A stretch of 64,000 nt of DNA from Sphingomonas sp. KRR8 (GTDB lineage: Bacteria > Pseudomonadota > Alphaproteobacteria > Sphingomonadales > Sphingomonadaceae): contig NZ_CP097462.1 of NCBI RefSeq assembly GCF_023559245.1, forward strand, positions 744,001-808,000, read 5' to 3'. The notes under the pieces are model-generated. The model made no database searches. It was not told the DNA's origin and saw only the letters and a list, made by a program, of their open reading frames with translations. Below are positions 1 to 64,000 of this stretch, piece after piece. The number at the start of each line of letters is the position of its first letter. Positions within the stretch are counted from its first letter, which is position 1. The position numbers and the translations under genes are program-made.

Positions 1-728
1 AGCGCATCGCCAAACGCCGCCTCGTCGAAATCAGGCCACAACACGTCGGTGAAGATGAGCTCGGCATAGGCCGCCTGCCACAGCAGGAAGTTGCTCAAGC
101 GCACTTCGCCCGAAGTGCGGATGACGAGATCGAGCGGCGGCAGGTCGCGGGTCTGAAGGAGGTCCGCGATCGCCTGCTCGTCAATGTCGGCCGGGACGAT
201 GTCGCCCGCGACCGCGCGTTCGGCCAGCTGGCGGGCAGCGGCGGCAATCTCCGCCTGGCTGCCGTAATTCAGGGCGACCACGAGGGTCAGCCGCTTGTTG
301 TCGCGGGTCTGCTCGACCGCCCGCTCGAGCCGGGCGAACAACTCGTCCCCGAAGCTGCGGGGCTCACCGATCAGCTTGAGCCGGACGCCCTGCTTCTGAA
401 GCGTGGCAAGTTCACGCTCGACGTAAAAGCGCAGCAGGCCCTTGAGGTCGCTGACCTCTTCCTCGGAACGGCGCCAGTTCTCGCTCGAGAAGGCGTAGAT
501 GGTGAGGCACTCGACGCCCGCGTCCACCGCCGCCTGCATGGCGTTGCGAACCGCCTCGGCACCAGCACGGTGACCGGCCACCCTCGGCAAGCCGCGACGC
601 TCGGCCCACCGGCCATTGCCGTCCATGATGATGGCAACGTGGCGGGGAACCCGCGCGGACGCCTCGTCGGCGGAGCCCGGGCGCCCCGCGGCGGCGTCCG
701 GCGCACGCGGGGTAGCCGGGATCGTCAC
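1..728 (-). CDS. uppS: Isoprenyl (undecaprenyl) diphosphate synthase, partial
   Basis: Cis-prenyltransferase that extends farnesyl diphosphate with isopentenyl diphosphate to the C55 lipid carrier for peptidoglycan and polysaccharide synthesis. The frame shows the family signature [20 protein letters not shown] near the N-terminus, then [11 protein letters not shown] and, near the window edge, the [19 protein letters not shown] block. The start is GTG at 728, which overlaps the frr stop as GTGA, so translation is probably coupled. About 242 codons are visible; the C-terminus lies beyond the left edge. The N-terminal roughly 30 residues before HVAI are not conserved in the family, so a later start cannot be excluded. 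Confidence 0.93.
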
Positions 729-1282
729 TTGTTGAGGATTTCCTTTTCCTTGGCCTGAGCCGCGCCATCGATCTCCTTGATCGTGTCGTCGGTCATCTTC
801 TGGACCTCGGTGTCGAGCCGCTTGTGCTCGTCCTCGGAGATTTCCTTCTTCTTCTCGTCGTTCTTGAGCGCGTCCATCGCGTCTCGGCGGACATTGCGAA
901 CGGCGATGCGCGCCTTCTCCGCATACTGGCTGGCGAGCTTGGCCAGTTCCTTACGGCGCTCCTCGGTCAGATCCGGGATCGGCAGGCGGATCATCTGCCC
1001 GTCGGTGATCGGGTTGATGCCAAGGCCGGCGCTGCGGATCGCCTTCTCGACCGCGTTCATGTTCGAGCGATCCCACACCTGGACCGAGATCAGCCGCGGC
1101 TCAGGCACCGAAACGGTCGCGACCTGGTTGAGCGGCATGTTCGCGCCATACACCTCAACCTGGACGGGATCGAGCAGCGCGGTCGACGCGCGCCCGGTGC
1201 GCAGACCGCCAAGGTCGTGCTTCAGGGCTTCCACGGCGCCGTGCATGCGGCGCTGCACATCGGCCTTGTCATAGGAGGGCAT
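725..1282 (-). CDS. frr: Ribosome recycling factor
   Basis: 185-residue protein that splits post-termination ribosomes together with EF-G. The sequence has the family features TGRAS, the [14 protein letters not shown] block and the C-terminal helix with [16 protein letters not shown]. The start at 1282 is chosen because [10 protein letters not shown] matches the usual N-terminus and an AAGGAG ribosome binding site sits 9 bases upstream; the frame runs further upstream but into pyrH. It lies 4 bases after pyrH and overlaps uppS by 4, giving the widespread pyrH-frr-uppS order. Confidence 0.97.
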
Positions 1283-1286
1283 ATTC

Positions 1287-2012
1287 TCAAGCTCCTTCGG
1301 TCTGAACGGTCGTCGCGGTGCCTTCGCCGGCCAGCACGCGGGCAAGATTGCCCGGCTGGCGGATGTTGAAGACGACGATCGGGATTTCATTGTCACGGCA
1401 AAGCGCCACAGCGGCGGCGTCCATCACCTTGAGGTTGTCGGCAAGAACGCGCGAATAGCTCAGCGTTTCATAGCGCTTGGCGTTGCTGACCTTCTTGGGG
1501 TCGGCATCGTAGACGCCGTCGACGCTGGTGCCCTTGAACAGGGCATCGCAGCCCATCTCGGCCGCGCGCAGGGCAGCGGCGGTGTCGGTGGTGAAATAAG
1601 GATTGCCCGTGCCGGCAGCGAAAATGACGATGCGGCCCTTCTCCATGTGCCGGAGGGCGCGGCGACGGACATAAGGTTCGCTGACGCTGGCCATCGGAAT
1701 CGCCGACTGAACGCGGGTGTCGACGCCAGCCTTTTCGAGTGCATTCTGGACGGCAAGCGCGTTCATCACAGTCGCCAGCATGCCCATGTAATCGCCGGTC
1801 GCCCGGTCGAAGCCGCGCGCGGCGGCGGCCATGCCCCGGAAGATGTTGCCCCCGCCGATCACCAGGCAGAGCTCATGGCCCTGCGCCTTGGCGGCGGCGA
1901 TCTCGGCGGCAAGGCCGGCCACCGTCTCCGGGTCGATGCCGAACTGGCCAGGCCCCATCAGCGCCTCACCTGACAGCTTCAGCAGGATCCGGTTGAAGCG
2001 CTGGCGGGTCAT
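1287..2012 (-). CDS. pyrH: UMP kinase
   Basis: 241-residue amino acid kinase family enzyme that phosphorylates UMP to UDP for pyrimidine nucleotide synthesis. Motifs seen are the N-terminal [11 protein letters not shown], the glycine-rich [25 protein letters not shown], and the [19 protein letters not shown] segment. Length and motifs are typical of bacterial UMP kinases. It is followed by frr and preceded by a terminator-like hairpin that separates it from rpsB-tsf, so it may have its own promoter in 2013-2095. Confidence 0.97.
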
Positions 2013-2095
2013 GGAGAGATTGGTTTCCTTGGGCAGCGAAGAAGAGCGAGGCGCTTCTATGAGCCTCCCCGGCGCTTGCCAACCGTCCGCATGCG

Positions 2096-2126
2096 AAAAG
2101 GGCGGAGCCTTTCGGCCCCGCCCTTT
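2096..2126 (-). terminator. Rho-independent terminator after tsf
   Basis: A 9-bp perfect stem (AAAGGGCGG at 2097-2105 with CCGCCCTTT at 2118-2126) with a 12-base GC-rich loop. Read on the minus strand it ends in TTTTC. It lies just downstream of the tsf stop and before pyrH, as expected for the end of the rpsB-tsf transcript. Confidence 0.75.
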
Positions 2127-2149
2127 CCTGTTCGCTTGTGGCGATTTGC

Positions 2150-3088
2150 TCAGGCGACCGGCTGCGGAACGCCCGAGGCGGCGGCGACTTCGGCGGCGAA
2201 GTCGCTCTGCGCCTTCTCGATGCCCTCGCCCAGCTGGAAGCGGATGAAGGCCTTGAGGTGCACCGGAGCGCCGGCATCCTTGCCCGCTTGGCTCACGACG
2301 TCGCTGACCGGAGTCTTGTTGTCCATGACGAACAGCTGGCTCAGCAGCGCGCTTTCCTTCTTGAACTTGGCGATCGCGCCTTCAACCATCTTCTCGACGA
2401 TGTTGGCGGGCTTGCCGCTTTCCTTCGCTTTCTCGTTGGCAATGGCACGCTCACGCTCCAGCAGCTCGGCGTCGAGCTCGTCGGCGTGCAGCGCCAGCGG
2501 GTTGGCGGCGGCGATGTGCATCGCCAGCTGCTTGCCGAGTGCGTTGAGCGTCTCGGCCGGAGCCGAACCCTCGAGCGCGACCAGCACGCCGATCTTGCCC
2601 ATGTTGGGCGCGACGGCATTGTGGACGTAGCTCACCACAGCGCCCTCGGCGACTTCGAGCAGCGCCGCACGGCGAAGCGACTGGTTCTCGCCGATGGTGG
2701 CGATGTTGTTGGTCAGCTTCTCCTCGACGGTGCCACCGCCCGGATAAGCCGCACCCTTGAGCGCCTCGACGTCGCCGCCCGTCTGCAGCGCAAGCTGCGA
2801 GACTTCGCGGACGAACTCCTGGAACTGCTCGTTCTTGGCGACGAAGTCAGTCTCCGAGTTGACCTCGACGACCGCGCCACGGGTGCCCGAGACGGCGACG
2901 CCGACCAGGCCCTCGGCCGCGGTGCGGCCCGACTTCTTGGCGGCGGCAGCGAGGCCCTTGGCGCGCAGCCAGTCGACCGACGCTTCCATTTCGCCGTTGT
3001 TCTCGGCCAGCGCCTTCTTGCAATCCATCATGCCCGCGCCAGTGCGCTCACGCAGCTCCTTGACGCTGGCGGCCGTGATCTCAGCCAT
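2150..3088 (-). CDS. tsf: Elongation factor Ts
   Basis: 312-residue guanine nucleotide exchange factor for EF-Tu. The N-terminal UBA-like domain carries [19 protein letters not shown], and the exchange domain has [10 protein letters not shown]. The start at 3088 gives the standard [14 protein letters not shown] beginning; the open frame continues upstream only through the antisense-free part of rpsB and is not coding there. It follows rpsB by 25 bases, the near-universal rpsB-tsf arrangement, and ends before a terminator. Confidence 0.97.
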
Positions 3089-3113
3089 GTGCTTTATCCT
3101 TGAATCGAGTGAG

Positions 3114-3866
3114 TTAGGCGACCGCGGCTTCGACCGGCGGCTCGGCCATCGCGCCAAAGTCCTCACCGCGAACCTGCGCGCCGCCGGACTTGCCGTTGTT
3201 GGCAGCCGAAGCGACCGCTTCGCAGTAGAGGCGGATGGCGCGGCTGGCGTCGTCGTTGCCCGGGACGGGGAAGGCGATGCCCTGCGGATTGGAATTGCTG
3301 TCGAGGATGGCCACGACCGGGATACCCAGGACGTTGGCTTCCTTGATCGCCAGCTCTTCCTTGTTGGTGTCGACCACGAACATGACGTCCGGCAGGCCGC
3401 CAAGGTCACGGATGCCGCCGAGGCTCTTCTCGAGCTTGTCGCGCTCGCGGGTGAGCTGAAGGACTTCCTTCTTGGTCAGACCGGCGGTGTCACCCGACAG
3501 CTGCTCCTCAAGGCTCTTGAGGCGCTTGATCGAGTTCGAGATGGTCTTCCAGTTGGTCAGCATGCCGCCGAGCCAGCGATGGTTGACGAAATGCTGTCCC
3601 GAAGCGCGCGCCGCGTCGGCGATCGCGTCCTGCGCCTGGCGCTTGGTGCCGACGAACAGCACCTTTCCGCCGCGGGCGACCGACTGCTGAACGAAGTCGA
3701 GGGCGCGCGCGAACAGCGGCACGGACTGCGACAGGTCGATGATGTGAACGCCATTGCGGTCGCCGAAGATGTACGGCTTCATCCGCGGGTTCCAGCGGTG
3801 GGTCTGGTGGCCGAAGTGAGCTCCGGCTTCGAGCAATTGCTGCAAGGTGACGAGCGTGCTCGCCAT
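3114..3866 (-). CDS. rpsB: 30S ribosomal protein S2
   Basis: 250-residue ribosomal protein. Signature segments are [46 protein letters not shown] and the C-terminal [11 protein letters not shown] region followed by [15 protein letters not shown]. An AGGAAT-type ribosome binding site precedes the ATG at 3866. First gene of the rpsB-tsf operon. Confidence 0.97.
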
Positions 3867-3972
3867 AGGATGATTCCTTCCGGTTAAGCCTCTGGGCGGC
3901 GGGAACGATGGAAGCCGAAAGGCCGCCGTCGCACCGGGCTATGTTGCCACCCATGCGGGGTTGAGGAGCGCG

Positions 3973-4001
3973 CCGTTAGAGCAAGGCGGCCGGCCTGGCA
4001 A
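3973..4001 (-). promoter_or_regulatory. Candidate rpsB promoter
   Basis: On the minus strand TTGCCA (4001-3996) is followed after 17 bases by TAACGG (3978-3973). It would give a leader of about 100 bases before rpsB. The -10 match is weak, so this is a guess from position and spacing. Confidence 0.3.
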
Positions 4002-4024
4002 GCGGACCCTTGTTGCAAAGTCGC

Positions 4025-4053
4025 TTGACAGGACGGGAACAAAGAAAGAACAT
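4025..4053 (+). promoter_or_regulatory. SOS promoter with LexA box
   Basis: GAAC at 4037-4040 and GAAC at 4048-4051 are separated by exactly 7 bases, the alphaproteobacterial LexA operator (GTTC-N7-GTTC on the other strand). A consensus -35 hexamer TTGACA sits at 4025-4030, and the operator overlaps the spacer and the expected -10 (GAACAT, 4048-4053), a layout suited to repression. It lies 85 bases upstream of a small membrane ORF on the same strand. Confidence 0.65.
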
Positions 4054-4136
4054 CGGCCCAGAACAGGGGTTTTCTTCTTCAATTCGGAACGAACCGAATC
4101 GGAAGTGGTTACCCAGGAAAGCGAAGGAAATCGCCA

Positions 4137-4364
4137 ATGTTGCTGACCGCTCTTGCCACCATCCCCTTTGTTGCCGCGCTCGGTATCGCGCTACTCGCCT
4201 TGCAGGCTACCATTGGCGGAAGCCGCGCGAAGATCGTCGCGGCGCTCCGTGGCGAAACGTTTCAGACTGTTGCTCTGAACCGACCAGTGACTGTTCGGTT
4301 CAGCCCGCGTCTGGTGCGGGTACAGCCGATGCGCGCCGAGCCTCGCTGGCGCGTCGCCGCCTGA
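4137..4364 (+). CDS. Small SOS-boxed membrane protein
   Basis: 75-residue protein of unknown family. Residues 1-25 (LLTALATIPFVAALGIALLA and following) form one hydrophobic, probably membrane-spanning helix; the rest is basic and likely cytoplasmic. The ATG has a GAAGGAA ribosome binding site nearby, and a LexA-type operator lies upstream. Its 3' end overlaps the convergent pssA by 65 bases. Small single-helix membrane proteins under LexA control include the Caulobacter division inhibitor SidA, so a damage-induced division block is a possible role, but no sequence homology to SidA is claimed. Confidence 0.6.
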   Translation: MLLTALATIPFVAALGIALLALQATIGGSRAKIVAALRGETFQTVALNRPVTVRFSPRLVRVQPMRAEPRWRVAA

Positions 4365-5109
4365 CCTTCGCGTAAGACGCCAACCCGAGCGGGATGAGCA
4401 CAAGGTAGATCAACGACACGACCAGCAGCGTCCACCACGGTTCCGTCGCCAGGGCTGCGACCAGCAAGGCCATGGCCGCGAGCGCGAACAGCCGGACCGA
4501 CCGCCGGATGCGGAAGGATGTCCAGCTGTAGGTCGGAATGCTCGAAATCATCAGGAGGGCGATGAATAGGGTCCAGGCCATGACCAGTGGCCAACTGCGG
4601 AACCAGTGTTCGTAACCCGTGCCTGAACTCACCAGCCACAGGTAAACGGGCATGAAGGCGAGGCCCGCCCCGGCCGGCGCCGGCACGCCGGTGTTGAAGC
4701 CGGCGGATTTGTGCGGCTGCTCAATCGAATCGATCCGGCTGTTGAATCGGGCGAGGCGAAGCGCGCAGCAGACGGCCAGGGCCAGTGCCGCCGTCCACCC
4801 GAATCGCGGCGCATCCTTCAATGACCAGAGGAACAGGATCAGCGCCGGAGCCGTCCCGAAAGCGATATTATCCGAAAGCGAATCAAGCTCAGCCCCAAAC
4901 TTGCTGTTGGCCTTCAGCAGCCGCGCGATCCGACCGTCGAGCCCGTCGAGCACGCCGGCCAGGATGATGCTGCCAAGCGCCTTGTCCCATTCCCCGCCGA
5001 TGGCGAAGCGAACGCCCGTCAAGCCAAGGCACAGCGCCGCCGCCGTAATCGCGTTCGGCGCCATTGCCCGAAGCGTCAGCCCAGCGGGCGCTTGCGGCGC
5101 GAGGCTCAT
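4300..5109 (-). CDS. pssA: CDP-diacylglycerol-serine O-phosphatidyltransferase
   Basis: 269-residue integral membrane enzyme that makes phosphatidylserine from CDP-diacylglycerol and serine. The CDP-alcohol phosphotransferase motif D-G-x2-A-R-x8-G-x3-D-x3-D is complete (DGRIAR then GAELDSLSD), and about seven hydrophobic segments follow. It lies 10 bases downstream of psd, whose product decarboxylates phosphatidylserine, so the two genes form the phosphatidylethanolamine pathway. Its 3' end overlaps the oppositely oriented small SOS-boxed ORF. Confidence 0.93.
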   Translation of the reverse strand: MSLAPQAPAGLTLRAMAPNAITAAALCLGLTGVRFAIGGEWDKALGSIILAGVLDGLDGRIARLLKANSKFGAELDSLSDNIAFGTAPALILFLWSLKDAPRFGWTAALALAVCCALRLARFNSRIDSIEQPHKSAGFNTGVPAPAGAGLAFMPVYLWLVSSGTGYEHWFRSWPLVMAWTLFIALLMISSIPTYSWTSFRIRRSVRLFALAAMALLVAALATEPWWTLLVVSLIYLVLIPLGLASYAKVRRRRASEARRASAVPAPDAG

Positions 5110-5119
5110 GCCGCCGACC

Positions 5120-5845
5120 TCATTGGGCGGAGCCCGTCAGCCCCGGATCGACGCCGAGTTCGGCGACGATCGTCTCGCCGGCGATCGACCGCTGCCCAAG
5201 CAGCAGGCGCGAGCCGGTGCCGGCGGGCAGAAAGACGTCCACCCTGCTGCCGAAGCGAATGAGGCCGATGCGCTCACCCGCGGTGACGGCATCGCCTTCC
5301 TTGACGAATGCAAGAATCCGGCGGGCAACCAGGCCGGCGATCTGGGTGAAGCCGATCTTCACTCCATCAGGGCTTTCCACGACGAAGTGCTGGCGCTCAT
5401 TATCCTCGCTGGCCTTGTCGAGGTCGGCGTTCACGAACTTGCCCGGAATATAGGCGATCCGGCTCACCCGCCCAGCGATCGGCGAGCGATTGATGTGAAC
5501 GTCGAACACGCTCATGAAGATGGACACGCGGGTGAACTCACCTTCGCCCAGCGTGCTGCGCAGTTCGGGCGGCGCCGGAACGCGCTTGATCTGGGTGACC
5601 AGCCCGTCGGCGGGCGCGACCACCAGCCTGGGATCAAGCGGCGTCGTCCGCACCGGATCACGGAAGAAGGCCGCGACCCAGATCGTCACTCCGACCATCA
5701 GCCAGCCCAGGAAATGGCTCAGCCAATACAGCAGGAGCGTGATGCCGGCGGCGATCACCACATATTTGCGGCCCTCCGGATGGACGGATGGGAAGCGCCA
5801 CTTGATGTTGGTCAGGTTGCTGTCGGGATTGGGAAGTTCAGCCAT
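5120..5845 (-). CDS. psd: Phosphatidylserine decarboxylase proenzyme
   Basis: 241-residue type-A (short) Psd that converts phosphatidylserine to phosphatidylethanolamine. After an N-terminal membrane segment (about residues 28-62) come [22 protein letters not shown] and the self-cleavage site in [15 protein letters not shown], where the serine after glycine becomes the pyruvoyl group of the alpha chain. Probably cotranscribed with pssA. It is divergent from icd across 116 bases. Confidence 0.94.
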
Positions 5846-5961
5846 GGGATGAGCCCCTACCCCATGTTCCGCCCAAGTTGCCAGAGCGCCCCGCCAACGC
5901 TAGGGCGCCGCCCATTCCACGCAGCCTCTACAAGACATCAGAACAGCAGGACCGAAGCCCC

Positions 5962-7197
5962 ATGGCGAAGATCAAGGTGAAGAACCCCGTCGTCGAACTC
6001 GACGGCGATGAAATGACCCGCATCATCTGGCAATGGATCCGTGAGCGGCTGGTTCTCCCTTATCTCGACATCGACCTGAAGTATTACGACCTCGGTATCG
6101 AGCATCGTGACGAGACCGAGGACAAGGTCACGGTCGACGCCGCCAATGCGATCAAGCAATATGGCGTCGGCGTGAAGTGCGCGACCATCACTCCCGACGA
6201 GCAGCGGGTCGAGGAGTTCGGCCTCAAGAAGATGTGGAAGTCGCCCAACGGCACCATCCGCAACATTCTGGGCGGCGTGGTCTTCCGCGAGCCGATCGTC
6301 ATCGCCAACGTGCCGCGGCTGATTCCGGGCTGGACCGACCCGATCGTGATCGGCCGGCACGCGTTCGGCGATCAGTACAAGGCAACTGACTTCCGCGTCC
6401 CGGGTCCGGGCAAGCTGACCATCAAGTTCACCGGCGACGACGGCCAGGTGATCGAGCATGAGGTGTTCGAATTCGAGAGCTCAGGCGTCGCCATGGGCAT
6501 GTACAACGTGGACGAGAGCATCCGCGACTTCGCTCGCGCCAGCCTCAACTACGGTCTTAACCGCGGCTGGCCCGTGTACCTCAGCACCAAGAACACCATC
6601 CTCAAGGCTTATGACGGCCGCTTCAAGGACATCTTCCAGGAAGTCTATGACGCGGACTTCAAGGCGGCGTTCGAGGCCAAGGGCATCGAATATCAGCACC
6701 GCCTGATCGACGATATGGTCGCCTCCGCCCTCAAGTGGAGCGGCAAGTTCGTCTGGGCCTGCAAGAATTACGACGGCGACGTCCAGTCGGACCAGGTCGC
6801 GCAGGGCTTCGGCTCGCTTGGTCTGATGACCAGCGTGCTGATGACTCCGGACGGCAAGACGGTGGAGGCCGAGGCCGCGCACGGCACCGTCACCCGCCAT
6901 TACCGCATGCACCAGCAGGGCAAGGCGACCTCGACCAATCCGATCGCCTCCATCTTCGCCTGGACCGGTGGCCTCAAGTTCCGCGGCCAGATTGATGAGA
7001 CGCCCGAGGTGGTGAAGTTCGCCGAAACGCTCGAGCGCGTTTGCGTCGAGACGGTCGAGTCCGGTCAGATGACCAAGGATCTCGCCATCCTGGTCGGGCC
7101 GGACCAGCCGTGGATGACCACCGAGCAGTTCTTCGAGGCGATCCGCGCCAACCTCGAAAAGGCCATGCAGGCCGAGGGAATTGGCCAAGCGGCCTGA
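5962..7197 (+). CDS. icd: NADP-dependent isocitrate dehydrogenase
   Basis: 411-residue TCA cycle enzyme that oxidises isocitrate to 2-oxoglutarate. It belongs to the eukaryote-like dimeric NADP class common in Alphaproteobacteria: [15 protein letters not shown] near the N-terminus, [29 protein letters not shown] and [11 protein letters not shown]. The start at 5962 ([15 protein letters not shown]) fits the family; the frame is open another 28 codons upstream but without similarity to the family. Confidence 0.96.
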
Positions 7198-7221
7198 CCG
7201 CTACTTCGGAGACTAGCAGTT

Positions 7222-7259
7222 GAGCAAACGCGACGGGGGCTACCCGTTCGCGTTTGCTC
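7222..7259. terminator. Long hairpin between convergent genes
   Basis: A perfect 12-bp inverted repeat (GAGCAAACGCGA at 7222-7233 and TCGCGTTTGCTC at 7248-7259), with a further CGGG/CCCG pairing inside. It lies 25 bases after the icd stop. It has no T-tract on either strand, so it may stabilise 3' ends or act as a bidirectional terminator of a non-classical type. Confidence 0.5.
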
Positions 7260-7340
7260 CCCGACTTGCCAACCTGCGCACCGGCGCGGGCATCCACGGC
7301 TCAGCCAACGCGCCGTGCTGCCCGCATTTCGTCCCGGAAA

Positions 7341-7553
7341 TCAGGCCTTCTTCAGTTCGCCTGGCTTGTGCGCGGCTTCCTTTCCGCTCTTGTCGCTCTT
7401 GACCAGATATTCTGGATTGTCCTTCGACGCGGCGACCTTGTGGCCCTTGATCATCATCGGACTGGTCAGCTTCTTCTCGACCTTGCCGACCGAGTGGCCA
7501 CCGCTCGAATCCCACTGCACCTTGTCGCCCGCCTTGAACGTCTTTTCTGCCAT
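7341..7553 (-). CDS. DUF2945 (HVA1/TUDOR-like) small protein
   Basis: 70-residue charged protein. FKAGDKVQWDSSGGHSVGKV and the later VAASKDNPEYLVKSDKSG match the DUF2945 hypervirulence-associated Tudor-like family, found widely in bacteria with no settled biochemical role. It is a single-domain protein without signal peptide. It stands divergent from the Kef-type antiporter gene, with about 83 bases between them. Confidence 0.85.
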   Translation of the reverse strand: MAEKTFKAGDKVQWDSSGGHSVGKVEKKLTSPMMIKGHKVAASKDNPEYLVKSDKSGKEAAHKPGELKKA

Positions 7554-7636
7554 CGCTCCAATCCTCTTTTCGAACGACGCAAAAACGAGCTGATGAAAAG
7601 ATTGGCTCCTTCAATTCGCAACGGCTTAAAGGCGGT

Positions 7637-9385
7637 ATGGCCGACGGCATTCAGATCAGTCCGGCGCTCTCAGACGCGCTGACAGTGCTCGGTGCAGCGG
7701 GCGTGGTGATCCCCGCTTTCTCGAGGCTCAGGATCTCGCCGGTCTTGGGCTTCATCCTCACCGGTGTGATCGGTGGACCGTTTCTGCTGGGCGGCATGAC
7801 TGGCCAGTACCCATGGCTCAAGGCCTTCAGCATCACGAACCCCCACGGGATCGAGCCCTTCGCCGAGTTCGGCATTCTCTTGCTGCTATTCGCCGTCGGG
7901 CTGGAAATCAGCTTCCGCCGGCTCCACGCCATGCGCCAGACGGTGTTTGGTCTCGGCGGGTTGCAGATGCTGCTGACCGGCCTGTTGCTCGGCGCTGGCT
8001 TGGCGATGGGCACGAACGTCGGTCCGGCTGTCGTGCTCGGCCTCGCGCTGGCCATGAGTTCCACCGCACTGGTGCTCCCCATTGCCGGAACGACGACGCA
8101 GGTCGGTCGCGCCGCCCTGGCGATCCTGCTGTTCCAGGACTTGAGCCTGGTCCCGCTCCTCTTCCTCCTGGACGGCGGGGCCAGCTCCAATTCCTTGCTG
8201 ACCACGCTCGCGGCTGGAGCGGCGGTCGTCGGCGGCCTGCTGATCGCCGGGCGCTTCATGCTTCCGCCGCTGTTCGCCCAGGCCGCGCGCACGAAGAGCC
8301 CCGAACTATTCTTCTCCATCAGCCTGCTGGTGCTGATGTTGTGCAGCATCGCCACCGATTGGGTCGGGCTCGGCGCAAGCCTCGGCGCGCTGCTCGCCGG
8401 ATTGCTGATCGCCGAAACCGACTATCACGCCGAGGTGGAGGTGATCACCGCCCCTCTGCGCGGCCTTGCCCTGGGCGTATTCCTGATCACCGTCGGTCTT
8501 CGCCTCGATCTTCCCGCGATCGCTGCGCAATGGCCGCTACTGATCGGGGCACTTGCCGTGGTGCTGCTGGTCAAGACAGGCGTCACCATGGCGCTTCTAC
8601 GCTGGCGCGGCCGCCGCCGGGGTGTCGCGGTCGAGGCGGCGCTGCTGTTGTCGAGCCCGTCGGAGCTGACGCTAATCGTGCTCGGCGCGGCGGCTGCGGC
8701 AGGGGTCATCAGCACTGCCCAGGCCGGTTTCTGGACCATCATCACTGCTTTGGGGTTGACGGTAACGCCGCTGCTGGCGGCCTTTGGCCGACGGCTCTCG
8801 CGCCGGATCGACCCGGATGCGCTCAGCAGCGGCACTGGCAACACGGCCGGGCTGACGCTGATCTTTGGCTTTGGCCGGGTGGGACGACTCGTGGCCGACA
8901 TGCTCGACACCCATGGCAAGCCATATCTCGCGGTGGAGGGCGACATCGACGCCGTCGCGGCGGCGCGTGATGCTGGCTACCGCGTGATCTTCGGTGACGT
9001 CGCCAAGGGCGATGCCGTGGAGCGGTTCGGTCTTCGCGATGCGGCGGCGTTGGTGCTGACGATGGACGATCCGGTGCTCGCCAATCGCCTGACCCGCACC
9101 ATAAGGGCCGCCTGCCCTCGGCTGACCATCGTCTCCCGCGCGAGGGACGGCGCCCATGCCGCCCAGCTGTACAAGGCCGGTGCGACCGACGCCGTGCCCG
9201 AAACGATGGAGGGCAGCCTTCAAATCAGCGAGGCCGTGCTGGTCGACATCGGGGTCGCCATGGGACCGGTCATCGCCTCCATCCACGAGAAGCGCTGTGA
9301 ACTGCGTGCGCTCATCCGGGAGGAAGGCGAGCTCAGCGAGGAGCCGGCGCTGGGCCGGCGCAGACAGGAACTCAGCGGCGGGTAA
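7637..9385 (+). CDS. Kef-type K+/H+ antiporter (CPA2) with TrkA-N domain
   Basis: 582-residue membrane protein. About twelve hydrophobic segments span residues 13-385, with the CPA2 features AEFGILLLLFAVGLEIS and LAMSSTALVLPI. A cytosolic Rossmann fold follows (LTLIFGFGRVGRLVADML near 415, a G-x-G-x-x-G NAD-binding motif), then the TrkA-N body to about 530. This fits monovalent cation:proton antiporters regulated by NAD(H). It is not possible to separate KefB from KefC or YbaL by sequence alone. The end overlaps the convergent 9372-9845 gene by 14 bases. Confidence 0.9.
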   Translation: MADGIQISPALSDALTVLGAAGVVIPAFSRLRISPVLGFILTGVIGGPFLLGGMTGQYPWLKAFSITNPHGIEPFAEFGILLLLFAVGLEISFRRLHAMRQTVFGLGGLQMLLTGLLLGAGLAMGTNVGPAVVLGLALAMSSTALVLPIAGTTTQVGRAALAILLFQDLSLVPLLFLLDGGASSNSLLTTLAAGAAVVGGLLIAGRFMLPPLFAQAARTKSPELFFSISLLVLMLCSIATDWVGLGASLGALLAGLLIAETDYHAEVEVITAPLRGLALGVFLITVGLRLDLPAIAAQWPLLIGALAVVLLVKTGVTMALLRWRGRRRGVAVEAALLLSSPSELTLIVLGAAAAAGVISTAQAGFWTIITALGLTVTPLLAAFGRRLSRRIDPDALSSGTGNTAGLTLIFGFGRVGRLVADMLDTHGKPYLAVEGDIDAVAAARDAGYRVIFGDVAKGDAVERFGLRDAAALVLTMDDPVLANRLTRTIRAACPRLTIVSRARDGAHAAQLYKAGATDAVPETMEGSLQISEAVLVDIGVAMGPVIASIHEKRCELRALIREEGELSEEPALGRRRQELSGG

Positions 9386-9845
9386 GTTCGACCACCAGGC
9401 CCGCATCGCCGGTGACCCTGACCGTCTGGCCCGGTGCGATCGAAACCGTCTGTTCCACCTCGGCCGTGCGCGAGCCCATGCCGCAGCCTTCTCCTTGCGG
9501 CCGCTTCCATGAGGCGCTGACCCGGATGCTGGAGTCTTCGCCGTAGTCGGGTGAAACGGAGACGTTCAGGCTGCGGACCTGGACATTGTAGCCGCCGGGG
9601 CAGGCCTGCTCCGCGCCGTCGCGACTGTTCTGGCTGTAATTGGCGCCGCTCGCCCCGACACGCATCAGGTCGGAGTAGAGCTGCTGACCGCCCCCGGTCA
9701 CGCGCACCTGCAAGGTAACGACGGGTCGGGTGTCGACCCGCGGCATCGGTCGGATCACCGGCGGTGGGGCTGGCATGATGATCGGCGCCGAGATCAGCGC
9801 AGGCGCCCCCGCCTGTACCAGCAGAGCAAACGCCGCCGGCAGCAT
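9372..9845 (-). CDS. Secreted protein of unknown function
   Basis: 157-residue protein with an N-terminal signal-like segment (MLPAAFALLVQAGAPALIS). A proline-rich stretch follows, then a probable beta-sandwich-like body with VVTLQVRVTGGGQQLYSDL and two cysteines (CPGGYN, EGCGMGS) that could form a disulfide in the periplasm. No family is recognised. It is 29 bases downstream of alaS on the same strand. Confidence 0.65.
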   Translation of the reverse strand: MLPAAFALLVQAGAPALISAPIIMPAPPPVIRPMPRVDTRPVVTLQVRVTGGGQQLYSDLMRVGASGANYSQNSRDGAEQACPGGYNVQVRSLNVSVSPDYGEDSSIRVSASWKRPQGEGCGMGSRTAEVEQTVSIAPGQTVRVTGDAGLVVELTRR

Positions 9846-9874
9846 CAGTCCCTCCCCCCTCTTGATGGTTCGAG

Positions 9875-12529
9875 TTAGACGCTGACCTTTGCCAACACTT
9901 CCTTAATGGCGGTCAGTGCTTCGGCCGCCTTGCTGCCATCGGGGCCGCCACCCTGCGCCATGTCGGGACGACCGCCGCCACCCTGCCCGCCTAATGCCGC
10001 CACGGCGGCCTTGACGAGCTCGACGGCCGAGACCTGGCCGAGCAGGTCGTCGGTGACGCCCGCTGCCACGCTGGCGCGACCGTCATTCACCACGATCAGC
10101 GCGGAGACGCCGGAGCCCAGCTGCTTCTTGAGCGCGTCAATCTCGGGACGAAGCGCCTTGGGATCGAGCCCTTCGACAACACGGCCGATGAACTGGAAGC
10201 CGGCCACGTCCTCAGGTCCACTGGCCTGCGCCGCGCCGCCGCCGCCCATGGCGAGCTGCTTGCGGGCTTCGGCCAACTCGCGCTCGAGCTTGCGGGCCTG
10301 CTCGACGAGCGCGGCGACACGCGCCGGCGCCTCGTCGGGTGCGGCCTTGAGGCTTGCAGCGATGTCGCGCAGCCGCTGGTCGCGGGCGATCAGCCACTGC
10401 CGCGCCGCTTCCCCGGTCAGCGCCTCGATCCGGCGAACGCCCGAGCTGACCGCGCTCTCCGAGATGATCTTGAACAGCGCGATATCGCCCAGCGCGTTGA
10501 CGTGGGTGCCGCCGCACAGCTCCACCGAATAGGTCCTGTCGCTGTCGAGACCCATCGAGAGCACGCGTACCTCGTCGCCATATTTCTCGCCGAACAGCGC
10601 CATCGCGCCCTCGGCGATCGCCTCGTCGGGCGTCATCAGCCGGGTGGTGACCGGCTGGTTGTGGCGAATGTGGGCGTTCACCTCGGCTTCGATCGCGCTG
10701 ATGTCGTCGGCGGTCAGTGCCGACGGATGCGAAAAGTCGAAGCGCAGGCGATCCGGTGCGACTAGACTGCCCTTCTGGCTGACGTGAGTGCCGAGCCGGT
10801 GGCGCAGCGCGGCGTGGAGCAGGTGGGTCGCCGAATGGTTGGCGCGGATGGCGCGGCGGCGCTCCTCGTCGACCTGCATTTTCACTGTGTCGCCGACCCT
10901 CAACGGCGCATCATTAACCTTGACGTACAGCGCATGTAATTTGCCGAGCAATTTGTCGGTCACCAAGACTGTTCCGTGAGCCCCGCCACTGCTCACGAGA
11001 ACTCCCGTGTCACCAACCTGGCCGCCACTCTCGGCGTAGAATGGGGTTTGATTGACGACGATATAGCCGCCGTCGTTCCGATCAATTTCGTTCGCTCGCT
11101 TACCTTCCTTAACGATTGCGACCACGACGCCCTCGCCGCTGTGGCCGCTATATCCGGTAAACTCGGTCGGGCCGACTTCTTCCAAAACGTCGAACCAAAC
11201 TTCGTCCGACGCCTTCTCGCCCGAGCCCTTCCAGGCAGCGCGCGCACGCGCTTTTTGCTCGGCCATGGCGGCGTCGAACCCGGCGCGATCGACCGCGAGG
11301 TTCTGCGCCCGGAGCGCGTCTTCGGTCAGGTCGTACGGGAAGCCAAAAGTGTCGTAGAGCTTGAACGCGGTCTCGCCCGGCAGCGTCCCGCCCGCCTCAA
11401 GTGATGCCGTCGCCTCGTCGAGGAGCCGCAAGCCGTTTGTCAGCGTCTGGCGGAAGCGGGTCTCTTCCTGTCGCAGCGTGGCCTCGATCAACGGCTGGGC
11501 ACGGACCAGCTCGGGATAGGCAGCGCCCATCTCGGCGACCAATGCGGGCACGAGGCGGTGCATCAGCGGCTCGGCTGCTCCGAGGAGATGCGCATGGCGC
11601 ATCGCTCGGCGCATGATGCGGCGCAGGACATAGCCCCTGCCCTCATTGGCCGGCAGCACACCGTCGGCCACCAGGAAGCCCGATGAGCGCAGGTGGTCGG
11701 CGATGACCCGGTGCGAGGCCTGCTGGGCGCCTTCCGCCTTGGTCTTCGTCAACTCTTCCGAAGCGTGGATCAGCGCCTTGAAGGTGTCCGTGTCATAATT
11801 GTCGTGCACGCCCTGCAACACAGCGGCGACCCGCTCCAGCCCCATGCCGGTGTCGATCGACGGCCGCGGCAGGTCGGAGACGATCTGATCGTTCTCCTGC
11901 AGGTGCTGCATGAACACGAGGTTCCAGATCTCGACGAAGCGATCGCCATCCTCGTCCGGGCTGCCGGGAGGGCCGCCCGGAATATGGTCGCCGTGGTCGA
12001 AGAAGATTTCGGAACAGGGACCACTTGGGCCGTCCGGACCCATCGCCCAGAAATTGTCCTTGGTGGCGATGCGGATGATGCGGTGATCGGGAAGCCCGGC
12101 GATCCGTTGCCACAGCCCGAACGCTTCGTCGTCCGTATGGTAAACGGTGACCGTCAGCCGGTCGCGCGACAGGCCCCACTCCTTCGTCAGCAGGCCCCAG
12201 GCCAGCTCGATCGCGCGTTCCTTGAAGTAATCTCCGAACGAGAAATTGCCGAGCATCTCGAAAAAGGTGTGGTGGCGCGCGGTGTAGCCGACATTGTCGA
12301 GGTCGTTGTGCTTGCCGCCCGCCCGGACGCACTTCTGGCTGCTGGTCGCGGTCGAGTACGGCCGGCTTTCCAAGCCCGTGAACACGTTCTTGAACGGCAC
12401 CATCCCGGCGTTGACGAACATCAGGGTCGGGTCGTTATGCGGCACCAGCGGCGCCGAGGGCACACGGGCGTGGCCTTGCCCTTCGAAGTAATCGAGAAAG
12501 CTGCGGCGGATGTCGTTGGTCGAAGTCAT
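9875..12529 (-). CDS. alaS: Alanyl-tRNA synthetase
   Basis: 884-residue class II synthetase that charges tRNA-Ala. The catalytic core has [19 protein letters not shown] and [19 protein letters not shown]. The editing domain has the zinc ligands HSATH and CGGTH, and the C-terminal C-Ala/DHHA1 part carries [13 protein letters not shown]. The start at 12529 ([20 protein letters not shown]) is the standard one; longer open frame upstream runs through non-conserved sequence and the MAPEG gene. Confidence 0.97.
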
Positions 12530-12621
12530 GGCCGCGCGCTTACCACGGCCATGCTGCGGTGCAAAAGGTGCAGTGCTCCTCGCGCTTGCAGGCGCCCGTT
12601 CAGCGGAACCAGCGAGATCGA

Positions 12622-13014
12622 CTAGACTATGCGGAGCGCTAGGGTCACGACCAAGGCCAGCATGACCACGAGGGTGGACAGGGCCGTGATCATGAAGCCT
12701 GTGCTGCGCTTCTGGGCGTCCTGCGCGTAGGTGACGATGTAGAGCGCCCGGCCGATACACCAGACCACGCCGTAGAGGGCGCCCCAGCGATCACCCCAGA
12801 AAGCGGCGGCTAGAGCGAGCAGCGGTACGAAGACGACCAGCTGCTCCACCGTATTCTGCTGTGCGCGAAGGATGCGCTCGAACTCCGGATGACCGGTCAC
12901 CGCCGGCGCCTGCACCTGGTGGCGACCTCGCGCGCCGCCCACGCGAGCGATGGACCAGATGTAAATGAAGAGAGCGACCAGCAGCGTGGCGACGGTCAGC
13001 GGATAGGCAGTCAT
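12622..13014 (-). CDS. MAPEG family membrane protein
   Basis: 130-residue protein with four hydrophobic segments. The MAPEG (eicosanoid and glutathione metabolism) signature region is seen in [20 protein letters not shown]. Bacterial members are mostly of unknown substrate. It starts directly after a MscS remnant and is the most divergent of the three MAPEG genes in this window. Confidence 0.88.
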
Positions 13015-13016
13015 GG

Positions 13017-13271
13017 TCAGATCCCCCCGGAATGAACGCCGGCAAGCTGGCGTAAATCAACCGAGCACTCAAGTCGCTCGCTTGGCCAGCCCTTCGATGC
13101 GCATCGGGGAAACTCCTCCCAGACATAGGCAAACTGATCGGTGTAATTGTACACCGGCTCATCGAAGATCTTGTCGTTGGTGACGGTTACGATCCGGCCC
13201 GTGAACTGTCGGCTTTTCACCCACATGGCCGGTTGCGTGCTCTCTTCCACCCGCGGTGGGCCCCCTGACAT
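13017..13271 (-). pseudogene. Mechanosensitive channel (MscS family) remnant
   Basis: An 84-codon open frame whose middle (TGRIVTVTNDKIFDEPVYNY and flanks, residues about 15-48) resembles the C-terminal beta domain of MscS-family channels. The pore helices and the rest of the beta domain are absent, and similarity stops after WEEF, where the frame continues with unrelated sequence. It is squeezed between ettA (9 bases upstream) and a MAPEG gene. Best read as a decayed fragment of a deleted channel gene; the family call rests on memory of the conserved segment. Confidence 0.55.
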
Positions 13272-13280
13272 CCCGGCAGC

Positions 13281-14960
13281 TTACCGCGCCAGCTTCTTGT
13301 AGCTGGTCCGGTGCGGGCGGTCCGCTTCCGGACCGAGGCGCCGGCGCTTGTCCTCTTCGTAGGCTTCGAAATTGCCTTCGAACCATTCGACGTGGCTGTC
13401 GCCTTCGAACGCCAGGATATGAGTTGCCAATCGGTCGAGGAAGAACCGGTCGTGGCTGATGACCACGGCACAGCCGGCGAAATTCTCGATCGCATCCTCA
13501 AGCGCGCCCAGCGTCTCGACGTCGAGGTCGTTGGTTGGCTCGTCGAGCAGCAGGACGTTGCCGCCCTGCTTCAGCATCTTGGCCATGTGAACGCGGTTGC
13601 GCTCACCGCCCGACAGCTTGCCGACGTTCTTCTGCTGATCCTGGCCCTTGAAGTTGAAGGCGCCGACATAGGCGCGGGTCGAAGCGTCTTGGCCGTTGAC
13701 CTTCATGTAGTCGAGGCCGTCGCTGATCTCTTCCCAGACGTTCTTCTTGGGATCGAGATGGTCGCGGCTTTGGTCGACGTAGCCGAGGCGCACGGTCTCG
13801 CCGACAGACACCTTGCCGCTGTCCGGCTGCTCCTTGCCCGTGAGGATCTTGAACAGGGTCGATTTGCCGGCGCCGTTCGGCCCGATGACGCCGACGATGC
13901 CGCCCGGGGGCAGAGTGAAGCTCAGGTCCTCGAACAGGAGCTTGTCGCCATAGGCCTTGGAGATGCCTTCGACCTCGATGACCTTGCCGCCTAGGCGTTC
14001 GGGCACCTGGATGACGATCTGGGCCTTGCCAATGCGGCGATCATCCTGGGCGTCCTGCAGCTGCTCGAACTTGCGGATACGCGCCTTGGATTTGGACTGG
14101 CGGGCTGCCGGGGTCTGCCGGATCCACTCGAGTTCGCGTTGCAAGGCCTTCTGCTTGCCACTCTCCTCACGCGATTCCTGCTCAAGGCGTTTCGCCTTCT
14201 TTTCCAGATAGGTGGAGTAGTTTCCTTCGTACGGATAATAAGATCCGCGATCGAGCTCGAGAATCCACTCCACCACATTGTCGAGGAAGTAGCGGTCGTG
14301 GGTGATCATCAGCACCGCGCCCGCATATTCCTTGAGATGGTTCTCCAGCCACTGGACGCTTTCGGCATCCAGGTGGTTGGTGGGCTCGTCGAGCAGCAGG
14401 ATGCTGGGCTTCTGGATCAGCAGCCGGGTCAGCGCGACCCGGCGCTTCTCACCGCCCGACAGCTCGGTGACAGGCGAGTCCGACGGCGGGCATCGCAGGG
14501 CCTCCATCGCAATCTCAAGCTGATTGTCGAGCGTCCAGCCATCGACGGCGTCGATCTTCTCCTGAAGCTCACCCATCTCGGCCATCAGCGCGTCGAAATC
14601 GGTGTCATCCTTGGGATCGCCCATCTCGGCGCTGATCGCGTTGAAGCGGTCGACCATGTCGGCAGTACCGCGAGCGCCGTCCTTGACGTTCTCGAGCACC
14701 GTCTTGTTGGGGTCCAGCTCCGGCTCCTGCGCGAGGTAGCCGACCGTGATGTTCTCGCCCGGCCAGGCTTCGCCGGTATACTCCTTGTCGATACCGGCCA
14801 TGATCTTCATCAAGGTCGACTTGCCCGCGCCGTTCGGGCCGACGATGCCGATCTTGGCGCCCTGATAGAATTGCAGGTTGATGTTGCTGAGCGTCGGCTT
14901 GGCGGCGCCGGGGAAGGTCTTGGTCAGACTCTTCATCACGTAGGCGTACTGGGCGGCCAT
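13281..14960 (-). CDS. ettA: Energy-dependent translational throttle protein (ABC-F)
   Basis: 559-residue ABC-F ATPase with two nucleotide-binding domains and no membrane segments. Walker A GPNGAGKST appears in both halves (about residues 40 and 350). The signatures are LSGGEKRRVAL and LSGGERNRVHM, and both Walker B motifs are LLLDEPTN. The linker with EWIRQTPAARQSKSKARI and the full length match EttA, which gates the first elongation cycle in response to ATP/ADP. Confidence 0.95.
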   Translation of the reverse strand: MAAQYAYVMKSLTKTFPGAAKPTLSNINLQFYQGAKIGIVGPNGAGKSTLMKIMAGIDKEYTGEAWPGENITVGYLAQEPELDPNKTVLENVKDGARGTADMVDRFNAISAEMGDPKDDTDFDALMAEMGELQEKIDAVDGWTLDNQLEIAMEALRCPPSDSPVTELSGGEKRRVALTRLLIQKPSILLLDEPTNHLDAESVQWLENHLKEYAGAVLMITHDRYFLDNVVEWILELDRGSYYPYEGNYSTYLEKKAKRLEQESREESGKQKALQRELEWIRQTPAARQSKSKARIRKFEQLQDAQDDRRIGKAQIVIQVPERLGGKVIEVEGISKAYGDKLLFEDLSFTLPPGGIVGVIGPNGAGKSTLFKILTGKEQPDSGKVSVGETVRLGYVDQSRDHLDPKKNVWEEISDGLDYMKVNGQDASTRAYVGAFNFKGQDQQKNVGKLSGGERNRVHMAKMLKQGGNVLLLDEPTNDLDVETLGALEDAIENFAGCAVVISHDRFFLDRLATHILAFEGDSHVEWFEGNFEAYEEDKRRRLGPEADRPHRTSYKKLAR

Positions 14961-15040
14961 GGGGTCGCGTGATCCTTGTCAAACGGTGTTGGTGGTTGGC
15001 GGCGCAGATAGGAGATGCGGAGCCGATTGGCTAGGTCAGG

Positions 15041-16648
15041 CTAGCGCCCCACCATCGCGACCGCGTCGGGAAAGCGATAGCCGGCGAACTGTTCGCGCAG
15101 GGTCTTCTTGCTCAACTTTCCGGTCGCGGTGTGCGGCAGCTCGTCAACGAACTCGATTGCGTCGGGCAGCCACCATTTGGCGACATGGCCGGCCAGATGG
15201 TCTTGGATCTGGGCTGGCGTGACGTTACTGCCCTCCGAACGGACCACGAGGAGTAGCGGACGCTCGTCCCACTTGGGGTGGACAATGCCGATGGCTGCGG
15301 CCTCCGCGACCCCGGGACAGCCGACGGCGGCATTCTCAAGCTCGATCGAGCTGATCCATTCACCGCCAGACTTGATCACGTCCTTGGACCGGTCGGTGAT
15401 CTGCATCGTCCCGTCCGGGTGAAGCGCCGCCACATCGCCCGTGTCGAACCAGCCGTCCGCGTCCGTCGCGTCCTCTTCCGCCTTGAAGTAGCGCTTCACG
15501 ACCCACGGTCCGCGTACTTGCAGGCGACCCGTCGCCACCCCGTCACGGGGCAGCTCACGGTCTTTGTCGTCCACGATCCGCAGCTCGACCCCGAACGGGA
15601 TGCGGCCTTGGCGCGTGATGTAGTCGAGCTGCTCGCCATCGGTGAAATCCTCCCACCCCGCAGGCGGAGCGCCGCAGGTGCCGATCGGCGATGTCTCTGT
15701 CATGCCCCACGCGTGGCCAACGTTGATTCCGCGCGCTCGGAACCACTCCACCATCGCCCGGGGGGCGGCCGAGCCTCCGATGGTGACGCTCTTCAGCTCG
15801 GACAGGCTTGTCCCGGTTCGTTCGATATAGTCGATCATCCCCATCCAGATGGTCGGCACGCCCGCCGAGTGGGTCACCCCCTCGTCCCGGAACAGCTCGC
15901 ACATCTGCTGGGGACGGTAGTCGGCGGAAAGCACCAGCTTGCAGCCCGTCATCGGCGCCGCCCACGGCACCCCCCAGGCGTTGGCGTGAAACATGGGCAC
16001 GATCGGCAGCACCACGGAGCGGGCGGTCAGCCCGAACACATCGGGCGTCACCTCCATCAGTGTATGAAGCATGGTCGAGCGATGCTCGTACAGCACGCCC
16101 TTGGGATGCCCGGTTGTGCCGCTGGTGTAGCAAAGCGCGCAGGGCTCACGCTCGTCACCGTCGACCCAGCGGTAATCGTCATCCTCGCCCGCAAGCCACG
16201 CCGCGAACTCGCCATCGTCCATGCAGACATAATGTTCGATCGTCGGCCACGACGGCTTCATGCTCTCGACCAGCGGCGCGAAGGCCTTGTCGTAGAGGAG
16301 GATACGATCCTCGGCGTGGTTGGCGATGTAGGTCAGCTGATCGGCGAAAAGGCGGGGATTGATGGTGTGGAGGATGCCTCCCATCCCAATCGCGCCATAC
16401 CATGACGTCAGATGGTGGGCATGGTTCATCGCCAGGGTGGCGACGCGGTCCCCCCTTCGGATGCCGAGCCGCTCCAGCGCCTTCGCCATCCGCCGAGCCT
16501 GGCCCGCGATCTCACCCCAGTTGGTGCGAGTGATGCTGCCATCAGCCCAGGCGGTGACCACCTCGCGAGAGGAATGCTCGCGCTCGGCATGGTCGACGAG
16601 GCGCATGACCCGGAGAGGCCAGTCCTGCATCGCGCCTAGTGCTGACAT
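15041..16648 (-). CDS. Fatty-acyl-CoA ligase (AMP-forming)
   Basis: 535-residue ANL-superfamily enzyme. The P-loop [18 protein letters not shown] is near residue 185, the A5 motif is [12 protein letters not shown]8 is [25 protein letters not shown], and the adenylation lysine is in [13 protein letters not shown]. Likely activates medium- or long-chain fatty acids, or related acids, for beta-oxidation; the exact substrate cannot be read from sequence. The ribosome binding site lies in the arm of a hairpin just upstream. Confidence 0.9.
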
Positions 16649-16657
16649 CGGTCTACC

Positions 16658-16675
16658 CTCCGCTGAGGAGCGGAG
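16658..16675 (-). promoter_or_regulatory. Hairpin covering the acyl-CoA ligase RBS
   Basis: A 7-bp perfect stem with a 4-base loop (CTCCGCT / AGCGGAG). On the minus strand its 3' arm runs into GGAGGG, the only good Shine-Dalgarno match, about 8 bases before the ATG at 16648. Folding would hide the site. No T-tract follows, so it is not a classic terminator for the upstream dnaX-ybaB operon. Confidence 0.4.
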
Positions 16676-16737
16676 AGTGCCAGCCGCCGGTACGGAGTCA
16701 AGCGCGGCTACTCGTAATGCCGCGCCAGGACGGCGGG

Positions 16738-17073
16738 CTACATGCCCGGCATCTGGAACCCGGGCGGGAGCGGCAGGCTGGACTGCATCCGCTGCATCTC
16801 GGTCGCGGCAACCTGATCGGCCTTCAGCCGCGCGTCATTCAGGGCCGCGGCGATCAGATCCTCGACCATCGTCTTCTCGGACGGCTGCAGGAGGCTGTCG
16901 TCGATGCTGACACCGATGATGCGCCCCTTGGCACTCGAGCGGATCTTCACCAGTCCGCCGCCAGCCTGACCCTCGACCTCGACCTTGTCGAGATTGTCCT
17001 GGGCGCGCTGCAGTTCGGCCTGCGCATTCTGGGCCATTTCAAGAATGGCGTTGAGGTCGGGCATTTCGGGCAT
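16738..17073 (-). CDS. YbaB/EbfC nucleoid-associated protein
   Basis: 111-residue DNA-binding protein. ILEMAQNAQAELQRAQDNL, VEGQAGGGLVKI and the MVEDLIAAALNDA helix fit the YbaB/EbfC family of homodimeric nucleoid proteins. The start at 17073 has an AGGAG site 9 bases upstream; a second ATG three codons in is possible. It begins 4 bases after dnaX ends, the conserved dnaX-ybaB pair. recR, often third in this operon, is not here. Confidence 0.92.
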   Translation of the reverse strand: MPEMPDLNAILEMAQNAQAELQRAQDNLDKVEVEGQAGGGLVKIRSSAKGRIIGVSIDDSLLQPSEKTMVEDLIAAALNDARLKADQVAATEMQRMQSSLPLPPGFQMPGM

Positions 17074-17077
17074 GCTG

Positions 17078-18736
17078 TTACGCTCCTGGTCTGGCGACGG
17101 ACTCGAGCGTCGCGTTGGGGAATGCGGCGAGCGCAGCGGCGACGGCGGGGTCCGCGAGCACGGCGGCACGCGCTCGCTCTTCCGCCATGTCGTCCTGCTG
17201 CTTCAGGGATGGTTCGGCCTCCCCTTCGGCAAGGGTTACCGTCCAGGTCACGCCGGTGGCGCCCTTGAGCTGGGCCGCAAGCTCGCGCGTGAAGTCCGTG
17301 CCAAGCGGCTTCAGGGGCTTCAGCGCCAGTTCGGGCGGAGCGAAGCGGACAACCCCGACCTGATCCCGCAGCTTGAGGCCAAGCAGCGCCTGTCCCGACG
17401 CTTCGAGCCGGTGGACCAGCTCACCGAACGTGGCCGGAAGGCTGGCCGACGAGGCAGTGGTGGCTGCCGCCGGCCCACGCGACGCCTGTGCCGGGGCGCC
17501 GATCGAGACGGCCCCACCCGATTGCAGCTGCGCGAGTATGGTGGCGGGATCCGGGAGCTCGGCGGCGTGGATGACGCGCAGCAGGACCATCGCCGCGGCT
17601 TCCTGCGGGTCGGGCGCCTGGCCGACGTCGGCGAGCCCCTTCAGCAGCAGTTGCCACAGCCGGTGCAGGCTGGCCCAGCCGAGCTTCGCGGCGAGGGTTT
17701 CGGCGGCCTCGCGTTCTTCGGCGGACGACAGGACGTCGGCCGTGGCACCAGCCTTCACCCGGGTGACCGCGTGAACCGTCTCCATCAGCCCACGGATCAA
17801 GGCCGCAGGGTCGAGGCCCAGCGTATGCGCTTCATCAAGCTGGGCCAGCGCGCCCTGCGCATCGCCGTCGAGCACGGTCGCGAGCAGCTGGCGAACCCGC
17901 CCACGGTCAGCGAGACCCAGCATTGCCCGCACTTCGGTGGCGGTGACCCGACCCTCGCCATGCGCGATCGCCTGGTCGAGGATGGACAGACCGTCACGCG
18001 CCGAGCCCTCAGCGGCGCGCGCGACGATGGCCAACGCCTCGGGCTCCACCTCGACGTTTTCAAGCTCCGCCACCCGCCGGAAGTGCTCGGCCAGCTTCTC
18101 GGCCGGAATGCGCTTCAGGTCGAACCGCTGGCAGCGCGACAGGACAGTGACCGGGACCTTCTGGACCTCGGTCGTGGCGAACAGGAACTTGACGTGCGGC
18201 GGTGGCTCCTCGAGCGTCTTCAACAGCGCGTTGAAGGCATTCTTGGACAACATGTGCACTTCGTCGATGATGTAGATTTTGAAGCGGGCACTCACCGCCG
18301 CATAGCGCACCGCCTCGATGATCTCGCGGACGTCATCGACGCCCGTGTGGCTGGCGGCGTCCATCTCCGTCACGTCGATGTGGCGCCCCTCGGCGATGGC
18401 GCGGCATGGCTCGCACACCCCGCATGGATCGATGGTCGGCCCACCCTGCCCGTCCGGGCCGATGCAGTTGAGCGCCTTCGCGACCAGCCGCGCGGTAGAG
18501 GTCTTGCCGACCCCGCGCACGCCGGTGAGCAGAAAGGCATGGGCGATCCGGCCGGATGCAATGGCGTTGGCCAGCGTCGTGACCATCGCCTCCTGCCCGA
18601 TCAGCTCAGCGAAGCTTTGCGGCCGGTACTTACGGGCAAGGACCCGATAGGGCGAGGATGCGGCGCTCTTCTCCAGCGGCTGGGCCGGGAGGTCGAGGCC
18701 GAGGCCGGGTTCGTCCTGGGGCGATTCGTCGGTCAT
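17078..18736 (-). CDS. dnaX: DNA polymerase III subunits gamma/tau
   Basis: 552-residue clamp-loader ATPase. Walker A is GVRGVGKTSTARLVAKALNC, zinc-binding cysteines lie in CGVCEPCRAI, Walker B is IIDEVHMLS, and the SRC box reads VLSRCQRFDLKR. An alanine-rich C-terminal part follows. The start at 18736 (MTDESPQDEPG) is preferred over an upstream ATG at 18853, which would run over the leader shared with the ffs promoter. Divergent from ffs. Confidence 0.95.
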   Translation of the reverse strand: MTDESPQDEPGLGLDLPAQPLEKSAASSPYRVLARKYRPQSFAELIGQEAMVTTLANAIASGRIAHAFLLTGVRGVGKTSTARLVAKALNCIGPDGQGGPTIDPCGVCEPCRAIAEGRHIDVTEMDAASHTGVDDVREIIEAVRYAAVSARFKIYIIDEVHMLSKNAFNALLKTLEEPPPHVKFLFATTEVQKVPVTVLSRCQRFDLKRIPAEKLAEHFRRVAELENVEVEPEALAIVARAAEGSARDGLSILDQAIAHGEGRVTATEVRAMLGLADRGRVRQLLATVLDGDAQGALAQLDEAHTLGLDPAALIRGLMETVHAVTRVKAGATADVLSSAEEREAAETLAAKLGWASLHRLWQLLLKGLADVGQAPDPQEAAAMVLLRVIHAAELPDPATILAQLQSGGAVSIGAPAQASRGPAAATTASSASLPATFGELVHRLEASGQALLGLKLRDQVGVVRFAPPELALKPLKPLGTDFTRELAAQLKGATGVTWTVTLAEGEAEPSLKQQDDMAEERARAAVLADPAVAAALAAFPNATLESVARPGA

Positions 18737-18788
18737 TGCGTCTGATGTAGGATGGCCACGCCCCGCTGTCATGCGGGACACCCGCGGC

Positions 18789-18817
18789 TTGCGCTGTTGC
18801 ACCTTGCCCGCCATATG
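18789..18817 (+). promoter_or_regulatory. Promoter of the SRP RNA gene
   Basis: TTGCGC (18789-18794), a 17-base spacer, and CATATG (18812-18817). The predicted start falls at about 18824, right at the first base of the SRP RNA terminal stem, which supports the call. Confidence 0.55.
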
Positions 18818-18824
18818 GCCGCCC

Positions 18825-18913
18825 GGGAGTCGGGCGGACGGGGCTGTCGCCAACCTGGTCAGGTCCGGAAGGAAGCAGCCACAACGATTACGTCCCGGGT
18901 CGTTCCGGCTCCC
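18825..18913 (+). ncRNA. ffs: Signal recognition particle RNA (4.5S type)
   Basis: The invariant Ffh-binding apical loop GGTCAGGTCCGGAAGGAAGC is present at about 18857-18876. The ends pair as GGGAGTCGG (18825-18833) with CCGGCTCCC (18905-18913), a 9-bp closing stem with one G-T pair. Size of roughly 90-95 bases fits small bacterial SRP RNA. Position next to dnaX-ybaB is common in Proteobacteria. Exact ends may differ by a few bases. Confidence 0.93.
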
Positions 18914-18957
18914 ACCCGCGCAGCGGGCACTGCCGCAGCGCAGCTGCCGCCGTGCCG

Positions 18958-19269
18958 TCAGCCGGGCATTCGCACCGTAAGGCTCTCCAGCCGTTCCGAC
19001 AGGCGTATCTGACAGGCAAGTCGGCTCGTCGCCGTGGCCTCGTGGGCAAGGTCGAGGAGATACTCTTCATCCTCGCTGGCGGCCGGCAGCCGTGCGAAGT
19101 CGTCTGGCGCGACTATGACATGGCAGGTGGAGCAACTCATCTGCCCGCCGCACGTGCCTTCAAGGGGCTGGCCGGCCTCCTGCGCGACGTCAAGCAGTCG
19201 GGCACCAGCGGGACCGTCAACCTCCTTGTCGAGACTGCCGTCCGCGCGAAGAAAGCGGACGCGTGTCAT
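18958..19269 (-). CDS. [2Fe-2S] ferredoxin
   Basis: 103-residue adrenodoxin/Isc-type ferredoxin. Cluster ligands appear as C-x5-C-x2-C in GTCGGQMSCSTCHV and the fourth cysteine in SRLACQIRLS. It overlaps the cysteine desulfurase gene upstream by ATGA, so it is probably made together with it and supplies electrons for Fe-S cluster assembly or a linked redox step. Confidence 0.9.
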   Translation of the reverse strand: MTRVRFLRADGSLDKEVDGPAGARLLDVAQEAGQPLEGTCGGQMSCSTCHVIVAPDDFARLPAASEDEEYLLDLAHEATATSRLACQIRLSERLESLTVRMPG

Positions 19270-20369
19270 GCGACCCAGCGCGACTGCACGTCAGCGGCAG
19301 CTGTGATCTGGCGGCAGGCGTCAGCCAGTTCATCCTCCGTCGTGTAGCGGCCGAAGCCGAGCCGGATCGACGAGCGAGCGACACCGTCGCCAAGGCCCAA
19401 AGTGCGAAGCACATGGCTGGGGCGCCCCGAGCCGCTGGCGCAGGCACTGCCGAGGCTGAAGGCGATGCCGCGCAGGTCGGACAACAGACGGGCCGCGTCC
19501 AGGCCCTCACGGCGGATGTTGAGATTGCCGCGGTAGCGCTGGTCAGTGCTGCCGTTGACGGTCCAGCCCGGACCCAGGGCGTCCAGGGCGACCGACCAGA
19601 GTCGCTCGACGTGGACCGCATCCTGTTGGCGGCGAGTAATCGCGACGGCCGCGGCGGCACCAAAGCCGGCGCAGAGCATGGGCGACAAGGTTCCTGATCG
19701 CAGCCCGCGCTCCTGTCCGCCGCCGTGGATCAGCGGATGGAGGTTGACGCCATCACGGACCCACAATGCTCCAATCGCCTTGGGACCGTGGATCTTGTGG
19801 GCGCAGCAGGCAATGAGATCGGGACCTTCGGGGACCGCCATGCGGCCGAACCCCTGGACGGCATCGCACAGCATGAGCGCGCCGTGCTGGTGCGCGATCG
19901 CCGCAATCTCGTGGATGGGCTGGATGACTCCGATCTCGTTGTTCACAAGCATGACCGCGACCAGCGCGGTTCGGCTCGTGATCGCCGCCCTCAGTTGTTC
20001 AAGGTCCAGCAGGCCGTCGGAACCGACGGGCATCCGCCTGACCGTGCGGCCCTGTCCTTCCAGCCATTCGCAGGTGTCGAGCACGGCGGCGTGCTCGCTG
20101 TCGACGGTCACGATCTCATCCCGGCCCGGAAGCACCACGCCGCCCAGGGCAAGGTTGAGGGCCTCGGTCGCGCCGGAGGTGAAGATGACGTCACCGGCCT
20201 GCGGAAGCCCCGACGCGACCTGGGCGCGGGCATGCTCGATCGCAGCGGCGGCTTCGCGGCCCGCCCGATTGGGGCTGTGCGGATTGGCGTAATTCTCAAG
20301 CCAGGGGAGCATCGCCGCCTTCGCTTCTGGCGCGAGCGGAGTGGTTGCCTGGTAGTCGAGGTAGATCAT
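19266..20369 (-). CDS. Cysteine desulfurase (second of a tandem pair)
   Basis: 367-residue PLP enzyme of the NifS/IscS class that releases sulfur from cysteine. It opens with MIYLDYQATTPLAPEA. The PLP lysine is in CCAHKIHGPKAIG, and the persulfide cysteine lies in SLGSACASGSGRPSH. The start at 20369 overlaps the upstream paralogue's stop as ATGA and is the only start that gives the family N-terminus. Likely translated with its neighbour and the ferredoxin. Confidence 0.92.
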   Translation of the reverse strand: MIYLDYQATTPLAPEAKAAMLPWLENYANPHSPNRAGREAAAAIEHARAQVASGLPQAGDVIFTSGATEALNLALGGVVLPGRDEIVTVDSEHAAVLDTCEWLEGQGRTVRRMPVGSDGLLDLEQLRAAITSRTALVAVMLVNNEIGVIQPIHEIAAIAHQHGALMLCDAVQGFGRMAVPEGPDLIACCAHKIHGPKAIGALWVRDGVNLHPLIHGGGQERGLRSGTLSPMLCAGFGAAAAVAITRRQQDAVHVERLWSVALDALGPGWTVNGSTDQRYRGNLNIRREGLDAARLLSDLRGIAFSLGSACASGSGRPSHVLRTLGLGDGVARSSIRLGFGRYTTEDELADACRQITAAADVQSRWVA

Positions 20370-21430
20370 GCGGCGCGGGCACGCTTGGCGATGCAGCGAA
20401 CCGCGGCGGCGACCGCGTCGACTTCGCCTTCGGTGGTTGACGGACCGAAGCTGATGCGAATGGTGCTGTCGGCCACGTCGGGCGGCACGCCCATCGCGGT
20501 GAGGACATGGCTGCGCTTCATCGAGCCGGACGAGCAGGCACTCCCGGCGCTCACCGCGAAACCGGCGAGGTCGAGCTGGACCAGCAGAGCGGCGCTTGTG
20601 ACGCCTTCGACCGCGTAAGCGCCGATGGCCGGGCTGCGGGGTGTGTCGGATGCGATGATGGTGGTCGAAAGCGCCGCCTCGAGTTGACGACGCAGCTCGA
20701 CGATCCGCGGCATGGCGTCGGCAAAGGCGCGGGTGGTCAGGGCGGCGGCGAAACCGGCGATGCCGGGGAGGTTGTGCGTGCCGCGGCGGTAGCCCCGCTC
20801 CTGCCCTCCCATGGCAGCAAGCGTGCCCAAGTCCTTGACCAGCAACGCGCCGACGCCAGGTGGGCCGCCAAGCTTGTGGGCGGAAACGGCGATGAAGTCG
20901 GCATCCGGGAGCCGGAGTTTGCCGGCGCCCTGGGCGCAATCGGCGAGCAGCAATGACCCGGCCGCGCGGACTCGATCGGCGATCTCATCGAGCGGCTGGA
21001 GGACGCCGGTTTCATTGTTGACCTGCTGGATGGCGACGAGCGCGGGCCCTTCGGCCAGTGCGGTACCCAGTGCTGCAAGGTCGATCAGGCCATTGTCCGT
21101 CACTGGAAGGACACGGCTGAGCTCGCCCATGGCCGCCGGAACCGCCTCATGCTCCGTCGCGCCGTGCCACCGGCCGCGAACGGTCGCGCGGGCACCGGCG
21201 ATTGCCAGCGCCTCGCTCGCACCGCTGGTGAAGATGACGTCATGGGGCCAGCCCAGAGCGTCGGCGACATCCGATCGGGCGCGCTCAAGCATGGCGCGGG
21301 CGGCGCGGCCGTCGGCGTGGGGGCTGGACGGATTGGCCCACTGGGCCATCGCATCGTCTACCGCCACTCGCGCTTCGGGTAGCACGCGCGTTGTCGCCGC
21401 ATGGTCGAGATAGATGCGCTGGCCTGTCAT
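20366..21430 (-). CDS. Cysteine desulfurase (first of a tandem pair)
   Basis: 354-residue NifS/IscS-like PLP enzyme: RIYLDHAATTRVLPEA at the start, PLP lysine in VSAHKLGGPPGVG, and active cysteine in SAGSACSSGSMKRSH. It is shorter and clearly diverged from the downstream paralogue. Both keep every catalytic residue visible here. It could form a heteromer with its partner or serve a different acceptor. Sits first in the operon, divergent from an alpha/beta hydrolase. Confidence 0.92.
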   Translation of the reverse strand: MTGQRIYLDHAATTRVLPEARVAVDDAMAQWANPSSPHADGRAARAMLERARSDVADALGWPHDVIFTSGASEALAIAGARATVRGRWHGATEHEAVPAAMGELSRVLPVTDNGLIDLAALGTALAEGPALVAIQQVNNETGVLQPLDEIADRVRAAGSLLLADCAQGAGKLRLPDADFIAVSAHKLGGPPGVGALLVKDLGTLAAMGGQERGYRRGTHNLPGIAGFAAALTTRAFADAMPRIVELRRQLEAALSTTIIASDTPRSPAIGAYAVEGVTSAALLVQLDLAGFAVSAGSACSSGSMKRSHVLTAMGVPPDVADSTIRISFGPSTTEGEVDAVAAAVRCIAKRARAA

Positions 21431-21524
21431 GGAACGGGTAAAAAAGCCGCCGATTGCCTGTTGATGAACCCGGCCTATATAGGCGCGGCCACATCATAGT
21501 CACACCTTAAGCGTTTAGAGGGTC

Positions 21525-22196
21525 ATGCCCGAAGTCATCTTTCCCGGGCCCGAGGGCCGTCTCGAAGGCCGCTTTCATCCGGGGGTGCGCCCGCGCGCGC
21601 CGGTCGCGCTGATCCTCCATAGCCACCCGCAGGCGGGCGGCACGATGAACAACAAGCTGGTGCAGTTGCTCTACCAGGCATTCGTGAAGCGCGGCTTTGC
21701 CACCCTGCGATTCAACTTTCGCGGAGTCGGCAAGAGCCAGGGCGTGTTCGACAATGGTGTCGGCGAGCTGTCAGACGCGGCAAGCGCGCTGGACTGGGTC
21801 CAGCAGATCCACCCGGAAGCGGAGCAGACCTGGGTCGCGGGTGTCAGCTTCGGCGCATGGATCGGAATGCAGCTGCTGATGCGCCGGCCGGAGATCAAGG
21901 GCTTCATCTCGATCGCCCCGCCCGCGAACATGTATGACTTCAGCTTCCTGGCGCCCTGCCCTTCGTCGGGCATCATCGTGCAGGGCGAGGCCGACGAGGT
22001 CGTCGCGCCGGCCGCCGTGCAGAAGCTGGTCGACAAGCTTCGGACCCAGCGGCACATCACGATCCACCACGAGACCATCCCGGGGGCGAACCACTTCTTC
22101 GCCAACGAGATGGATGTCCTCATGAAACTCGTCGAGGATTACGTCGACATGCGTCTGGCGCAGCCGCTGCCCAAGGCGCCGGTCGGACGCCGCTAG
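21525..22196 (+). CDS. Alpha/beta hydrolase
   Basis: 223-residue single-domain hydrolase. The oxyanion region reads LHSHPQAGGTMNNK, the strand after it is GFATLRFNFRGVGKSQG, the nucleophile elbow is G-V-S-F-G (WVAGVSFGAWIG), and a C-terminal histidine is in IPGANHFF. The family is widespread, with unknown substrate. Its TAG stop shares the CTAG tetramer with the stop of a small ORF on the other strand. Confidence 0.88.
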   Translation: MPEVIFPGPEGRLEGRFHPGVRPRAPVALILHSHPQAGGTMNNKLVQLLYQAFVKRGFATLRFNFRGVGKSQGVFDNGVGELSDAASALDWVQQIHPEAEQTWVAGVSFGAWIGMQLLMRRPEIKGFISIAPPANMYDFSFLAPCPSSGIIVQGEADEVVAPAAVQKLVDKLRTQRHITIHHETIPGANHFFANEMDVLMKLVEDYVDMRLAQPLPKAPVGRR

Positions 22197-22360
22197 ATCG
22201 TCCAGATCAGGACGTTCACCAGGATCACGGCACCAGCGATGATCATCAGGGCGCCGTTCTTGCGGTGCTCGGGTCCGATCGTCAGGCGGATGCCAAAGGC
22301 CAGTAGGATAAAGGCGGCGATCACCGCCACCGAGAAGATCGCCGCCAATATTCCGCTCAA
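22193..22360 (-). CDS. Small two-helix membrane protein
   Basis: 55-residue ORF with a TTG start and an excellent AGGAGG site 5 bases upstream. It reads as two hydrophobic helices (ILAAIFSVAVIAAFILLAFG and NGALMIIAGAVILVNVLIW) joined by a short charged loop (RLTIGPEHRK). This pattern, the ribosome binding site and the shared CTAG stop with the hydrolase gene support a real gene. Function unknown. Confidence 0.6.
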   Translation of the reverse strand: MSGILAAIFSVAVIAAFILLAFGIRLTIGPEHRKNGALMIIAGAVILVNVLIWTI

Positions 22361-22413
22361 CGCCCCCTCCTGCTTGGCAATTTCTTAACTCGCTCAGGTT
22401 AACTAGCACGCTC

Positions 22414-22665
22414 ATGAACGTGCGCGAACAGCAGGCGCGCCTCACCGAGGCGTTCGACCGGATCGAGGAAACCATCCTGCCGTGCATCGCGATGATGCTC
22501 GATACGCTGCTCGATGCATCGTCAAATCTGGCGCAAGTCGATCCTAAGGCTCTGGCGGCAGAGCTTCAAACGCTGGCAGCCGAGCTGGAAGAACTGACCC
22601 GGAGCATTGAGCGGAGTTCACCGGCTCACGTGAACCCCGGCGAATATCGGACCGCGGCAGCTTAA
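22414..22665 (+). CDS. Small helical protein, unknown
   Basis: 83-residue protein without signal or membrane segment. It is predicted mostly helical (REQQARLTEAFDRIEETILP, then KALAAELQTLAAELEELTRS with heptad-like leucines), so possibly a coiled coil. No family is recognised. Its TAA shares the TTAA tetramer with the convergent dehydratase gene. Confidence 0.5.
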   Translation: MNVREQQARLTEAFDRIEETILPCIAMMLDTLLDASSNLAQVDPKALAAELQTLAAELEELTRSIERSSPAHVNPGEYRTAAA

Positions 22666-23609
22666 GCGACGCTACCGCTGACGATTGCGAGGTGCAGCGC
22701 GGGGTCGATGTTTCCGCCGGACAGCGTTGCCACCGTACCATTCTCGATGGGCACCTTGCCGGCCAGCAGCGCGGCGAGCGCCACCGCGCCACCAGGCTCT
22801 ACGACTAACTGAAGCTTCTCCCAGGCCCAGCGCACTGCGCCCTTGACCTCTTCCTCGCTGACCGAAACCCCGCGAGCACCGCTCCGCGCGAGAATGCCGA
22901 AGGTGATTGGCGAGACGAGCGGCGTCTGAAGCGCGTCGCAAAGGGTTGGTGGCGGGTTGGGGCCGACCGGCTCGATCGCGCCCTTTTCCAGTGAGCGGCC
23001 CATGTCGTCCCACCCCTTCGGCTCGACACACACGATGTCGGCCTGCGGCACCGCCAGCGCGATACCGGCGGCGAGCCCGCCGCCTCCGGTGCAGACGAGG
23101 ATGCGTCGCACGGGCTCCGGGCATTGCTCCACCACTTCAAGCCCGGCGGTGCCCTGGCCGGCCACGATGTCCGGATCGTCGAAGCTTGGCACGAGGACGG
23201 CGCCGCGCTGCTCGGCCAAGGCTGCCGCGATGGTCACGCGATCCTCGGTGGCGCGATCATAGAAGACGATGTCGGCCCCATGCGCGCGAGTGCCGGCGAC
23301 CTTCAGTGCCGGCGCATCGGATGGCATGACGATGATCGCGGGAATGTTCAGGCGCGCCGCCGCAAGGGCGACGCCCTGAGCGTGGTTGCCGGACGAAAAG
23401 GCGACCACACCGGCCCGCCGCTCCGCCTGGCTCAACTGGAGGAGGCGGTTGGTTGCCCCGCGCAGCTTGAAGCTGCCGCCCGTCTGGAGGGATTCGGCCT
23501 TGAGCCAGACCCGTCCCCCCGGAAGATCTGCTTCGAGTAGCGGGGTTCGCTCGACCAGCCCGCCGAGGCGCTGCGCCGCTGCCACAATCGAGTCACGATC
23601 AATCGTCAC
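22662..23609 (-). CDS. Threonine/serine dehydratase (PLP)
   Basis: 315-residue fold-type II PLP enzyme that deaminates threonine or serine. The PLP lysine is in GGSFKLRGATNRL, the substrate loop in SSGNHAQGVALAA, and the phosphate loop in CTGGGGLAAGIAL. No C-terminal ACT domain, so it is the short catabolic type rather than the feedback-regulated biosynthetic IlvA. Related racemases share this fold, so serine racemase activity is possible. Confidence 0.87.
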   Translation of the reverse strand: MTIDRDSIVAAAQRLGGLVERTPLLEADLPGGRVWLKAESLQTGGSFKLRGATNRLLQLSQAERRAGVVAFSSGNHAQGVALAAARLNIPAIIVMPSDAPALKVAGTRAHGADIVFYDRATEDRVTIAAALAEQRGAVLVPSFDDPDIVAGQGTAGLEVVEQCPEPVRRILVCTGGGGLAAGIALAVPQADIVCVEPKGWDDMGRSLEKGAIEPVGPNPPPTLCDALQTPLVSPITFGILARSGARGVSVSEEEVKGAVRWAWEKLQLVVEPGGAVALAALLAGKVPIENGTVATLSGGNIDPALHLAIVSGSVA

Positions 23610-23709
23610 TTCAGTACATCTTTCTCTTGTAGATTCATGAACTTGGCCGAGGTGTGTCCGGGCAGCGACGAAGCGTGGCCGCTATGCAAAAAAGGATACG
23701 ACAAAAATG

Positions 23710-23738
23710 TTGCGTTAAGGGGACCCCCCCCATATATC
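23710..23738 (+). promoter_or_regulatory. Promoter of the polyamine genes
   Basis: TTGCGT (23710-23715), 17-base spacer containing a C-run, and TATATC (23733-23738). It gives a leader of about 78 bases before the decarboxylase. The rest of 23610-23822 holds no other gene. Confidence 0.5.
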
Positions 23739-23822
23739 GCGCCTCCGCTGCCCCATGGGACTTCCAACCGCAAGGCAGCTTTTCGTCAATGATTGCCGCG
23801 AGGCATTTGGAGGTCCCTTGAG

Positions 23823-25073
23823 TTGCACAAGCATCATCGCGCGCTGGGGCTAGCGTCCGCCCCGTTCGGACCCGCCGTTGTTTCCGGTGCGGCCGAAATC
23901 GCGAAGTCGAAGCCGGTGCAGCCGGTCACGCTTCTTCGTCCGCATGCCGCCCGCCGTGCCGCCCGCTTCTTCGTGGAGAAGTTTCCGGGCCGTTCGCTCT
24001 ATGCGGTCAAGGCCAATCCCTCCCCTGACCTGCTGCAGGTGCTCTGGGACGGCGGGGTCACGCATTATGACGTGGCGTCGATTGGCGAGGTGCGGCTGGT
24101 CGCGGGCACGCTGCCGCAAGCGACCCTGTGCTTCATGCACCCGGTCAAGGCCGAGGAAGCGATTGCCGAGGCTTATTTTCAGCATGGCGTGAAGACCTTC
24201 AGCCTCGACAGCATGGAGGAGCTCGACAAGATCGTGTCGGCGACGTCGACCGAGGGTGTGGCGGCTACCGACCTCAACCTGCTGGTCCGCCTCCGGGTGT
24301 CGAGCGAGCATGCCAAGCTCAGCCTCGCGTCGAAGTTTGGCGCCGCGGCAGACGAGCAGAAGGCGCTGCTGATGGCCGCTCGCCAGGCGGCGGACGCGCT
24401 CGGCCTTTGCTTTCATGTCGGTAGCCAGGCGATGACCCCTGCCGCTTACGCCGAGGCGATGGCACGCGTCCGCAACGCGATCGTCGAGGCGGCGGTTACG
24501 GTCGACATTGTCGACGTCGGCGGCGGTTTCCCGTCCTCCTATCCGGGAATGGAGCCGCCGGCGCTCGAAACCTATTTCGCCGTGATCCACGAAGCGTTCG
24601 AGAAGCTGCCGATCAGCTACTCGGCCGAACTATGGTGCGAGCCCGGTCGCGCGCTGTGCGCGGAATATGCCAGCGTCCTGGTGCGGGTCGAAAAGCGCCG
24701 CGGTGACGAGCTGTACATCAACGACGGTGCCTATGGGACGCTGTTCGATGCGGCGCACATCGCCTGGCGCTTTCCGGTGGCACTGGTTCGTGAGCCGGAG
24801 TCGGACACCCGCCCGATGCCATTCAGCTTTTACGGGCCGACCTGCGACGACCTCGATCGCATGGCGGGACCGTTTGAGCTGCCAGCCGACGTTCAGGCGG
24901 GTGACTATATCGAGATCGGCATGCTCGGCGCTTACGGGTCGGCCATGCGAACCGGTTTCAACGGCTTCGGGTCGGCGACCGCGAGTGCGGTGATCGTCAC
25001 CGATGAACCGATGGCCAGCCTCTACGCTGCGGTGACCCGTGAGGATCAGCGCTCGAACGTGGTGAAGCTGTAA
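23823..25073 (+). CDS. Ornithine/lysine-type decarboxylase (alanine-racemase fold)
   Basis: About 416-residue group IV PLP decarboxylase. The PLP lysine is in SLYAVKANPSPDLLQVL near residue 62, the glycine loop is VDVGGGFPSSYPG, and EPGRA and the substrate cysteine region GPTCDDLDR are present. It probably makes putrescine from ornithine. Start: TTG at 23823 with GGAGG 9 bases upstream; a TTG at 23793 is in frame but lacks a good site. It is followed by a deoxyhypusine-synthase-like gene, so the product is likely used for homospermidine or a related polyamine. Confidence 0.88.
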   Translation: MHKHHRALGLASAPFGPAVVSGAAEIAKSKPVQPVTLLRPHAARRAARFFVEKFPGRSLYAVKANPSPDLLQVLWDGGVTHYDVASIGEVRLVAGTLPQATLCFMHPVKAEEAIAEAYFQHGVKTFSLDSMEELDKIVSATSTEGVAATDLNLLVRLRVSSEHAKLSLASKFGAAADEQKALLMAARQAADALGLCFHVGSQAMTPAAYAEAMARVRNAIVEAAVTVDIVDVGGGFPSSYPGMEPPALETYFAVIHEAFEKLPISYSAELWCEPGRALCAEYASVLVRVEKRRGDELYINDGAYGTLFDAAHIAWRFPVALVREPESDTRPMPFSFYGPTCDDLDRMAGPFELPADVQAGDYIEIGMLGAYGSAMRTGFNGFGSATASAVIVTDEPMASLYAAVTREDQRSNVVKL

Positions 25074-25081
25074 CTCAATAC

Positions 25082-25186
25082 GCTCACTGCCAAGGCGGTG
25101 AGCGGTAATGGAGGGTGAGGCTGTCCCCTCCGATGTGAACGACACGCCGCTGTTTATGACCCCCTTCCGCGCCATGCGGGAGGGGG
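25082..25186 (+). promoter_or_regulatory. Three tandem hairpins between the polyamine genes
   Basis: Hairpin 1 at 25082-25103 (GCTCAC/GTGAGC with inner GCC/GGC). Hairpin 2 at 25110-25131 (GGAGGG/CCCTCC). Hairpin 3 at 25160-25186 (11-bp stem CCCCCTTCCGC/GCGGGAGGGGG with one wobble pair). All lie in the 129-base gap before the DHS-like gene, whose GGAG site follows hairpin 3. None has a T-tract. An attenuator or mRNA-processing role is possible but unproven. Confidence 0.4.
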
Positions 25187-25202
25187 CTCATTGGAGTTGG
25201 AC

Positions 25203-26261
25203 ATGAACACCGAGACCAAGATCAACGACACGCGCAAGGCCGAGCTCCTGTCGAGCACGGTCGAGCACATCGACATCACCAAGTTCGATGCCCGCCCGAT
25301 CGTCGATGCGATGGGCAAGATGAGCTTCACCAGCCGCGACCTGTCGCGCGCGACCGGCATCTACAATCAGATGCTGGCCGACCCGGACTGCTCCGTCATC
25401 CTGGTGATCGCCGGCTCGACCTCGGCCGGCGGCTGCATGGATCTCTATGCCGAGCTCGTCCGCTCCAACATGGTCGACGCCATCGTCGCCACCGGCGCAT
25501 CGATCGTCGACATGGATTTCTTCGAAGCGCTTGGCCACAAGCACTATCAAGCGCTTGAAATCCCTGACGATGACACGCTGCGCTCGCTCTACATCGACCG
25601 CATCTACGACACCTACATCGACGAGACGCAGCTGCAGGACTGTGACTTCACGATCGGCCGGATCGCCGACAGCCTGGAGCCCAAGCCCTATTCCAGCCGC
25701 GCGTTCATCCGCGAGATGGGCAAGTGGCTAAGCGAAGGCAACGCCAAGAAGGAAGGCAGCCTCGTCCAGCTCGCTTACGAGCATGACGTGCCGATCTTCT
25801 GCCCGGCGTTCGTCGACAGCTCGGCCGGCTTCGGGCTGGTCAAGCACCAGGTCGACCGGATGAAGGAAGGAAAGCCGTACATGGTGCTCGACGCCATCGC
25901 GGACTTCCGCGAGCTGACGGACATCAAGATCAAGGCGGGCACTACTGGGCTGCTGATGATCGGCGGCGGCGTGCCGAAGAACTTCACACAGGACACCGTC
26001 GTCTGTGCGGAGATCCTCGGCCACGACGATGTCGAGGTGCACAAGTATGCCGTGCAGATTACCGTCGCGGACGTGCGCGACGGCGCCTGTTCTTCCTCGA
26101 CCCTTCAGGAAGCGGCGAGCTGGGGCAAGGTTTCGACCGCGCTTGAACAGATGGTGTTCGCTGAAGCGACGTCGGTACTGCCGCTGCTGGCTTCTGACGC
26201 CTACCATCGTGGGCACTGGAAGACCCGCGCCAAACGGGCATTCGCCAAGCTGTTCGACTAA
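25203..26261 (+). CDS. Deoxyhypusine-synthase-like polyamine synthase
   Basis: 352-residue member of the deoxyhypusine synthase family. The catalytic lysine context SWGK is kept (LQEAASWGKVSTALEQM), as are the NAD-binding segments VIAGSTSAGG and MIGGGVPKNF. Bacteria have no eIF5A, and bacterial homologues are reported to make homospermidine or guanidino polyamines. With the ornithine-type decarboxylase just upstream, homospermidine from putrescine is the simplest reading. The ATG at 25203 with GGAG 6 bases upstream is preferred to a TTG at 25191. Confidence 0.86.
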   Translation: MNTETKINDTRKAELLSSTVEHIDITKFDARPIVDAMGKMSFTSRDLSRATGIYNQMLADPDCSVILVIAGSTSAGGCMDLYAELVRSNMVDAIVATGASIVDMDFFEALGHKHYQALEIPDDDTLRSLYIDRIYDTYIDETQLQDCDFTIGRIADSLEPKPYSSRAFIREMGKWLSEGNAKKEGSLVQLAYEHDVPIFCPAFVDSSAGFGLVKHQVDRMKEGKPYMVLDAIADFRELTDIKIKAGTTGLLMIGGGVPKNFTQDTVVCAEILGHDDVEVHKYAVQITVADVRDGACSSSTLQEAASWGKVSTALEQMVFAEATSVLPLLASDAYHRGHWKTRAKRAFAKLFD

Positions 26262-26292
26262 GCCGGATTTGCTTTCGGTAACTAAATGAACA

Positions 26293-26322
26293 ACCCTCCT
26301 CCGGAGCCATTCGGGGGAGGGT
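26293..26322 (+). terminator. Terminator hairpin that also holds the next RBS
   Basis: An 11-bp stem (26293-26303 with 26312-26322, one G-T pair) followed by TTTCTTC, which fits a rho-independent terminator for the polyamine operon. The 3' arm contains GGAGG at 26316-26320, the Shine-Dalgarno of the MAPEG gene whose ATG is at 26329. Transcript reading through would have that site paired. Confidence 0.6.
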
Positions 26323-26328
26323 TTCTTC

Positions 26329-26760
26329 ATGTCTCAAGCACCACTTGCAGCGCCGATGCTGGCACTGCTCGGCTGGACGATGGTCATCTTCTTCTGGATG
26401 TACCTGACGCGCATCCCGGCCATGATGAAGGCCGGGATCGACCTCAAGGGCCTGCGCGGCGGCACTGGCAGCACTCTGGACGAGGTGCTGCCGAAGGAAG
26501 TGCAGTGGAAGGCGCACAACTATAACCACCTGCTGGAGCAGCCGCCGCTGTTCTACGCGGTGTGCCTGCTGCTGATGGTGATGTGCGCGGAAGGCCGGGT
26601 GGCAGTGTGGCTCGCCTGGGCATATGTCGTGCTGCGGGTGGCGCATAGCCTGGTGCAGGTGACGTCGAACATCGTCAGGTACCGCTTTGGACTGTTCTTC
26701 CTGGCGAGCCTTGCGCTGTTCGGCCTGATCCTGCTCGCCGCCCTCGCCCTGCTCGCCTAG
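26329..26760 (+). CDS. MAPEG family membrane protein
   Basis: 143-residue protein with four hydrophobic segments. The loop HNYNHLLEQPPLFYAVCLLL and the later WAYVVLRVAHSLVQ correspond to the conserved MAPEG N-E-P/R-x-x-H-S region. It is closely related to the 30304-30729 gene. Its TAG forms the CTAG tetramer shared with the convergent polysaccharide enzyme. Confidence 0.9.
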   Translation: MSQAPLAAPMLALLGWTMVIFFWMYLTRIPAMMKAGIDLKGLRGGTGSTLDEVLPKEVQWKAHNYNHLLEQPPLFYAVCLLLMVMCAEGRVAVWLAWAYVVLRVAHSLVQVTSNIVRYRFGLFFLASLALFGLILLAALALLA

Positions 26761-29700
26761 TCTGACGGTTCGAGCACCCGCCGCGGGGCCGTGGGAGCCA
26801 TCTCCACGGAGCCGCGGCGGGCAACGGTGGTCCAGCCCACCTTGGGCCCGCGCAGCGCCTGCACGGTCGCCTTGATCACCACATAATACATGATCTGCCG
26901 GTAGACGAAGCGCATGGGCAGCAGCCACACGATCAGGCGCCACTTCTCGCGCCGTTCGAGTGCGAAGGCGATCAGTCCCGCGACGAGGTCGATCGCGGCG
27001 AACAGCAGCCAGAAGGTCGCCATCCGGCTGAGGTCGCCCTGCACATAGGTCAGCCCATGATCGTGGATCGACAGCGCAGTCGTCGTGACGCTGACGATAA
27101 GCGCGAGGTCGATCAGCGGCGAGACGAGGGCAAACAGCAGCTGAAAGAGGATGGCCTGAGGTAGTCCGATGAACGCCAAACCGCGCGGCTCGCCGGTGGC
27201 CATGACACCCTTGTGCTTCCACAGGCACTGGATGGTGCCGAACGCCCAGCGGAAGCGCTGGCGGGCGAGTTGCCTGATGGTGTGGGGCGCCTCGGTCCAG
27301 GCGACGGCGGATTGATCGTAGGTGACCTGCCAGCCGGCACGCTGGACGGCGATGGTGAGGTCCTGGTCCTCAGCGAGCGTATCCGCAGGGTAGCCACCGA
27401 CGTCGGCGATCGCCGCACGGCGCCAGGCGCCCACCGCGCCCGGCACCACGGTCATTGCGCCAAGCCAGGCCAGGGCGCGCCGCTCGAGGTTCTGAGCAGT
27501 CACATATTCCAGCGCCTGCCAGCGGGTGACGAGATTGACCCGATTGCCGACCTTTGCATTGCCCGCGACGGCGCCAAGCCTGGGGTCTGCCGCGAACCAG
27601 CGGGCGAGCCGCGCGATGGTCGTCGACTCGAACTGCGTATCCGCGTCGAGAGCGATGACGACCTCGCCCCCGGCGATGGCAAGACCCTGGTTCAAGGCGC
27701 GGGCCTTGCCGCCGTTCTCGAGGGTCAGGAGGCGAACCCGCGGCTCCTTTCCGAACTGCTCACGGACGATGGCGGAGGTGCGATCCTTCGAGCCGTCGTC
27801 GATCACGATCACTTCGAGGCGCACGTGGGTGCTGGCGAGGACGGTGCGAACAGAGCGCTCGATCACCGCTTCCTCATTGTAGGCCGGAATCAGAACCGTG
27901 ACGAAGGTTGCCGGATCGATCGGCGGGCGCACTCGCGCGAGCTCACGGCGGGCGTTGAGCAGCGCCAGGCCGCTCAGCGCCACCGCTCGCGCCACGCCGA
28001 GGGCCAGCGCCACGGCGAAGAGCACGCCCAGGCTGGTGATCAGGAAGCCAAGAGCCAGAAACAGGAACAGGGAAAATTGCGCGGTTGCCTGATCAGCAGT
28101 GCTGAGGGTTGGCATCGCTTGCGCGGGGGTAAGCCCAGCGAGTTCCGACACCGGCACGAACCGGTAACCGCGCGCCTTGAGCTGGGCGATGATCTGCGGA
28201 AGTGCGGCGATCGTTTCGGCGCGGTCGCCGCCGCTGTCATGCATCAGGACGATATTGGCGCTTCGCTCGGCATTGGCGCTGAGCACGCCATCGACGACGT
28301 TGCGAACGATCGCCGGAACCCCGGGACGGCGCCAGTCCTCGCTGTCGACGTGCAGGCCAACGCTGATGTAGCCGCGCTGCTGCGCCTCGAGTGCTGGCCC
28401 GATTTCGTCCGCGGTGGTCGGCTCGGCATCGCCGAAATAGGGTGCCCGGAACAGCTTCAACGAACGACCGGTGAAAGCCTGGAACAGCCGCTGGGTCGCA
28501 TTCAACTCGAACAGCGTGCGGCTTCTGCCGACGGTCGCCAGGTTCGGGTGAGTGTAGGTGTGGCTGCCGATCTCATGCCCTTCCGCGATCATCCGCCGGA
28601 GCAGCCCATATTCGGTCAGCCCATTCTCGCCGACGATAAAGAACGTCGCAGGGACGTGATCGGCTTTCAGGATATCGAGAATGCGAGGGGTCCAGCGCCG
28701 GTCGGGGCCGTCGTCGAACGTCAGTGCGACAAGGCCTGGCCGGGCGCCGGTGCGGCTGATGGTGTAGGGCTTTGGCAGCTGCTGAAAAGCGACGTTGCTG
28801 ATGAGCCCGTTCTGTCCGACGGTGATCTGCCGCCGCCCAGGGGAAGGCAGCGAGGCGATGCGGAGAATCTCGCCATTGTCCTCGACGTCGACATTGCTGA
28901 CCTCGGGCAAGGATTGCAGTGCGCCGGCGTTGAGCGGGCGCTTGCCGGATCGGCCGAATGCGGACCAGATGGACGGGTCCTCGCCGCCCATACGCCAGAG
29001 CGCGACGTTGCGGACCCCTGCCCGCTCGAGCAGGCTCAGCTGGTTGAAGGCGCTCGCGCCGTCGAGGATCCAGACGGTGTGGCGCTGTCCCTGCTCATCA
29101 TCGAAGGCGAAGGTGGAATTGCCACTCGCCTGATCCCAGGTCGGAACGGCGTCGCTCTCGGCAGCCTCCTGCCACGCTTCCTCGACCGACAGCGGCTCAC
29201 CGCCCTTGCCGTGCCAATCGTAGGCATAATTGCCGAGCGTCACGACCACCTTGTCGCGCGGTAGCTGGAGCAAGGCGGCGTGGACCTGGTTGGCCCACCA
29301 AACCTGCGAGGCAATCGGGCCAGGCTCGCCGTCATTGCTATGCTCGTCATAGGCCATGAGGAAGATGCGGTCCGCTACCCGGGCGAAAGCGCGCAGGTTC
29401 CAATCGGCGCCGACCGGAGCCGCCATGGCGATGATCCAGTGGCGGGCGGCAAAGCGCTTCCTGGCTTCGCCGAGCAGCAGGCGGAAGTTGGCCTGTGCCG
29501 CGGGATCCAGCTCCTCGAGGTCGAACAGCATTCCCGAGGCGTGGTTCGCGACGAGGAACGGTTCAAGCCGATCGAGCAATTGCTTGCGAAGCATGGGGCT
29601 GGCGAGCAGGCGGGCCGTGTTCGGTCCGTCGAACAGACCGTTGGCGGCGTTCTGGATGACGGGCAGGATGAGCGGCCGGTGGGCTGCACTGTTGATGATT

Positions 29701-30173
29701 GCACGTCCGGCAGTGTCCGGCAGGGCCTGCAGGCGATGATCCGGGCCGTTCACGGTCACCCATACGGGTGCGAGCCAGTCGAGATCATCGACATGCTGCT
29801 TGAGCGAGGCCACCGAACTGGGGTCCCACGGCGTGTAGAAACCCACGCTCACCCTTTGGCCGAGTGCCGCCGCGGCGCTCGCGGCGGGTAGTGCGCCGAC
29901 CCTGCGCGCGCTGGGTGGCCGCGTTCCGAGCAGACGCTGGAATGCGTGGTCGATACTGAGGCTGGTCCGGCGCAGCAGGCTTTGGCGCGGAGGCGGGAGC
30001 GGCTTGCCACGTTCCAGTGCGATTGGCAGCGGCGGCTCGGCCGGGAGCAGGCGGATGGAGGCGAACAGGGCGGCCGCGGCGAGCAGGTTCAGAAGCACGA
30101 ACAGGGTGGCGGCAAGCGTGAAGCGCTTGCGCCGCCGTCCGGTTGGATCGTGAAAGACGCTGCGTTCGGGCAT
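26757..30173 (-). CDS. GH18-like / polysaccharide deacetylase / GT2 fusion
   Basis: 1138-residue membrane protein with three catalytic regions. Residues 18-40 form a membrane anchor. About 105-430 is a GH18-type glycosidase-like domain with FDLEELD near 220. About 480-680 is a NodB polysaccharide deacetylase with TFDDGPD near 487 and HTYTHPN near 545. After a further membrane segment near 705-740, residues 755-1000 are a processive GT2 (PAYNEE, DDGS, DAD, EDQD, QRFRW), and C-terminal membrane helices follow. It resembles PgaC/HasA-type synthases fused to modification domains, so it may make and trim a partly deacetylated amino-sugar polymer. Confidence 0.88.
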   Translation of the reverse strand: MPERSVFHDPTGRRRKRFTLAATLFVLLNLLAAAALFASIRLLPAEPPLPIALERGKPLPPPRQSLLRRTSLSIDHAFQRLLGTRPPSARRVGALPAASAAAALGQRVSVGFYTPWDPSSVASLKQHVDDLDWLAPVWVTVNGPDHRLQALPDTAGRAIINSAAHRPLILPVIQNAANGLFDGPNTARLLASPMLRKQLLDRLEPFLVANHASGMLFDLEELDPAAQANFRLLLGEARKRFAARHWIIAMAAPVGADWNLRAFARVADRIFLMAYDEHSNDGEPGPIASQVWWANQVHAALLQLPRDKVVVTLGNYAYDWHGKGGEPLSVEEAWQEAAESDAVPTWDQASGNSTFAFDDEQGQRHTVWILDGASAFNQLSLLERAGVRNVALWRMGGEDPSIWSAFGRSGKRPLNAGALQSLPEVSNVDVEDNGEILRIASLPSPGRRQITVGQNGLISNVAFQQLPKPYTISRTGARPGLVALTFDDGPDRRWTPRILDILKADHVPATFFIVGENGLTEYGLLRRMIAEGHEIGSHTYTHPNLATVGRSRTLFELNATQRLFQAFTGRSLKLFRAPYFGDAEPTTADEIGPALEAQQRGYISVGLHVDSEDWRRPGVPAIVRNVVDGVLSANAERSANIVLMHDSGGDRAETIAALPQIIAQLKARGYRFVPVSELAGLTPAQAMPTLSTADQATAQFSLFLFLALGFLITSLGVLFAVALALGVARAVALSGLALLNARRELARVRPPIDPATFVTVLIPAYNEEAVIERSVRTVLASTHVRLEVIVIDDGSKDRTSAIVREQFGKEPRVRLLTLENGGKARALNQGLAIAGGEVVIALDADTQFESTTIARLARWFAADPRLGAVAGNAKVGNRVNLVTRWQALEYVTAQNLERRALAWLGAMTVVPGAVGAWRRAAIADVGGYPADTLAEDQDLTIAVQRAGWQVTYDQSAVAWTEAPHTIRQLARQRFRWAFGTIQCLWKHKGVMATGEPRGLAFIGLPQAILFQLLFALVSPLIDLALIVSVTTTALSIHDHGLTYVQGDLSRMATFWLLFAAIDLVAGLIAFALERREKWRLIVWLLPMRFVYRQIMYYVVIKATVQALRGPKVGWTTVARRGSVEMAPTAPRRVLEPSD

Positions 30174-30303
30174 GTGGCTCCAAGTTTACGAGCACGGTCG
30201 GCAGGCTGTTACTTAAGTCTTTGTCATGCTTGCGTCAGCGGTCGTTTCGCTTCAGTCATGACCAGAACCGCTTGAAGCGGGCAAGAAGGGGGAGTTCGAT
30301 CCA

Positions 30304-30729
30304 ATGCACAATCCGTTGCTGGGCCCGGTGGTAGCCCTCGTGATCTGGACCCTTCTGATGCTGGTGTGGCTGGCCGCGACGCGCTTGCCGGCGTTGAAGC
30401 GCGCCGGAATCGAACCGCCGCCCGGGAGCCGCGGCGTCGATCTGGAGCGGGCAGTGCCGGGCAAGGTGAACTGGCCGGCCCACAATTACGCGCATCTTCA
30501 TGAACAGCCCACGCTGTTTTATGCCATCGTGCTGACCCTGGTCGCCATGGGCGATCACATGACGCTGAACCTCGCTTTGGCATGGGCGTATGTGGCGATC
30601 AGGATCGTTCACAGCCTGGTGCAGGCGACCAGCAACGTCGTTCGGGTCAGGTTCGCGCTGTTCATGCTCTCGACCCTGTGCCTCGCCGCCCTGACGCTGC
30701 ACGCGACGATCAGCCTGCTCCACGGCTGA
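30304..30729 (+). CDS. MAPEG family membrane protein
   Basis: 141-residue four-helix membrane protein, a paralogue of 26329-26760: HNYAHLHEQPTLFYAIVLTL and WAYVAIRIVHSLVQATSN align closely. A strong GGGGGAG site precedes the ATG. It is divergent from the big polysaccharide enzyme and overlaps the convergent methyltransferase by 20 bases. Confidence 0.9.
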   Translation: MHNPLLGPVVALVIWTLLMLVWLAATRLPALKRAGIEPPPGSRGVDLERAVPGKVNWPAHNYAHLHEQPTLFYAIVLTLVAMGDHMTLNLALAWAYVAIRIVHSLVQATSNVVRVRFALFMLSTLCLAALTLHATISLLHG

Positions 30730-31891
30730 AGGCGGCGGCCAGTTCGATATGGGTTGACCAGCGGAACTGGCCCACCGGCTTGACCCAGTCGAGCGCAAAG
30801 CCGCCGTCCACCAACAGCCGCGCATCGCGGGCGAAGGTCGCGGGATTGCAGCTGACGTAAGCAAGGCGTGGCACCATCGAACCGGCAAGCTCGCGCACTT
30901 GGGCCTCGGCGCCGGCGCGTGGCGGATCGAGCACGACAGAGTCAAATCCGGCCAGTTCTTCAGCCGTGAGCGGCCGGCGGTACAGGTCGCGGTGCTCGGC
31001 CGGCTGGCCTGGTCGCGCCGCTTTAAGCGCGAGCACGGCGTCGCGCGCCGCTTCGGCGGCATAGACCTGTCCGGGCAGCGCCAGCGTGAAGGTGCCGAGC
31101 CCGGCGAACAGGTCCGCGCTTCGGCTGGGCTGGCTAACGGCGTCGAGCACGGCGGCGACCAGCGCGCCCTCGCCATCTTCCGTTGCCTGAAGGAAAGCGC
31201 CGGGCGGCAGCGCGACGGGAGTGCCTGAAAGGGTTACCGTCGCGGGTCTGGGTTCGTAGCGGACCTCGGGGCCGAAGCCTTCATCGAGGCTGAGCCGTGC
31301 GAGCGCATAGCGATCGGCAAAGTCGGTCAACGCCTCCGCGGCGGCAAGGCCCTCTGCCACCACGCCGCTGAGCGCCACGTCGACACCCTGATCACAAAGG
31401 GTCATTCGCACTTCGCCAGCTGCCTTACGGCCGAGCAACGTCGCGAGCAGCGAGCGCAGCGGGGCCACCAGCGCGAACATCTCGGGGAGAAGAACGTGAC
31501 ATTCGCGCATATCGATCACGCGATGCGAGCGTTCAGCGTTGAAGCCGAGAACGACCCCCTTCCCTGCCCTCAGCGCACGCAGCGTGGCTCGACGGCGGCT
31601 CCGCGGTGGAGACAGATGAGGGTCGCGAATGTCTGTTGCGAGGTCGTGCTGGGCAAGCGCACCGGCGACGCGATCGACCAGATACGCGCTGTAGGCCGCG
31701 TCATCGACATGCTGGAGCTGGCATCCGCCGCACTCGGGAAAGTGACGGCATGGCGGCACCTGGTGGTGGGGCCCAGGGCTGAGGGCGCCGGTGTCGTCGA
31801 TCGTGTCGCCAGGCGCGGCGAGCGCGAAGTGGCGTCCCGAGCCAGTGACACCGTCGCCGCCTGCGGCGATCCGGACGATGGTTTCGCTCAC
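30710..31891 (-). CDS. TrmA/RlmD-type 23S rRNA or tRNA m5U methyltransferase
   Basis: 393-residue class I SAM methyltransferase of the RumA/TrmA family. Iron-sulfur ligands lie in CRHFPECGGCQLQH (C-x5-C-x2-C), the SAM site includes DLFAGLGTFTLAL, and the catalytic blocks are VVLDPPRAG and YVSCNPATFARD. It should methylate a uridine at C5; target RNA cannot be fixed from sequence. Start: GTG at 31891, overlapping the Nnr stop as GTGA. Confidence 0.88.
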   Translation of the reverse strand: MSETIVRIAAGGDGVTGSGRHFALAAPGDTIDDTGALSPGPHHQVPPCRHFPECGGCQLQHVDDAAYSAYLVDRVAGALAQHDLATDIRDPHLSPPRSRRRATLRALRAGKGVVLGFNAERSHRVIDMRECHVLLPEMFALVAPLRSLLATLLGRKAAGEVRMTLCDQGVDVALSGVVAEGLAAAEALTDFADRYALARLSLDEGFGPEVRYEPRPATVTLSGTPVALPPGAFLQATEDGEGALVAAVLDAVSQPSRSADLFAGLGTFTLALPGQVYAAEAARDAVLALKAARPGQPAEHRDLYRRPLTAEELAGFDSVVLDPPRAGAEAQVRELAGSMVPRLAYVSCNPATFARDARLLVDGGFALDWVKPVGQFRWSTHIELAAAFSRGAG

Positions 31892-33228
31892 AGGACCAGC
31901 GGGATGGACGCGAGCAGGTCGTCGGCGATCATCGCTGGTCCGGCCCGCTCGGCGGCACGACCATGCAACCACACGCCGGCGCTTGCGGCCTCGAACGCAG
32001 GGAGCCCACGCGCGCGAAGAGCGGCGATCATTCCGGCAAGCACGTCTCCCGTGCCGGCGGTCGCAAGCCAGCTTGGGGCCGGCGGGGCAAAACCGAGCCG
32101 ACCGTCGGGCGACGCGACGAGGGTGTCGGGACCCTTGAAGACAATCACGGCACCCGAGCGCTCGGCGGCGGCGAGCGCCTGTTCGGCCTTGGTGCCGGGC
32201 AAGTCCCCGAACAGCTTGGCGAACTCACCCGCATGGGGGGTGACGATCGCATCCTGGCCACGCAGTCGCTCGGGCTCACCGATCTGCCCGATCCCATCGG
32301 CATCGATCACCTTGGGGGCATGGCTGGTGAGCGCCAAGGTGAGGATCTGTGGCAGGTCCCCCATGCCCGGGCCAACCAGGATGCAGCCGATGCGCGGATC
32401 GGCCAGGGTAGCGGTATCGGTCTGGACCACTGCGGCAGGGAGATGCTCGATCACGCGGCTGGTCGAAACACGCACATAGCCGGCGCCGGTGCGCGCAGCG
32501 GCGCTGGCGGCGAGTGCGATCGCCCCGGGCATCTTGCCGGCCAAGGCATGGACGAGCCCGCGATTATACTTGTGGGCATCGGGAGCAATCGGCGGAAGTT
32601 CGGGGCGGGTGATTTCGTGCCAGCGCAGATCAGCGGCGATGCCGATGTCGGCGAGCACCAGCCGGCCCGTGCACGCCATCGCTGGCATGAGGCGATGTGC
32701 CGGCTTGAGAGCGCCGAAGCTGACCGTGAGGTGGGCCTTTGGGACAGCGGAGAGAATGGCACCACTGTCCGCTTCGACGCCGCTTGGCAGATCCGCGCAA
32801 ACGGTCAGCTGCGAACGGCGCGAAAGATCACATAAACGTTGCTGGACAACATCTTCCAGACCGCGCTTCAGACCCGTTCCAAACAGGCAATCGACCAACA
32901 CGCTCGCCGGCTTGGCATTCTCAAGGCGCTCGACAGGCCCGGACCATAGGCCACGCGCCCATCGCGCCACGTCCGTGACCGGCTCGGCCATGGCGGCAAT
33001 GCGGACATCCACTCCGGCAGCGGCAAGGTGGCGGGCAGCGACATAGCCGTCGCCGCCGTTATTACCCGGTCCGCAGAGAACCAAAGTGGGCTCCGGGCCC
33101 GCGAACCGCAGAACGGCCAGGGCAAGGCTTGCCCCGGCACGCCCCATGAGTGTCTCGATGCTGGTGCCGGCCGCGATCGCCTGCTCTTCGGCAGTGCGCA
33201 TGGCAGCGGCGGTCAGGATCGGGCGCAT
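31888..33228 (-). CDS. nnr: Bifunctional NAD(P)H-hydrate epimerase/dehydratase
   Basis: 446-residue two-domain repair enzyme. The N-terminal epimerase has LCGPGNNGGDGYVAARHL near residue 55. The C-terminal ADP-dependent dehydratase has HKYNRGLVHALAGK, ILVGPGMGD, IVTPHAGEFAKLFGD and the ATP-fold motif ATAGTGDVLAGMIAAL. It repairs NADHX and NADPHX in the cytosol. The start at 33228 is one base past the ispE stop. Confidence 0.93.
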   Translation of the reverse strand: MRPILTAAAMRTAEEQAIAAGTSIETLMGRAGASLALAVLRFAGPEPTLVLCGPGNNGGDGYVAARHLAAAGVDVRIAAMAEPVTDVARWARGLWSGPVERLENAKPASVLVDCLFGTGLKRGLEDVVQQRLCDLSRRSQLTVCADLPSGVEADSGAILSAVPKAHLTVSFGALKPAHRLMPAMACTGRLVLADIGIAADLRWHEITRPELPPIAPDAHKYNRGLVHALAGKMPGAIALAASAAARTGAGYVRVSTSRVIEHLPAAVVQTDTATLADPRIGCILVGPGMGDLPQILTLALTSHAPKVIDADGIGQIGEPERLRGQDAIVTPHAGEFAKLFGDLPGTKAEQALAAAERSGAVIVFKGPDTLVASPDGRLGFAPPAPSWLATAGTGDVLAGMIAALRARGLPAFEAASAGVWLHGRAAERAGPAMIADDLLASIPLVL

Positions 33229-33229
33229 G

Positions 33230-34045
33230 CTAGCGAAGCACGCTCGCGAGGTGCCACCAGGCGGTGGGACAAGCGGCCGCGGCCGCGTCCCGCGCAGCCT
33301 CGTCAGCGAAGAGGGCGAAGCATGTGGCGCCAGAGCCGGACATGCGCACGTATTGCGCACCGGGCCGCTCCCGTAGCCAATTGAGCACAAGTCCGATCGC
33401 GGGGACGAGGTTCCTGGCGGGTGCCTCAAGGTCGTTGCGCCCCATGCGCCAGTCGCCCAGCGGCCCCCTGTCCTGCCCGTCCCAAGCGGCGAAGACCAAC
33501 CCGGTGGAGAGTGCCTGGCGCGGGTTGACGAGCAGCACCGGCATGTCCGCGACGCCCGCATCGACGAGTTGGAGCTGGTCGCCCGCGCCTGTGCCGCGGC
33601 TTGTCAGCGACAGCAGGCAGGCCGGGACATCGGCGCCGAGTTCAGGCGCAACACGTTCGGCGATGGCCGGATCGATGCTCCACATCGCCGTCAGCAGACG
33701 CAATGCCGCCGCGGCATCGGCCGATCCCCCACCAAGCCCTGCAGCGACCGGCAGGCGCTTGTCGAGGACCAGCCGCGCTCCCCGACCTACCCGCGCCTCG
33801 CTGGCCAGAGCCGTTGCGGCGCGGTGGACCAGATTGTCTGCACCGTCATCGAGCATGGCAGCGAATGGACCGGTGATCGTCAGCGACAGTTCAGGCGCGG
33901 GCTCACCCCACAGTCGGTCGCCGTCCGTGCAAAAGGCGAAAATCGTTTCAAGCGCATGGCGACCGTCTGGAAGCCGCCCACGCACGTGCAGCGCGAGGTT
34001 GACCTTGGCCGGCGCGACCTCGCTCCAGCGGGCGACGTCGCTCAC
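33230..34045 (-). CDS. ispE: 4-diphosphocytidyl-2-C-methyl-D-erythritol kinase
   Basis: 271-residue GHMP kinase of the MEP isoprenoid pathway. It has the N-terminal APAKVNLALHVRGRLPDG, the ATP loop LPVAAGLGGGSADAAAALR and the C-terminal MSGSGATCFALF. The GTG start at 34045 is 2 bases from the TPR gene stop. With uppS elsewhere in this window, two steps of polyprenyl supply are represented. Confidence 0.94.
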   Translation of the reverse strand: MSDVARWSEVAPAKVNLALHVRGRLPDGRHALETIFAFCTDGDRLWGEPAPELSLTITGPFAAMLDDGADNLVHRAATALASEARVGRGARLVLDKRLPVAAGLGGGSADAAAALRLLTAMWSIDPAIAERVAPELGADVPACLLSLTSRGTGAGDQLQLVDAGVADMPVLLVNPRQALSTGLVFAAWDGQDRGPLGDWRMGRNDLEAPARNLVPAIGLVLNWLRERPGAQYVRMSGSGATCFALFADEAARDAAAAACPTAWWHLASVLR

Positions 34046-34046
34046 G

Positions 34047-35717
34047 TCACTTCGCAGCGTTGGTTGCGCCAAGGCCTGACTGCAGCTTTGACTGGATTCG
34101 GGCCCGGCCCTTGTCGTCGGCGACAACGAGAGCGGCGTTCCAGCTGTTACGGGCTTCGAACCGTCGACCGGCACTGTAGAGGGCATCGCCGAGATGCTCG
34201 TGGATCTCCGCCTCGGTCGCATCCTTCGTTGCTGCTTCGGTCAGCGTCTTGATCGCCTCGGACAGCTTGCCGCGCTTGAACTGCGCCCAGCCAAGCGAGT
34301 CCGTGATGGAGGCATCGTCAGGCGATAGACGATGAGCCTCCGAGATTAGCGCTTCGGCAGCGTCGAGGTTCTCACCTCGTTCGAGTTGCGCATAACCGAG
34401 ATAGTTGAGCACGGTCGGGCTTTGCGGCGCCAGTGCCCGCGCTTTCTCCAGCGACACGCGCGCCTGATCCCAGCGGCCGGACCGCTCCAGCATGGCACCG
34501 TGCAGCAGATAGAATTGCCAGGCGTTCGGCAGGTCAGCGGGCAGCAGGGCAATAGCGCGGGCGTAGGCGCTGGCGGCGTCGGCCTGGCGATCCGAAGCGT
34601 CCAGTGCGTCCGCGAGCCGGCCCCAGTCGGTGTAGTCTGCATCACGTGCCTGCGCGAAGGCCTGGGCGCGGGCGAGTGCTTCCGGCTTTCGATTGGCCTT
34701 GGTCAGCGCATTGACCTCAGCGTCGTGAGCCTGCGAGGCGTAGACGCTGCGATCATCGATGGTCCGCAAGGCGGCAAGCGCATCGTCGGCCCGATCGGCC
34801 TGGCTCATCAGCGAGCCGGACAGAATGCGGTGGTAATCGTTGTCGGGGTCCGCGAACCGCGCGATCTGGGTAAGAACAATTGGCAGGGACTGGCCGCTCT
34901 CCCGGTTGAGATCGAGGGCGAGGGCGTCAAGGATGAGCGCCAAGCCCTGTGCCGCGGTCTCGATGCCGGTGCCCGGCCGGCGTCCTGCGGCAACGAGGGC
35001 ACGGGCTCGCCGGACGGCAGGCTCTGCAGTGTCGAGCAAGGCAAGGGCGCGAGCCTGGTCGCCGGCCTTCAGAAAGGCGTCGGCAAAGGCAAGCCGGAGT
35101 GCGATCGCCCGTCCGCCGCCAGCGTCGATGGCTCGGCGCGCCAGCACATCGGCAGCGGCGGTGTTGCGCTGCGCAAGCAAGGCAAATGCACCGAGTTCGA
35201 CCCGTAGCGGCGAAGCGACGCTTTCGGCGGGGATGGCGTCGATCGCCTGCTGAGCGCGCGGATCGCGCCGCTCGATCAGGGTCCAGGCCAGGACTGGTTG
35301 CGCGAGAAACTTGAGGCTGCCCGAGGGAGCGTCGAGCTGGAGTATTTGCACCGCCTGCTCGGGCCGGCGGCCGCGCAGCGCGTCAGCGGCCAGGAGGAGC
35401 CGGGCGTCCACGGCCAGAGTGACCGGCGCGCGCTTGCCGATGAGGCGAAGCGCAAGCGCCATGTCGCCCGACGCAATGGCCTGGCCCACAGCGCGGTCGG
35501 CAACCACCTTGTTCGATGGATCGGCGGCCGCAAGCGAAGCGTAGAGCGAGGCGGCGCGACGGCTGTCCCCTCGCAGCTCGGCGGCACGGGCGCCGGCAAA
35601 CAGGGTCATCGCGCTCGGCCGGTAGGTGATGAGGCGCGCGGCCGACGCCGGCGCCGCGAAAAGCACGACTGCCAGCGCTGCGCCCGCAAGACTACATGTT
35701 CGGATAGTTCGGGCCAC
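34047..35717 (-). CDS. Exported TPR-repeat protein
   Basis: 556-residue protein with a signal peptide (TCSLAGAALAVVLFAAPASA, cleavage after ASA near residue 27). Many tetratricopeptide units follow, clearest at residues 410-530 (LEKARALAPQSPTVLNYLGY, DSLGWAQFKRGKLSEAIKTL). Such periplasmic TPR proteins act as scaffolds. The gene starts inside the end of the ETF-QO gene (26-base overlap), so the two are likely coupled. Confidence 0.85.
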   Translation of the reverse strand: MARTIRTCSLAGAALAVVLFAAPASAARLITYRPSAMTLFAGARAAELRGDSRRAASLYASLAAADPSNKVVADRAVGQAIASGDMALALRLIGKRAPVTLAVDARLLLAADALRGRRPEQAVQILQLDAPSGSLKFLAQPVLAWTLIERRDPRAQQAIDAIPAESVASPLRVELGAFALLAQRNTAAADVLARRAIDAGGGRAIALRLAFADAFLKAGDQARALALLDTAEPAVRRARALVAAGRRPGTGIETAAQGLALILDALALDLNRESGQSLPIVLTQIARFADPDNDYHRILSGSLMSQADRADDALAALRTIDDRSVYASQAHDAEVNALTKANRKPEALARAQAFAQARDADYTDWGRLADALDASDRQADAASAYARAIALLPADLPNAWQFYLLHGAMLERSGRWDQARVSLEKARALAPQSPTVLNYLGYAQLERGENLDAAEALISEAHRLSPDDASITDSLGWAQFKRGKLSEAIKTLTEAATKDATEAEIHEHLGDALYSAGRRFEARNSWNAALVVADDKGRARIQSKLQSGLGATNAAK

Positions 35718-37344
35718 CGCCGCCCTCCGGAGTCACCCAGTTGATGTTCTGGCAGGGATCCTTGATGTCGCAGGTCTTGCAGTGGACGCAGTTCTGCGCG
35801 TTGATCTGCAGCCTCGGGGCACCGTCCTCTACCACATATTCGTAAACGCCCGCCGGGCAATATCGCTGCTCGGGACCGTCATATTGCGGCAAGTTGACCC
35901 GCGTCGGGATGGTGGGATCCTTGAGGGTGAGGTGGATCGGCTGATCTTCCTCATGATTGGTGTTCGACAGGAAAACCGAGGAAAGCTTGTCAAAGCTGAT
36001 CACGCCGTCGGGCTTCGGATAGTTGATCGGCGGCGCGATGTCGCGGCGCCACAGAGTCTCATGGTCGGGGTGATGCTTCATCTCGAACGGAAGGCCGACC
36101 TTGAGCTGCCGCATCCACATGTCGGCGCCCGCCACCAGCGTGCCGATGGTGGCGCCGAACTTGGCAACGGCCGGCTCGGCGTTCTTCACCTTGCGCAGCT
36201 CCTCACCGACCCAGCCGTTGCGGACGGAGGGTTCGTACGTGTCGAGCAGGTCTCCTCGCCGGTCTGCCGCAATCGCCTCGAAGGCTGCTTCGGCGGCGAG
36301 CATCCCGCTCTTCATCGCGGTGTGGGTGCCCTTGATGCGGGGCACGTTCACGAAGCCCGCCGAGCAGCCGATCAGGGCACCGCCTGGGAATGCGAGCTGG
36401 GGTATCGACTGCCAGCCGCCCTCGTTGATGGCACGCGCGCCGTAGGAGACACGGCGCCCCCCTTCGAGCATCTCCTTGATCGCGGGATGATGCTTCCAGC
36501 GCTGCATCTCGTCGAAGGGCGAAAGGTGCGGGTTCTTGTAAGATAGTGCGACCACGAAGCCGATCGACAGCTGATGGTTGTCCTGATGGTAGATCCAGCC
36601 GCCGCCCCATGCATCGCCGAGCGGCCACCCTTGCGTGTGGATGACCCGGCCCGGCGTATGCTTGGCGGGGTCGATGTCCCACAGTTCCTTGATGCCGATT
36701 CCATAGACCTGCGGCTGGCAGTTCTTTTCCAGCTCGAACTGGCGCTTGAGCTGCTTGGTGAGGCTGCCCCGCGCCCCTTCGGCGAAGAAGGTGTAGCGGG
36801 CGTGGATCTCCATGCCCGGCTGGTAATCGGGCTTGCGAGTGCCGTCTCGCGCGATTCCCATGTCGCCGGTGGCAACGCCCTTCACCGAACCGTCGTCATT
36901 GTAGAGGATCTCGGCGGCGGGAAAGCCGGGGAAGATCTCGACCCCAAGCTCCTCGGCCTTGCCGGCGAGCCAGCGGCAGAGGTTGGCCAGGCTGCCCGTG
37001 AACGTCCCCTTGTTGTCGAGGAAGCCGGGCATCATCAGGTGCGGCAGGTGGAAGTGCTTGCGCTTGGTCAGCACCCAATGCTCGTTCCGGGTGACGGGCA
37101 CCCGATTGAGCAGGCAGCTCTCGTCCTCGCGCCATTCGGGCAGAAGTTCATCGAGGCTACGGGGATCGATCACCGCACCGGACAGGATGTGGGCGCCGAC
37201 TTCGGAGCCCTTCTCGAGCACGCACACGCCGAGCTCACGCCCGGCCTCGTTCGCGAACTGTTTGAGCCGGATCGCCGCGGACAGGCCCGCCGGGCCCGCT
37301 CCCACGATGACGACATCATATTCCATCGACTCGCGTTCGCTCAT
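35692..37344 (-). CDS. Electron transfer flavoprotein-ubiquinone oxidoreductase
   Basis: 550-residue FAD and [4Fe-4S] protein that passes electrons from ETF to ubiquinone. The FAD motif is VVIVGAGPAGLSAAIRL, GEDV-type segments follow, and the C-terminal cluster ligands are in CVHCKTCDIKDPCQNINW before the typical PEGGGGPNYPNM ending. The start at 37344 (MSERESMEYD) gives the usual length; an ATG 15 bases upstream is possible. Confidence 0.95.
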   Translation of the reverse strand: MSERESMEYDVVIVGAGPAGLSAAIRLKQFANEAGRELGVCVLEKGSEVGAHILSGAVIDPRSLDELLPEWREDESCLLNRVPVTRNEHWVLTKRKHFHLPHLMMPGFLDNKGTFTGSLANLCRWLAGKAEELGVEIFPGFPAAEILYNDDGSVKGVATGDMGIARDGTRKPDYQPGMEIHARYTFFAEGARGSLTKQLKRQFELEKNCQPQVYGIGIKELWDIDPAKHTPGRVIHTQGWPLGDAWGGGWIYHQDNHQLSIGFVVALSYKNPHLSPFDEMQRWKHHPAIKEMLEGGRRVSYGARAINEGGWQSIPQLAFPGGALIGCSAGFVNVPRIKGTHTAMKSGMLAAEAAFEAIAADRRGDLLDTYEPSVRNGWVGEELRKVKNAEPAVAKFGATIGTLVAGADMWMRQLKVGLPFEMKHHPDHETLWRRDIAPPINYPKPDGVISFDKLSSVFLSNTNHEEDQPIHLTLKDPTIPTRVNLPQYDGPEQRYCPAGVYEYVVEDGAPRLQINAQNCVHCKTCDIKDPCQNINWVTPEGGGGPNYPNM

Positions 37345-37441
37345 TCGCTCTTCGTCCATCCGTGCGGGCCATCGGCCATTCCCCCTGCCCTGCCCTTCAG
37401 ATGATAGTGGCGTCAATGGCGACAAGGGGTATGATTGGCGG

Positions 37442-38170
37442 GTGTCGGGTGGGGATCAGTCAGTAGTGGACAAAGCGCTCGCTTCCAGCCTGCTGGGTTG
37501 GTGGCTGGAAGCCGGCGTCGACGTGCCCGTCGGCGAAGCTCCGCGCGACTGGCTGCGAAAAGGCGTGTCTCACGATATCGAGGCATCCGCCGCGGTCAGC
37601 CACGTCGCCGCCGAGCCCGGGCGCACTCCGATCGGCAGTCTCGACGAATATCAGGCGTGGCTGCGCGAAGGCCTCGACCTGCCGCTATTCCAGGCCGGCG
37701 CCGGTCGGGCCCTGCCTCATGGTCCCGCGCAGGCACCGCTGATGATCGTTTCGGACCTCCCCGAGCGTGACGGTTCAGGCCAGGGCCGCCCGATCACCGG
37801 AGAGGCCTGGACCCTGACGGAGAAGATGCTGGTCGCAATCGGCTTCACGCCCGGCCAGGTTTATGTCGCCGCCCTCGCCTGCTTCCCCGCGCCCGCCGGC
37901 CGGTTGGACCCGCAACTGGCGGCCGAGTGCGGAAATGAGATTCGACGGCATATCGGCCTGGTCGCTCCCAAGCGGCTGCTGCTGCTGGGCGAAGGTCCAG
38001 CAAAGGCGCTCACCGGGCAAGGTCTGGTTCAAGCCCGGGGCAAGATCCATCGCGTCGATCATATTCCCGCCGTTGTCACTTTCCATCCCCGCCAGCTGCT
38101 CAGCCATCCGCCCCACAAGGCCCATGCATGGCGTGACCTGCTGTTGCTGATGAGTGAAGAGGTTTCATGA
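37442..38170 (+). CDS. Uracil-DNA glycosylase-like protein, degenerate
   Basis: About 242-residue protein of the UDG superfamily. The fold is recognisable (PLMIVSDLPERDGSGQGRPI, ALACFPAPAGRL, LVAPKRLLLLGEGPAKALTG, TFHPRQLLSHP). The catalytic GEAPG block of family 4 reads SDLPE here, and the four iron-sulfur cysteines are not all present. It may have lost glycosylase activity or act on another base. The start is uncertain: GTG 37442 or GTG 37466. It overlaps the lytic transglycosylase by ATGA. Confidence 0.75.
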   Translation: MSGGDQSVVDKALASSLLGWWLEAGVDVPVGEAPRDWLRKGVSHDIEASAAVSHVAAEPGRTPIGSLDEYQAWLREGLDLPLFQAGAGRALPHGPAQAPLMIVSDLPERDGSGQGRPITGEAWTLTEKMLVAIGFTPGQVYVAALACFPAPAGRLDPQLAAECGNEIRRHIGLVAPKRLLLLGEGPAKALTGQGLVQARGKIHRVDHIPAVVTFHPRQLLSHPPHKAHAWRDLLLLMSEEVS

Positions 38171-39921
38171 GTATATTCCTTGGCTTGGCCGCCGCTGTTA
38201 TGGCGCAGTCGCAGCCCGTCAACGATCCGCTCGCGCCGCTACCACCAGGCGCCGCAGCGCCGTCGGCCGAGCCGGTCCGGACACCGTTGCCCCCGGGCGA
38301 GCCGAGTGACGCGACGCCGGCGGAGGCGCCACCTTCTTCGCCCGTCGTGGTCGCCGTGCCCAAGGACTGGCGGGGAGTGTTCGACGCCATTCGCCTGAAC
38401 CAGTGGGCGGCGGCTCAGGCCGGCATTGCGGCGCTGCCGAGGAACATCCTGACGCCGGTCGCACGGGCCGAACTGTACACCGCCAAGGGCTCACCGAAGG
38501 TCAGCCTTGACGCTCTTTATGACCTGTTGATCGAAGCGCCCGACCTGCCCAAGGCCGACCAGCTGCAGCGCATGGCCGAAGCGCGCGGCGGCATCGACAC
38601 GCCACGCATCGCTCAGCGGTTCGCGGTGGTTCCGATTGGCTATGCACCGCGCCGCAGCCGGGCGCGGTCGGTCACTGGTGAGCCCGAGGCCGACAAGCTG
38701 CGGGCAGAGCTCGACCCGTTGGTCAAAGTGGATGACGCACTCAATGCCGAGCTGCTGGTCAACAGCCGCTCGGCCCTGCTCTCGCCCGAGGCGCGGGCCG
38801 AAGCGGCGCAGCGGGTGGCATGGATCTATTACGTCCGCGGTGACGATGCGAGCGCTCGACGCGTGGCCGATGCAGGCCGCCTCGGCACAACCGGCGATTG
38901 GGCGGTTCAGAATGCCTGGGTGTCGGGCCTCGCGGCTTGGCGGCAGAACGACTGTGTCTCAGCGGCGCAACTGTTTCGGGTCGTCGGCGGGGACGCCAAT
39001 GAGACATCGCTCCGAGCTGGCGGGCTCTACTGGGCGGCACGGGCCGAAATGGCGTGCCGGCATCCCGCCGAAGTTACCCCGCTGATGCGGGCGGCAGCGC
39101 GATATAACGAGACGTTCTACGGCATGATCGCGCGGCGTTCGCTTGGCATGGATACCAAGCTTCCGCCCCTGGCGGAAACCGTCGATCCGAGGGTGGAGGC
39201 GCTGCCCAATGTTCAGCGGGCGGTCGAGCTGGCACGGATAGGGGAGCGTGATCTTGCCGGCCAGTACCTCCGCTTCCAGTCCAGGTTGGGGAGTCCCGCC
39301 GACCAGCTTGGGCTGATCAACGTCGCACGCCGGCTGGAGCTGGCAGCGACGCAGCATTATCTGGCGCATTTCGGCCCGGCTGGGGCGCAGGTGCCCTCGG
39401 CAGCCCGTTATCCCAAGCCGTCGTGGGGTCCGCGCAGCGGGTGGCGGATCGACCCGGCGCTGGCGATGGCTCACGCGCTGCAGGAATCCAGTTTCCGGGC
39501 GGAGGCGATCAGCCCTGCCGGTGCCGTCGGGCTGATGCAGGTCGTGCCCTCGACCATGAACGTGCTGGCGCGCATCGGTAACGTGCCCACAGGCGACCTG
39601 CGCGATCCCGCCACCAACATGGAGTTCGGCCAGCGCTGGATTGAGGCGATGCGAAACCGGGCGGAGACGCAGGGCCAGCTGCCCAAGGTGATCGCCAGCT
39701 ACAATGCCGGCTCGCTTCCGGTTGGCCGTTGGCAGGTCAACGACCGGGGCGACCCCCTGCTGTGGATCGAAAGCGTGCCCTACTGGGAGACGCGCTTCTA
39801 TATTCCCACAGTGCTCAGGAACATGTGGGTCTATGAGCAGCTCGATGGGCGGCCGGCGCCGAGCCTGACGGAGATGGCGCAGCACAAGTGGCCCGCTTTC
39901 CCGGTCGCTAGCCGGCGCTGA
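38167..39921 (+). CDS. Lytic murein transglycosylase (Slt family)
   Basis: 584-residue periplasmic enzyme that cleaves peptidoglycan to anhydro-muropeptides. An N-terminal hydrophobic export segment and a proline-rich stretch precede a helical superhelix domain (about 70-420). The catalytic SLT domain (about 430-560) has AHALQESSFRAEAISPAGAVGLMQ with the catalytic glutamate, then VIASYNAGSLPVGRW. Its ATG overlaps the stop of the preceding gene. Confidence 0.9.
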   Translation: MSIFLGLAAAVMAQSQPVNDPLAPLPPGAAAPSAEPVRTPLPPGEPSDATPAEAPPSSPVVVAVPKDWRGVFDAIRLNQWAAAQAGIAALPRNILTPVARAELYTAKGSPKVSLDALYDLLIEAPDLPKADQLQRMAEARGGIDTPRIAQRFAVVPIGYAPRRSRARSVTGEPEADKLRAELDPLVKVDDALNAELLVNSRSALLSPEARAEAAQRVAWIYYVRGDDASARRVADAGRLGTTGDWAVQNAWVSGLAAWRQNDCVSAAQLFRVVGGDANETSLRAGGLYWAARAEMACRHPAEVTPLMRAAARYNETFYGMIARRSLGMDTKLPPLAETVDPRVEALPNVQRAVELARIGERDLAGQYLRFQSRLGSPADQLGLINVARRLELAATQHYLAHFGPAGAQVPSAARYPKPSWGPRSGWRIDPALAMAHALQESSFRAEAISPAGAVGLMQVVPSTMNVLARIGNVPTGDLRDPATNMEFGQRWIEAMRNRAETQGQLPKVIASYNAGSLPVGRWQVNDRGDPLLWIESVPYWETRFYIPTVLRNMWVYEQLDGRPAPSLTEMAQHKWPAFPVASRR

Positions 39922-39924
39922 TGT

Positions 39925-40071
39925 TCAGTTGCGAAAGAGGTAACTGAGCGGAAAGCCGTTGCGGGGCTGACGGGCGCGGCGGGCGCGGTCAGCGTCGTCC
40001 GCACGGCGCTGCTCCTCGGCAAGGCTGAGCCGCTCGGTACCAGTGCGGACCTCGGGAGTTCGGCTGATCAC
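39925..40071 (-). CDS. Candidate small basic protein
   Basis: 48-codon ORF with a GTG start and AAAGG 7 bases upstream (a TTG two codons earlier is also possible). It contains RLSLAEEQRRADDADRARRA and ends in NGFPLSYLFRN. Codon use looks like the local genes, and it ends 3 bases from the transglycosylase stop. No family known. The rest of 39922-40185 holds only the LexA operator. Confidence 0.4.
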   Translation of the reverse strand: MISRTPEVRTGTERLSLAEEQRRADDADRARRARQPRNGFPLSYLFRN

Positions 40072-40152
40072 GGTCAAGCCTTTGAAGCTAAAGCGTTACA
40101 ATTCGGAATCAACCATGTGGCGGATGCAATACGGCTGCGAATGAGCCGACTT

Positions 40153-40167
40153 GTTCCGGGTTTGTTC
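40153..40167 (+). promoter_or_regulatory. LexA operator upstream of the radical SAM gene
   Basis: GTTC at 40153-40156 and GTTC at 40164-40167 with exactly 7 bases between, the alphaproteobacterial LexA consensus. The operator ends 18 bases before the ATG, close enough to block initiation. Confidence 0.65.
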
Positions 40168-40185
40168 CCGGTGTAATTCGATGCC

Positions 40186-41256
40186 ATGCCTGCCGAGTCG
40201 ATCTCCGGCCGCGGGGCCACCCGCAATCTCACCCCCACCCGCTTCAACCTGGGTGAGCGAACGGCTGAGGGCGACTGGCTGGATCAGGTCGAGGCGTTGG
40301 ACGGCGTGACCAGGCGCCGGACAACCGTCACCGTGGAGCGGCCCAAGTCGATCATCACCCGCAATCGCTCACCCGACATCGGCTTTGATCGCTCGGTCAA
40401 TCCCTATCGTGGATGTGAACACGGCTGCATCTATTGCTTCGCGCGGCCGACCCATGCCTATCATGATCTCTCACCCGGCGTGGATTTCGAAAGCCGCCTG
40501 TTCGCCAAGCCCGACGCGCCAAAGCTGCTCCATGCGGCGCTCAGCCAGCCTGGGTATGACGTGGCGCCCATTGCGCTCGGAACCAACACCGATCCCTACC
40601 AGCCGATCGAAGAGCGGTGGGAGATCACCCGCTCGATCCTCGAGGTGTTGGTCGAGACCCGGCATCCTTTCACCATCACGACCAAGAGTGACCGGGTGCT
40701 TCGCGATCTCGACCTGATCGCCCCGGCCGCGCATGAAGGGCTCGCCGCCGTTGCGCTGTCGGTGACCTCGCTCGATCCCGCGATCAGCCGTACGCTTGAG
40801 CCGCGCGCGCCCGCCGGACGCAAGCGAATCGCCGCGATCAAGACCCTCAATGAGGCGGGCGTACCAACCTTGCTGGCGGTGGCTCCGGTCATTCCGCAAA
40901 TTACCGACCATGAGTTGGAGTCGATCGTTGCCGCGGGCGCCGAAGCGGGTGCGCGGGGTGGCTTCTACCTACCGGTTCGTTTGCCGCACGAAGTTGCGCC
41001 CCTGTTCCGCGCATGGCTTGACGAGCATTATCCCGATCGCGCGGCCAAGGTGATGGCGACCATCCGCTCCATGCGCGACGGCAAGGACAATGACCCGAAT
41101 TTCTTCACCCGGATGCGCGGCTCGGGTGTTTGGGCCGAGCTGCTGCGGACCCGGTTCGAGAAAGCGGTGAAGCGCTACGGTCTTGGCACGACCCGTACAG
41201 TCCTCCGGCGCGACCTGTTCCGTGCCCCCGACGGGCAACAGCTGCGCTTGTTGTGA
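40186..41256 (+). CDS. PA0069-family radical SAM protein
   Basis: 356-residue radical SAM enzyme. The [4Fe-4S] motif is YRGCEHGCIYCFARPTHAY (C-x3-C-x2-C), with an N-terminal ITRNRSPDIGFDRSVNPYRG lead-in typical of this SplB-related family. A DNA-repair role is suspected for the family. The LexA box directly upstream supports a damage response here. Confidence 0.9.
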   Translation: MPAESISGRGATRNLTPTRFNLGERTAEGDWLDQVEALDGVTRRRTTVTVERPKSIITRNRSPDIGFDRSVNPYRGCEHGCIYCFARPTHAYHDLSPGVDFESRLFAKPDAPKLLHAALSQPGYDVAPIALGTNTDPYQPIEERWEITRSILEVLVETRHPFTITTKSDRVLRDLDLIAPAAHEGLAAVALSVTSLDPAISRTLEPRAPAGRKRIAAIKTLNEAGVPTLLAVAPVIPQITDHELESIVAAGAEAGARGGFYLPVRLPHEVAPLFRAWLDEHYPDRAAKVMATIRSMRDGKDNDPNFFTRMRGSGVWAELLRTRFEKAVKRYGLGTTRTVLRRDLFRAPDGQQLRLL

Positions 41257-41283
41257 GCGACTGGCGCGACTAGTCAGAGGCCC

Positions 41284-42690
41284 ATGATCAAGCATCTGAC
41301 CGCCGCCTTGATGGCTGCTGCCGCTTCCCAGGCGTTCGCTCAACCCGCGCCGGCGCCGCTGCCGGCGCCCATCGTCGTTCCGTCGGCTCTGGCCAGCCTT
41401 CGTGACGATGCGCTCAACAATGACCATTACGCGTGGGACATCGTCGAGGGGCTGACCACGGAGATCGGGCCCCGTCTCGATGGGACCGAGGCGGAGGCGC
41501 GGGCGCGGACATGGGCAGTCAGCCGTCTTACCGCCCTGGGCTTCAAGAATGTGCGGATCGAAACCTTCCCGCTCCAGGTCTGGACCCGGGGCGCCGAAAG
41601 TGCCGAGATCCTGGCGCCCTTTCCTCAGAAGCTGGCGGTGACCGCGCTGGGGAACAGCGCATCCACCGGTCCCCAGGGGGTCAGTGGCGAGATCGTCGCG
41701 TTCGATAGCGTGGATGCGCTTCGCGCCGCACCTGACTCGGCCGTCCGCGGCAAGATCGTCTTTGTCGATCACCACATGGCGCCGACGCAGGATGGCAGCA
41801 GCTATGGTCCAGGCGGCACGCCCCGCCGGCTGGGACCGACAGTCGCTTCCCAGAAGGGAGCGCTGGCCATTGTCGTCCGCTCTGCCGGGACCGACCATCA
41901 TCGCAACCCGCATGCCGGGGTGCAGACCTTCGGCAACGGCGCCACTCCGATACCCGCGGGCGCGCTGAGCATCCCCGATGCCGAGCAACTCGCCCGGATC
42001 CTGAAGCGTGGGCAGCCAGTCCGGCTTCACCTGACACTCGTCAGCGAAACGCATCAGGGTCAATCGGGCAACGTCATCGCCGAACTTCCCGGGCGCGATC
42101 CGAAGCTTGCTCCCGTCCTGGTCGGTGGGCACCTCGACAGCTGGGACCTTGGCACCGGCGCGATCGACGATGCCTCGGGCGTCGCCATCGCGACCGCCGC
42201 CGCCAAGCGGATCATGGACTCGGGACAGCCGCTGAGGACCATCCGCATCGTCTGGTTCGGGTCGGAGGAAACCGGCCTCTGGGGCGGGCAGGACTACCGC
42301 AAGCGCTACGGCCAGCAGCCGCACTGGGCGCTGCTCGAGAGTGACTTCGGCGCCGACCGCATCTGGCGGGTCACCAGCAAGCTTGGCGAGCAGCGGCGCG
42401 ATGAAGCGCGGATGATCGGCGCAGCCCTGGCACCGCTCGGGATCGTCACCGGGGCGTTTGACAAGGCCGATGGCAGCGACATCGAGCCGCTACTGGATGA
42501 CGGGCAGCCCGGCGTCGGCCTGAGCCAGGACGGCACCCGCTACTTCGATTATCATCACACGCCCGACGACACGCTCGACAAGGTGGATCCTGTGCAGTTG
42601 CGGCAGAATGTCGCGGCGTGGACAGCAACCCTGGCGGTCCTTGCCGGCCCTATCGAGCGTGCGCCCGCCGCACGGAGCCGCCGCCGGTGA
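41284..42690 (+). CDS. M28-family zinc aminopeptidase-like, exported
   Basis: 468-residue protein with signal peptide (cleavage after SQAFA near residue 20). A PA-type insert lies at about 120-230, followed by an M28 catalytic domain. Metal ligands are visible in GGHLDSWD, GAIDDASGVA, GSEETGLWG, LLESDFGAD and DYHHTPDDT. Likely a periplasmic or secreted aminopeptidase. It overlaps the following lipoprotein gene as GTGA. Confidence 0.9.
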   Translation: MIKHLTAALMAAAASQAFAQPAPAPLPAPIVVPSALASLRDDALNNDHYAWDIVEGLTTEIGPRLDGTEAEARARTWAVSRLTALGFKNVRIETFPLQVWTRGAESAEILAPFPQKLAVTALGNSASTGPQGVSGEIVAFDSVDALRAAPDSAVRGKIVFVDHHMAPTQDGSSYGPGGTPRRLGPTVASQKGALAIVVRSAGTDHHRNPHAGVQTFGNGATPIPAGALSIPDAEQLARILKRGQPVRLHLTLVSETHQGQSGNVIAELPGRDPKLAPVLVGGHLDSWDLGTGAIDDASGVAIATAAAKRIMDSGQPLRTIRIVWFGSEETGLWGGQDYRKRYGQQPHWALLESDFGADRIWRVTSKLGEQRRDEARMIGAALAPLGIVTGAFDKADGSDIEPLLDDGQPGVGLSQDGTRYFDYHHTPDDTLDKVDPVQLRQNVAAWTATLAVLAGPIERAPAARSRRR

Positions 42691-42899
42691 AGCTGCTCGG
42701 CCCAGCCTTGCTGCTGCTCCTCGCAGGCTGTGGCTCGTCGAAGGACGACAGCATCGAGCCGATCCGTGACCAGGGCAACGCCGGCAGCAACGAGTTGTTG
42801 TCGGCGGCCGATCAGGCGGCAGGGAACGCAGCGGCCAGGATGAGCGCTGAAGCGGGCAGCAACAATCAGGCGAACCTGCAAGGGGAGACAAGACGATGA
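42687..42899 (+). CDS. Small lipoprotein
   Basis: 70-residue protein starting at a GTG that overlaps the peptidase stop. The lipobox is LLAGC at residues 12-16, so the mature chain begins at that cysteine. It then has an acidic, low-complexity helical stretch (SNELLSAADQAAGNAAARMS). No known family. It overlaps the next lipoprotein gene by ATGA. Confidence 0.7.
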   Translation: MKLLGPALLLLLAGCGSSKDDSIEPIRDQGNAGSNELLSAADQAAGNAAARMSAEAGSNNQANLQGETRR

Positions 42900-43276
42900 A
42901 CGGCAAGCTGATGGTGGGCGTGGCGATGGCTCTGGCGCTGGGCGCCTGCTCGGCCCGTGACGAAGGCAATGGCAGCACGGTGATCTCCGTCGACAAGAAC
43001 GCCGTGCAAGGTGGGCTGAACGAGGCCGGCGCGGCGCTCAAGGACGCGGGCAACGAGGTCAAGGACGCAGCGGACAAGGCAGCCCCGGCCGTCAAGGATG
43101 CCGCCGACAAGGCTGGAAGCGCGATCGGCAATGCCGCCGACAAGACCGGCGACGCGGTCTCCAACGCTGCCGACAAGACCGGCGCTGCTGCCCGTCATAC
43201 CGCCGACAAGGCCGACAATGCGGTCGACAAAACCCATGTCACTGTGACGACCAATAGCAGCGACCGCAAGCACTAG
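42896..43276 (+). CDS. Lipoprotein with LEA-like 11-residue repeats
   Basis: 126-residue lipoprotein (lipobox LGAC, cysteine at 18). Residues about 60-115 consist of five consecutive 11-residue units built on xxAADKxxxAV: KDAADKAAPAV, KDAADKAGSAI, GNAADKTGDAV, SNAADKTGAAA, RHTADKADNAV. This is the spacing of LEA/YtxH-type amphipathic helices linked to membrane or desiccation protection. The role here is inferred only. Confidence 0.75.
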   Translation: MNGKLMVGVAMALALGACSARDEGNGSTVISVDKNAVQGGLNEAGAALKDAGNEVKDAADKAAPAVKDAADKAGSAIGNAADKTGDAVSNAADKTGAAARHTADKADNAVDKTHVTVTTNSSDRKH

Positions 43277-43316
43277 GCTGGCGGACGCGGCCGGACGCTG
43301 CTAGGCGGCGCGGCGT

Positions 43317-43393
<77 letters not shown>

Positions 43394-43417
43394 CCATCAT
43401 CTCCAGGAGCCCCGCCG

Positions 43418-43693
43418 GTGAGCGCGGACAACCCGACCTACCTCCGCGACCGTGAGCTCCTCGAAGCCGAGCTTGGAGACGAGCTTGTCGCTTTGGATGT
43501 CGACGAAGGGCTTTGCTTTGGCTTCAACGATGTGGCGACGGCCATCTGGCGACTGTTGAGGGAGCCAAGGACGCTGGCTGGACTGGTCGAGCAACTGACA
43601 GACGATTATGAGGTCGCGCCAGACGAATGCCGCAGCGACACGCTTGCCGCATTGGAAATCCTCCAAAAACATCGGCTTGTCCGCGCCATTTAG
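43418..43693 (+). CDS. PqqD-family RiPP recognition protein (lasso B1 type)
   Basis: 91-residue PqqD/RRE-fold protein. LVALDVDEGLCFGFNDVATAIWRLLREP and the C-terminal ALEILQKHRLVRAI fit stand-alone PqqD proteins that bind RiPP leader peptides. GTG start with AGGAG 7 bases upstream. Followed by a short precursor candidate and an asparagine-synthase-like gene, so it is read as the B1 leader-binding partner of a lasso system. Confidence 0.82.
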   Translation: MSADNPTYLRDRELLEAELGDELVALDVDEGLCFGFNDVATAIWRLLREPRTLAGLVEQLTDDYEVAPDECRSDTLAALEILQKHRLVRAI

Positions 43694-43774
43694 CTGCTTG
43701 CCACTCGCGCGAGTTCCACTTACGACGACTGTGGCCATTTCGGATCGACGTTGATCCACTCAGGGGAGGCTCGG

Positions 43775-43885
43775 TTGGCAAAGAAGACTTGGCGCAGACC
43801 AGAAATCAGAACGCTGCGCGCCGGTGAGGCCGAGAACGGCTCCCGCAACGTCCGCATCGACGGGGTCAACAACCAGCGTTCGTAA
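43775..43885 (+). CDS. Candidate lasso precursor peptide
   Basis: 36-codon ORF with TTG start and GGAGG 5 bases upstream. Leader candidate residues 1-21 carry W6-x2-P9-x-I11, resembling the Y-x2-P-x-L recognition motif of lasso leaders. Core candidate G22 to S36 (GSRNVRIDGVNNQRS) has glycine first and aspartate at position 8, as needed for an 8-membered macrolactam ring. It ends in serine, the residue modified by kinases of paeninodin-type clusters. The usual threonine at position -2 is missing. Confidence 0.6.
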   Translation: MAKKTWRRPEIRTLRAGEAENGSRNVRIDGVNNQRS

Positions 43886-44040
43886 GCACGAATCGATCAG
43901 CGTTTCCGGGCGCCGTCGACTGGCATGATCGCTCCGGCGACGCCGCGGTCGTTCCCCGGGTTAGTGTTGACGGCCACCTTTACCGCCTAACCGAACTGGC
44001 GCGCCGTATTGGTGCGCCCTCTTCCATCGATCTTCCCACC

Positions 44041-45591
44041 TTGCTTGGCGAAGCATTTCGCCAACTCGGCCCGAAGCTGTTCAATCAGCTTGAGGGCAGT
44101 TTCGCGCTTGCGATCTACGAGCCCGCCAAGCGGCGCCTGACGCTCGTGCGCGACGCGACCGGGCAGCGGCCACTTGTCTTTGCCCGAACGCCTGACGGTG
44201 CACGGTTCGGGTCCATCCCCAGCGACCTTCAACTGGCGCTCCAGGTCGATCTCGACGACTTGGGAGCCTTTCTGGCTGGCAGTGCCGCTCGGTCGACTAC
44301 GACCCCGCTATGCGGCGTCGAGCAGGTTCGGCCCGGTGAGATGGTGGTGCTCACCCCGGGAGCTTGTGAGCGGCGCTACTGGTGGCAGCCGGAGGTGGGT
44401 CCATCAGCGCACGACCGTTCGCGCGACTATGCCGGGGAGTATCGCAGCCACCTGACGCGAGCCGTCGAACCCTGGCTCGGCCAGGGGCTCACTGCCTGCC
44501 AGCTCAGCGGTGGATGGGACAGCGGCGCGGTCACGGGTGCCGCGGTCAGCCTGCGCGGAACCGCGAACGTCCGCGCCTACACGGCGGTGCCCGCAGCACC
44601 CATTCAGGGTAAAGCGATGCGGCACACCAATGTCGATGAGACAGGTCTGGCAAGCGCTTCCGCCTCGGCGCTCGGGGTGACGCACCAGCTGATCAACGCT
44701 CGCGCCGAGCCTTTTGCTCTGGCACGGTGGTTCCACGAGGTCGCGCAATCGCCCTTGGTTTCTCCCTTTCCGCTGACGTGGTGGAATGCGATCCGAGACC
44801 AGGCGCGCGCCGACGGGGCCACTGCAGTCCTCACCGGCGAGATGGGTAATCTATCCCTGAATGCCGGCGGGCTGTCCGCGCTCGCAGTTCTGATCGCCCA
44901 GCGGAGACTGGCGAGTGCATGGCGCGAGGCCCGTCTGCTTGCCAGAGCGGGAACGATTCGCTGGCGAGGGGCGGCAGCTGCCGTGCTGAGCGGACACGTG
45001 CCAGACACTCTCTTGCAGTGGTTCGGCGAGCGCCTCGCCGGTGGTCCGCCCGCGAGGCCCGAGACGTTTCTGCTTGAGCGCGGAACTGGTGACAGGCGAG
45101 CCGAGACGCTCCCCGCGGATGCCTACGAGGCCCGGCTCGCCATGATCAGGGAGACCGAATCGGGCGTCCATCGGGTCCTCAGCGAGCGCCATTGGGATCT
45201 GATCGAAGCGGACCCGACGGCTGATCGGGCGCTGATCGAATGGAGTCTAACCTTGCCGCCGGAGGCTTTCCTGAAGAATGGCGAACTACGTCCAATGGCG
45301 CGGCGCGCATTGCAGGGCTGGCTTCCCGACCCGGTGCTGAATTCCCATCTGCGCGGTCTTCAGAGCGCGGATTGGTACCAGATGACGTCGGCCGCAGAAT
45401 GCCGCCATGTCCTGGCCGAGATCCGCGAGCATCAACCCGTTCGTGAATTCCTCGACATTGCGGCGCTGGACCGGGCAATATCGGAATGGCCCTCGAGTGA
45501 CTGGAACAGCGCGGCCCACTACGCCCGTTTTCGCGTGGGCGTGGTCGGCGCCCTCTGCACAGGACTGTTCATCGCTCGGTTTGCGGCGTGA
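44041..45591 (+). CDS. Asparagine-synthase-like lasso cyclase
   Basis: At least 516 residues. A partial class-II glutaminase-like fold (LEGSFALAIYEPAKRRLTLVR) without the N-terminal cysteine precedes an ATP pyrophosphatase domain with QLSGGWDSGAV near residue 155. This split fits lasso cyclases, which activate a side-chain carboxylate and do not use glutamine. TTG 44041 is the first canonical start, but the same frame reads as protein at least from 43918 and is open from 43828, so the N-terminus is unresolved. Overlaps the convergent kinase gene by 23 bases. Confidence 0.8.
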   Translation: MLGEAFRQLGPKLFNQLEGSFALAIYEPAKRRLTLVRDATGQRPLVFARTPDGARFGSIPSDLQLALQVDLDDLGAFLAGSAARSTTTPLCGVEQVRPGEMVVLTPGACERRYWWQPEVGPSAHDRSRDYAGEYRSHLTRAVEPWLGQGLTACQLSGGWDSGAVTGAAVSLRGTANVRAYTAVPAAPIQGKAMRHTNVDETGLASASASALGVTHQLINARAEPFALARWFHEVAQSPLVSPFPLTWWNAIRDQARADGATAVLTGEMGNLSLNAGGLSALAVLIAQRRLASAWREARLLARAGTIRWRGAAAAVLSGHVPDTLLQWFGERLAGGPPARPETFLLERGTGDRRAETLPADAYEARLAMIRETESGVHRVLSERHWDLIEADPTADRALIEWSLTLPPEAFLKNGELRPMARRALQGWLPDPVLNSHLRGLQSADWYQMTSAAECRHVLAEIREHQPVREFLDIAALDRAISEWPSSDWNSAAHYARFRVGVVGALCTGLFIARFAA

Positions 45592-46489
45592 TGCTCGCCA
45601 ACAGCTTTCTGATGTGCTGCTCGAATGCTGCGGTGTCCCAAGGGCGGCTCCACCGACGAACCCGGATCTGCGTTGCGAGACGGACGCAGGCGCGCCACGC
45701 TTCCTCATGTTCGCGGCCGGCGAGATACTCGCCGCGGTAGATGTTGCCAAAAAGGACGGAGAGCGCATCGGCCGGCGTGAGTTGTTCAACGCCGTGCTCC
45801 TGCGCACGCTCAAGCTGAAACACCCCACCGAGGGGGACGGGTCCTGATGGGATGACGCCGGCGCGCGCCGGGACATCATATTTGTCCCAGTCGTCGCTGT
45901 CCTCTTCGTAGGAGCGGCTGAAATGGTCGAGGTTACGCCCGCTCCGCTCGATCGCGTCACGCCACAGCCGAAGGCGCGGTAGCCCGGGCCAGGCCACCGC
46001 CGCGCCGTCCTGACCAAAGCCGATGACACAGACGTCATCGCTAAGCAGCGGGAAGCCGTTGTCCTGAAACCATGCCGCCAAGGTGGACTTGCCCGACCCA
46101 GATGGCCCTGTGAACGCGTAGGCAAGACCATCGATGACGACGGCATTCGCGTGCAACGGAAGCAGGCCGCGCTGGTGAAGCAGCATGCCCATGGCGGAGC
46201 CGAGGAGGTAAAGGCGGATATTGCGCTCTGGGACGCCGGGCTGCGCCTCGACCAGCAGTTCGCAACCTCGGCTGGCCAGGTAACGCCCCACCCGTTCGAT
46301 CGCCAGAAGCCCTCCGCCTTCAACGCGGTGGAAACCGGGCGCCTGAGGCCATTCCCCCGGCAGGGTTGCCGTGCGAATGATGATATCGGGCGCCGTGCCG
46401 GCGTGCTCCGCTTGCAGTTCGATCAGTTCGAGGTCGCTTTGCACATGGAGCCCGAACAGCCGGTAGGAGAAGACACGCGGGTGCGTCAC
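45569..46489 (-). CDS. HPr-kinase-like protein of the RiPP cluster
   Basis: 306-residue protein. Walker A is GPSGSGKST at 128-136, followed by the HPrK-type LLSDDVCVIG. It lacks the N-terminal domain of true HPr kinases and there is no PTS gene nearby. Homologues in lasso clusters phosphorylate the C-terminal serine of the precursor, and the candidate precursor here ends in serine. Divergent from the nucleotidyltransferase gene. Confidence 0.82.
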   Translation of the reverse strand: MTHPRVFSYRLFGLHVQSDLELIELQAEHAGTAPDIIIRTATLPGEWPQAPGFHRVEGGGLLAIERVGRYLASRGCELLVEAQPGVPERNIRLYLLGSAMGMLLHQRGLLPLHANAVVIDGLAYAFTGPSGSGKSTLAAWFQDNGFPLLSDDVCVIGFGQDGAAVAWPGLPRLRLWRDAIERSGRNLDHFSRSYEEDSDDWDKYDVPARAGVIPSGPVPLGGVFQLERAQEHGVEQLTPADALSVLFGNIYRGEYLAGREHEEAWRACVRLATQIRVRRWSRPWDTAAFEQHIRKLLASITPQTER

Positions 46490-46557
46490 GCAAGGCCTCC
46501 TGCCGGATGGCCGGTCGTGCTAGCCGCAAGTGATATGCTTCTGCGCCGTCCCTGCCC

Positions 46558-47619
46558 GTGCCGCTGACCGCATCGCCCGTGCTGCGCTGGCTTGCGGCCG
46601 CCTGCCGCCAGGACGGCGCCCCGCTCTCTCCGACCCCCATTCCTTGGTCCGAGATCATCTCTCTCGCCCGGCGCCACCGGGTGCAGAGCCTGCTCTACGC
46701 CGGAGTGACAAGGCGCGCTCAGGAAATCCCGCCGGAAGTCGCGAGCCAGCTTCGTGCGGAGGCGCATCGGGTTGCCGCCGAGAATCTGCAGGCCGCAGCC
46801 GAATGCCGCCGCATCCGTGACGCGTTCGACAGTGCCGATCTGCCGCTGCTGTTCGTGAAGGGACTGACACTCTCGCAACTCGCCTACGGTGCAAGCACGC
46901 TCAAGCTCAGCCGCGACATCGACTTGTTGGTTCTGCCAGAGCAGGTCGGACGCGCCGGAGAAGTGCTTGCGCTGCTGGGTTACCAGGCTCAGGTCAGCGC
47001 CGATTCTCGACGTCTGGCGCGATGGCATCGCTGGTCGAAGGAATCCGGGTGGATCGCCCCTTCCGGCCTGCTCGTCGAGTTGCATAGCCGGCTGACGGAC
47101 CACCCGGGCATCCTTCCAGACCTGCGGGCGAACTCGGCCTCGCAACTGGTGGAGGTCATATCTGGGCTTGCGCTGCCGACACTCAGACGCGACGCCCTCT
47201 TGGCTTATCTGGCCGTTCACGGCGCTTCGAGCGCCTGGTTCCGGCTGAAGTGGCTCGCCGACCTCCAGGCCTTGTTGGGCGAAGCCGACGCCACTGGCCT
47301 GGATGAGGTGCATGAAGCCATGCGCCGGCTGGGTGCGGGTCGGGCGGCGAGCCAGGCCATGCTGCTGCTTCATTGGGTGTACGGCATGCCGCTGAGCGAT
47401 CGCTTGGTCACGGTCCTGGCTGCCGATCGCCGAGCGCGCTGGCTCGCCTCCGAAGCACTGCGCCAACTCGAAGCCCCGGTTGAGCCGACCGCTCGCCGCC
47501 GGGGAACGGTAGGCATTCACGCCAGCCAGCTGCTGATCGGCGAGCATTGGACCTTTCCGTTGTCCGAAGGAAAACGCCGCCTCGGAGAAATATTGTTCCG
47601 CCACTTCACCGCAGGCTGA
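46558..47619 (+). CDS. NTP_transf_5-type nucleotidyltransferase of the RiPP cluster
   Basis: 353-residue protein with FVKGLTLSQLAYGASTLKLSRDIDLLV near residue 100, where the D-x-D after a serine is the nucleotidyltransferase metal site. This family recurs in lasso clusters together with HPrK-like kinases; its substrate is not settled. GTG start at 46558, 68 bases from the divergent kinase gene. The 3' end overlaps the convergent Wzy-like gene by 14 bases. Confidence 0.8.
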   Translation: MPLTASPVLRWLAAACRQDGAPLSPTPIPWSEIISLARRHRVQSLLYAGVTRRAQEIPPEVASQLRAEAHRVAAENLQAAAECRRIRDAFDSADLPLLFVKGLTLSQLAYGASTLKLSRDIDLLVLPEQVGRAGEVLALLGYQAQVSADSRRLARWHRWSKESGWIAPSGLLVELHSRLTDHPGILPDLRANSASQLVEVISGLALPTLRRDALLAYLAVHGASSAWFRLKWLADLQALLGEADATGLDEVHEAMRRLGAGRAASQAMLLLHWVYGMPLSDRLVTVLAADRRARWLASEALRQLEAPVEPTARRRGTVGIHASQLLIGEHWTFPLSEGKRRLGEILFRHFTAG

Positions 47620-48958
47620 CGTGCCGGGCTGCGCGGCGCTCGGTCGTCCCGCCCTCTGATTTCCGCCATTCGCGAGGTTCGGCCATGAGCGCGACGGCAG
47701 TGGCCAGAACGCTTGCCACCGCCATGGTGCGCGCCGGGAAGTCGACCAGCGAATGCGCGAGGATCGCGGCGGAGGCGATCGTTCCCGCCCGCTCGTACAC
47801 GGTGCTCGCAGGCGAGCGCCAGATGGCACCCAATCGCCTGAACCACCACCAGAAGAAGGCTGCCAGGATCAGCAGGCCGGCGAGACCGCCCTCCATGGCA
47901 ATTTCCAGATATTCCTCGTGGGCGTGGTTGACCATCGCGCCAAAGAAGACGCCAGGATCCTCGTAGAGCGCGTAGACGCGCGGGAACGAGCCAAGGCCGG
48001 ACCCGACGGGGAACAACTGCCAGGCGATTTCGGCGGTTTTCCCGTAGAGGTGCCTGCGGATATCGGTCGACAGAGCATTATTGGGATCGTTGATGGCGGG
48101 AAGCTGAGAATAAGCGAGCACTGCTATCAGTGCGCATCCGACGGCGAGCAGTCCCACGGCGATCCAGCGGCGGCCGTTGTCCTTGAACAGCAGCAGTGAA
48201 CTCGCAAGCGCGATCGGCACCGTGAGCATCAGTGCGGCCATGGATTTGCTGATCACGAGACCCATGACCAACACCAGGAGCGGACCTAACGCCAAGCCGA
48301 GGCTACCCACCCGTTTGCGGTGCGAGCGACGCTCCTGCATGCCCTGGGCAGTGAGTGCCGCCAGGAAGGGGATGGCGGCCAGGAGCAGCGTTCCCAGATA
48401 ATTGCCATTCGCAAAGAAGCCCGAGGCCGAACCCACTGTTGAAAAGGGGAAAAGATAGTAGCGTCCAGTGCTGATCTGGAGTGCGCCAAGAAGGATGTTC
48501 AGCACGGCGCCGGCGCCGATCGCCAGTGCCAGCCACCCCGCCCGGTATGCGCCCAGGCGAAGAATGGCGGCAAGGAGCGCAAGCGGCGGGATGAGCGCCA
48601 ACGCCGCCGCGAGACTGTCGTAAGGAGCCAGGGAGATGGGTAGCCAGGGCAGCGGCTCACCAAGCAGGCAGAGGTTGACCACGGCCGCCTCGCGCCCCGG
48701 CAGCGCCGTCCAGAAGGCGGGCGGCAACGGGACTAGCTGAAGCAGGATGAGCAGCACGACAGCTGCCATGATCCAGCCGATCTGACGGGCCGACGTTCCA
48801 AGTGCTTGTTTCGGGTCGGCCCAGAAAGCGCTGCCGAGCAAGGCCACTCCGATGAGTTGAAGCACCAGTGGGCCCCACACGCCCTGCCCGCTTCCACCCA
48901 GAATCAAGCAGGCAAGAAGATAGGTGGGAGCAATCCCCTGGCGCAGGGTGGCTGTCAC
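47606..48958 (-). CDS. O-antigen ligase/polymerase family protein (Wzy_C)
   Basis: 450-residue membrane protein with about twelve hydrophobic segments. A large periplasmic loop has WQLFPVGSGLGSFPRVY and VNHAHEEYLEIAMEGGLAG, the Wzy_C/WaaL signature. Likely polymerises or ligates repeat units of the exopolysaccharide made by this locus. Last gene of a coupled run that starts at the glycosyltransferase (56133). Confidence 0.88.
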   Translation of the reverse strand: MTATLRQGIAPTYLLACLILGGSGQGVWGPLVLQLIGVALLGSAFWADPKQALGTSARQIGWIMAAVVLLILLQLVPLPPAFWTALPGREAAVVNLCLLGEPLPWLPISLAPYDSLAAALALIPPLALLAAILRLGAYRAGWLALAIGAGAVLNILLGALQISTGRYYLFPFSTVGSASGFFANGNYLGTLLLAAIPFLAALTAQGMQERRSHRKRVGSLGLALGPLLVLVMGLVISKSMAALMLTVPIALASSLLLFKDNGRRWIAVGLLAVGCALIAVLAYSQLPAINDPNNALSTDIRRHLYGKTAEIAWQLFPVGSGLGSFPRVYALYEDPGVFFGAMVNHAHEEYLEIAMEGGLAGLLILAAFFWWWFRRLGAIWRSPASTVYERAGTIASAAILAHSLVDFPARTMAVASVLATAVALMAEPREWRKSEGGTTERRAARHVSLR

Positions 48959-50115
48959 TCCGCTCTCCCCCGCGTCAGCACCAGCGGGCCGAGGTTGACG
49001 TCAACCGTCATGGGATAGTCGCCCATCGTCCCGCGCAACTCCAGTCGCTGTGCCGCGCAACCTGCCGCCGGAATCACGAAATCGAAGCGGTTCTGCGTCA
49101 GTGCGGCCTCCTGTCGGGTTGAGCCCGGAAGGCAGGTCAGCGCCCAGAACAGTCCGGTGGGCTCGCCGCGGAGCGAGTGACTCAATCGGTAGTGGCCAGC
49201 GGGCAGCAAAAGGATCTGATCGGCAAGGACGGTATCGTCGCGGCCGAAGTAGAGCAGGTGAAGCCCACCGCCTGCCTGGGGTTCAGCGGTCCCTGCCGGA
49301 CTGCTCGAAAGCCGCCAGTTGAAGGGCGGTGGCGCCCCCCCGACAAGGAAGCGCGGGTTGTAGATCGCGGCACGCGGCGACGATGCGACGTTCCCGAATT
49401 GCTGCCATAACGCATAAGCGCGGGCGTAATCTCGATGGTCGACGAGGCTGCTGAGGAGGCGCTGGCGCCATTCGACGTCGGCGTCACCACCCTGGTGTGG
49501 GGCAAGCTGCAGGATCGACGGCAGGTTGGCCGGATTATCCGCCATGAGCGACAGCACCTGGCCCCTTACGACGGGGCGGCGATCGAGCACGGGCTTGAGC
49601 CGGATCGCGGCACCGGGTTGCGCGGCATATTGCGCCAAGGCAGGCACGAGCGGTGCAGCGTCACCATTCAATCGCTCAAACAGGAAGCCGACCTCCGCCA
49701 GCCCGGCTTCCGCCCGATTCTGACGAAAGTAGAGCTGCGCAAGGAGGAACCGTGGTGCCGGGGCCAGCGGGTCCAGCCGGCTTGCCTCCTTCAGCAAGCG
49801 GTCCGCCTTCGGCAGATCACCGGCGGCAAAGGCCCTCGTCCCCTCCACCAGTAAAGGACCGGGATTGAGCGGATCACGGCGCGCGACTGCCCGCAACTCG
49901 GCCGTGACCATGGCAGATGGAGCACGTCCCGCCGCTACCGTTTCGCCAATGGCCTGCATTCCGGCGCTCAGCCGGACGGCGGGGTGCTTCGGCCAGATCG
50001 ACGCGGCGAGCTCCGGGCGCGTCTGCGCAAAGCCCAGCACCGCTGCCACCCTGATGGCGAGGCCGGCGAGCAGCAGCCCGGCGATGATCACCAGCGCGCG
50101 GCGAAGAACGGTCAA
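48955..50115 (-). CDS. Membrane-anchored TPR-like protein of the EPS locus
   Basis: 386-residue protein with one N-terminal membrane helix (RALVIIAGLLLAGLAIRVAA). TPR-like helices follow (about 70-150, with AGDLPKADRLLKEASRLDPLAP), and a C-terminal beta-rich domain from about 250. Overlaps both flanking genes by ATGA, so it is part of the polymerase/autokinase unit. No specific family recognised. Confidence 0.75.
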   Translation of the reverse strand: MTVLRRALVIIAGLLLAGLAIRVAAVLGFAQTRPELAASIWPKHPAVRLSAGMQAIGETVAAGRAPSAMVTAELRAVARRDPLNPGPLLVEGTRAFAAGDLPKADRLLKEASRLDPLAPAPRFLLAQLYFRQNRAEAGLAEVGFLFERLNGDAAPLVPALAQYAAQPGAAIRLKPVLDRRPVVRGQVLSLMADNPANLPSILQLAPHQGGDADVEWRQRLLSSLVDHRDYARAYALWQQFGNVASSPRAAIYNPRFLVGGAPPPFNWRLSSSPAGTAEPQAGGGLHLLYFGRDDTVLADQILLLPAGHYRLSHSLRGEPTGLFWALTCLPGSTRQEAALTQNRFDFVIPAAGCAAQRLELRGTMGDYPMTVDVNLGPLVLTRGRAE

Positions 50116-52337
50116 ACCGCGTCCGCGTCGGCCGCCTGGTGGGTGATCAGCACGACCTTGTCGGGTCGATCATCGTCGATCTGCCCGTAACGATAGGAGT
50201 AATAGCCGTACCCGCCATCCCGCTCGACTGACTTGGTCAGCACGGCACCCAAGACACGCGCGCCAGATGCTTCAACCCGGTTGAGCGACTCAACCGCCGC
50301 CCGCGTACGGGTACGTCCGCTCTCAACAACGAACAGCGTTCCGGCGACCGCTGCCGCGAGCAACGGAGCGTCGGCAAGCCCGAGCACCGGTGGGCCGTCC
50401 ACCACCACGAGATCGAAGCGGTGACAGGCGTCGTCGAGGATGTTGGCGAACCGCCGCGTCGACAGCAGGTCCGCCGGGTTCGGAGGCAACGGCCCGCAGG
50501 GAAGCAGCCAAAGATTTTCGAACTGCGTCGTGACGACCTTGCCCTCGACGTCCTCGTGATTGGTCAGCAGGCCGACCAGTCCCTGTTCATTGCCTCCGGT
50601 CTTGAAGGATGGCTTGCGCAGGTCAGCGTCGATCAACAGCACATTGCGCCCTTGGCGGGCAAAACTCTGCGCGACCGCGAGCGCGGTCGACGACTTGCCT
50701 TCGCTTTCCTGAGTGGAGGTAATCAGAACGCTTCGGGGCACCCCGTCTTCGGTCGTGAAGCGAAGTCCGGCCGCGACCGCCGAATAGGCCTCGGCGACGG
50801 CGGACGAGGGATCGCGAATGTCGTCCACGAGCGTTCCACTCTTCGCGAGCCGCTTCGGAATGGCGCCAAGGCAGGCGATCTGAAGCTTGTTGCGGACGTC
50901 CTCGCGGGTCTTGATCGTGTCGCTCAGGAACTCGAAGCCAAGCGCCGATCCGACACCCGCCAGCAGCCCCAATCCCAGCCCGACCAGCAGGTTCAGCGGC
51001 AGGCTGGGCTTGAACGGGGCGCCGGGCGGAAGTGCGCGATCGACGATGGAGATGGGCGCCGCGCCGACGCCGCCGGCCACGCCGATCTCCTTGTAGCGCT
51101 GCAACAGGGCGTCATAGAGCGCACGGTTGGTATCCACCTCCCGTTGCAGGATATTGTACTGAACGCTGCGGCCACGCAGGTCGAGCACCGAGCCCTTGAG
51201 CGCGTTGACCCTGCCTTGCAGCGAGGCCTCGGCGGCCGCCGCGCCCCGATATTCCTGCGCCAGGCTGTTGCTCCGCCCACCGCTGACTTGCGCGGTCTCC
51301 CGGGCGATCTGCTTGTCGAGCTCATCGATCCGCGACCGCAGGCTGACCATGTCGGGATGGTCTGGCTTCAGGAGCGTACGCTTTTCCTGATATTCGGCCT
51401 CGAGACCTGCCTTGGTCTGCCGCAGTGCCGAGGTGCTTTCGTTGACCTCGTTGGTCGGACCGGATGCTTGCGCGGCACGATAGGCGCCTTCCGCCGCGAC
51501 ACGGCGCGCCGTTGCCGCCGCCAGAGCGGTGTTGAGTGCCTGCAGCGATTCGCCCTGGAGCGAGCCCGCATCACTCTGCCCGCCGCCTTTGCCGTCGGCT
51601 GCTGCGCCCTGGAGGTTGATGATGCCCTCGCTCTGGGCATAGGACACCAGCTGACGTTCCGACCGCTCGAGATCGCCGCGCGTCTTGCCGATCTGCCGCT
51701 CAAGGAAACGGCGTGCGTAGTTGGACGACTCGTACTTGCGCTGCAGGTTGGAGTTGATGAAGCCGTCCGCGACCCCGTTCGCGATCTGCGCGGCCAACTG
51801 CGGGTTCGGGCTGGTGAAGCTGAAACGGATCAGCCGCCCCTCCTTGGGCGGGATGACGTCGAGCCCGCCGGCAACGATGCCGGCAGCCCTGTTGAGCCGC
51901 GCCGTGGCGTCACCCTGGCCGACGACCGATGGCGTGTTCACCAGGTTCAGCTCCTGGGCGACGCGCTCCGCAAGGCTGCGACTGCCGAGCAGTCCTACCT
52001 GCGTCTGAACGAAGTCGAACGTGCTGTCGTCGTTGCCGAACCGATTGCGCTGCTGCTCGTCGGACACGTCCACCGTGGGTGGATTGACCTCCAGAGTGAC
52101 CCAGGCCCTGTAGAGCGGCGTGGTCAGCAGGGTCGCGACCACCCCAAGCGCAAGGCCCAGCGCGGCGGCACCGATGATAAGCCACCGCCACTCACGGATG
52201 ATGCGAAGAATGGTTCGCGCATCCAGCTGCGGTGCATGATGCGGCCGGTTTGCCACGCCCAATGTCGCATTCGGTGCAACCAGCCTGTCGGACAGGGCCC
52301 GACCTTCGGCCGCGCTGAGGGTGAGATCGCGATTCAC
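50112..52337 (-). CDS. Polysaccharide tyrosine autokinase (Wzc type)
   Basis: 741-residue inner membrane protein. The N-terminal Wzz domain is bounded by two membrane helices (about 52-70 and 455-475) with a periplasmic coiled coil between. A cytosolic BY-kinase domain follows, with SEGKSSTALAVAQSFARQG (Walker A), VLLIDADLRKPS (Walker A') and LVVVDGPPV (Walker B). The C-terminus has a tyrosine cluster (GGYGYYSYRYG). It controls chain length and export with Wza. Confidence 0.93.
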   Translation of the reverse strand: MNRDLTLSAAEGRALSDRLVAPNATLGVANRPHHAPQLDARTILRIIREWRWLIIGAAALGLALGVVATLLTTPLYRAWVTLEVNPPTVDVSDEQQRNRFGNDDSTFDFVQTQVGLLGSRSLAERVAQELNLVNTPSVVGQGDATARLNRAAGIVAGGLDVIPPKEGRLIRFSFTSPNPQLAAQIANGVADGFINSNLQRKYESSNYARRFLERQIGKTRGDLERSERQLVSYAQSEGIINLQGAAADGKGGGQSDAGSLQGESLQALNTALAAATARRVAAEGAYRAAQASGPTNEVNESTSALRQTKAGLEAEYQEKRTLLKPDHPDMVSLRSRIDELDKQIARETAQVSGGRSNSLAQEYRGAAAAEASLQGRVNALKGSVLDLRGRSVQYNILQREVDTNRALYDALLQRYKEIGVAGGVGAAPISIVDRALPPGAPFKPSLPLNLLVGLGLGLLAGVGSALGFEFLSDTIKTREDVRNKLQIACLGAIPKRLAKSGTLVDDIRDPSSAVAEAYSAVAAGLRFTTEDGVPRSVLITSTQESEGKSSTALAVAQSFARQGRNVLLIDADLRKPSFKTGGNEQGLVGLLTNHEDVEGKVVTTQFENLWLLPCGPLPPNPADLLSTRRFANILDDACHRFDLVVVDGPPVLGLADAPLLAAAVAGTLFVVESGRTRTRAAVESLNRVEASGARVLGAVLTKSVERDGGYGYYSYRYGQIDDDRPDKVVLITHQAADADAV

Positions 52338-52374
52338 CTGTCGATGCTTCCTGGTGGCGTGTCTTGAGCCGGCA

Positions 52375-53067
52375 TCAGAAGGGCCGGAAGATCGAGAGCA
52401 ATGGGATGTTCGTCAGAATGGCTTTCTGGGCGGCCTTCAGGCGCGAGCCGTCGACGACCACGATATCACCGGGATAAATGGTCGGGTCCTGGGCAAGACC
52501 GCGCCGGATGTCAGTCAGATCGAAGGCAGCCGCCTGCCGCTTCCCGCCGATGGAACGGAAAATGGCTACCCGTCGGGGGTTGGCGTCCTCGGTGGTTCCA
52601 CCAGCCTGGGCGATGGCCTGGATCAGCGTCACCGGGCCGACCACCGGGAAGGAGCCGCTGTTCTTGACGCCACCGTCGACGGTCACCGAGCGGCGGGTCG
52701 AGGATTTGACGCCCACGCTGATGTCCGGGTTCTCCAGATATCGAGCGCCATATTGCTGCTTCAGGCGGCGATCCAGCTCATCGGTGGTGAGCTCGGCCAC
52801 CTGAACGTTGCCGATCAGCGGCATGGAAATGTTGCCCGTAAGATCGACCTGATAGTCGCCCGACAGGTCAGGCTGCTTGAAGACCTTGACCGCAAGGACG
52901 TCGAGCGGAGCAATCCGGTAATCCTGCTCGAGCGGCACGATTTTCGGTGCATCGGGTGCCGCGAGACTGACATTATAGGGGATCGGTCCTCCCCTGCTGT
53001 CGGCACATGCCGACAGGGCCGCGACAAGACCAAGGGTCAGACCCAGGGTCACTCTCACTGTCGCCAA
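52375..53067 (-). CDS. Polysaccharide export lipoprotein (Wza family)
   Basis: 230-residue outer membrane export protein. The signal segment ends in lipobox LSAC, followed by the Poly_export domain (DYRIAPLDVLAVKVFKQPDL, GNISMPLIGNVQV) and SLBB-like repeats (VDGGVKNSGSFPVVGPVTLI). The TTG start at 53067 with AGGAAGG upstream is chosen over an earlier start that lacks a site. Partner of the downstream Wzc. Confidence 0.9.
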   Translation of the reverse strand: MATVRVTLGLTLGLVAALSACADSRGGPIPYNVSLAAPDAPKIVPLEQDYRIAPLDVLAVKVFKQPDLSGDYQVDLTGNISMPLIGNVQVAELTTDELDRRLKQQYGARYLENPDISVGVKSSTRRSVTVDGGVKNSGSFPVVGPVTLIQAIAQAGGTTEDANPRRVAIFRSIGGKRQAAAFDLTDIRRGLAQDPTIYPGDIVVVDGSRLKAAQKAILTNIPLLSIFRPF

Positions 53068-53177
53068 TGTCCTATCCTTCCTCTTACGCGCCGAAAGGCG
53101 GCCACCCATTCACGCTGCATAGCGGCAAAGCGGGCGTCTTCAATGCCTTGTGCGGTCCGCCCGCGCTTCCGGTGCCC

Positions 53178-54206
53178 CTATCGCGCGACATACCACCCAA
53201 GGGCTGCCTTGAGCCCGGCTTCGAGCCCGTGAGTGGCGCGGTAGCCGAGCAGCCGTTCAGCCTTGCTCACGTCGGCGAGCGAGTGACGCACGTCGCCGTG
53301 CCGGAAGGGACCATGGCGCGCCGGGCGGTCATAGCGGAAACCCAGCTCGCCCAGTCCGGCCGCGATCAGCCGATGAAGGTCGTTCAGAGACGTCCGCTCT
53401 CCGACCGCGACGTTGTACACCTCGCCTTGCGCATCATCCCCGGCCAAGGCACCGCGCAGGTTGGCCTGGACAGCATTGGCGACGAAACAGAAGTCGCGGC
53501 TGGTTTCGCCATCGCCGTTGATCACGATCTCCTCGCCGGCAAGCATCGCCGCAACCCACTTGGGAATGACGGCGGCGTAGGCCCCATCGGGGTCCTGGCG
53601 CGGGCCGAAGATGTTGAAATAGCGCAAACCCGTCGCCTTGTAGCCGTAGCTACGCATATAGACGCCGGCGTATATTTCGTTGGCGAGCTTCGTTGCCGCG
53701 TAGGGCGAGAGGGCATTGCCGGTCCGCTCCTCTCGCTTGGGAAGGTTCGGCTCGTCCCCATAGGTCGAGCTCGATGCCGCGTAGAGGAAGCGGGGCACGC
53801 CGGCCTGCCGGGCAGCTTCGATCATGTTCGCGAAGCCGGTGACATTGACGTCATGGCTGGTCAGCGGATCGGCAATCGAGCGCGGTACCGACCCGAGGGC
53901 GGCCTGGTGCAAGATGACATCCACCCCTTGGACCGCGTGGGCGCAGGCGTCGCGATCGCGAATGTCCGCCTCGAGCATGACAAAGCGGCTCGCCGCCTCG
54001 GCGCCTACCCCGCCAAGCAGTTCGTCGAGATTGTGGCTATGCCCCGTCGCGTAATTGTCGAGCCCGACGACGTCCTGGCCCAAGGCAAGCAGGGCTTCGA
54101 CGAGATTGGAGCCGATGAAGCCCGCAGCTCCGGTCACCAGCCAACGCCGGCGACTGGCCAGGACCGACTGCTTCAGGTCATCGGCAAGCCAGTCCACGAT
54201 GGTCAT
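53178..54206 (-). CDS. NAD-dependent sugar epimerase (WbpP/UDP-GlcNAc 4-epimerase type)
   Basis: 342-residue extended SDR. NAD motif [10 protein letters not shown] near residue 25, [15 protein letters not shown], and the catalytic YAATK. It resembles UDP-N-acetylglucosamine or UDP-glucose 4-epimerases that supply EPS precursors. The ATG at 54206 with GGAG upstream overlaps the phosphatase stop as ATGA. Confidence 0.88.
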
Positions 54207-54967
54207 TGTCCGCTCCGCTGCTGCAGCCAATGACGTTGGGTGCCGTCCACCATCAGCGCCGTCAACACGCCCTGGCGATAACCGCCGGTGTCGATCCCGA
54301 TCCGGTTGATACGCTCATCGGGCTCGTCAGTGATCGTGTGGCCATGGACCACCATCATGCCATGGTCGCGGGGATCGCTGAGAAATGGCTCACGAATCCA
54401 GCGCAAGTCGGCAGGCTGCTGACGCTCGAGCGGGATGCCGGGCCGGATTCCGGCATGGACGAACAGATAGTCACCGAAACGGAAAGTGTCGGCGAGCGAC
54501 CGCAGATAGTCCTGGTGAGACTGCGGGATCAGCTGGCGAAGGCGCACGATCGCATCGTGTTCCGCCATTGACGAGAGGCGGACCGGGTCCTCGCCATAAC
54601 TGCGCACACAGGCATCGCCACCGAAGTGGAGCCAGCGATCGAGCAACCCGGGTTCCGCTTCATCCAGCAAGCGAAGCAAGGCTTCTTCGTGATTGCCGCA
54701 GAGCGTCAGCGTCTGGAAGCCAGGATGCGGGCGGGCAAGAACCCGCTCCAGCACGCCGCGACTGTCTGGTCCGCGGTCGATCAGGTCGCCGAGCAGGACA
54801 AGTAGCGGCCGAGCCCCCTCGCCCCGGGCAATGTGATCGGCCGCGATCTGCGCCAGCAAGCCGTCGAACAGATCGAGACGCCCGTGGATGTCACCCACCG
54901 CATAGGCGCGGTAGCCGCTTGCGCCGCGCCATTGACGCGCTTCAGCCTTTCGCCAGCGACCCCACAC
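54203..54967 (-). CDS. Metallophosphoesterase (PPP-like)
   Basis: 254-residue enzyme with the full metallophosphatase set: [30 protein letters not shown], and later VHAGIRPG and VHGHT. It could dephosphorylate a protein, a diadenosine polyphosphate, or a sugar/lipid phosphate. Coupled to the epimerase by ATGA and placed upstream of the Wzc kinase; a link to Wzc phosphorylation is speculation. Confidence 0.87.
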
Positions 54968-54972
54968 TTGCC

Positions 54973-56133
54973 CTACTGCTCCCGATCCTCGCCACCCTCG
55001 AGCAGATGGCCGATTTCACGCAGGTAAGCAGCGATGACCCGATCTTCGCCGAACCGCTGCTCCACGGTGCGCCGCGCGCAGTCGCCCATTGTTTGCTGCT
55101 CCGCCGGCGTCAAGGCGAGATAATCTCGAACAGCCTTCGCCAGCCCCTCCGCCGACCGCACGGGAAAGAGCAGGCCGTTTACCCGGTCCTCAACCACGTC
55201 GCGGCAGCCTGGCACGTCGCTGGCAAGCAACGGTCGTCCGGACGCCGCCGCTTCAAGCAATGAGCGGGGCAGGCCCTCTCGGTAGGAAGGCAGGATGACC
55301 GCATGCGCCTGCGCCAGGGCCGGACGCACATCGTCGGCGACGCCCAGGTAATCCAGCAGGTCCTCTGCAAGCCACCCGTCGAGTTCGGCACGGGTGATGG
55401 CCGTGCGGTTCTGCGCCCCGAGGACGCCGAGCAACTGGAAGCGAACGGGCGTGCCCTCGTCCTTCAGCAGCCGCGCGGCCGCGGCCAATTCACGGACGCC
55501 CTTGTCGCCGAGCAGGCGGCCGACGAACAGCAGGCGCAGCGGACCATCAATCGGCGGAATGGGAACAGCCGGGAAGCGGGCGAGGTCCACTCCCGAGCCG
55601 GGAAGCAGGCGCACCTGATCCGGCCGAACCAGGCGCAAATCCACGAACAGCTCGGCGTCCTCGGCATTCTGGAAGAAGACCGCCGGGCAGCGCCCGAAGG
55701 CGGTGCGGTAGAGCAGGCAGAGAACGCGTTGGAGCATCCCACCCCGGATGAAGGCAGTGCCAAGGCCGCTGACGTTCGGAAAGGCGGGCACTCCCACCTG
55801 CCGTGCGGCCATCGCACCATAGATGTTGGGCTTGGCCGTCCAGCTGATCAGCGCGGCTGGCCGTTCACGCCGGAGCAGGCGGATGAAGCGGAGCAGGAGC
55901 AAGCCGTCCTGCAGCGGGTTCAGGCCATCGCTGCTGATCGGCAAGCTGGCTGCGCGGAAAGGCAGCGCATGGCCTTGATTGCCAGGCGGCGCGGCAAGCA
56001 CCGGCTCGAAACCGGCCGCGGCCACTCCCCGCAACAGACCGCCGCGAAAGTTCTGTAGGTTCCACAGGCTGTTGGCACTCGCGAGCAGCCGCGGTGCGCT
56101 TCTCGAAGAGAGCATGACCCTCATCCTAGCCAT
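54973..56133 (-). CDS. Glycosyltransferase family 4
   Basis: 386-residue GT-B enzyme. The donor-binding half has LFVGRLLGDKGVRELAAAAR and the E-x7-E region SYREGLPRSLLEAAASGRPL. Probably transfers a sugar to the lipid-linked EPS repeat. The true start may be ATG 56124. First gene of the minus-strand EPS run. Confidence 0.88.
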   Translation of the reverse strand: MARMRVMLSSRSAPRLLASANSLWNLQNFRGGLLRGVAAAGFEPVLAAPPGNQGHALPFRAASLPISSDGLNPLQDGLLLLRFIRLLRRERPAALISWTAKPNIYGAMAARQVGVPAFPNVSGLGTAFIRGGMLQRVLCLLYRTAFGRCPAVFFQNAEDAELFVDLRLVRPDQVRLLPGSGVDLARFPAVPIPPIDGPLRLLFVGRLLGDKGVRELAAAARLLKDEGTPVRFQLLGVLGAQNRTAITRAELDGWLAEDLLDYLGVADDVRPALAQAHAVILPSYREGLPRSLLEAAASGRPLLASDVPGCRDVVEDRVNGLLFPVRSAEGLAKAVRDYLALTPAEQQTMGDCARRTVEQRFGEDRVIAAYLREIGHLLEGGEDREQ

Positions 56134-56306
56134 CTGCGCCCACAGCGCCAGCCGCGGCTTCCGTGGTTACAAAGAAGTCACGGTAACGCATAATAAAGAT
56201 ACGGTTTGTAAGTCGCCGGAAACTCGATAGGGTTAAGACGTTACGGGGGTTCAATTCCGGCGCGGGGCTTGGTAAGAGCCGAAACGTTGTTGCAGGGAGC
56301 AAGTTT

Positions 56307-56735
56307 GTGGTGCGTCCGACCGTGAAGATCATTGCAGTTCTGGCCGCCGCGTCCTTCGCGGCATCGTCGCCGGCTGCTGCGGCCGTTCAGGCGCAGGGCA
56401 CGCAAGCCGCGCTGATGAGCCCGTGGGTCGCACTCAGTGCCTTTGGCTCCACCACGTCCGGGGCCGCGCTCTGCGCGAACACTGCCGCCGCGGTCGCCGC
56501 TGGCCAAGCGGGCACTGTTGGTTGCGTGCTGCCGCAGGTGGACGCGCCGGTCGCCGCACCGGTCGGCGAAGCTGCTCCGGCCGCGCTTCCCGCTGCTCCC
56601 GTGGCCGGTGCTGGCGGGCTTGGCTTCTTCCCGATCCTGCTTGGCCTCGCTGCTGTCGCCGCGGGCGTTGCGCTGCTTGCCGGCAAGGGTAACGGAAACA
56701 GCAACATCAATCTGCCGCCGCTCTCCCCGAGCTGA
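56307..56735 (+). CDS. Exported Ala-rich protein with C-terminal helix
   Basis: 142-residue protein. Signal peptide (IIAVLAAASFAASSPAAAA), a central segment with two cysteines (AALCANTAA, GTVGCVLPQ), and a C-terminal hydrophobic helix (FFPILLGLAAVAAGVALLAG) followed by a short polar tail. Tandem GTG codons at 56307/56310; GGGAG site 7 bases upstream. Function unknown. The 170 bases before it hold the divergent promoter region of the EPS locus. Confidence 0.7.
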   Translation: MVRPTVKIIAVLAAASFAASSPAAAAVQAQGTQAALMSPWVALSAFGSTTSGAALCANTAAAVAAGQAGTVGCVLPQVDAPVAAPVGEAAPAALPAAPVAGAGGLGFFPILLGLAAVAAGVALLAGKGNGNSNINLPPLSPS

Positions 56736-56823
56736 GGTGAGCGCCGGCGTCGCCTGAACGGGCCGCGCCATCATTCTCTGGTATCAGGTCAAGCTGTTCG
56801 TCGAGCATGCGAGCGGCTTCAGC

Positions 56824-57096
56824 ATGGATAGCCTGCACGTCCTTGTCGGAGTGCTGCTTCAGCTTGGGGCGGCATCGCTGCTTCGTCGTGGGTTGTCCGA
56901 CTGGAGGCCTTGGCTCTTGGTGCTTTCACTCGAGTTGCTGAATGAGGCGAACGACCTCTGGGTCGAGCGCTGGCCCGATCCCGGCCAGCAATATGGCGAG
57001 GGGGTGAAGGACATCCTGCTGACCATGATCCTCCCGACACTCCTGCTGATCATCGCCCGGCGGCGCCCGGCGCTGCTATCATCACCACCGCGATGA
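56824..57096 (+). CDS. Small membrane protein of the EPS locus
   Basis: 90 residues from ATG 56824, with two or three hydrophobic segments (LHVLVGVLLQLGAASLLRRG, PWLLVLSLELLNEANDLWV, LLTMILPTLLLIIARR). The frame reads as protein further upstream (YQVKLFVEHASGFS) to 56758, but no ATG, GTG or TTG occurs there, so the first residues are unresolved. Function unknown. Confidence 0.6.
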   Translation: MDSLHVLVGVLLQLGAASLLRRGLSDWRPWLLVLSLELLNEANDLWVERWPDPGQQYGEGVKDILLTMILPTLLLIIARRRPALLSSPPR

Positions 57097-57124
57097 TTGT
57101 GGCCGGCCCGGGCCATCGGTAGGC

Positions 57125-58849
57125 TTGGCCGTGGCTACACCGCTCCGCACCATCTTGCGCCTGATCTCACCGGCTCGCCGGCGCGAGGCAGTGTTGCTCG
57201 TCGGGTTCATGATTGTCGGCGCATTTGCCGATCTGGTCACCATCGGCGCCTTGCTGCCGTTTCTGACACTTCTATCCGGCTCGGGTGCTGGCGGGCGGTG
57301 GTTCCTCGCCGCCCATCGCTTCAGCCTGGCCGAGGCGGCACTGTTGTTCGCGGGCGCAGCCCTCGTGGCGGGACTGCTTCGGCTGGCGCTCACCCGCTGG
57401 ACCCTGCGATTTGCGGCGATGACGGGGCATGAATGCGCGGTCGAAATCCAACGCAGGCTGCTGCTTCAGTCCTACACCTTCCACCTGCAGCAGCATTCGA
57501 GCAGCCTGCTGTCTGCGCTGACCAAGGTCGAGGAATTGGTCTGGCGAGTGCTGCTGCCCTTGTTGCAGGGCCTCGCGGCGATATTCGTCTCCGGGGCTAT
57601 CCTCGGCACCCTGCTGTGGGTCGAGCCGGCGATTGCGGCCGTCACCCTCGCGGGCTTCGGACTGCTTTACGGGGCCATTGCGCTGGCCGTGAGAGCGCGG
57701 CTGGATCAGGCCTCAACGGCATTCGATCGGCTGTATGACGAGCGGGTGCGCCTGGTGCAGGACAGCCATGGCGCCATCCGCGACATCATCCTTGACGGTT
57801 CGGCGCCGGTCGCCCTGGAGCAATTCCGGCGGACGGACCTCACCCTGACGGAGACGCAGGCACGTGCCGCCGCCATTGCCGCGGCTCCGCGCTTCCTGGT
57901 GGAGGCGATCGGGCTTTGCCTCGTTGCTCTTCTTGCCTGGTGGCTCAGCGGACGGCCGGGTGGACTGGTCGCGGCCTTGCCGCTGTTGGGTGCTCTCGCA
58001 CTCGGCATGCAGCGCATGCTTCCGCTGCTCCAGCAACTGTATCAGAGCTGGGTCGCGCTCAAGACAAGCGACGCGATCGCCGTCGACGTGCTCCGCCTGC
58101 TCAGCCTGCAATTGACGCCCGAAGCATCGGACAGCGGCCCGCTTCTCGCCTTCACCAAGCAAGTGGACCTGAAAGAAGTCGAGTTTCGGTATCCGGCACG
58201 CGCGACGCCGGCCCTCGTCGGGATCAGCCTGGTGATCCGCAAAGGTGAGCGCATCGCCCTCACCGGGCGCACCGGCAGCGGCAAGAGCACTCTGGCCGAC
58301 GTGCTGATGGGCCTGCTGGAGCCGAGCGGTGGGGAGTTGCGCGTTGACGGGGAGCCCATCGGACCGGGGCAGCGGCCGCGCTGGCGCCGGCTGATCGCGC
58401 ATGTTCCGCAAGCCGTCTTCCTGACCGACGACAGCATCGCGGCCAACGTCGCCTTCGGAGCCGGGACAGCGGCGAGCGATCCCGAACGGCTCGCGCGGGC
58501 GCTTCAACTGGCGCAGCTGGACACGCTGGTCACCGAGCTTCCAGACGGTGCCGACACGCCGGTGGGAGAGCGTGGTGCACGCCTGTCCGGGGGTCAGCGC
58601 CAGCGCATCGGGCTCGCCCGCGCGATCTATCGCGACACGCCGATCCTGGTACTCGACGAGGCGACGAGCGCACTGGACGATGAGACCGAGGCAGCGATCG
58701 TCACCGCGCTCGACCGGCTGCAGGCCGAGGGCAAGACGATTATCATCATCGCGCATCGCAGGTCGGCACTTCGCGGTTGCGACCGCGTGGTGCAACTTGA
58801 GGGCGGGCGGATCGTGGACATAGACGAGGCAATACCGGCCGGCTCTTAA
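57125..58849 (+). CDS. ABC transporter, fused permease/ATPase (flippase-like)
   Basis: 574-residue half-transporter. Six membrane helices lie in 1-310. The ATPase domain has Walker A TGRTGSGKST near 382, signature RLSGGQRQRIGLARAIY, Walker B LVLDEATSALDD and switch IIAHR. It resembles PglK/MsbA-type lipid-linked oligosaccharide exporters, fitting the EPS locus. TTG start at 57125. Its TAA shares TTAA with the convergent asnB. Confidence 0.9.
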   Translation: MAVATPLRTILRLISPARRREAVLLVGFMIVGAFADLVTIGALLPFLTLLSGSGAGGRWFLAAHRFSLAEAALLFAGAALVAGLLRLALTRWTLRFAAMTGHECAVEIQRRLLLQSYTFHLQQHSSSLLSALTKVEELVWRVLLPLLQGLAAIFVSGAILGTLLWVEPAIAAVTLAGFGLLYGAIALAVRARLDQASTAFDRLYDERVRLVQDSHGAIRDIILDGSAPVALEQFRRTDLTLTETQARAAAIAAAPRFLVEAIGLCLVALLAWWLSGRPGGLVAALPLLGALALGMQRMLPLLQQLYQSWVALKTSDAIAVDVLRLLSLQLTPEASDSGPLLAFTKQVDLKEVEFRYPARATPALVGISLVIRKGERIALTGRTGSGKSTLADVLMGLLEPSGGELRVDGEPIGPGQRPRWRRLIAHVPQAVFLTDDSIAANVAFGAGTAASDPERLARALQLAQLDTLVTELPDGADTPVGERGARLSGGQRQRIGLARAIYRDTPILVLDEATSALDDETEAAIVTALDRLQAEGKTIIIIAHRRSALRGCDRVVQLEGGRIVDIDEAIPAGS

Positions 58850-60804
58850 GCGGCGTCAAGCCAGGCCTGAAACATCAGGACGCTCCACAACGCCTGGGCG
58901 CCGTCGCGGCGTCCGGCCAGGTGATCCTGCCACCGCCGCTGGATGAGGGCGGTGTCGAGCCAGCCCTGTGCACTCATCCTTGCCGGATCGAGCAAGTCCT
59001 CCGCCCACTCCCGCAGGGGACCCTTCAGCCACTCGCCTACCGGCACGCCGAAGCCGGTCTTGGGCCTGTCGATAAGCGCTGGCGGCACGTGACGGTAGAG
59101 CAGCTTTCTGAGGAGATATTTGCCGCGCCCCTCCCGGACCTTGAGCGACGGCGGGATCCGCGCCGCCACTTCGGCCACGCGGTGGTCGAGGAAAGGCACG
59201 CGGGTCTCCAGGCTGACCGCCATGGACGCGCGATCCACCTTGGTGAGGATGTCGTCGGGCAGATAGGAAAGCGCATCGGCCGTCGTCAGGCGAATGACGT
59301 CAGGCCCGGCGAGTTCAGGGAAGGCCTGCGCCTGCCTGCGGGATGCCGAGAGCACGGGATTGCTCCCAGACCACTCATCGAGGAAATCATCATAAAGGTC
59401 GCCAAGCGACTGTGCCCTGCCCGCGACACGCAGCAACTTCTGGACCTTGGCGCCGACATGCGGCTGGCGCTGACCCGGGAGCAGCGCCGCGGCGCGTCGC
59501 CACAGCCCCGGTGGCAGCTGCCCGAGCAGTTCACCGGTCGCTGACCGAAGCGGTGCCGGGATGCGCGAGATTCTGCTCCACAGCGCGGGAGCCTGCACAT
59601 GGCGATTGTAACCGGCGAACAGCTCATCGCCGCCATCGCCGGTCAAAGCGACCGTCACTTCCCCGCGAGCGAACCGGCTGACGAGAAAGGTCGGTATTTG
59701 CGAGCTGTCAGCGAACGGTTCGTCATAGATGGCCGGAAGCAGCGGAATGACGTCGCGGGCGTCCGCAGGAGTGACAATCTGCTCATGGTGGACGGTGCCA
59801 AGGTGCCGTGCAACGGCGCGGGCATCGTCCGCTTCGTTGTATCCGGCCTCCGTGAACCCGATCGAGAAGGTTCGAACCGGATGCCGGGAATGCTGCTGGT
59901 AAAGCGCCGTGATCGTGGAGCTATCGACCCCGCCTGACAGGAATGCGCCGACCGGAACGTCCGCGACCGCCTGGTCGGCGATCGCCAGACCAAGCGCGTC
60001 CTCGAGCTCCGCAAGGGCGGTAACTTCATCGGCGATGGGATGTATCAGGCCATCGGCCACCACCTGACGGTAATCCCAGTAGGTGCGCAGTTGCAGGCCG
60101 CCGCCGCCCTGTTCGATGCTCGGCGGTTCGGTCAGGGGTGAGCGAGCCGCCGAGCGGTCGAGCGTCAGGATAGACGCGGGTGGGAGCTTGAAGACGCCCC
60201 GAAAGATGGTGTGCGGGGCAGGAACGTTGCCGCGGCGAGCAAAGGCGTCGAGGCTCGATCGATCGATCTCACTGCGGAAATCCGGATGACGGCGGATCGC
60301 TTTCAGTTCGGAGGCGAAGACGAAGTCGCGCCCGCACCAGCCATAGTAGAGCGGCTTTTCTCCAAAGCGATCGCGGACAAGGTGGAGCCGGCGTTCCCGT
60401 GCGTCCCACAATGCGACGGCGAACATGCCGGCAGCGGTAGAGAGCGCCCGATCGAGGCCCCACGTGGCGATCGCCTGGAGGAGGGTCTCCGTATCGCTGT
60501 GACCACGCCATCCGCCCGGCGGCCCACCGCCCTCGCCCTCCAGAACACGCCGGAGGTCTCGATGATTGTAGATCTCCCCATTGTAGCAGAGCATCCAGCG
60601 ACCATCGGCTGAAGCCATGGGCTGGGCGCCGTGCGCGGACAGGTCGACAATGGACAGGCGACGGTGGGAGAGCCCGATACCCGCCGCTGCGTCCGTCCAG
60701 ATCCCGCCTGCGTCAGGACCGCGATGTTGAAGGCTGGCGCCCATCGCCTCGAGCAGGCGCTCACCAGGCTCACCGCTGCTGAAGATACCGGCGATGCCGC
60801 ACAT
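58846..60804 (-). CDS. asnB: Asparagine synthetase, glutamine-hydrolysing
   Basis: 652-residue enzyme. It starts MCGIAGIFSSGEPG with the catalytic Cys2, then LQHRGPDAGGIW, LCYNGEIYNH and the ATP motif GAFLSGGVDSSTI. It is complete and typical, in contrast to the cyclase at 44041-45591. AsnB-type genes are common in EPS loci, where they may amidate sugars or peptides rather than supply asparagine. Confidence 0.92.
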   Translation of the reverse strand: MCGIAGIFSSGEPGERLLEAMGASLQHRGPDAGGIWTDAAAGIGLSHRRLSIVDLSAHGAQPMASADGRWMLCYNGEIYNHRDLRRVLEGEGGGPPGGWRGHSDTETLLQAIATWGLDRALSTAAGMFAVALWDARERRLHLVRDRFGEKPLYYGWCGRDFVFASELKAIRRHPDFRSEIDRSSLDAFARRGNVPAPHTIFRGVFKLPPASILTLDRSAARSPLTEPPSIEQGGGGLQLRTYWDYRQVVADGLIHPIADEVTALAELEDALGLAIADQAVADVPVGAFLSGGVDSSTITALYQQHSRHPVRTFSIGFTEAGYNEADDARAVARHLGTVHHEQIVTPADARDVIPLLPAIYDEPFADSSQIPTFLVSRFARGEVTVALTGDGGDELFAGYNRHVQAPALWSRISRIPAPLRSATGELLGQLPPGLWRRAAALLPGQRQPHVGAKVQKLLRVAGRAQSLGDLYDDFLDEWSGSNPVLSASRRQAQAFPELAGPDVIRLTTADALSYLPDDILTKVDRASMAVSLETRVPFLDHRVAEVAARIPPSLKVREGRGKYLLRKLLYRHVPPALIDRPKTGFGVPVGEWLKGPLREWAEDLLDPARMSAQGWLDTALIQRRWQDHLAGRRDGAQALWSVLMFQAWLDAA

Positions 60805-60867
60805 GTTGGTTCAGTTATCCCCGCCGCCCGCGCGCGGTCTGGCCAGTCCGGAGGCGCAGCGCAAGCG

Positions 60868-61998
60868 TCAGGAGCGCCAGCGCCCCGCCATGATATCGTC
60901 GATTTCGCGCATCCGGTCGCGATAGGCGCCGGCCATGCAGGCGTTATTGGGACACCGGTCGCGGTAACCGAGGAAGCGGTCGCGGGTCCGGTGAAGCAAT
61001 GCGTTCTGCGCTGGAGAAGCTTCGCGGAGTGCCTCGACGTAGATACTCGTCATCCTGCGGTCGAGCAGCGCCAGCCCATCGTCGTTGCAGACCGCGATCT
61101 CGCCACGAGTCTTTGCATAGCGGCAATTGAACGCCGGGCTTGCACTGGCTCGTGGAGCGGTCGGGGCCGGCGGCGGAGTTTCGGCCCTCGGAACGGGCAC
61201 AGGCCGAGGTGCCGGAGCGATCGGTTGCGACGGTGGCGGCGCGGCAGGCGCCGGTGCCGGTGCAGGCGCCGGAAGGCTGTCGGCCGGTAAGCCTGGCGCG
61301 GCCGCGTTGCCTTCCGTTGCAGTCGAAGCCTGACTTGCGCGGGCCAGCGTCGCGAGTGGGATCGTGATCGGATCGGCGCCAGCAAGCGTCACCACCTGGC
61401 CACTGCCATCCGCCGCATTCTGCAACGCATAGTCGAGTTCGGCTGAGAGACTGGTCCGGCCACCTGCGACCACCAGGCCGGGCGGCAGATCGATCGACGC
61501 GCGGCCCGAGCAGACGAGCGTTCCGACGTTCGCGTCCTGGCGTTTGAGCACGGGCGCTTCCATTCGCAGTGTGGCATAGGCCGCCAGCCGGTCGAACACC
61601 GCCCTGTCGCTGGCACGCGTCGCTGCTGCCTGGCGGAACAGCTCGGCCTTCACCTGGTCATAGATCTGCTTGTTCGCGCAACGCCTGGCCGGGTCGGCCG
61701 CCGAGGCGGCGCCGTTGCTCCGCTCCTTGTCGGTGCCAGCGGTACTGCTGCCGTCAAGGCGGTCCTGACCGGGTCCGCCGCGCGTCAGGTTCACTGCAAA
61801 CAGCGCCATCAGCACCAGCGCGACTAGTCCGGCGAGTATGGCCCAGAGCGGCGGTCCACGCCTACGACCGACCGGCTCCTCCCGACTGTCATATCCACGC
61901 CGCTCGCGCGGGTCGAAGCCGCGCTCGCCGGGTGCATATGGGCCCCCTTGTTCACGCTCATAAGGATCGAAGGGCGGTTCGGGCGGACGGCTGGACAT
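60868..61998 (-). CDS. Membrane protein with C-terminal LprI-like domain
   Basis: 376-residue protein. A charged N-terminus rich in R, E and P precedes one membrane helix (LWAILAGLVALVLMALFAVN, about 50-70). A periplasmic body and a proline/alanine linker (about 240-290) follow. The C-terminal domain (about 290-370) has NCRYAKTRGEIAVCNDDGLA then LLDRRM, the DUF1311/LprI pattern with paired cysteines. LprI-like domains can inhibit lysozyme; other roles are known. Start M at 61998. Confidence 0.78.
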   Translation of the reverse strand: MSSRPPEPPFDPYEREQGGPYAPGERGFDPRERRGYDSREEPVGRRRGPPLWAILAGLVALVLMALFAVNLTRGGPGQDRLDGSSTAGTDKERSNGAASAADPARRCANKQIYDQVKAELFRQAAATRASDRAVFDRLAAYATLRMEAPVLKRQDANVGTLVCSGRASIDLPPGLVVAGGRTSLSAELDYALQNAADGSGQVVTLAGADPITIPLATLARASQASTATEGNAAAPGLPADSLPAPAPAPAPAAPPPSQPIAPAPRPVPVPRAETPPPAPTAPRASASPAFNCRYAKTRGEIAVCNDDGLALLDRRMTSIYVEALREASPAQNALLHRTRDRFLGYRDRCPNNACMAGAYRDRMREIDDIMAGRWRS

Positions 61999-62038
61999 GG
62001 CCAGTGCAACGCCCAACTGCGGGAAAGGGTCGCAGCGG

Positions 62039-62518
62039 CTAAAGTAATGCCGCGATATCGGCCGCGATATCCTCGGGCTTGGTTTGCGGCGCGTAGCGCT
62101 TCACCACCTTGCCCGAGCGGTCGATGAGGAACTTCGTGAAGTTCCACTTGATTGCCTCGCTTCCAAGCAATCCGGGCGCTTCGTGCTCGAGGTAGCGGTA
62201 GAGCGGCGCCGCCCCGTCTCCGTTGACGTCGATCTTGGCAAACAGAGGGAAACTGACGTCATAGGTCAGGCTGCAGAAATTGGCGATTTCCTCGGCATCG
62301 CCGGGCTCCTGGGCTCCGAACTGATTGCAGGGAAAACCCAGAACCGAAAAACCTTGCGCGGCGTAGCGGTCCTGAAGCGCCTGCAAGCCGGCGTATTGGG
62401 GCGTGAAGCCGCACTTGGACGCGACATTGACGATTAGCAGCACCTTGCCCGCGAACGGCTGCAGACTGGTCTTGGAACCGTCCGGGGCTTGCACCGGAAG
62501 GGTGTAGAGCCGGCTCAT
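62039..62518 (-). CDS. Glutathione peroxidase family thiol peroxidase
   Basis: 159-residue thioredoxin-fold peroxidase. Active cysteine in [12 protein letters not shown], then [13 protein letters not shown] and [11 protein letters not shown] with the tetrad glutamine, tryptophan and asparagine. Cysteine replaces selenocysteine, as in most bacterial members, which often use thioredoxin. Overlaps lolD by ATGA. Confidence 0.92.
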
Positions 62519-63189
62519 GCAAGCAGGCCTTCGTGAAGGCGAACGACGCGGTCCATGCGGGCAGCGAGCCGCTCATTGTGGGTGGCAACGAGAGCAGCGC
62601 TCCCCTCCCCGCGAACCAGATTGACGAATTCGGCGAAAACCACGTCGGCGGTGGCCTCGTCGAGATTGCCGGTGGGCTCGTCGGCGAGGACCAGTGGCGG
62701 ACGGTTCGCCAGGGCCCGCGCGACCGCCACACGCTGCTGCTCACCCCCCGACAGCTTGGCCGGGCGGTGATCGAGCCGCTTGCCGAGACGCAAGGTGGTC
62801 AGCAGCTCGTCGGCGCGGGCCTTCGCGGCGGCCGGCTCCGCTCCATGGATGAGCTGCGGCAAGACGACGTTCTCGACGGCGGTGAAATCAGGCAGAAGGT
62901 GATGGAACTGGTAGACGAAACCAAGCGCGTTCCGGCGAAGCTCGGTGCGACCGCCCTCGTCGAGTTCGCTTGCCTCCTTGCCGGCGATCCGGATCGAGCC
63001 CTCGAATCCGCCCTCGAGCAGACCCACCGCTTGCAGCAGCGTCGACTTGCCCGATCCGGACGGGCCGAGCAGCGCCACGATCTCGCCCGGCATGATCGCC
63101 AGATTGACGCCGCGAAGGACCTCGATGGTGACCTCGCCCTGCGTGAAGGAACGGCGAAGGTCGCGCGTCGCCAGGACCGGCTCACTCAT
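62515..63189 (-). CDS. lolD: Lipoprotein-releasing ABC ATPase LolD
   Basis: 224-residue ATPase of the LolCDE complex, which releases lipoproteins from the inner membrane to LolA. Walker [10 protein letters not shown], signature [15 protein letters not shown], Walker [13 protein letters not shown]. It overlaps the permease gene by 8 bases, which supports the Lol rather than MacB assignment. Confidence 0.92.
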
Positions 63190-64000
63190 AGCGAAGCACC
63201 TGGACGGGATCGGTACTGGCAGCCTTCCACGCGGGATAGAGGGTCGACAGGAAGCTCAGCAGCAGCGCCAGGACGATGATCGCACCAACTTCGAACGGGT
63301 CGGTCTTGCTCGGCAGCTCGGACAGGAAACGGACGGAGGGGTCCCACAGGTTCTGGCCGGTCACGAGCTGGATGACGTTGACGACCGACTGACGGAAGAA
63401 GAGAAACACCGCGCCGATCACGATGCCGAGCAGGATGCCGAGCGTACCGATGGTCGTGCCCACCGTCACGAATACCTTCATCATGCTTCGGCGGCTGGCT
63501 CCCATGGTGCGCAGGATCGCGATGTCACGGGTCTTGGCTCGGACCAGCATGATCAGCGAGGAGAGGATATTGAACACGGCGACCAGGATGATCAGGGACA
63601 GCACGACGAACATCGCCACGCGCTCGACCTCCAGGGCCTCGAACAGCGCGGCATTCAGGTTGCGCCAGTCGACCACCCGGCCCTTGTCACCCACGATCTG
63701 CTGCAGCGCGCCGATCTGCGGCTGGATCTTGTCGGGGTTGGTGACCATCACTTCGACCATGCCAACCTGGTCGCCAAGCATCAGCAGGTTCTGCGCATCC
63801 TCGATCGGCATGATGACATAGGCGTTGTCATAGTCGTAGACGCCCACTTCGAAGGTGGCCGCGACCGTGTAGCTGACGATGCGCGGGACGGTTCCGACCG
63901 GCGTGGCGCGTCCTTCAGGGCTGATCAGGCTGATCTCGCTGCCGGGATAGGCGCCGAGTTGTTCCGCGAGTCGGGTGCCGAGCGCGATCTTGCCGGAGCC
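63182..64000 (-). CDS. Lipoprotein-releasing permease LolC/LolE, partial
   Basis: C-terminal 272 residues of an FtsX-fold permease; the N-terminus is beyond the right edge. The periplasmic part includes [20 protein letters not shown], then three membrane helices ([39 protein letters not shown] and near [16 protein letters not shown]) and the ending DPVQVLRYE, typical of LolC/E. Alphaproteobacteria usually have a single LolC/E-type subunit (often called LolF). Confidence 0.9.

Follow-up and report, generated by a model that had tools for sequence, protein, structure and literature searches.

Where does a lasso-peptide cluster get its leader protease when the cluster itself carries no B2 gene? 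The question arises in a stretch of 64,000 bases (the window, positions 744001-808000 of a single-contig closed genome of 2,874,800 bases, ~2.87 Mb), in which a sequence-only reading had recognised a lasso-like, paeninodin-type cluster without a B2 protease and had offered three options: that B2 acts from another locus, that another protease is used, or that the cluster is decaying. Here, we report that the locus probably (at a probability of roughly 0.7) holds most of a phosphorylated lasso-peptide pathway of the syan/paeninodin type, the B2 leader protease of which would be encoded ~99 kb away.

Gene content of the locus

The five genes named in the sequence-only reading (PqqD/RRE, precursor, cyclase, kinase and NTP_transf_5) are all present where it had placed them. 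They run in the order B1, A, C, K (minus strand), N from a tRNA-Pro gene to an exopolysaccharide (EPS) gene set:

43317..43393, plus strand: tRNA-Pro (TGG), found by ARAGORN; one end of the ~100-kb block dividing B2 from B1, also adjoining B1 in the relatives G263 and G253
43418..43693, plus strand: B1, PqqD-like leader-binding protein (RRE), 91 aa; Pfam PF05402, 59 bits, cut-off 23.4
43775..43885, plus strand: A, lasso precursor, 36 aa, TTG start, MAKKTWRRPEIRTLRAGEAEN / GSRNVRIDGVNNQRS (the slash marks the predicted cleavage site); from the leave-one-out model and relatives
43838..43882, plus strand: predicted core GSRNVRIDGVNNQRS, with a predicted Gly1-Asp8 ring and predicted phosphorylation at the C-terminal Ser
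43828..45591, plus strand: C, lasso cyclase frame, open for 587 codons; 44041-45591 from the first ATG/GTG/TTG (a TTG)
45569..46489, minus strand: K, HPrK-like peptide kinase, 306 aa; HprK-related matches, all below cut-off
46558..47619, plus strand: N, NTP_transf_5 nucleotidyltransferase, 353 aa, RDID motif; 157.6 bits, cut-off 31.2, and congeners
47606..48958, minus strand: Wzy_C gene, O-antigen-ligase-like, EPS locus flank; synteny with G238, G263 and G253
48955..50115, minus strand: TPR-protein gene, EPS locus flank; synteny with the same three genomes
50112..52337, minus strand: Wzz / tyrosine-kinase chain-length gene, EPS locus flank; synteny with the same three genomes

C, B1 and K all score below the curated NCBIfam cut-offs (B1 against lasso_PqqD_Bac, 45.7 bits, cut-off 80). 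The top solved structures for B1 are lasso B1 chains (E=4.7e-7 and 9.8e-5), the best being 9x90_B ('lasso peptide biosynthesis PqqD family chaperone', E=4.7e-7). Compared by eye with the motif in the accessible part of PMC10368454, K carries the His, the P-loop Lys (GPSGSGKS) and the Asp-Asp (SDD), and its homologues adjoin lasso genes in congeners. Genus-wide searches found K and N once each in this genome. The opposite-strand kinase had been called unusual, a view that synteny does not bear out: the kinase also lies opposite to the cyclase in G238, G263 and G253.

The precursor peptide

The 36-aa precursor is real. A leave-one-out model built from the precursors of 14 relatives, with the window's own excluded, ranked A at the top of 1274 window ORFs (E=1.4e-16; runner-up ORF, E=0.17), which rules out a chance ORF, and a Shine-Dalgarno sequence, GGGGAGG, ends five bases before the TTG start.

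The full precursor set comprises 31 sequences, 30 congeneric and one from another genus (G205), after exclusion of four duplicate or repeat loci and with G302 lying outside the loci searched. K/R-x-W-x-x-P is common to all of them (leader motif W-x-x-P-x-[IVL]), as is AG-x-AE (31/31), a uniformity that was partly chosen because the seed pattern held part of the motif and that leaves the leave-one-out E of the window's own precursor unaffected. Under the chosen cleavage site, all 31 have Asp or Glu as core residue 7 or 8, and the chain ends in Ser in 30/31, the exception being the second precursor of G263; the window's precursor ends QRS and so has the C-terminal Ser. Leader position -2 is usually Thr, with Ile/Val in Bradymonadales and some Sphingomonadales, according to the available part of PMC10368454. 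With the core set after AGxAEx, this position is Glu in 31/31 instead of the expected Thr or Ile/Val; if the core began one residue earlier, -2 would be Ala and the rings would have 8 or 9 members. The calculated mass of the predicted ring-closed core is 1652.85 Da (1732.81 when phosphorylated), and that of the core extended by the preceding Asn is 1766.89 Da (1846.85). In a family-wide sample of 249 genomes the precursor model matched at least 3, in at least 2 of 96 genera.

The cyclase and its start codon

C scores 81.7 bits as a lasso cyclase (NCBIfam, cut-off 525) and 66.3 bits as an asparagine synthase (cut-off 267.1), both below cut-off, and its match to the AsnB family begins at profile position 108, short of a full glutaminase domain. 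Since the C of G238, from an intact cluster, reaches 173.4 bits, the lasso cyclase cut-off does not cover C's branch. An inner control is given by an AsnB/XrtA-type amidotransferase in the window (58849-60810), which scores 169.9 bits as a lasso cyclase versus 441.3 as an asparagine synthase. In the C tree, 56 C rows split from 2 AsnB-like rows with a support of 100. On the scores and the tree we reject C as an AsnB, and the grouping with ordinary AsnB proteins that had been named as counter-evidence is not seen with the two AsnB-like proteins tested. A reading of the whole locus as non-lasso, in which C would be an amidotransferase of AsnB type belonging to the exopolysaccharide genes and B1, K and N would act on polysaccharide, draws on the conserved position within that locus, on the neighbouring AsnB/XrtA-type protein and on C's score below the lasso cut-off. 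We consider it very improbable: C is higher as a lasso cyclase whereas the neighbour is higher as an asparagine synthase, the tree parts the two groups, C is adjoined by a precursor that has Asp or Glu as core residue 7 or 8, and the genome holds a member of the curated lasso B2 family.

The beginning of C is anomalous. Homology to the C of G263 starts near 43901, where that protein has GTG and the window has TCA. No ATG/GTG/TTG occurs in the frame from 43828 to 44040, which offers only ACG, CTG, ATT and ATC, and the TTG at 44041 has no Shine-Dalgarno sequence. From this TTG the protein is 516 aa, compared with 564 aa for the three next relatives in a protein search (P0002-P0004), which start 48 codons earlier. 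P0001, a 97% identical protein from a separate contig, shares this TTG as its start, which makes a sequencing error improbable. A weak codon may serve as the start of C, or loss of the pathway may have begun in the species; because ATG, GTG and TTG are all missing at the homologous position, the product may not be made in this species.

A pathway in decay, in which the cyclase has lost its start codon ahead of any decay elsewhere, is accordingly a possible though less probable reading of the window's species. Besides the start codon, it draws on Tajima's test with G253 as outgroup, in which C shows 79 versus 27 changes (chi2 25.5). Against it, the open frame spans 587 codons, C keeps every near-invariant cyclase column, a rate asymmetry is absent from B1, B2, K and N with the G253 outgroup, and the asymmetry of C is non-significant with five other outgroups (43:38, 45:29, 45:37, 56:43 and 48:39). 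As the rate signal held with one of six outgroups, we do not claim accelerated decay of C.

The B2 leader protease

Searching the complete genome for PF13471, as the sequence-only reading had proposed, gave one place above cut-off, at 687632-687964 on the minus strand (65.6 bits), and two weak ones (12.6 and 11.5 bits). All three lie outside the window, which is thus free of B2 as had been noted, and the genome as a whole is not. The protein belongs to NCBIfam lasso_biosyn_B2 (73.4 bits, cut-off 33), and its Cys63 and His97, the two residues of the catalytic triad that were assigned, are retained in 47/47 aligned B2 proteins. Its gene lies ~99 kb upstream of the window's B1, so that A, B and C are not clustered, with an EpsG-like polysaccharide-polymerase gene and rfb genes on one side and tRNA-Met and argR-argC-argJ-argB on the other.

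Own-genome searches found one C (E<=1e-5) and one B1, the window's B1 being the single PqqD place genome-wide. With one C and one B1 in the genome, the sole B2 can hardly serve a second lasso pathway. This bears on the idea that the distant B2 is owned by another RiPP pathway while the cluster works with another protease, or without B2, as pseudomycoidin reportedly does in a heterologous host; synthesis of pseudomycoidin without a leader and leader peptidase has been reported. We judge this explanation unlikely, given that no second lasso pathway is there as owner, that B2 is part of the same locus in two congeners (G238 and G276), and that B2 is under constraint.

In G238 the genes run EpsG-B2 / B1-C-K-N-Wzy_C-TPR-Wzz, with B2 and B1 as divergent neighbours in one exopolysaccharide locus and the precursor 15.5 kb from C. 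The window's genome has the same order and strands, but ~99 kb of chromosome (argR ... tRNA-Pro) stands between B2 and B1. G263 is the mirror image, with a B1-B2 distance of 106 kb, and the block is collinear there, with matches over at least 85,177 of 99,300 bases when a 16.5-kb match at the B2 end is left out. In G253, for which the ends were compared, both block ends are kept 95 kb apart, and A-C-K-N lies 356 kb from B1. EpsG-B2-tRNA-Met-argR-argC and B1-tRNA-Pro-M28 gene thus recur in both relatives, and the three genomes form one clade (support 100) in a tree built from B1, B2, C and K combined. As the same block ends are found in G263 and G253, whose C proteins are 36-53% identical to the window's, the split arrangement is old. 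The proposed comparison of syntenic clusters had named conservation of these genes without a precursor as the adverse outcome; the relatives have a precursor beside the cyclase.

Codon positions 1/2/3 were compared between the window's genome and G263. The fractions differing are 0.23/0.22/0.47 for B2, 0.23/0.19/0.54 for B1, 0.36/0.32/0.60 for C, 0.27/0.27/0.52 for K and 0.29/0.20/0.53 for N, and 0.17/0.29/0.43 for A, with 35 codons only. The greater divergence at third positions shows that B1, B2, C, K and N are constrained, and A weakly so. Of the three options for the missing protease, a B2 at another locus therefore stands and a different protease is not needed. Decay does not account for the missing B2, since G263 and G253 have the split too and all genes are open and constrained; given the cyclase without a normal start codon, a later decay in the window's species is possible.

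Scattering of the pathway across the genus

The search of 71 congeneric genomes, with the window's own counted in, yielded C in 36, B2 in 48, B1 in 45 (44 of them above cut-off), K in 53, N in 33 and a precursor in 27; 34 genomes have C, B1 and B2 together. For linkage counts we excluded the B1 row of G314, which fell below cut-off, the eleven kinase rows with the poorest scores (E >1e-15) and two weak precursor rows (G255 and the second of G262), and counted two adjacent C fragments of G306 as one C place. B2 and C lie within 10 kb of each other in 19 of the 35 genomes with both, more than 10 kb apart on one contig in 13 and on different contigs in 3. For B1 and B2 the corresponding numbers are 24, 15 and 4 (43 genomes). 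The genes are dispersed in several ways, with two places in G260 (N-K-B1 and B2-C-A), three in G262 (A-C-K, N-B2 and B1) and four each in G264, G267 and G268 (A-C, K-N, B1 and B2); G276, like G238, has B2 within the same locus.

On the tree, B2-C linkage changes 6 times, at least 5 of them by strongly supported branches. The labels (linked or orphan) were set by hand from coordinates, with G266 (15 kb) as linked and G256 as orphan (its C was missed in the first C search and found in a later one); of the 41 rows, two carried no label and three came from outside the genus, and where a genome had two C, the one with the highest score was taken.

A and C remain together, with A lying within 500 bp of a C in 30/31 cases. 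Five genomes (G263, G273, G277, G306 and G312) have two A and two C with one B1 and one B2, one C of G306 being in two pieces. The second A-C pair of G263 occupies a ~1.96-kb stretch that corresponds to ~0.5 kb in the window's genome, between collinear flanks that are 78-84% identical, and the pair was therefore gained or lost as a unit. In the 53 genomes with completeness >=90% and contamination <=5%, 38 have both B1 and B2, 13 have neither and 2 have B2 without B1 (Fisher P=1.2e-10, a test that ignores relatedness).

Discussion

The lasso-like, paeninodin-type reading of the locus is supported by the B2 family member, the RRE of B1, the precursor, a C nearer to lasso cyclases, the kinase motif and the C-terminal Ser. 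By analogy with the bsf and syan systems, B1 would hold the KKxWxxPE leader, and K, with B1's help, would phosphorylate the precursor, most likely at the C-terminal Ser. B2, from its own locus, would meet B1 in the cytoplasm and cut after AGEAEN, and C would join Gly1 to Asp8, closing the ring, with N putatively acting on the phosphate or the tail. Because leader recognition would run via a diffusible B1, gene linkage would not be needed, which fits the repeated scattering. One B1/B2 set could then serve more than one A-C cassette, and A and C would stay together, as both must match each other's core. For the genus as a whole, we see about an even chance that the lasso pathway is a trans system, in which A-C cassettes come and go as units and the shared, separately placed B1, B2, K and N can process several precursors.

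Set beside the locus by description, the syan system of Sphingobium yanoikuyae (SyanA/B1/B2/C/K) comes from the same bacterial order and likewise has a kinase, separate B1 and B2, and a C-terminal Ser (parts of PMC9266682 and PMC10368454), at which its product is polyphosphorylated (PMC9266682, same part); unlike in syan, B2 is unlinked here and the leader ends AGxAEx. The bsf system of Bradymonas sediminis (A, B1, B2, C, D, K, N) shares N, a YxxPxL-like leader motif and a predicted Gly1-Asp8 ring, and its kinase is B1-assisted, but it is clustered in 7.2 kb, has Ile at -2, is phosphorylated on Ser3 and includes a transporter, D, where the window's five are A, B1, C, K and N (accessible part of PMC10368454). 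The window's precursor has a predicted Glu at -2 and a C-terminal Ser. In paeninodin (PadeA/B1/B2/C/K) an HPrK-like kinase acts on the C-terminal Ser of the precursor (PMC9266682, in part); that system is from Bacillota and clustered. Off-cluster RiPP enzymes are described for the citrulassin deiminase PAD, a tailoring enzyme (portions of PMC12971885), and for lanthipeptide proteases, which can be unclustered (portions of PMC8960859), whereas the scattered genes in the present case encode B1 and B2, which are core lasso proteins, in several combinations within one genus. In our searches of the open-licence literature, we found no account of scattered lasso B1, B2 and C.

RiPP mining tools expect A, B and C side by side, and such a search would take the window's locus for a cluster that is dead or lacks parts. 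Should B1 and B2 act in trans, many 'incomplete' lasso clusters may work, and an A-C cassette may suffice to give a strain a new lasso peptide. The genus would then be a ready test of the specificity of one B1/B2 pair for several leaders, and the AGxAE end of the leader, which lacks Thr at -2, offers a test case for the specificity of B2.

Features of the window and of the compared loci:
42896–43276, + strand: small protein rich in AADK-type repeats
47606–52337, and loci L052, L065, L066, L097, L099, L102 and L110: lasso genes next to the exopolysaccharide Wzy_C
58849–60810, − strand: second asparagine-synthase-like gene (profile scores)
L111:8238–10154 (G263): lone precursor–cyclase pair (comparison with the window's genome)
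L174:4574–6483 (G306) and L188:3625–5507 (G285): cyclase in two frames

Several congeners have the lasso genes adjoining Wzy_C of the exopolysaccharide locus, and G047 and G227, two genomes from another genus, share this arrangement. The small repeat protein, which by eye looks stress-protein-like, had no Pfam match at E ≤ 0.001. The second asparagine-synthase-like protein, used as the inner control for the cyclase comparison, matched the XrtA/PEP-CTERM-type amidotransferase best (528.2 bits, under the cut-off) and asparagine synthase at 441.3 bits, over the cut-off.

In the congener G263, the lone pair forms an insertion of approximately 1.96 kb relative to the window's genome, with flanks collinear on both sides, and its precursor has no C-terminal Ser. 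In G306 and G285 the two cyclase frames overlap or are neighbouring and other lasso genes are open; these cyclases are probably broken. At 11051–11105 of L004, the locus carrying the B2 leader protease, a 5′ extension of the B2 frame overlaps a tRNA-Met. Given that the TTG start stands only one base past GGAG, the true start is likely a GTG further downstream.

Because B2 and the cyclase lie on separate contigs, each distant from the contig ends, in G155 and G169 (other genera), the scattering of lasso genes may extend past the window's genus.
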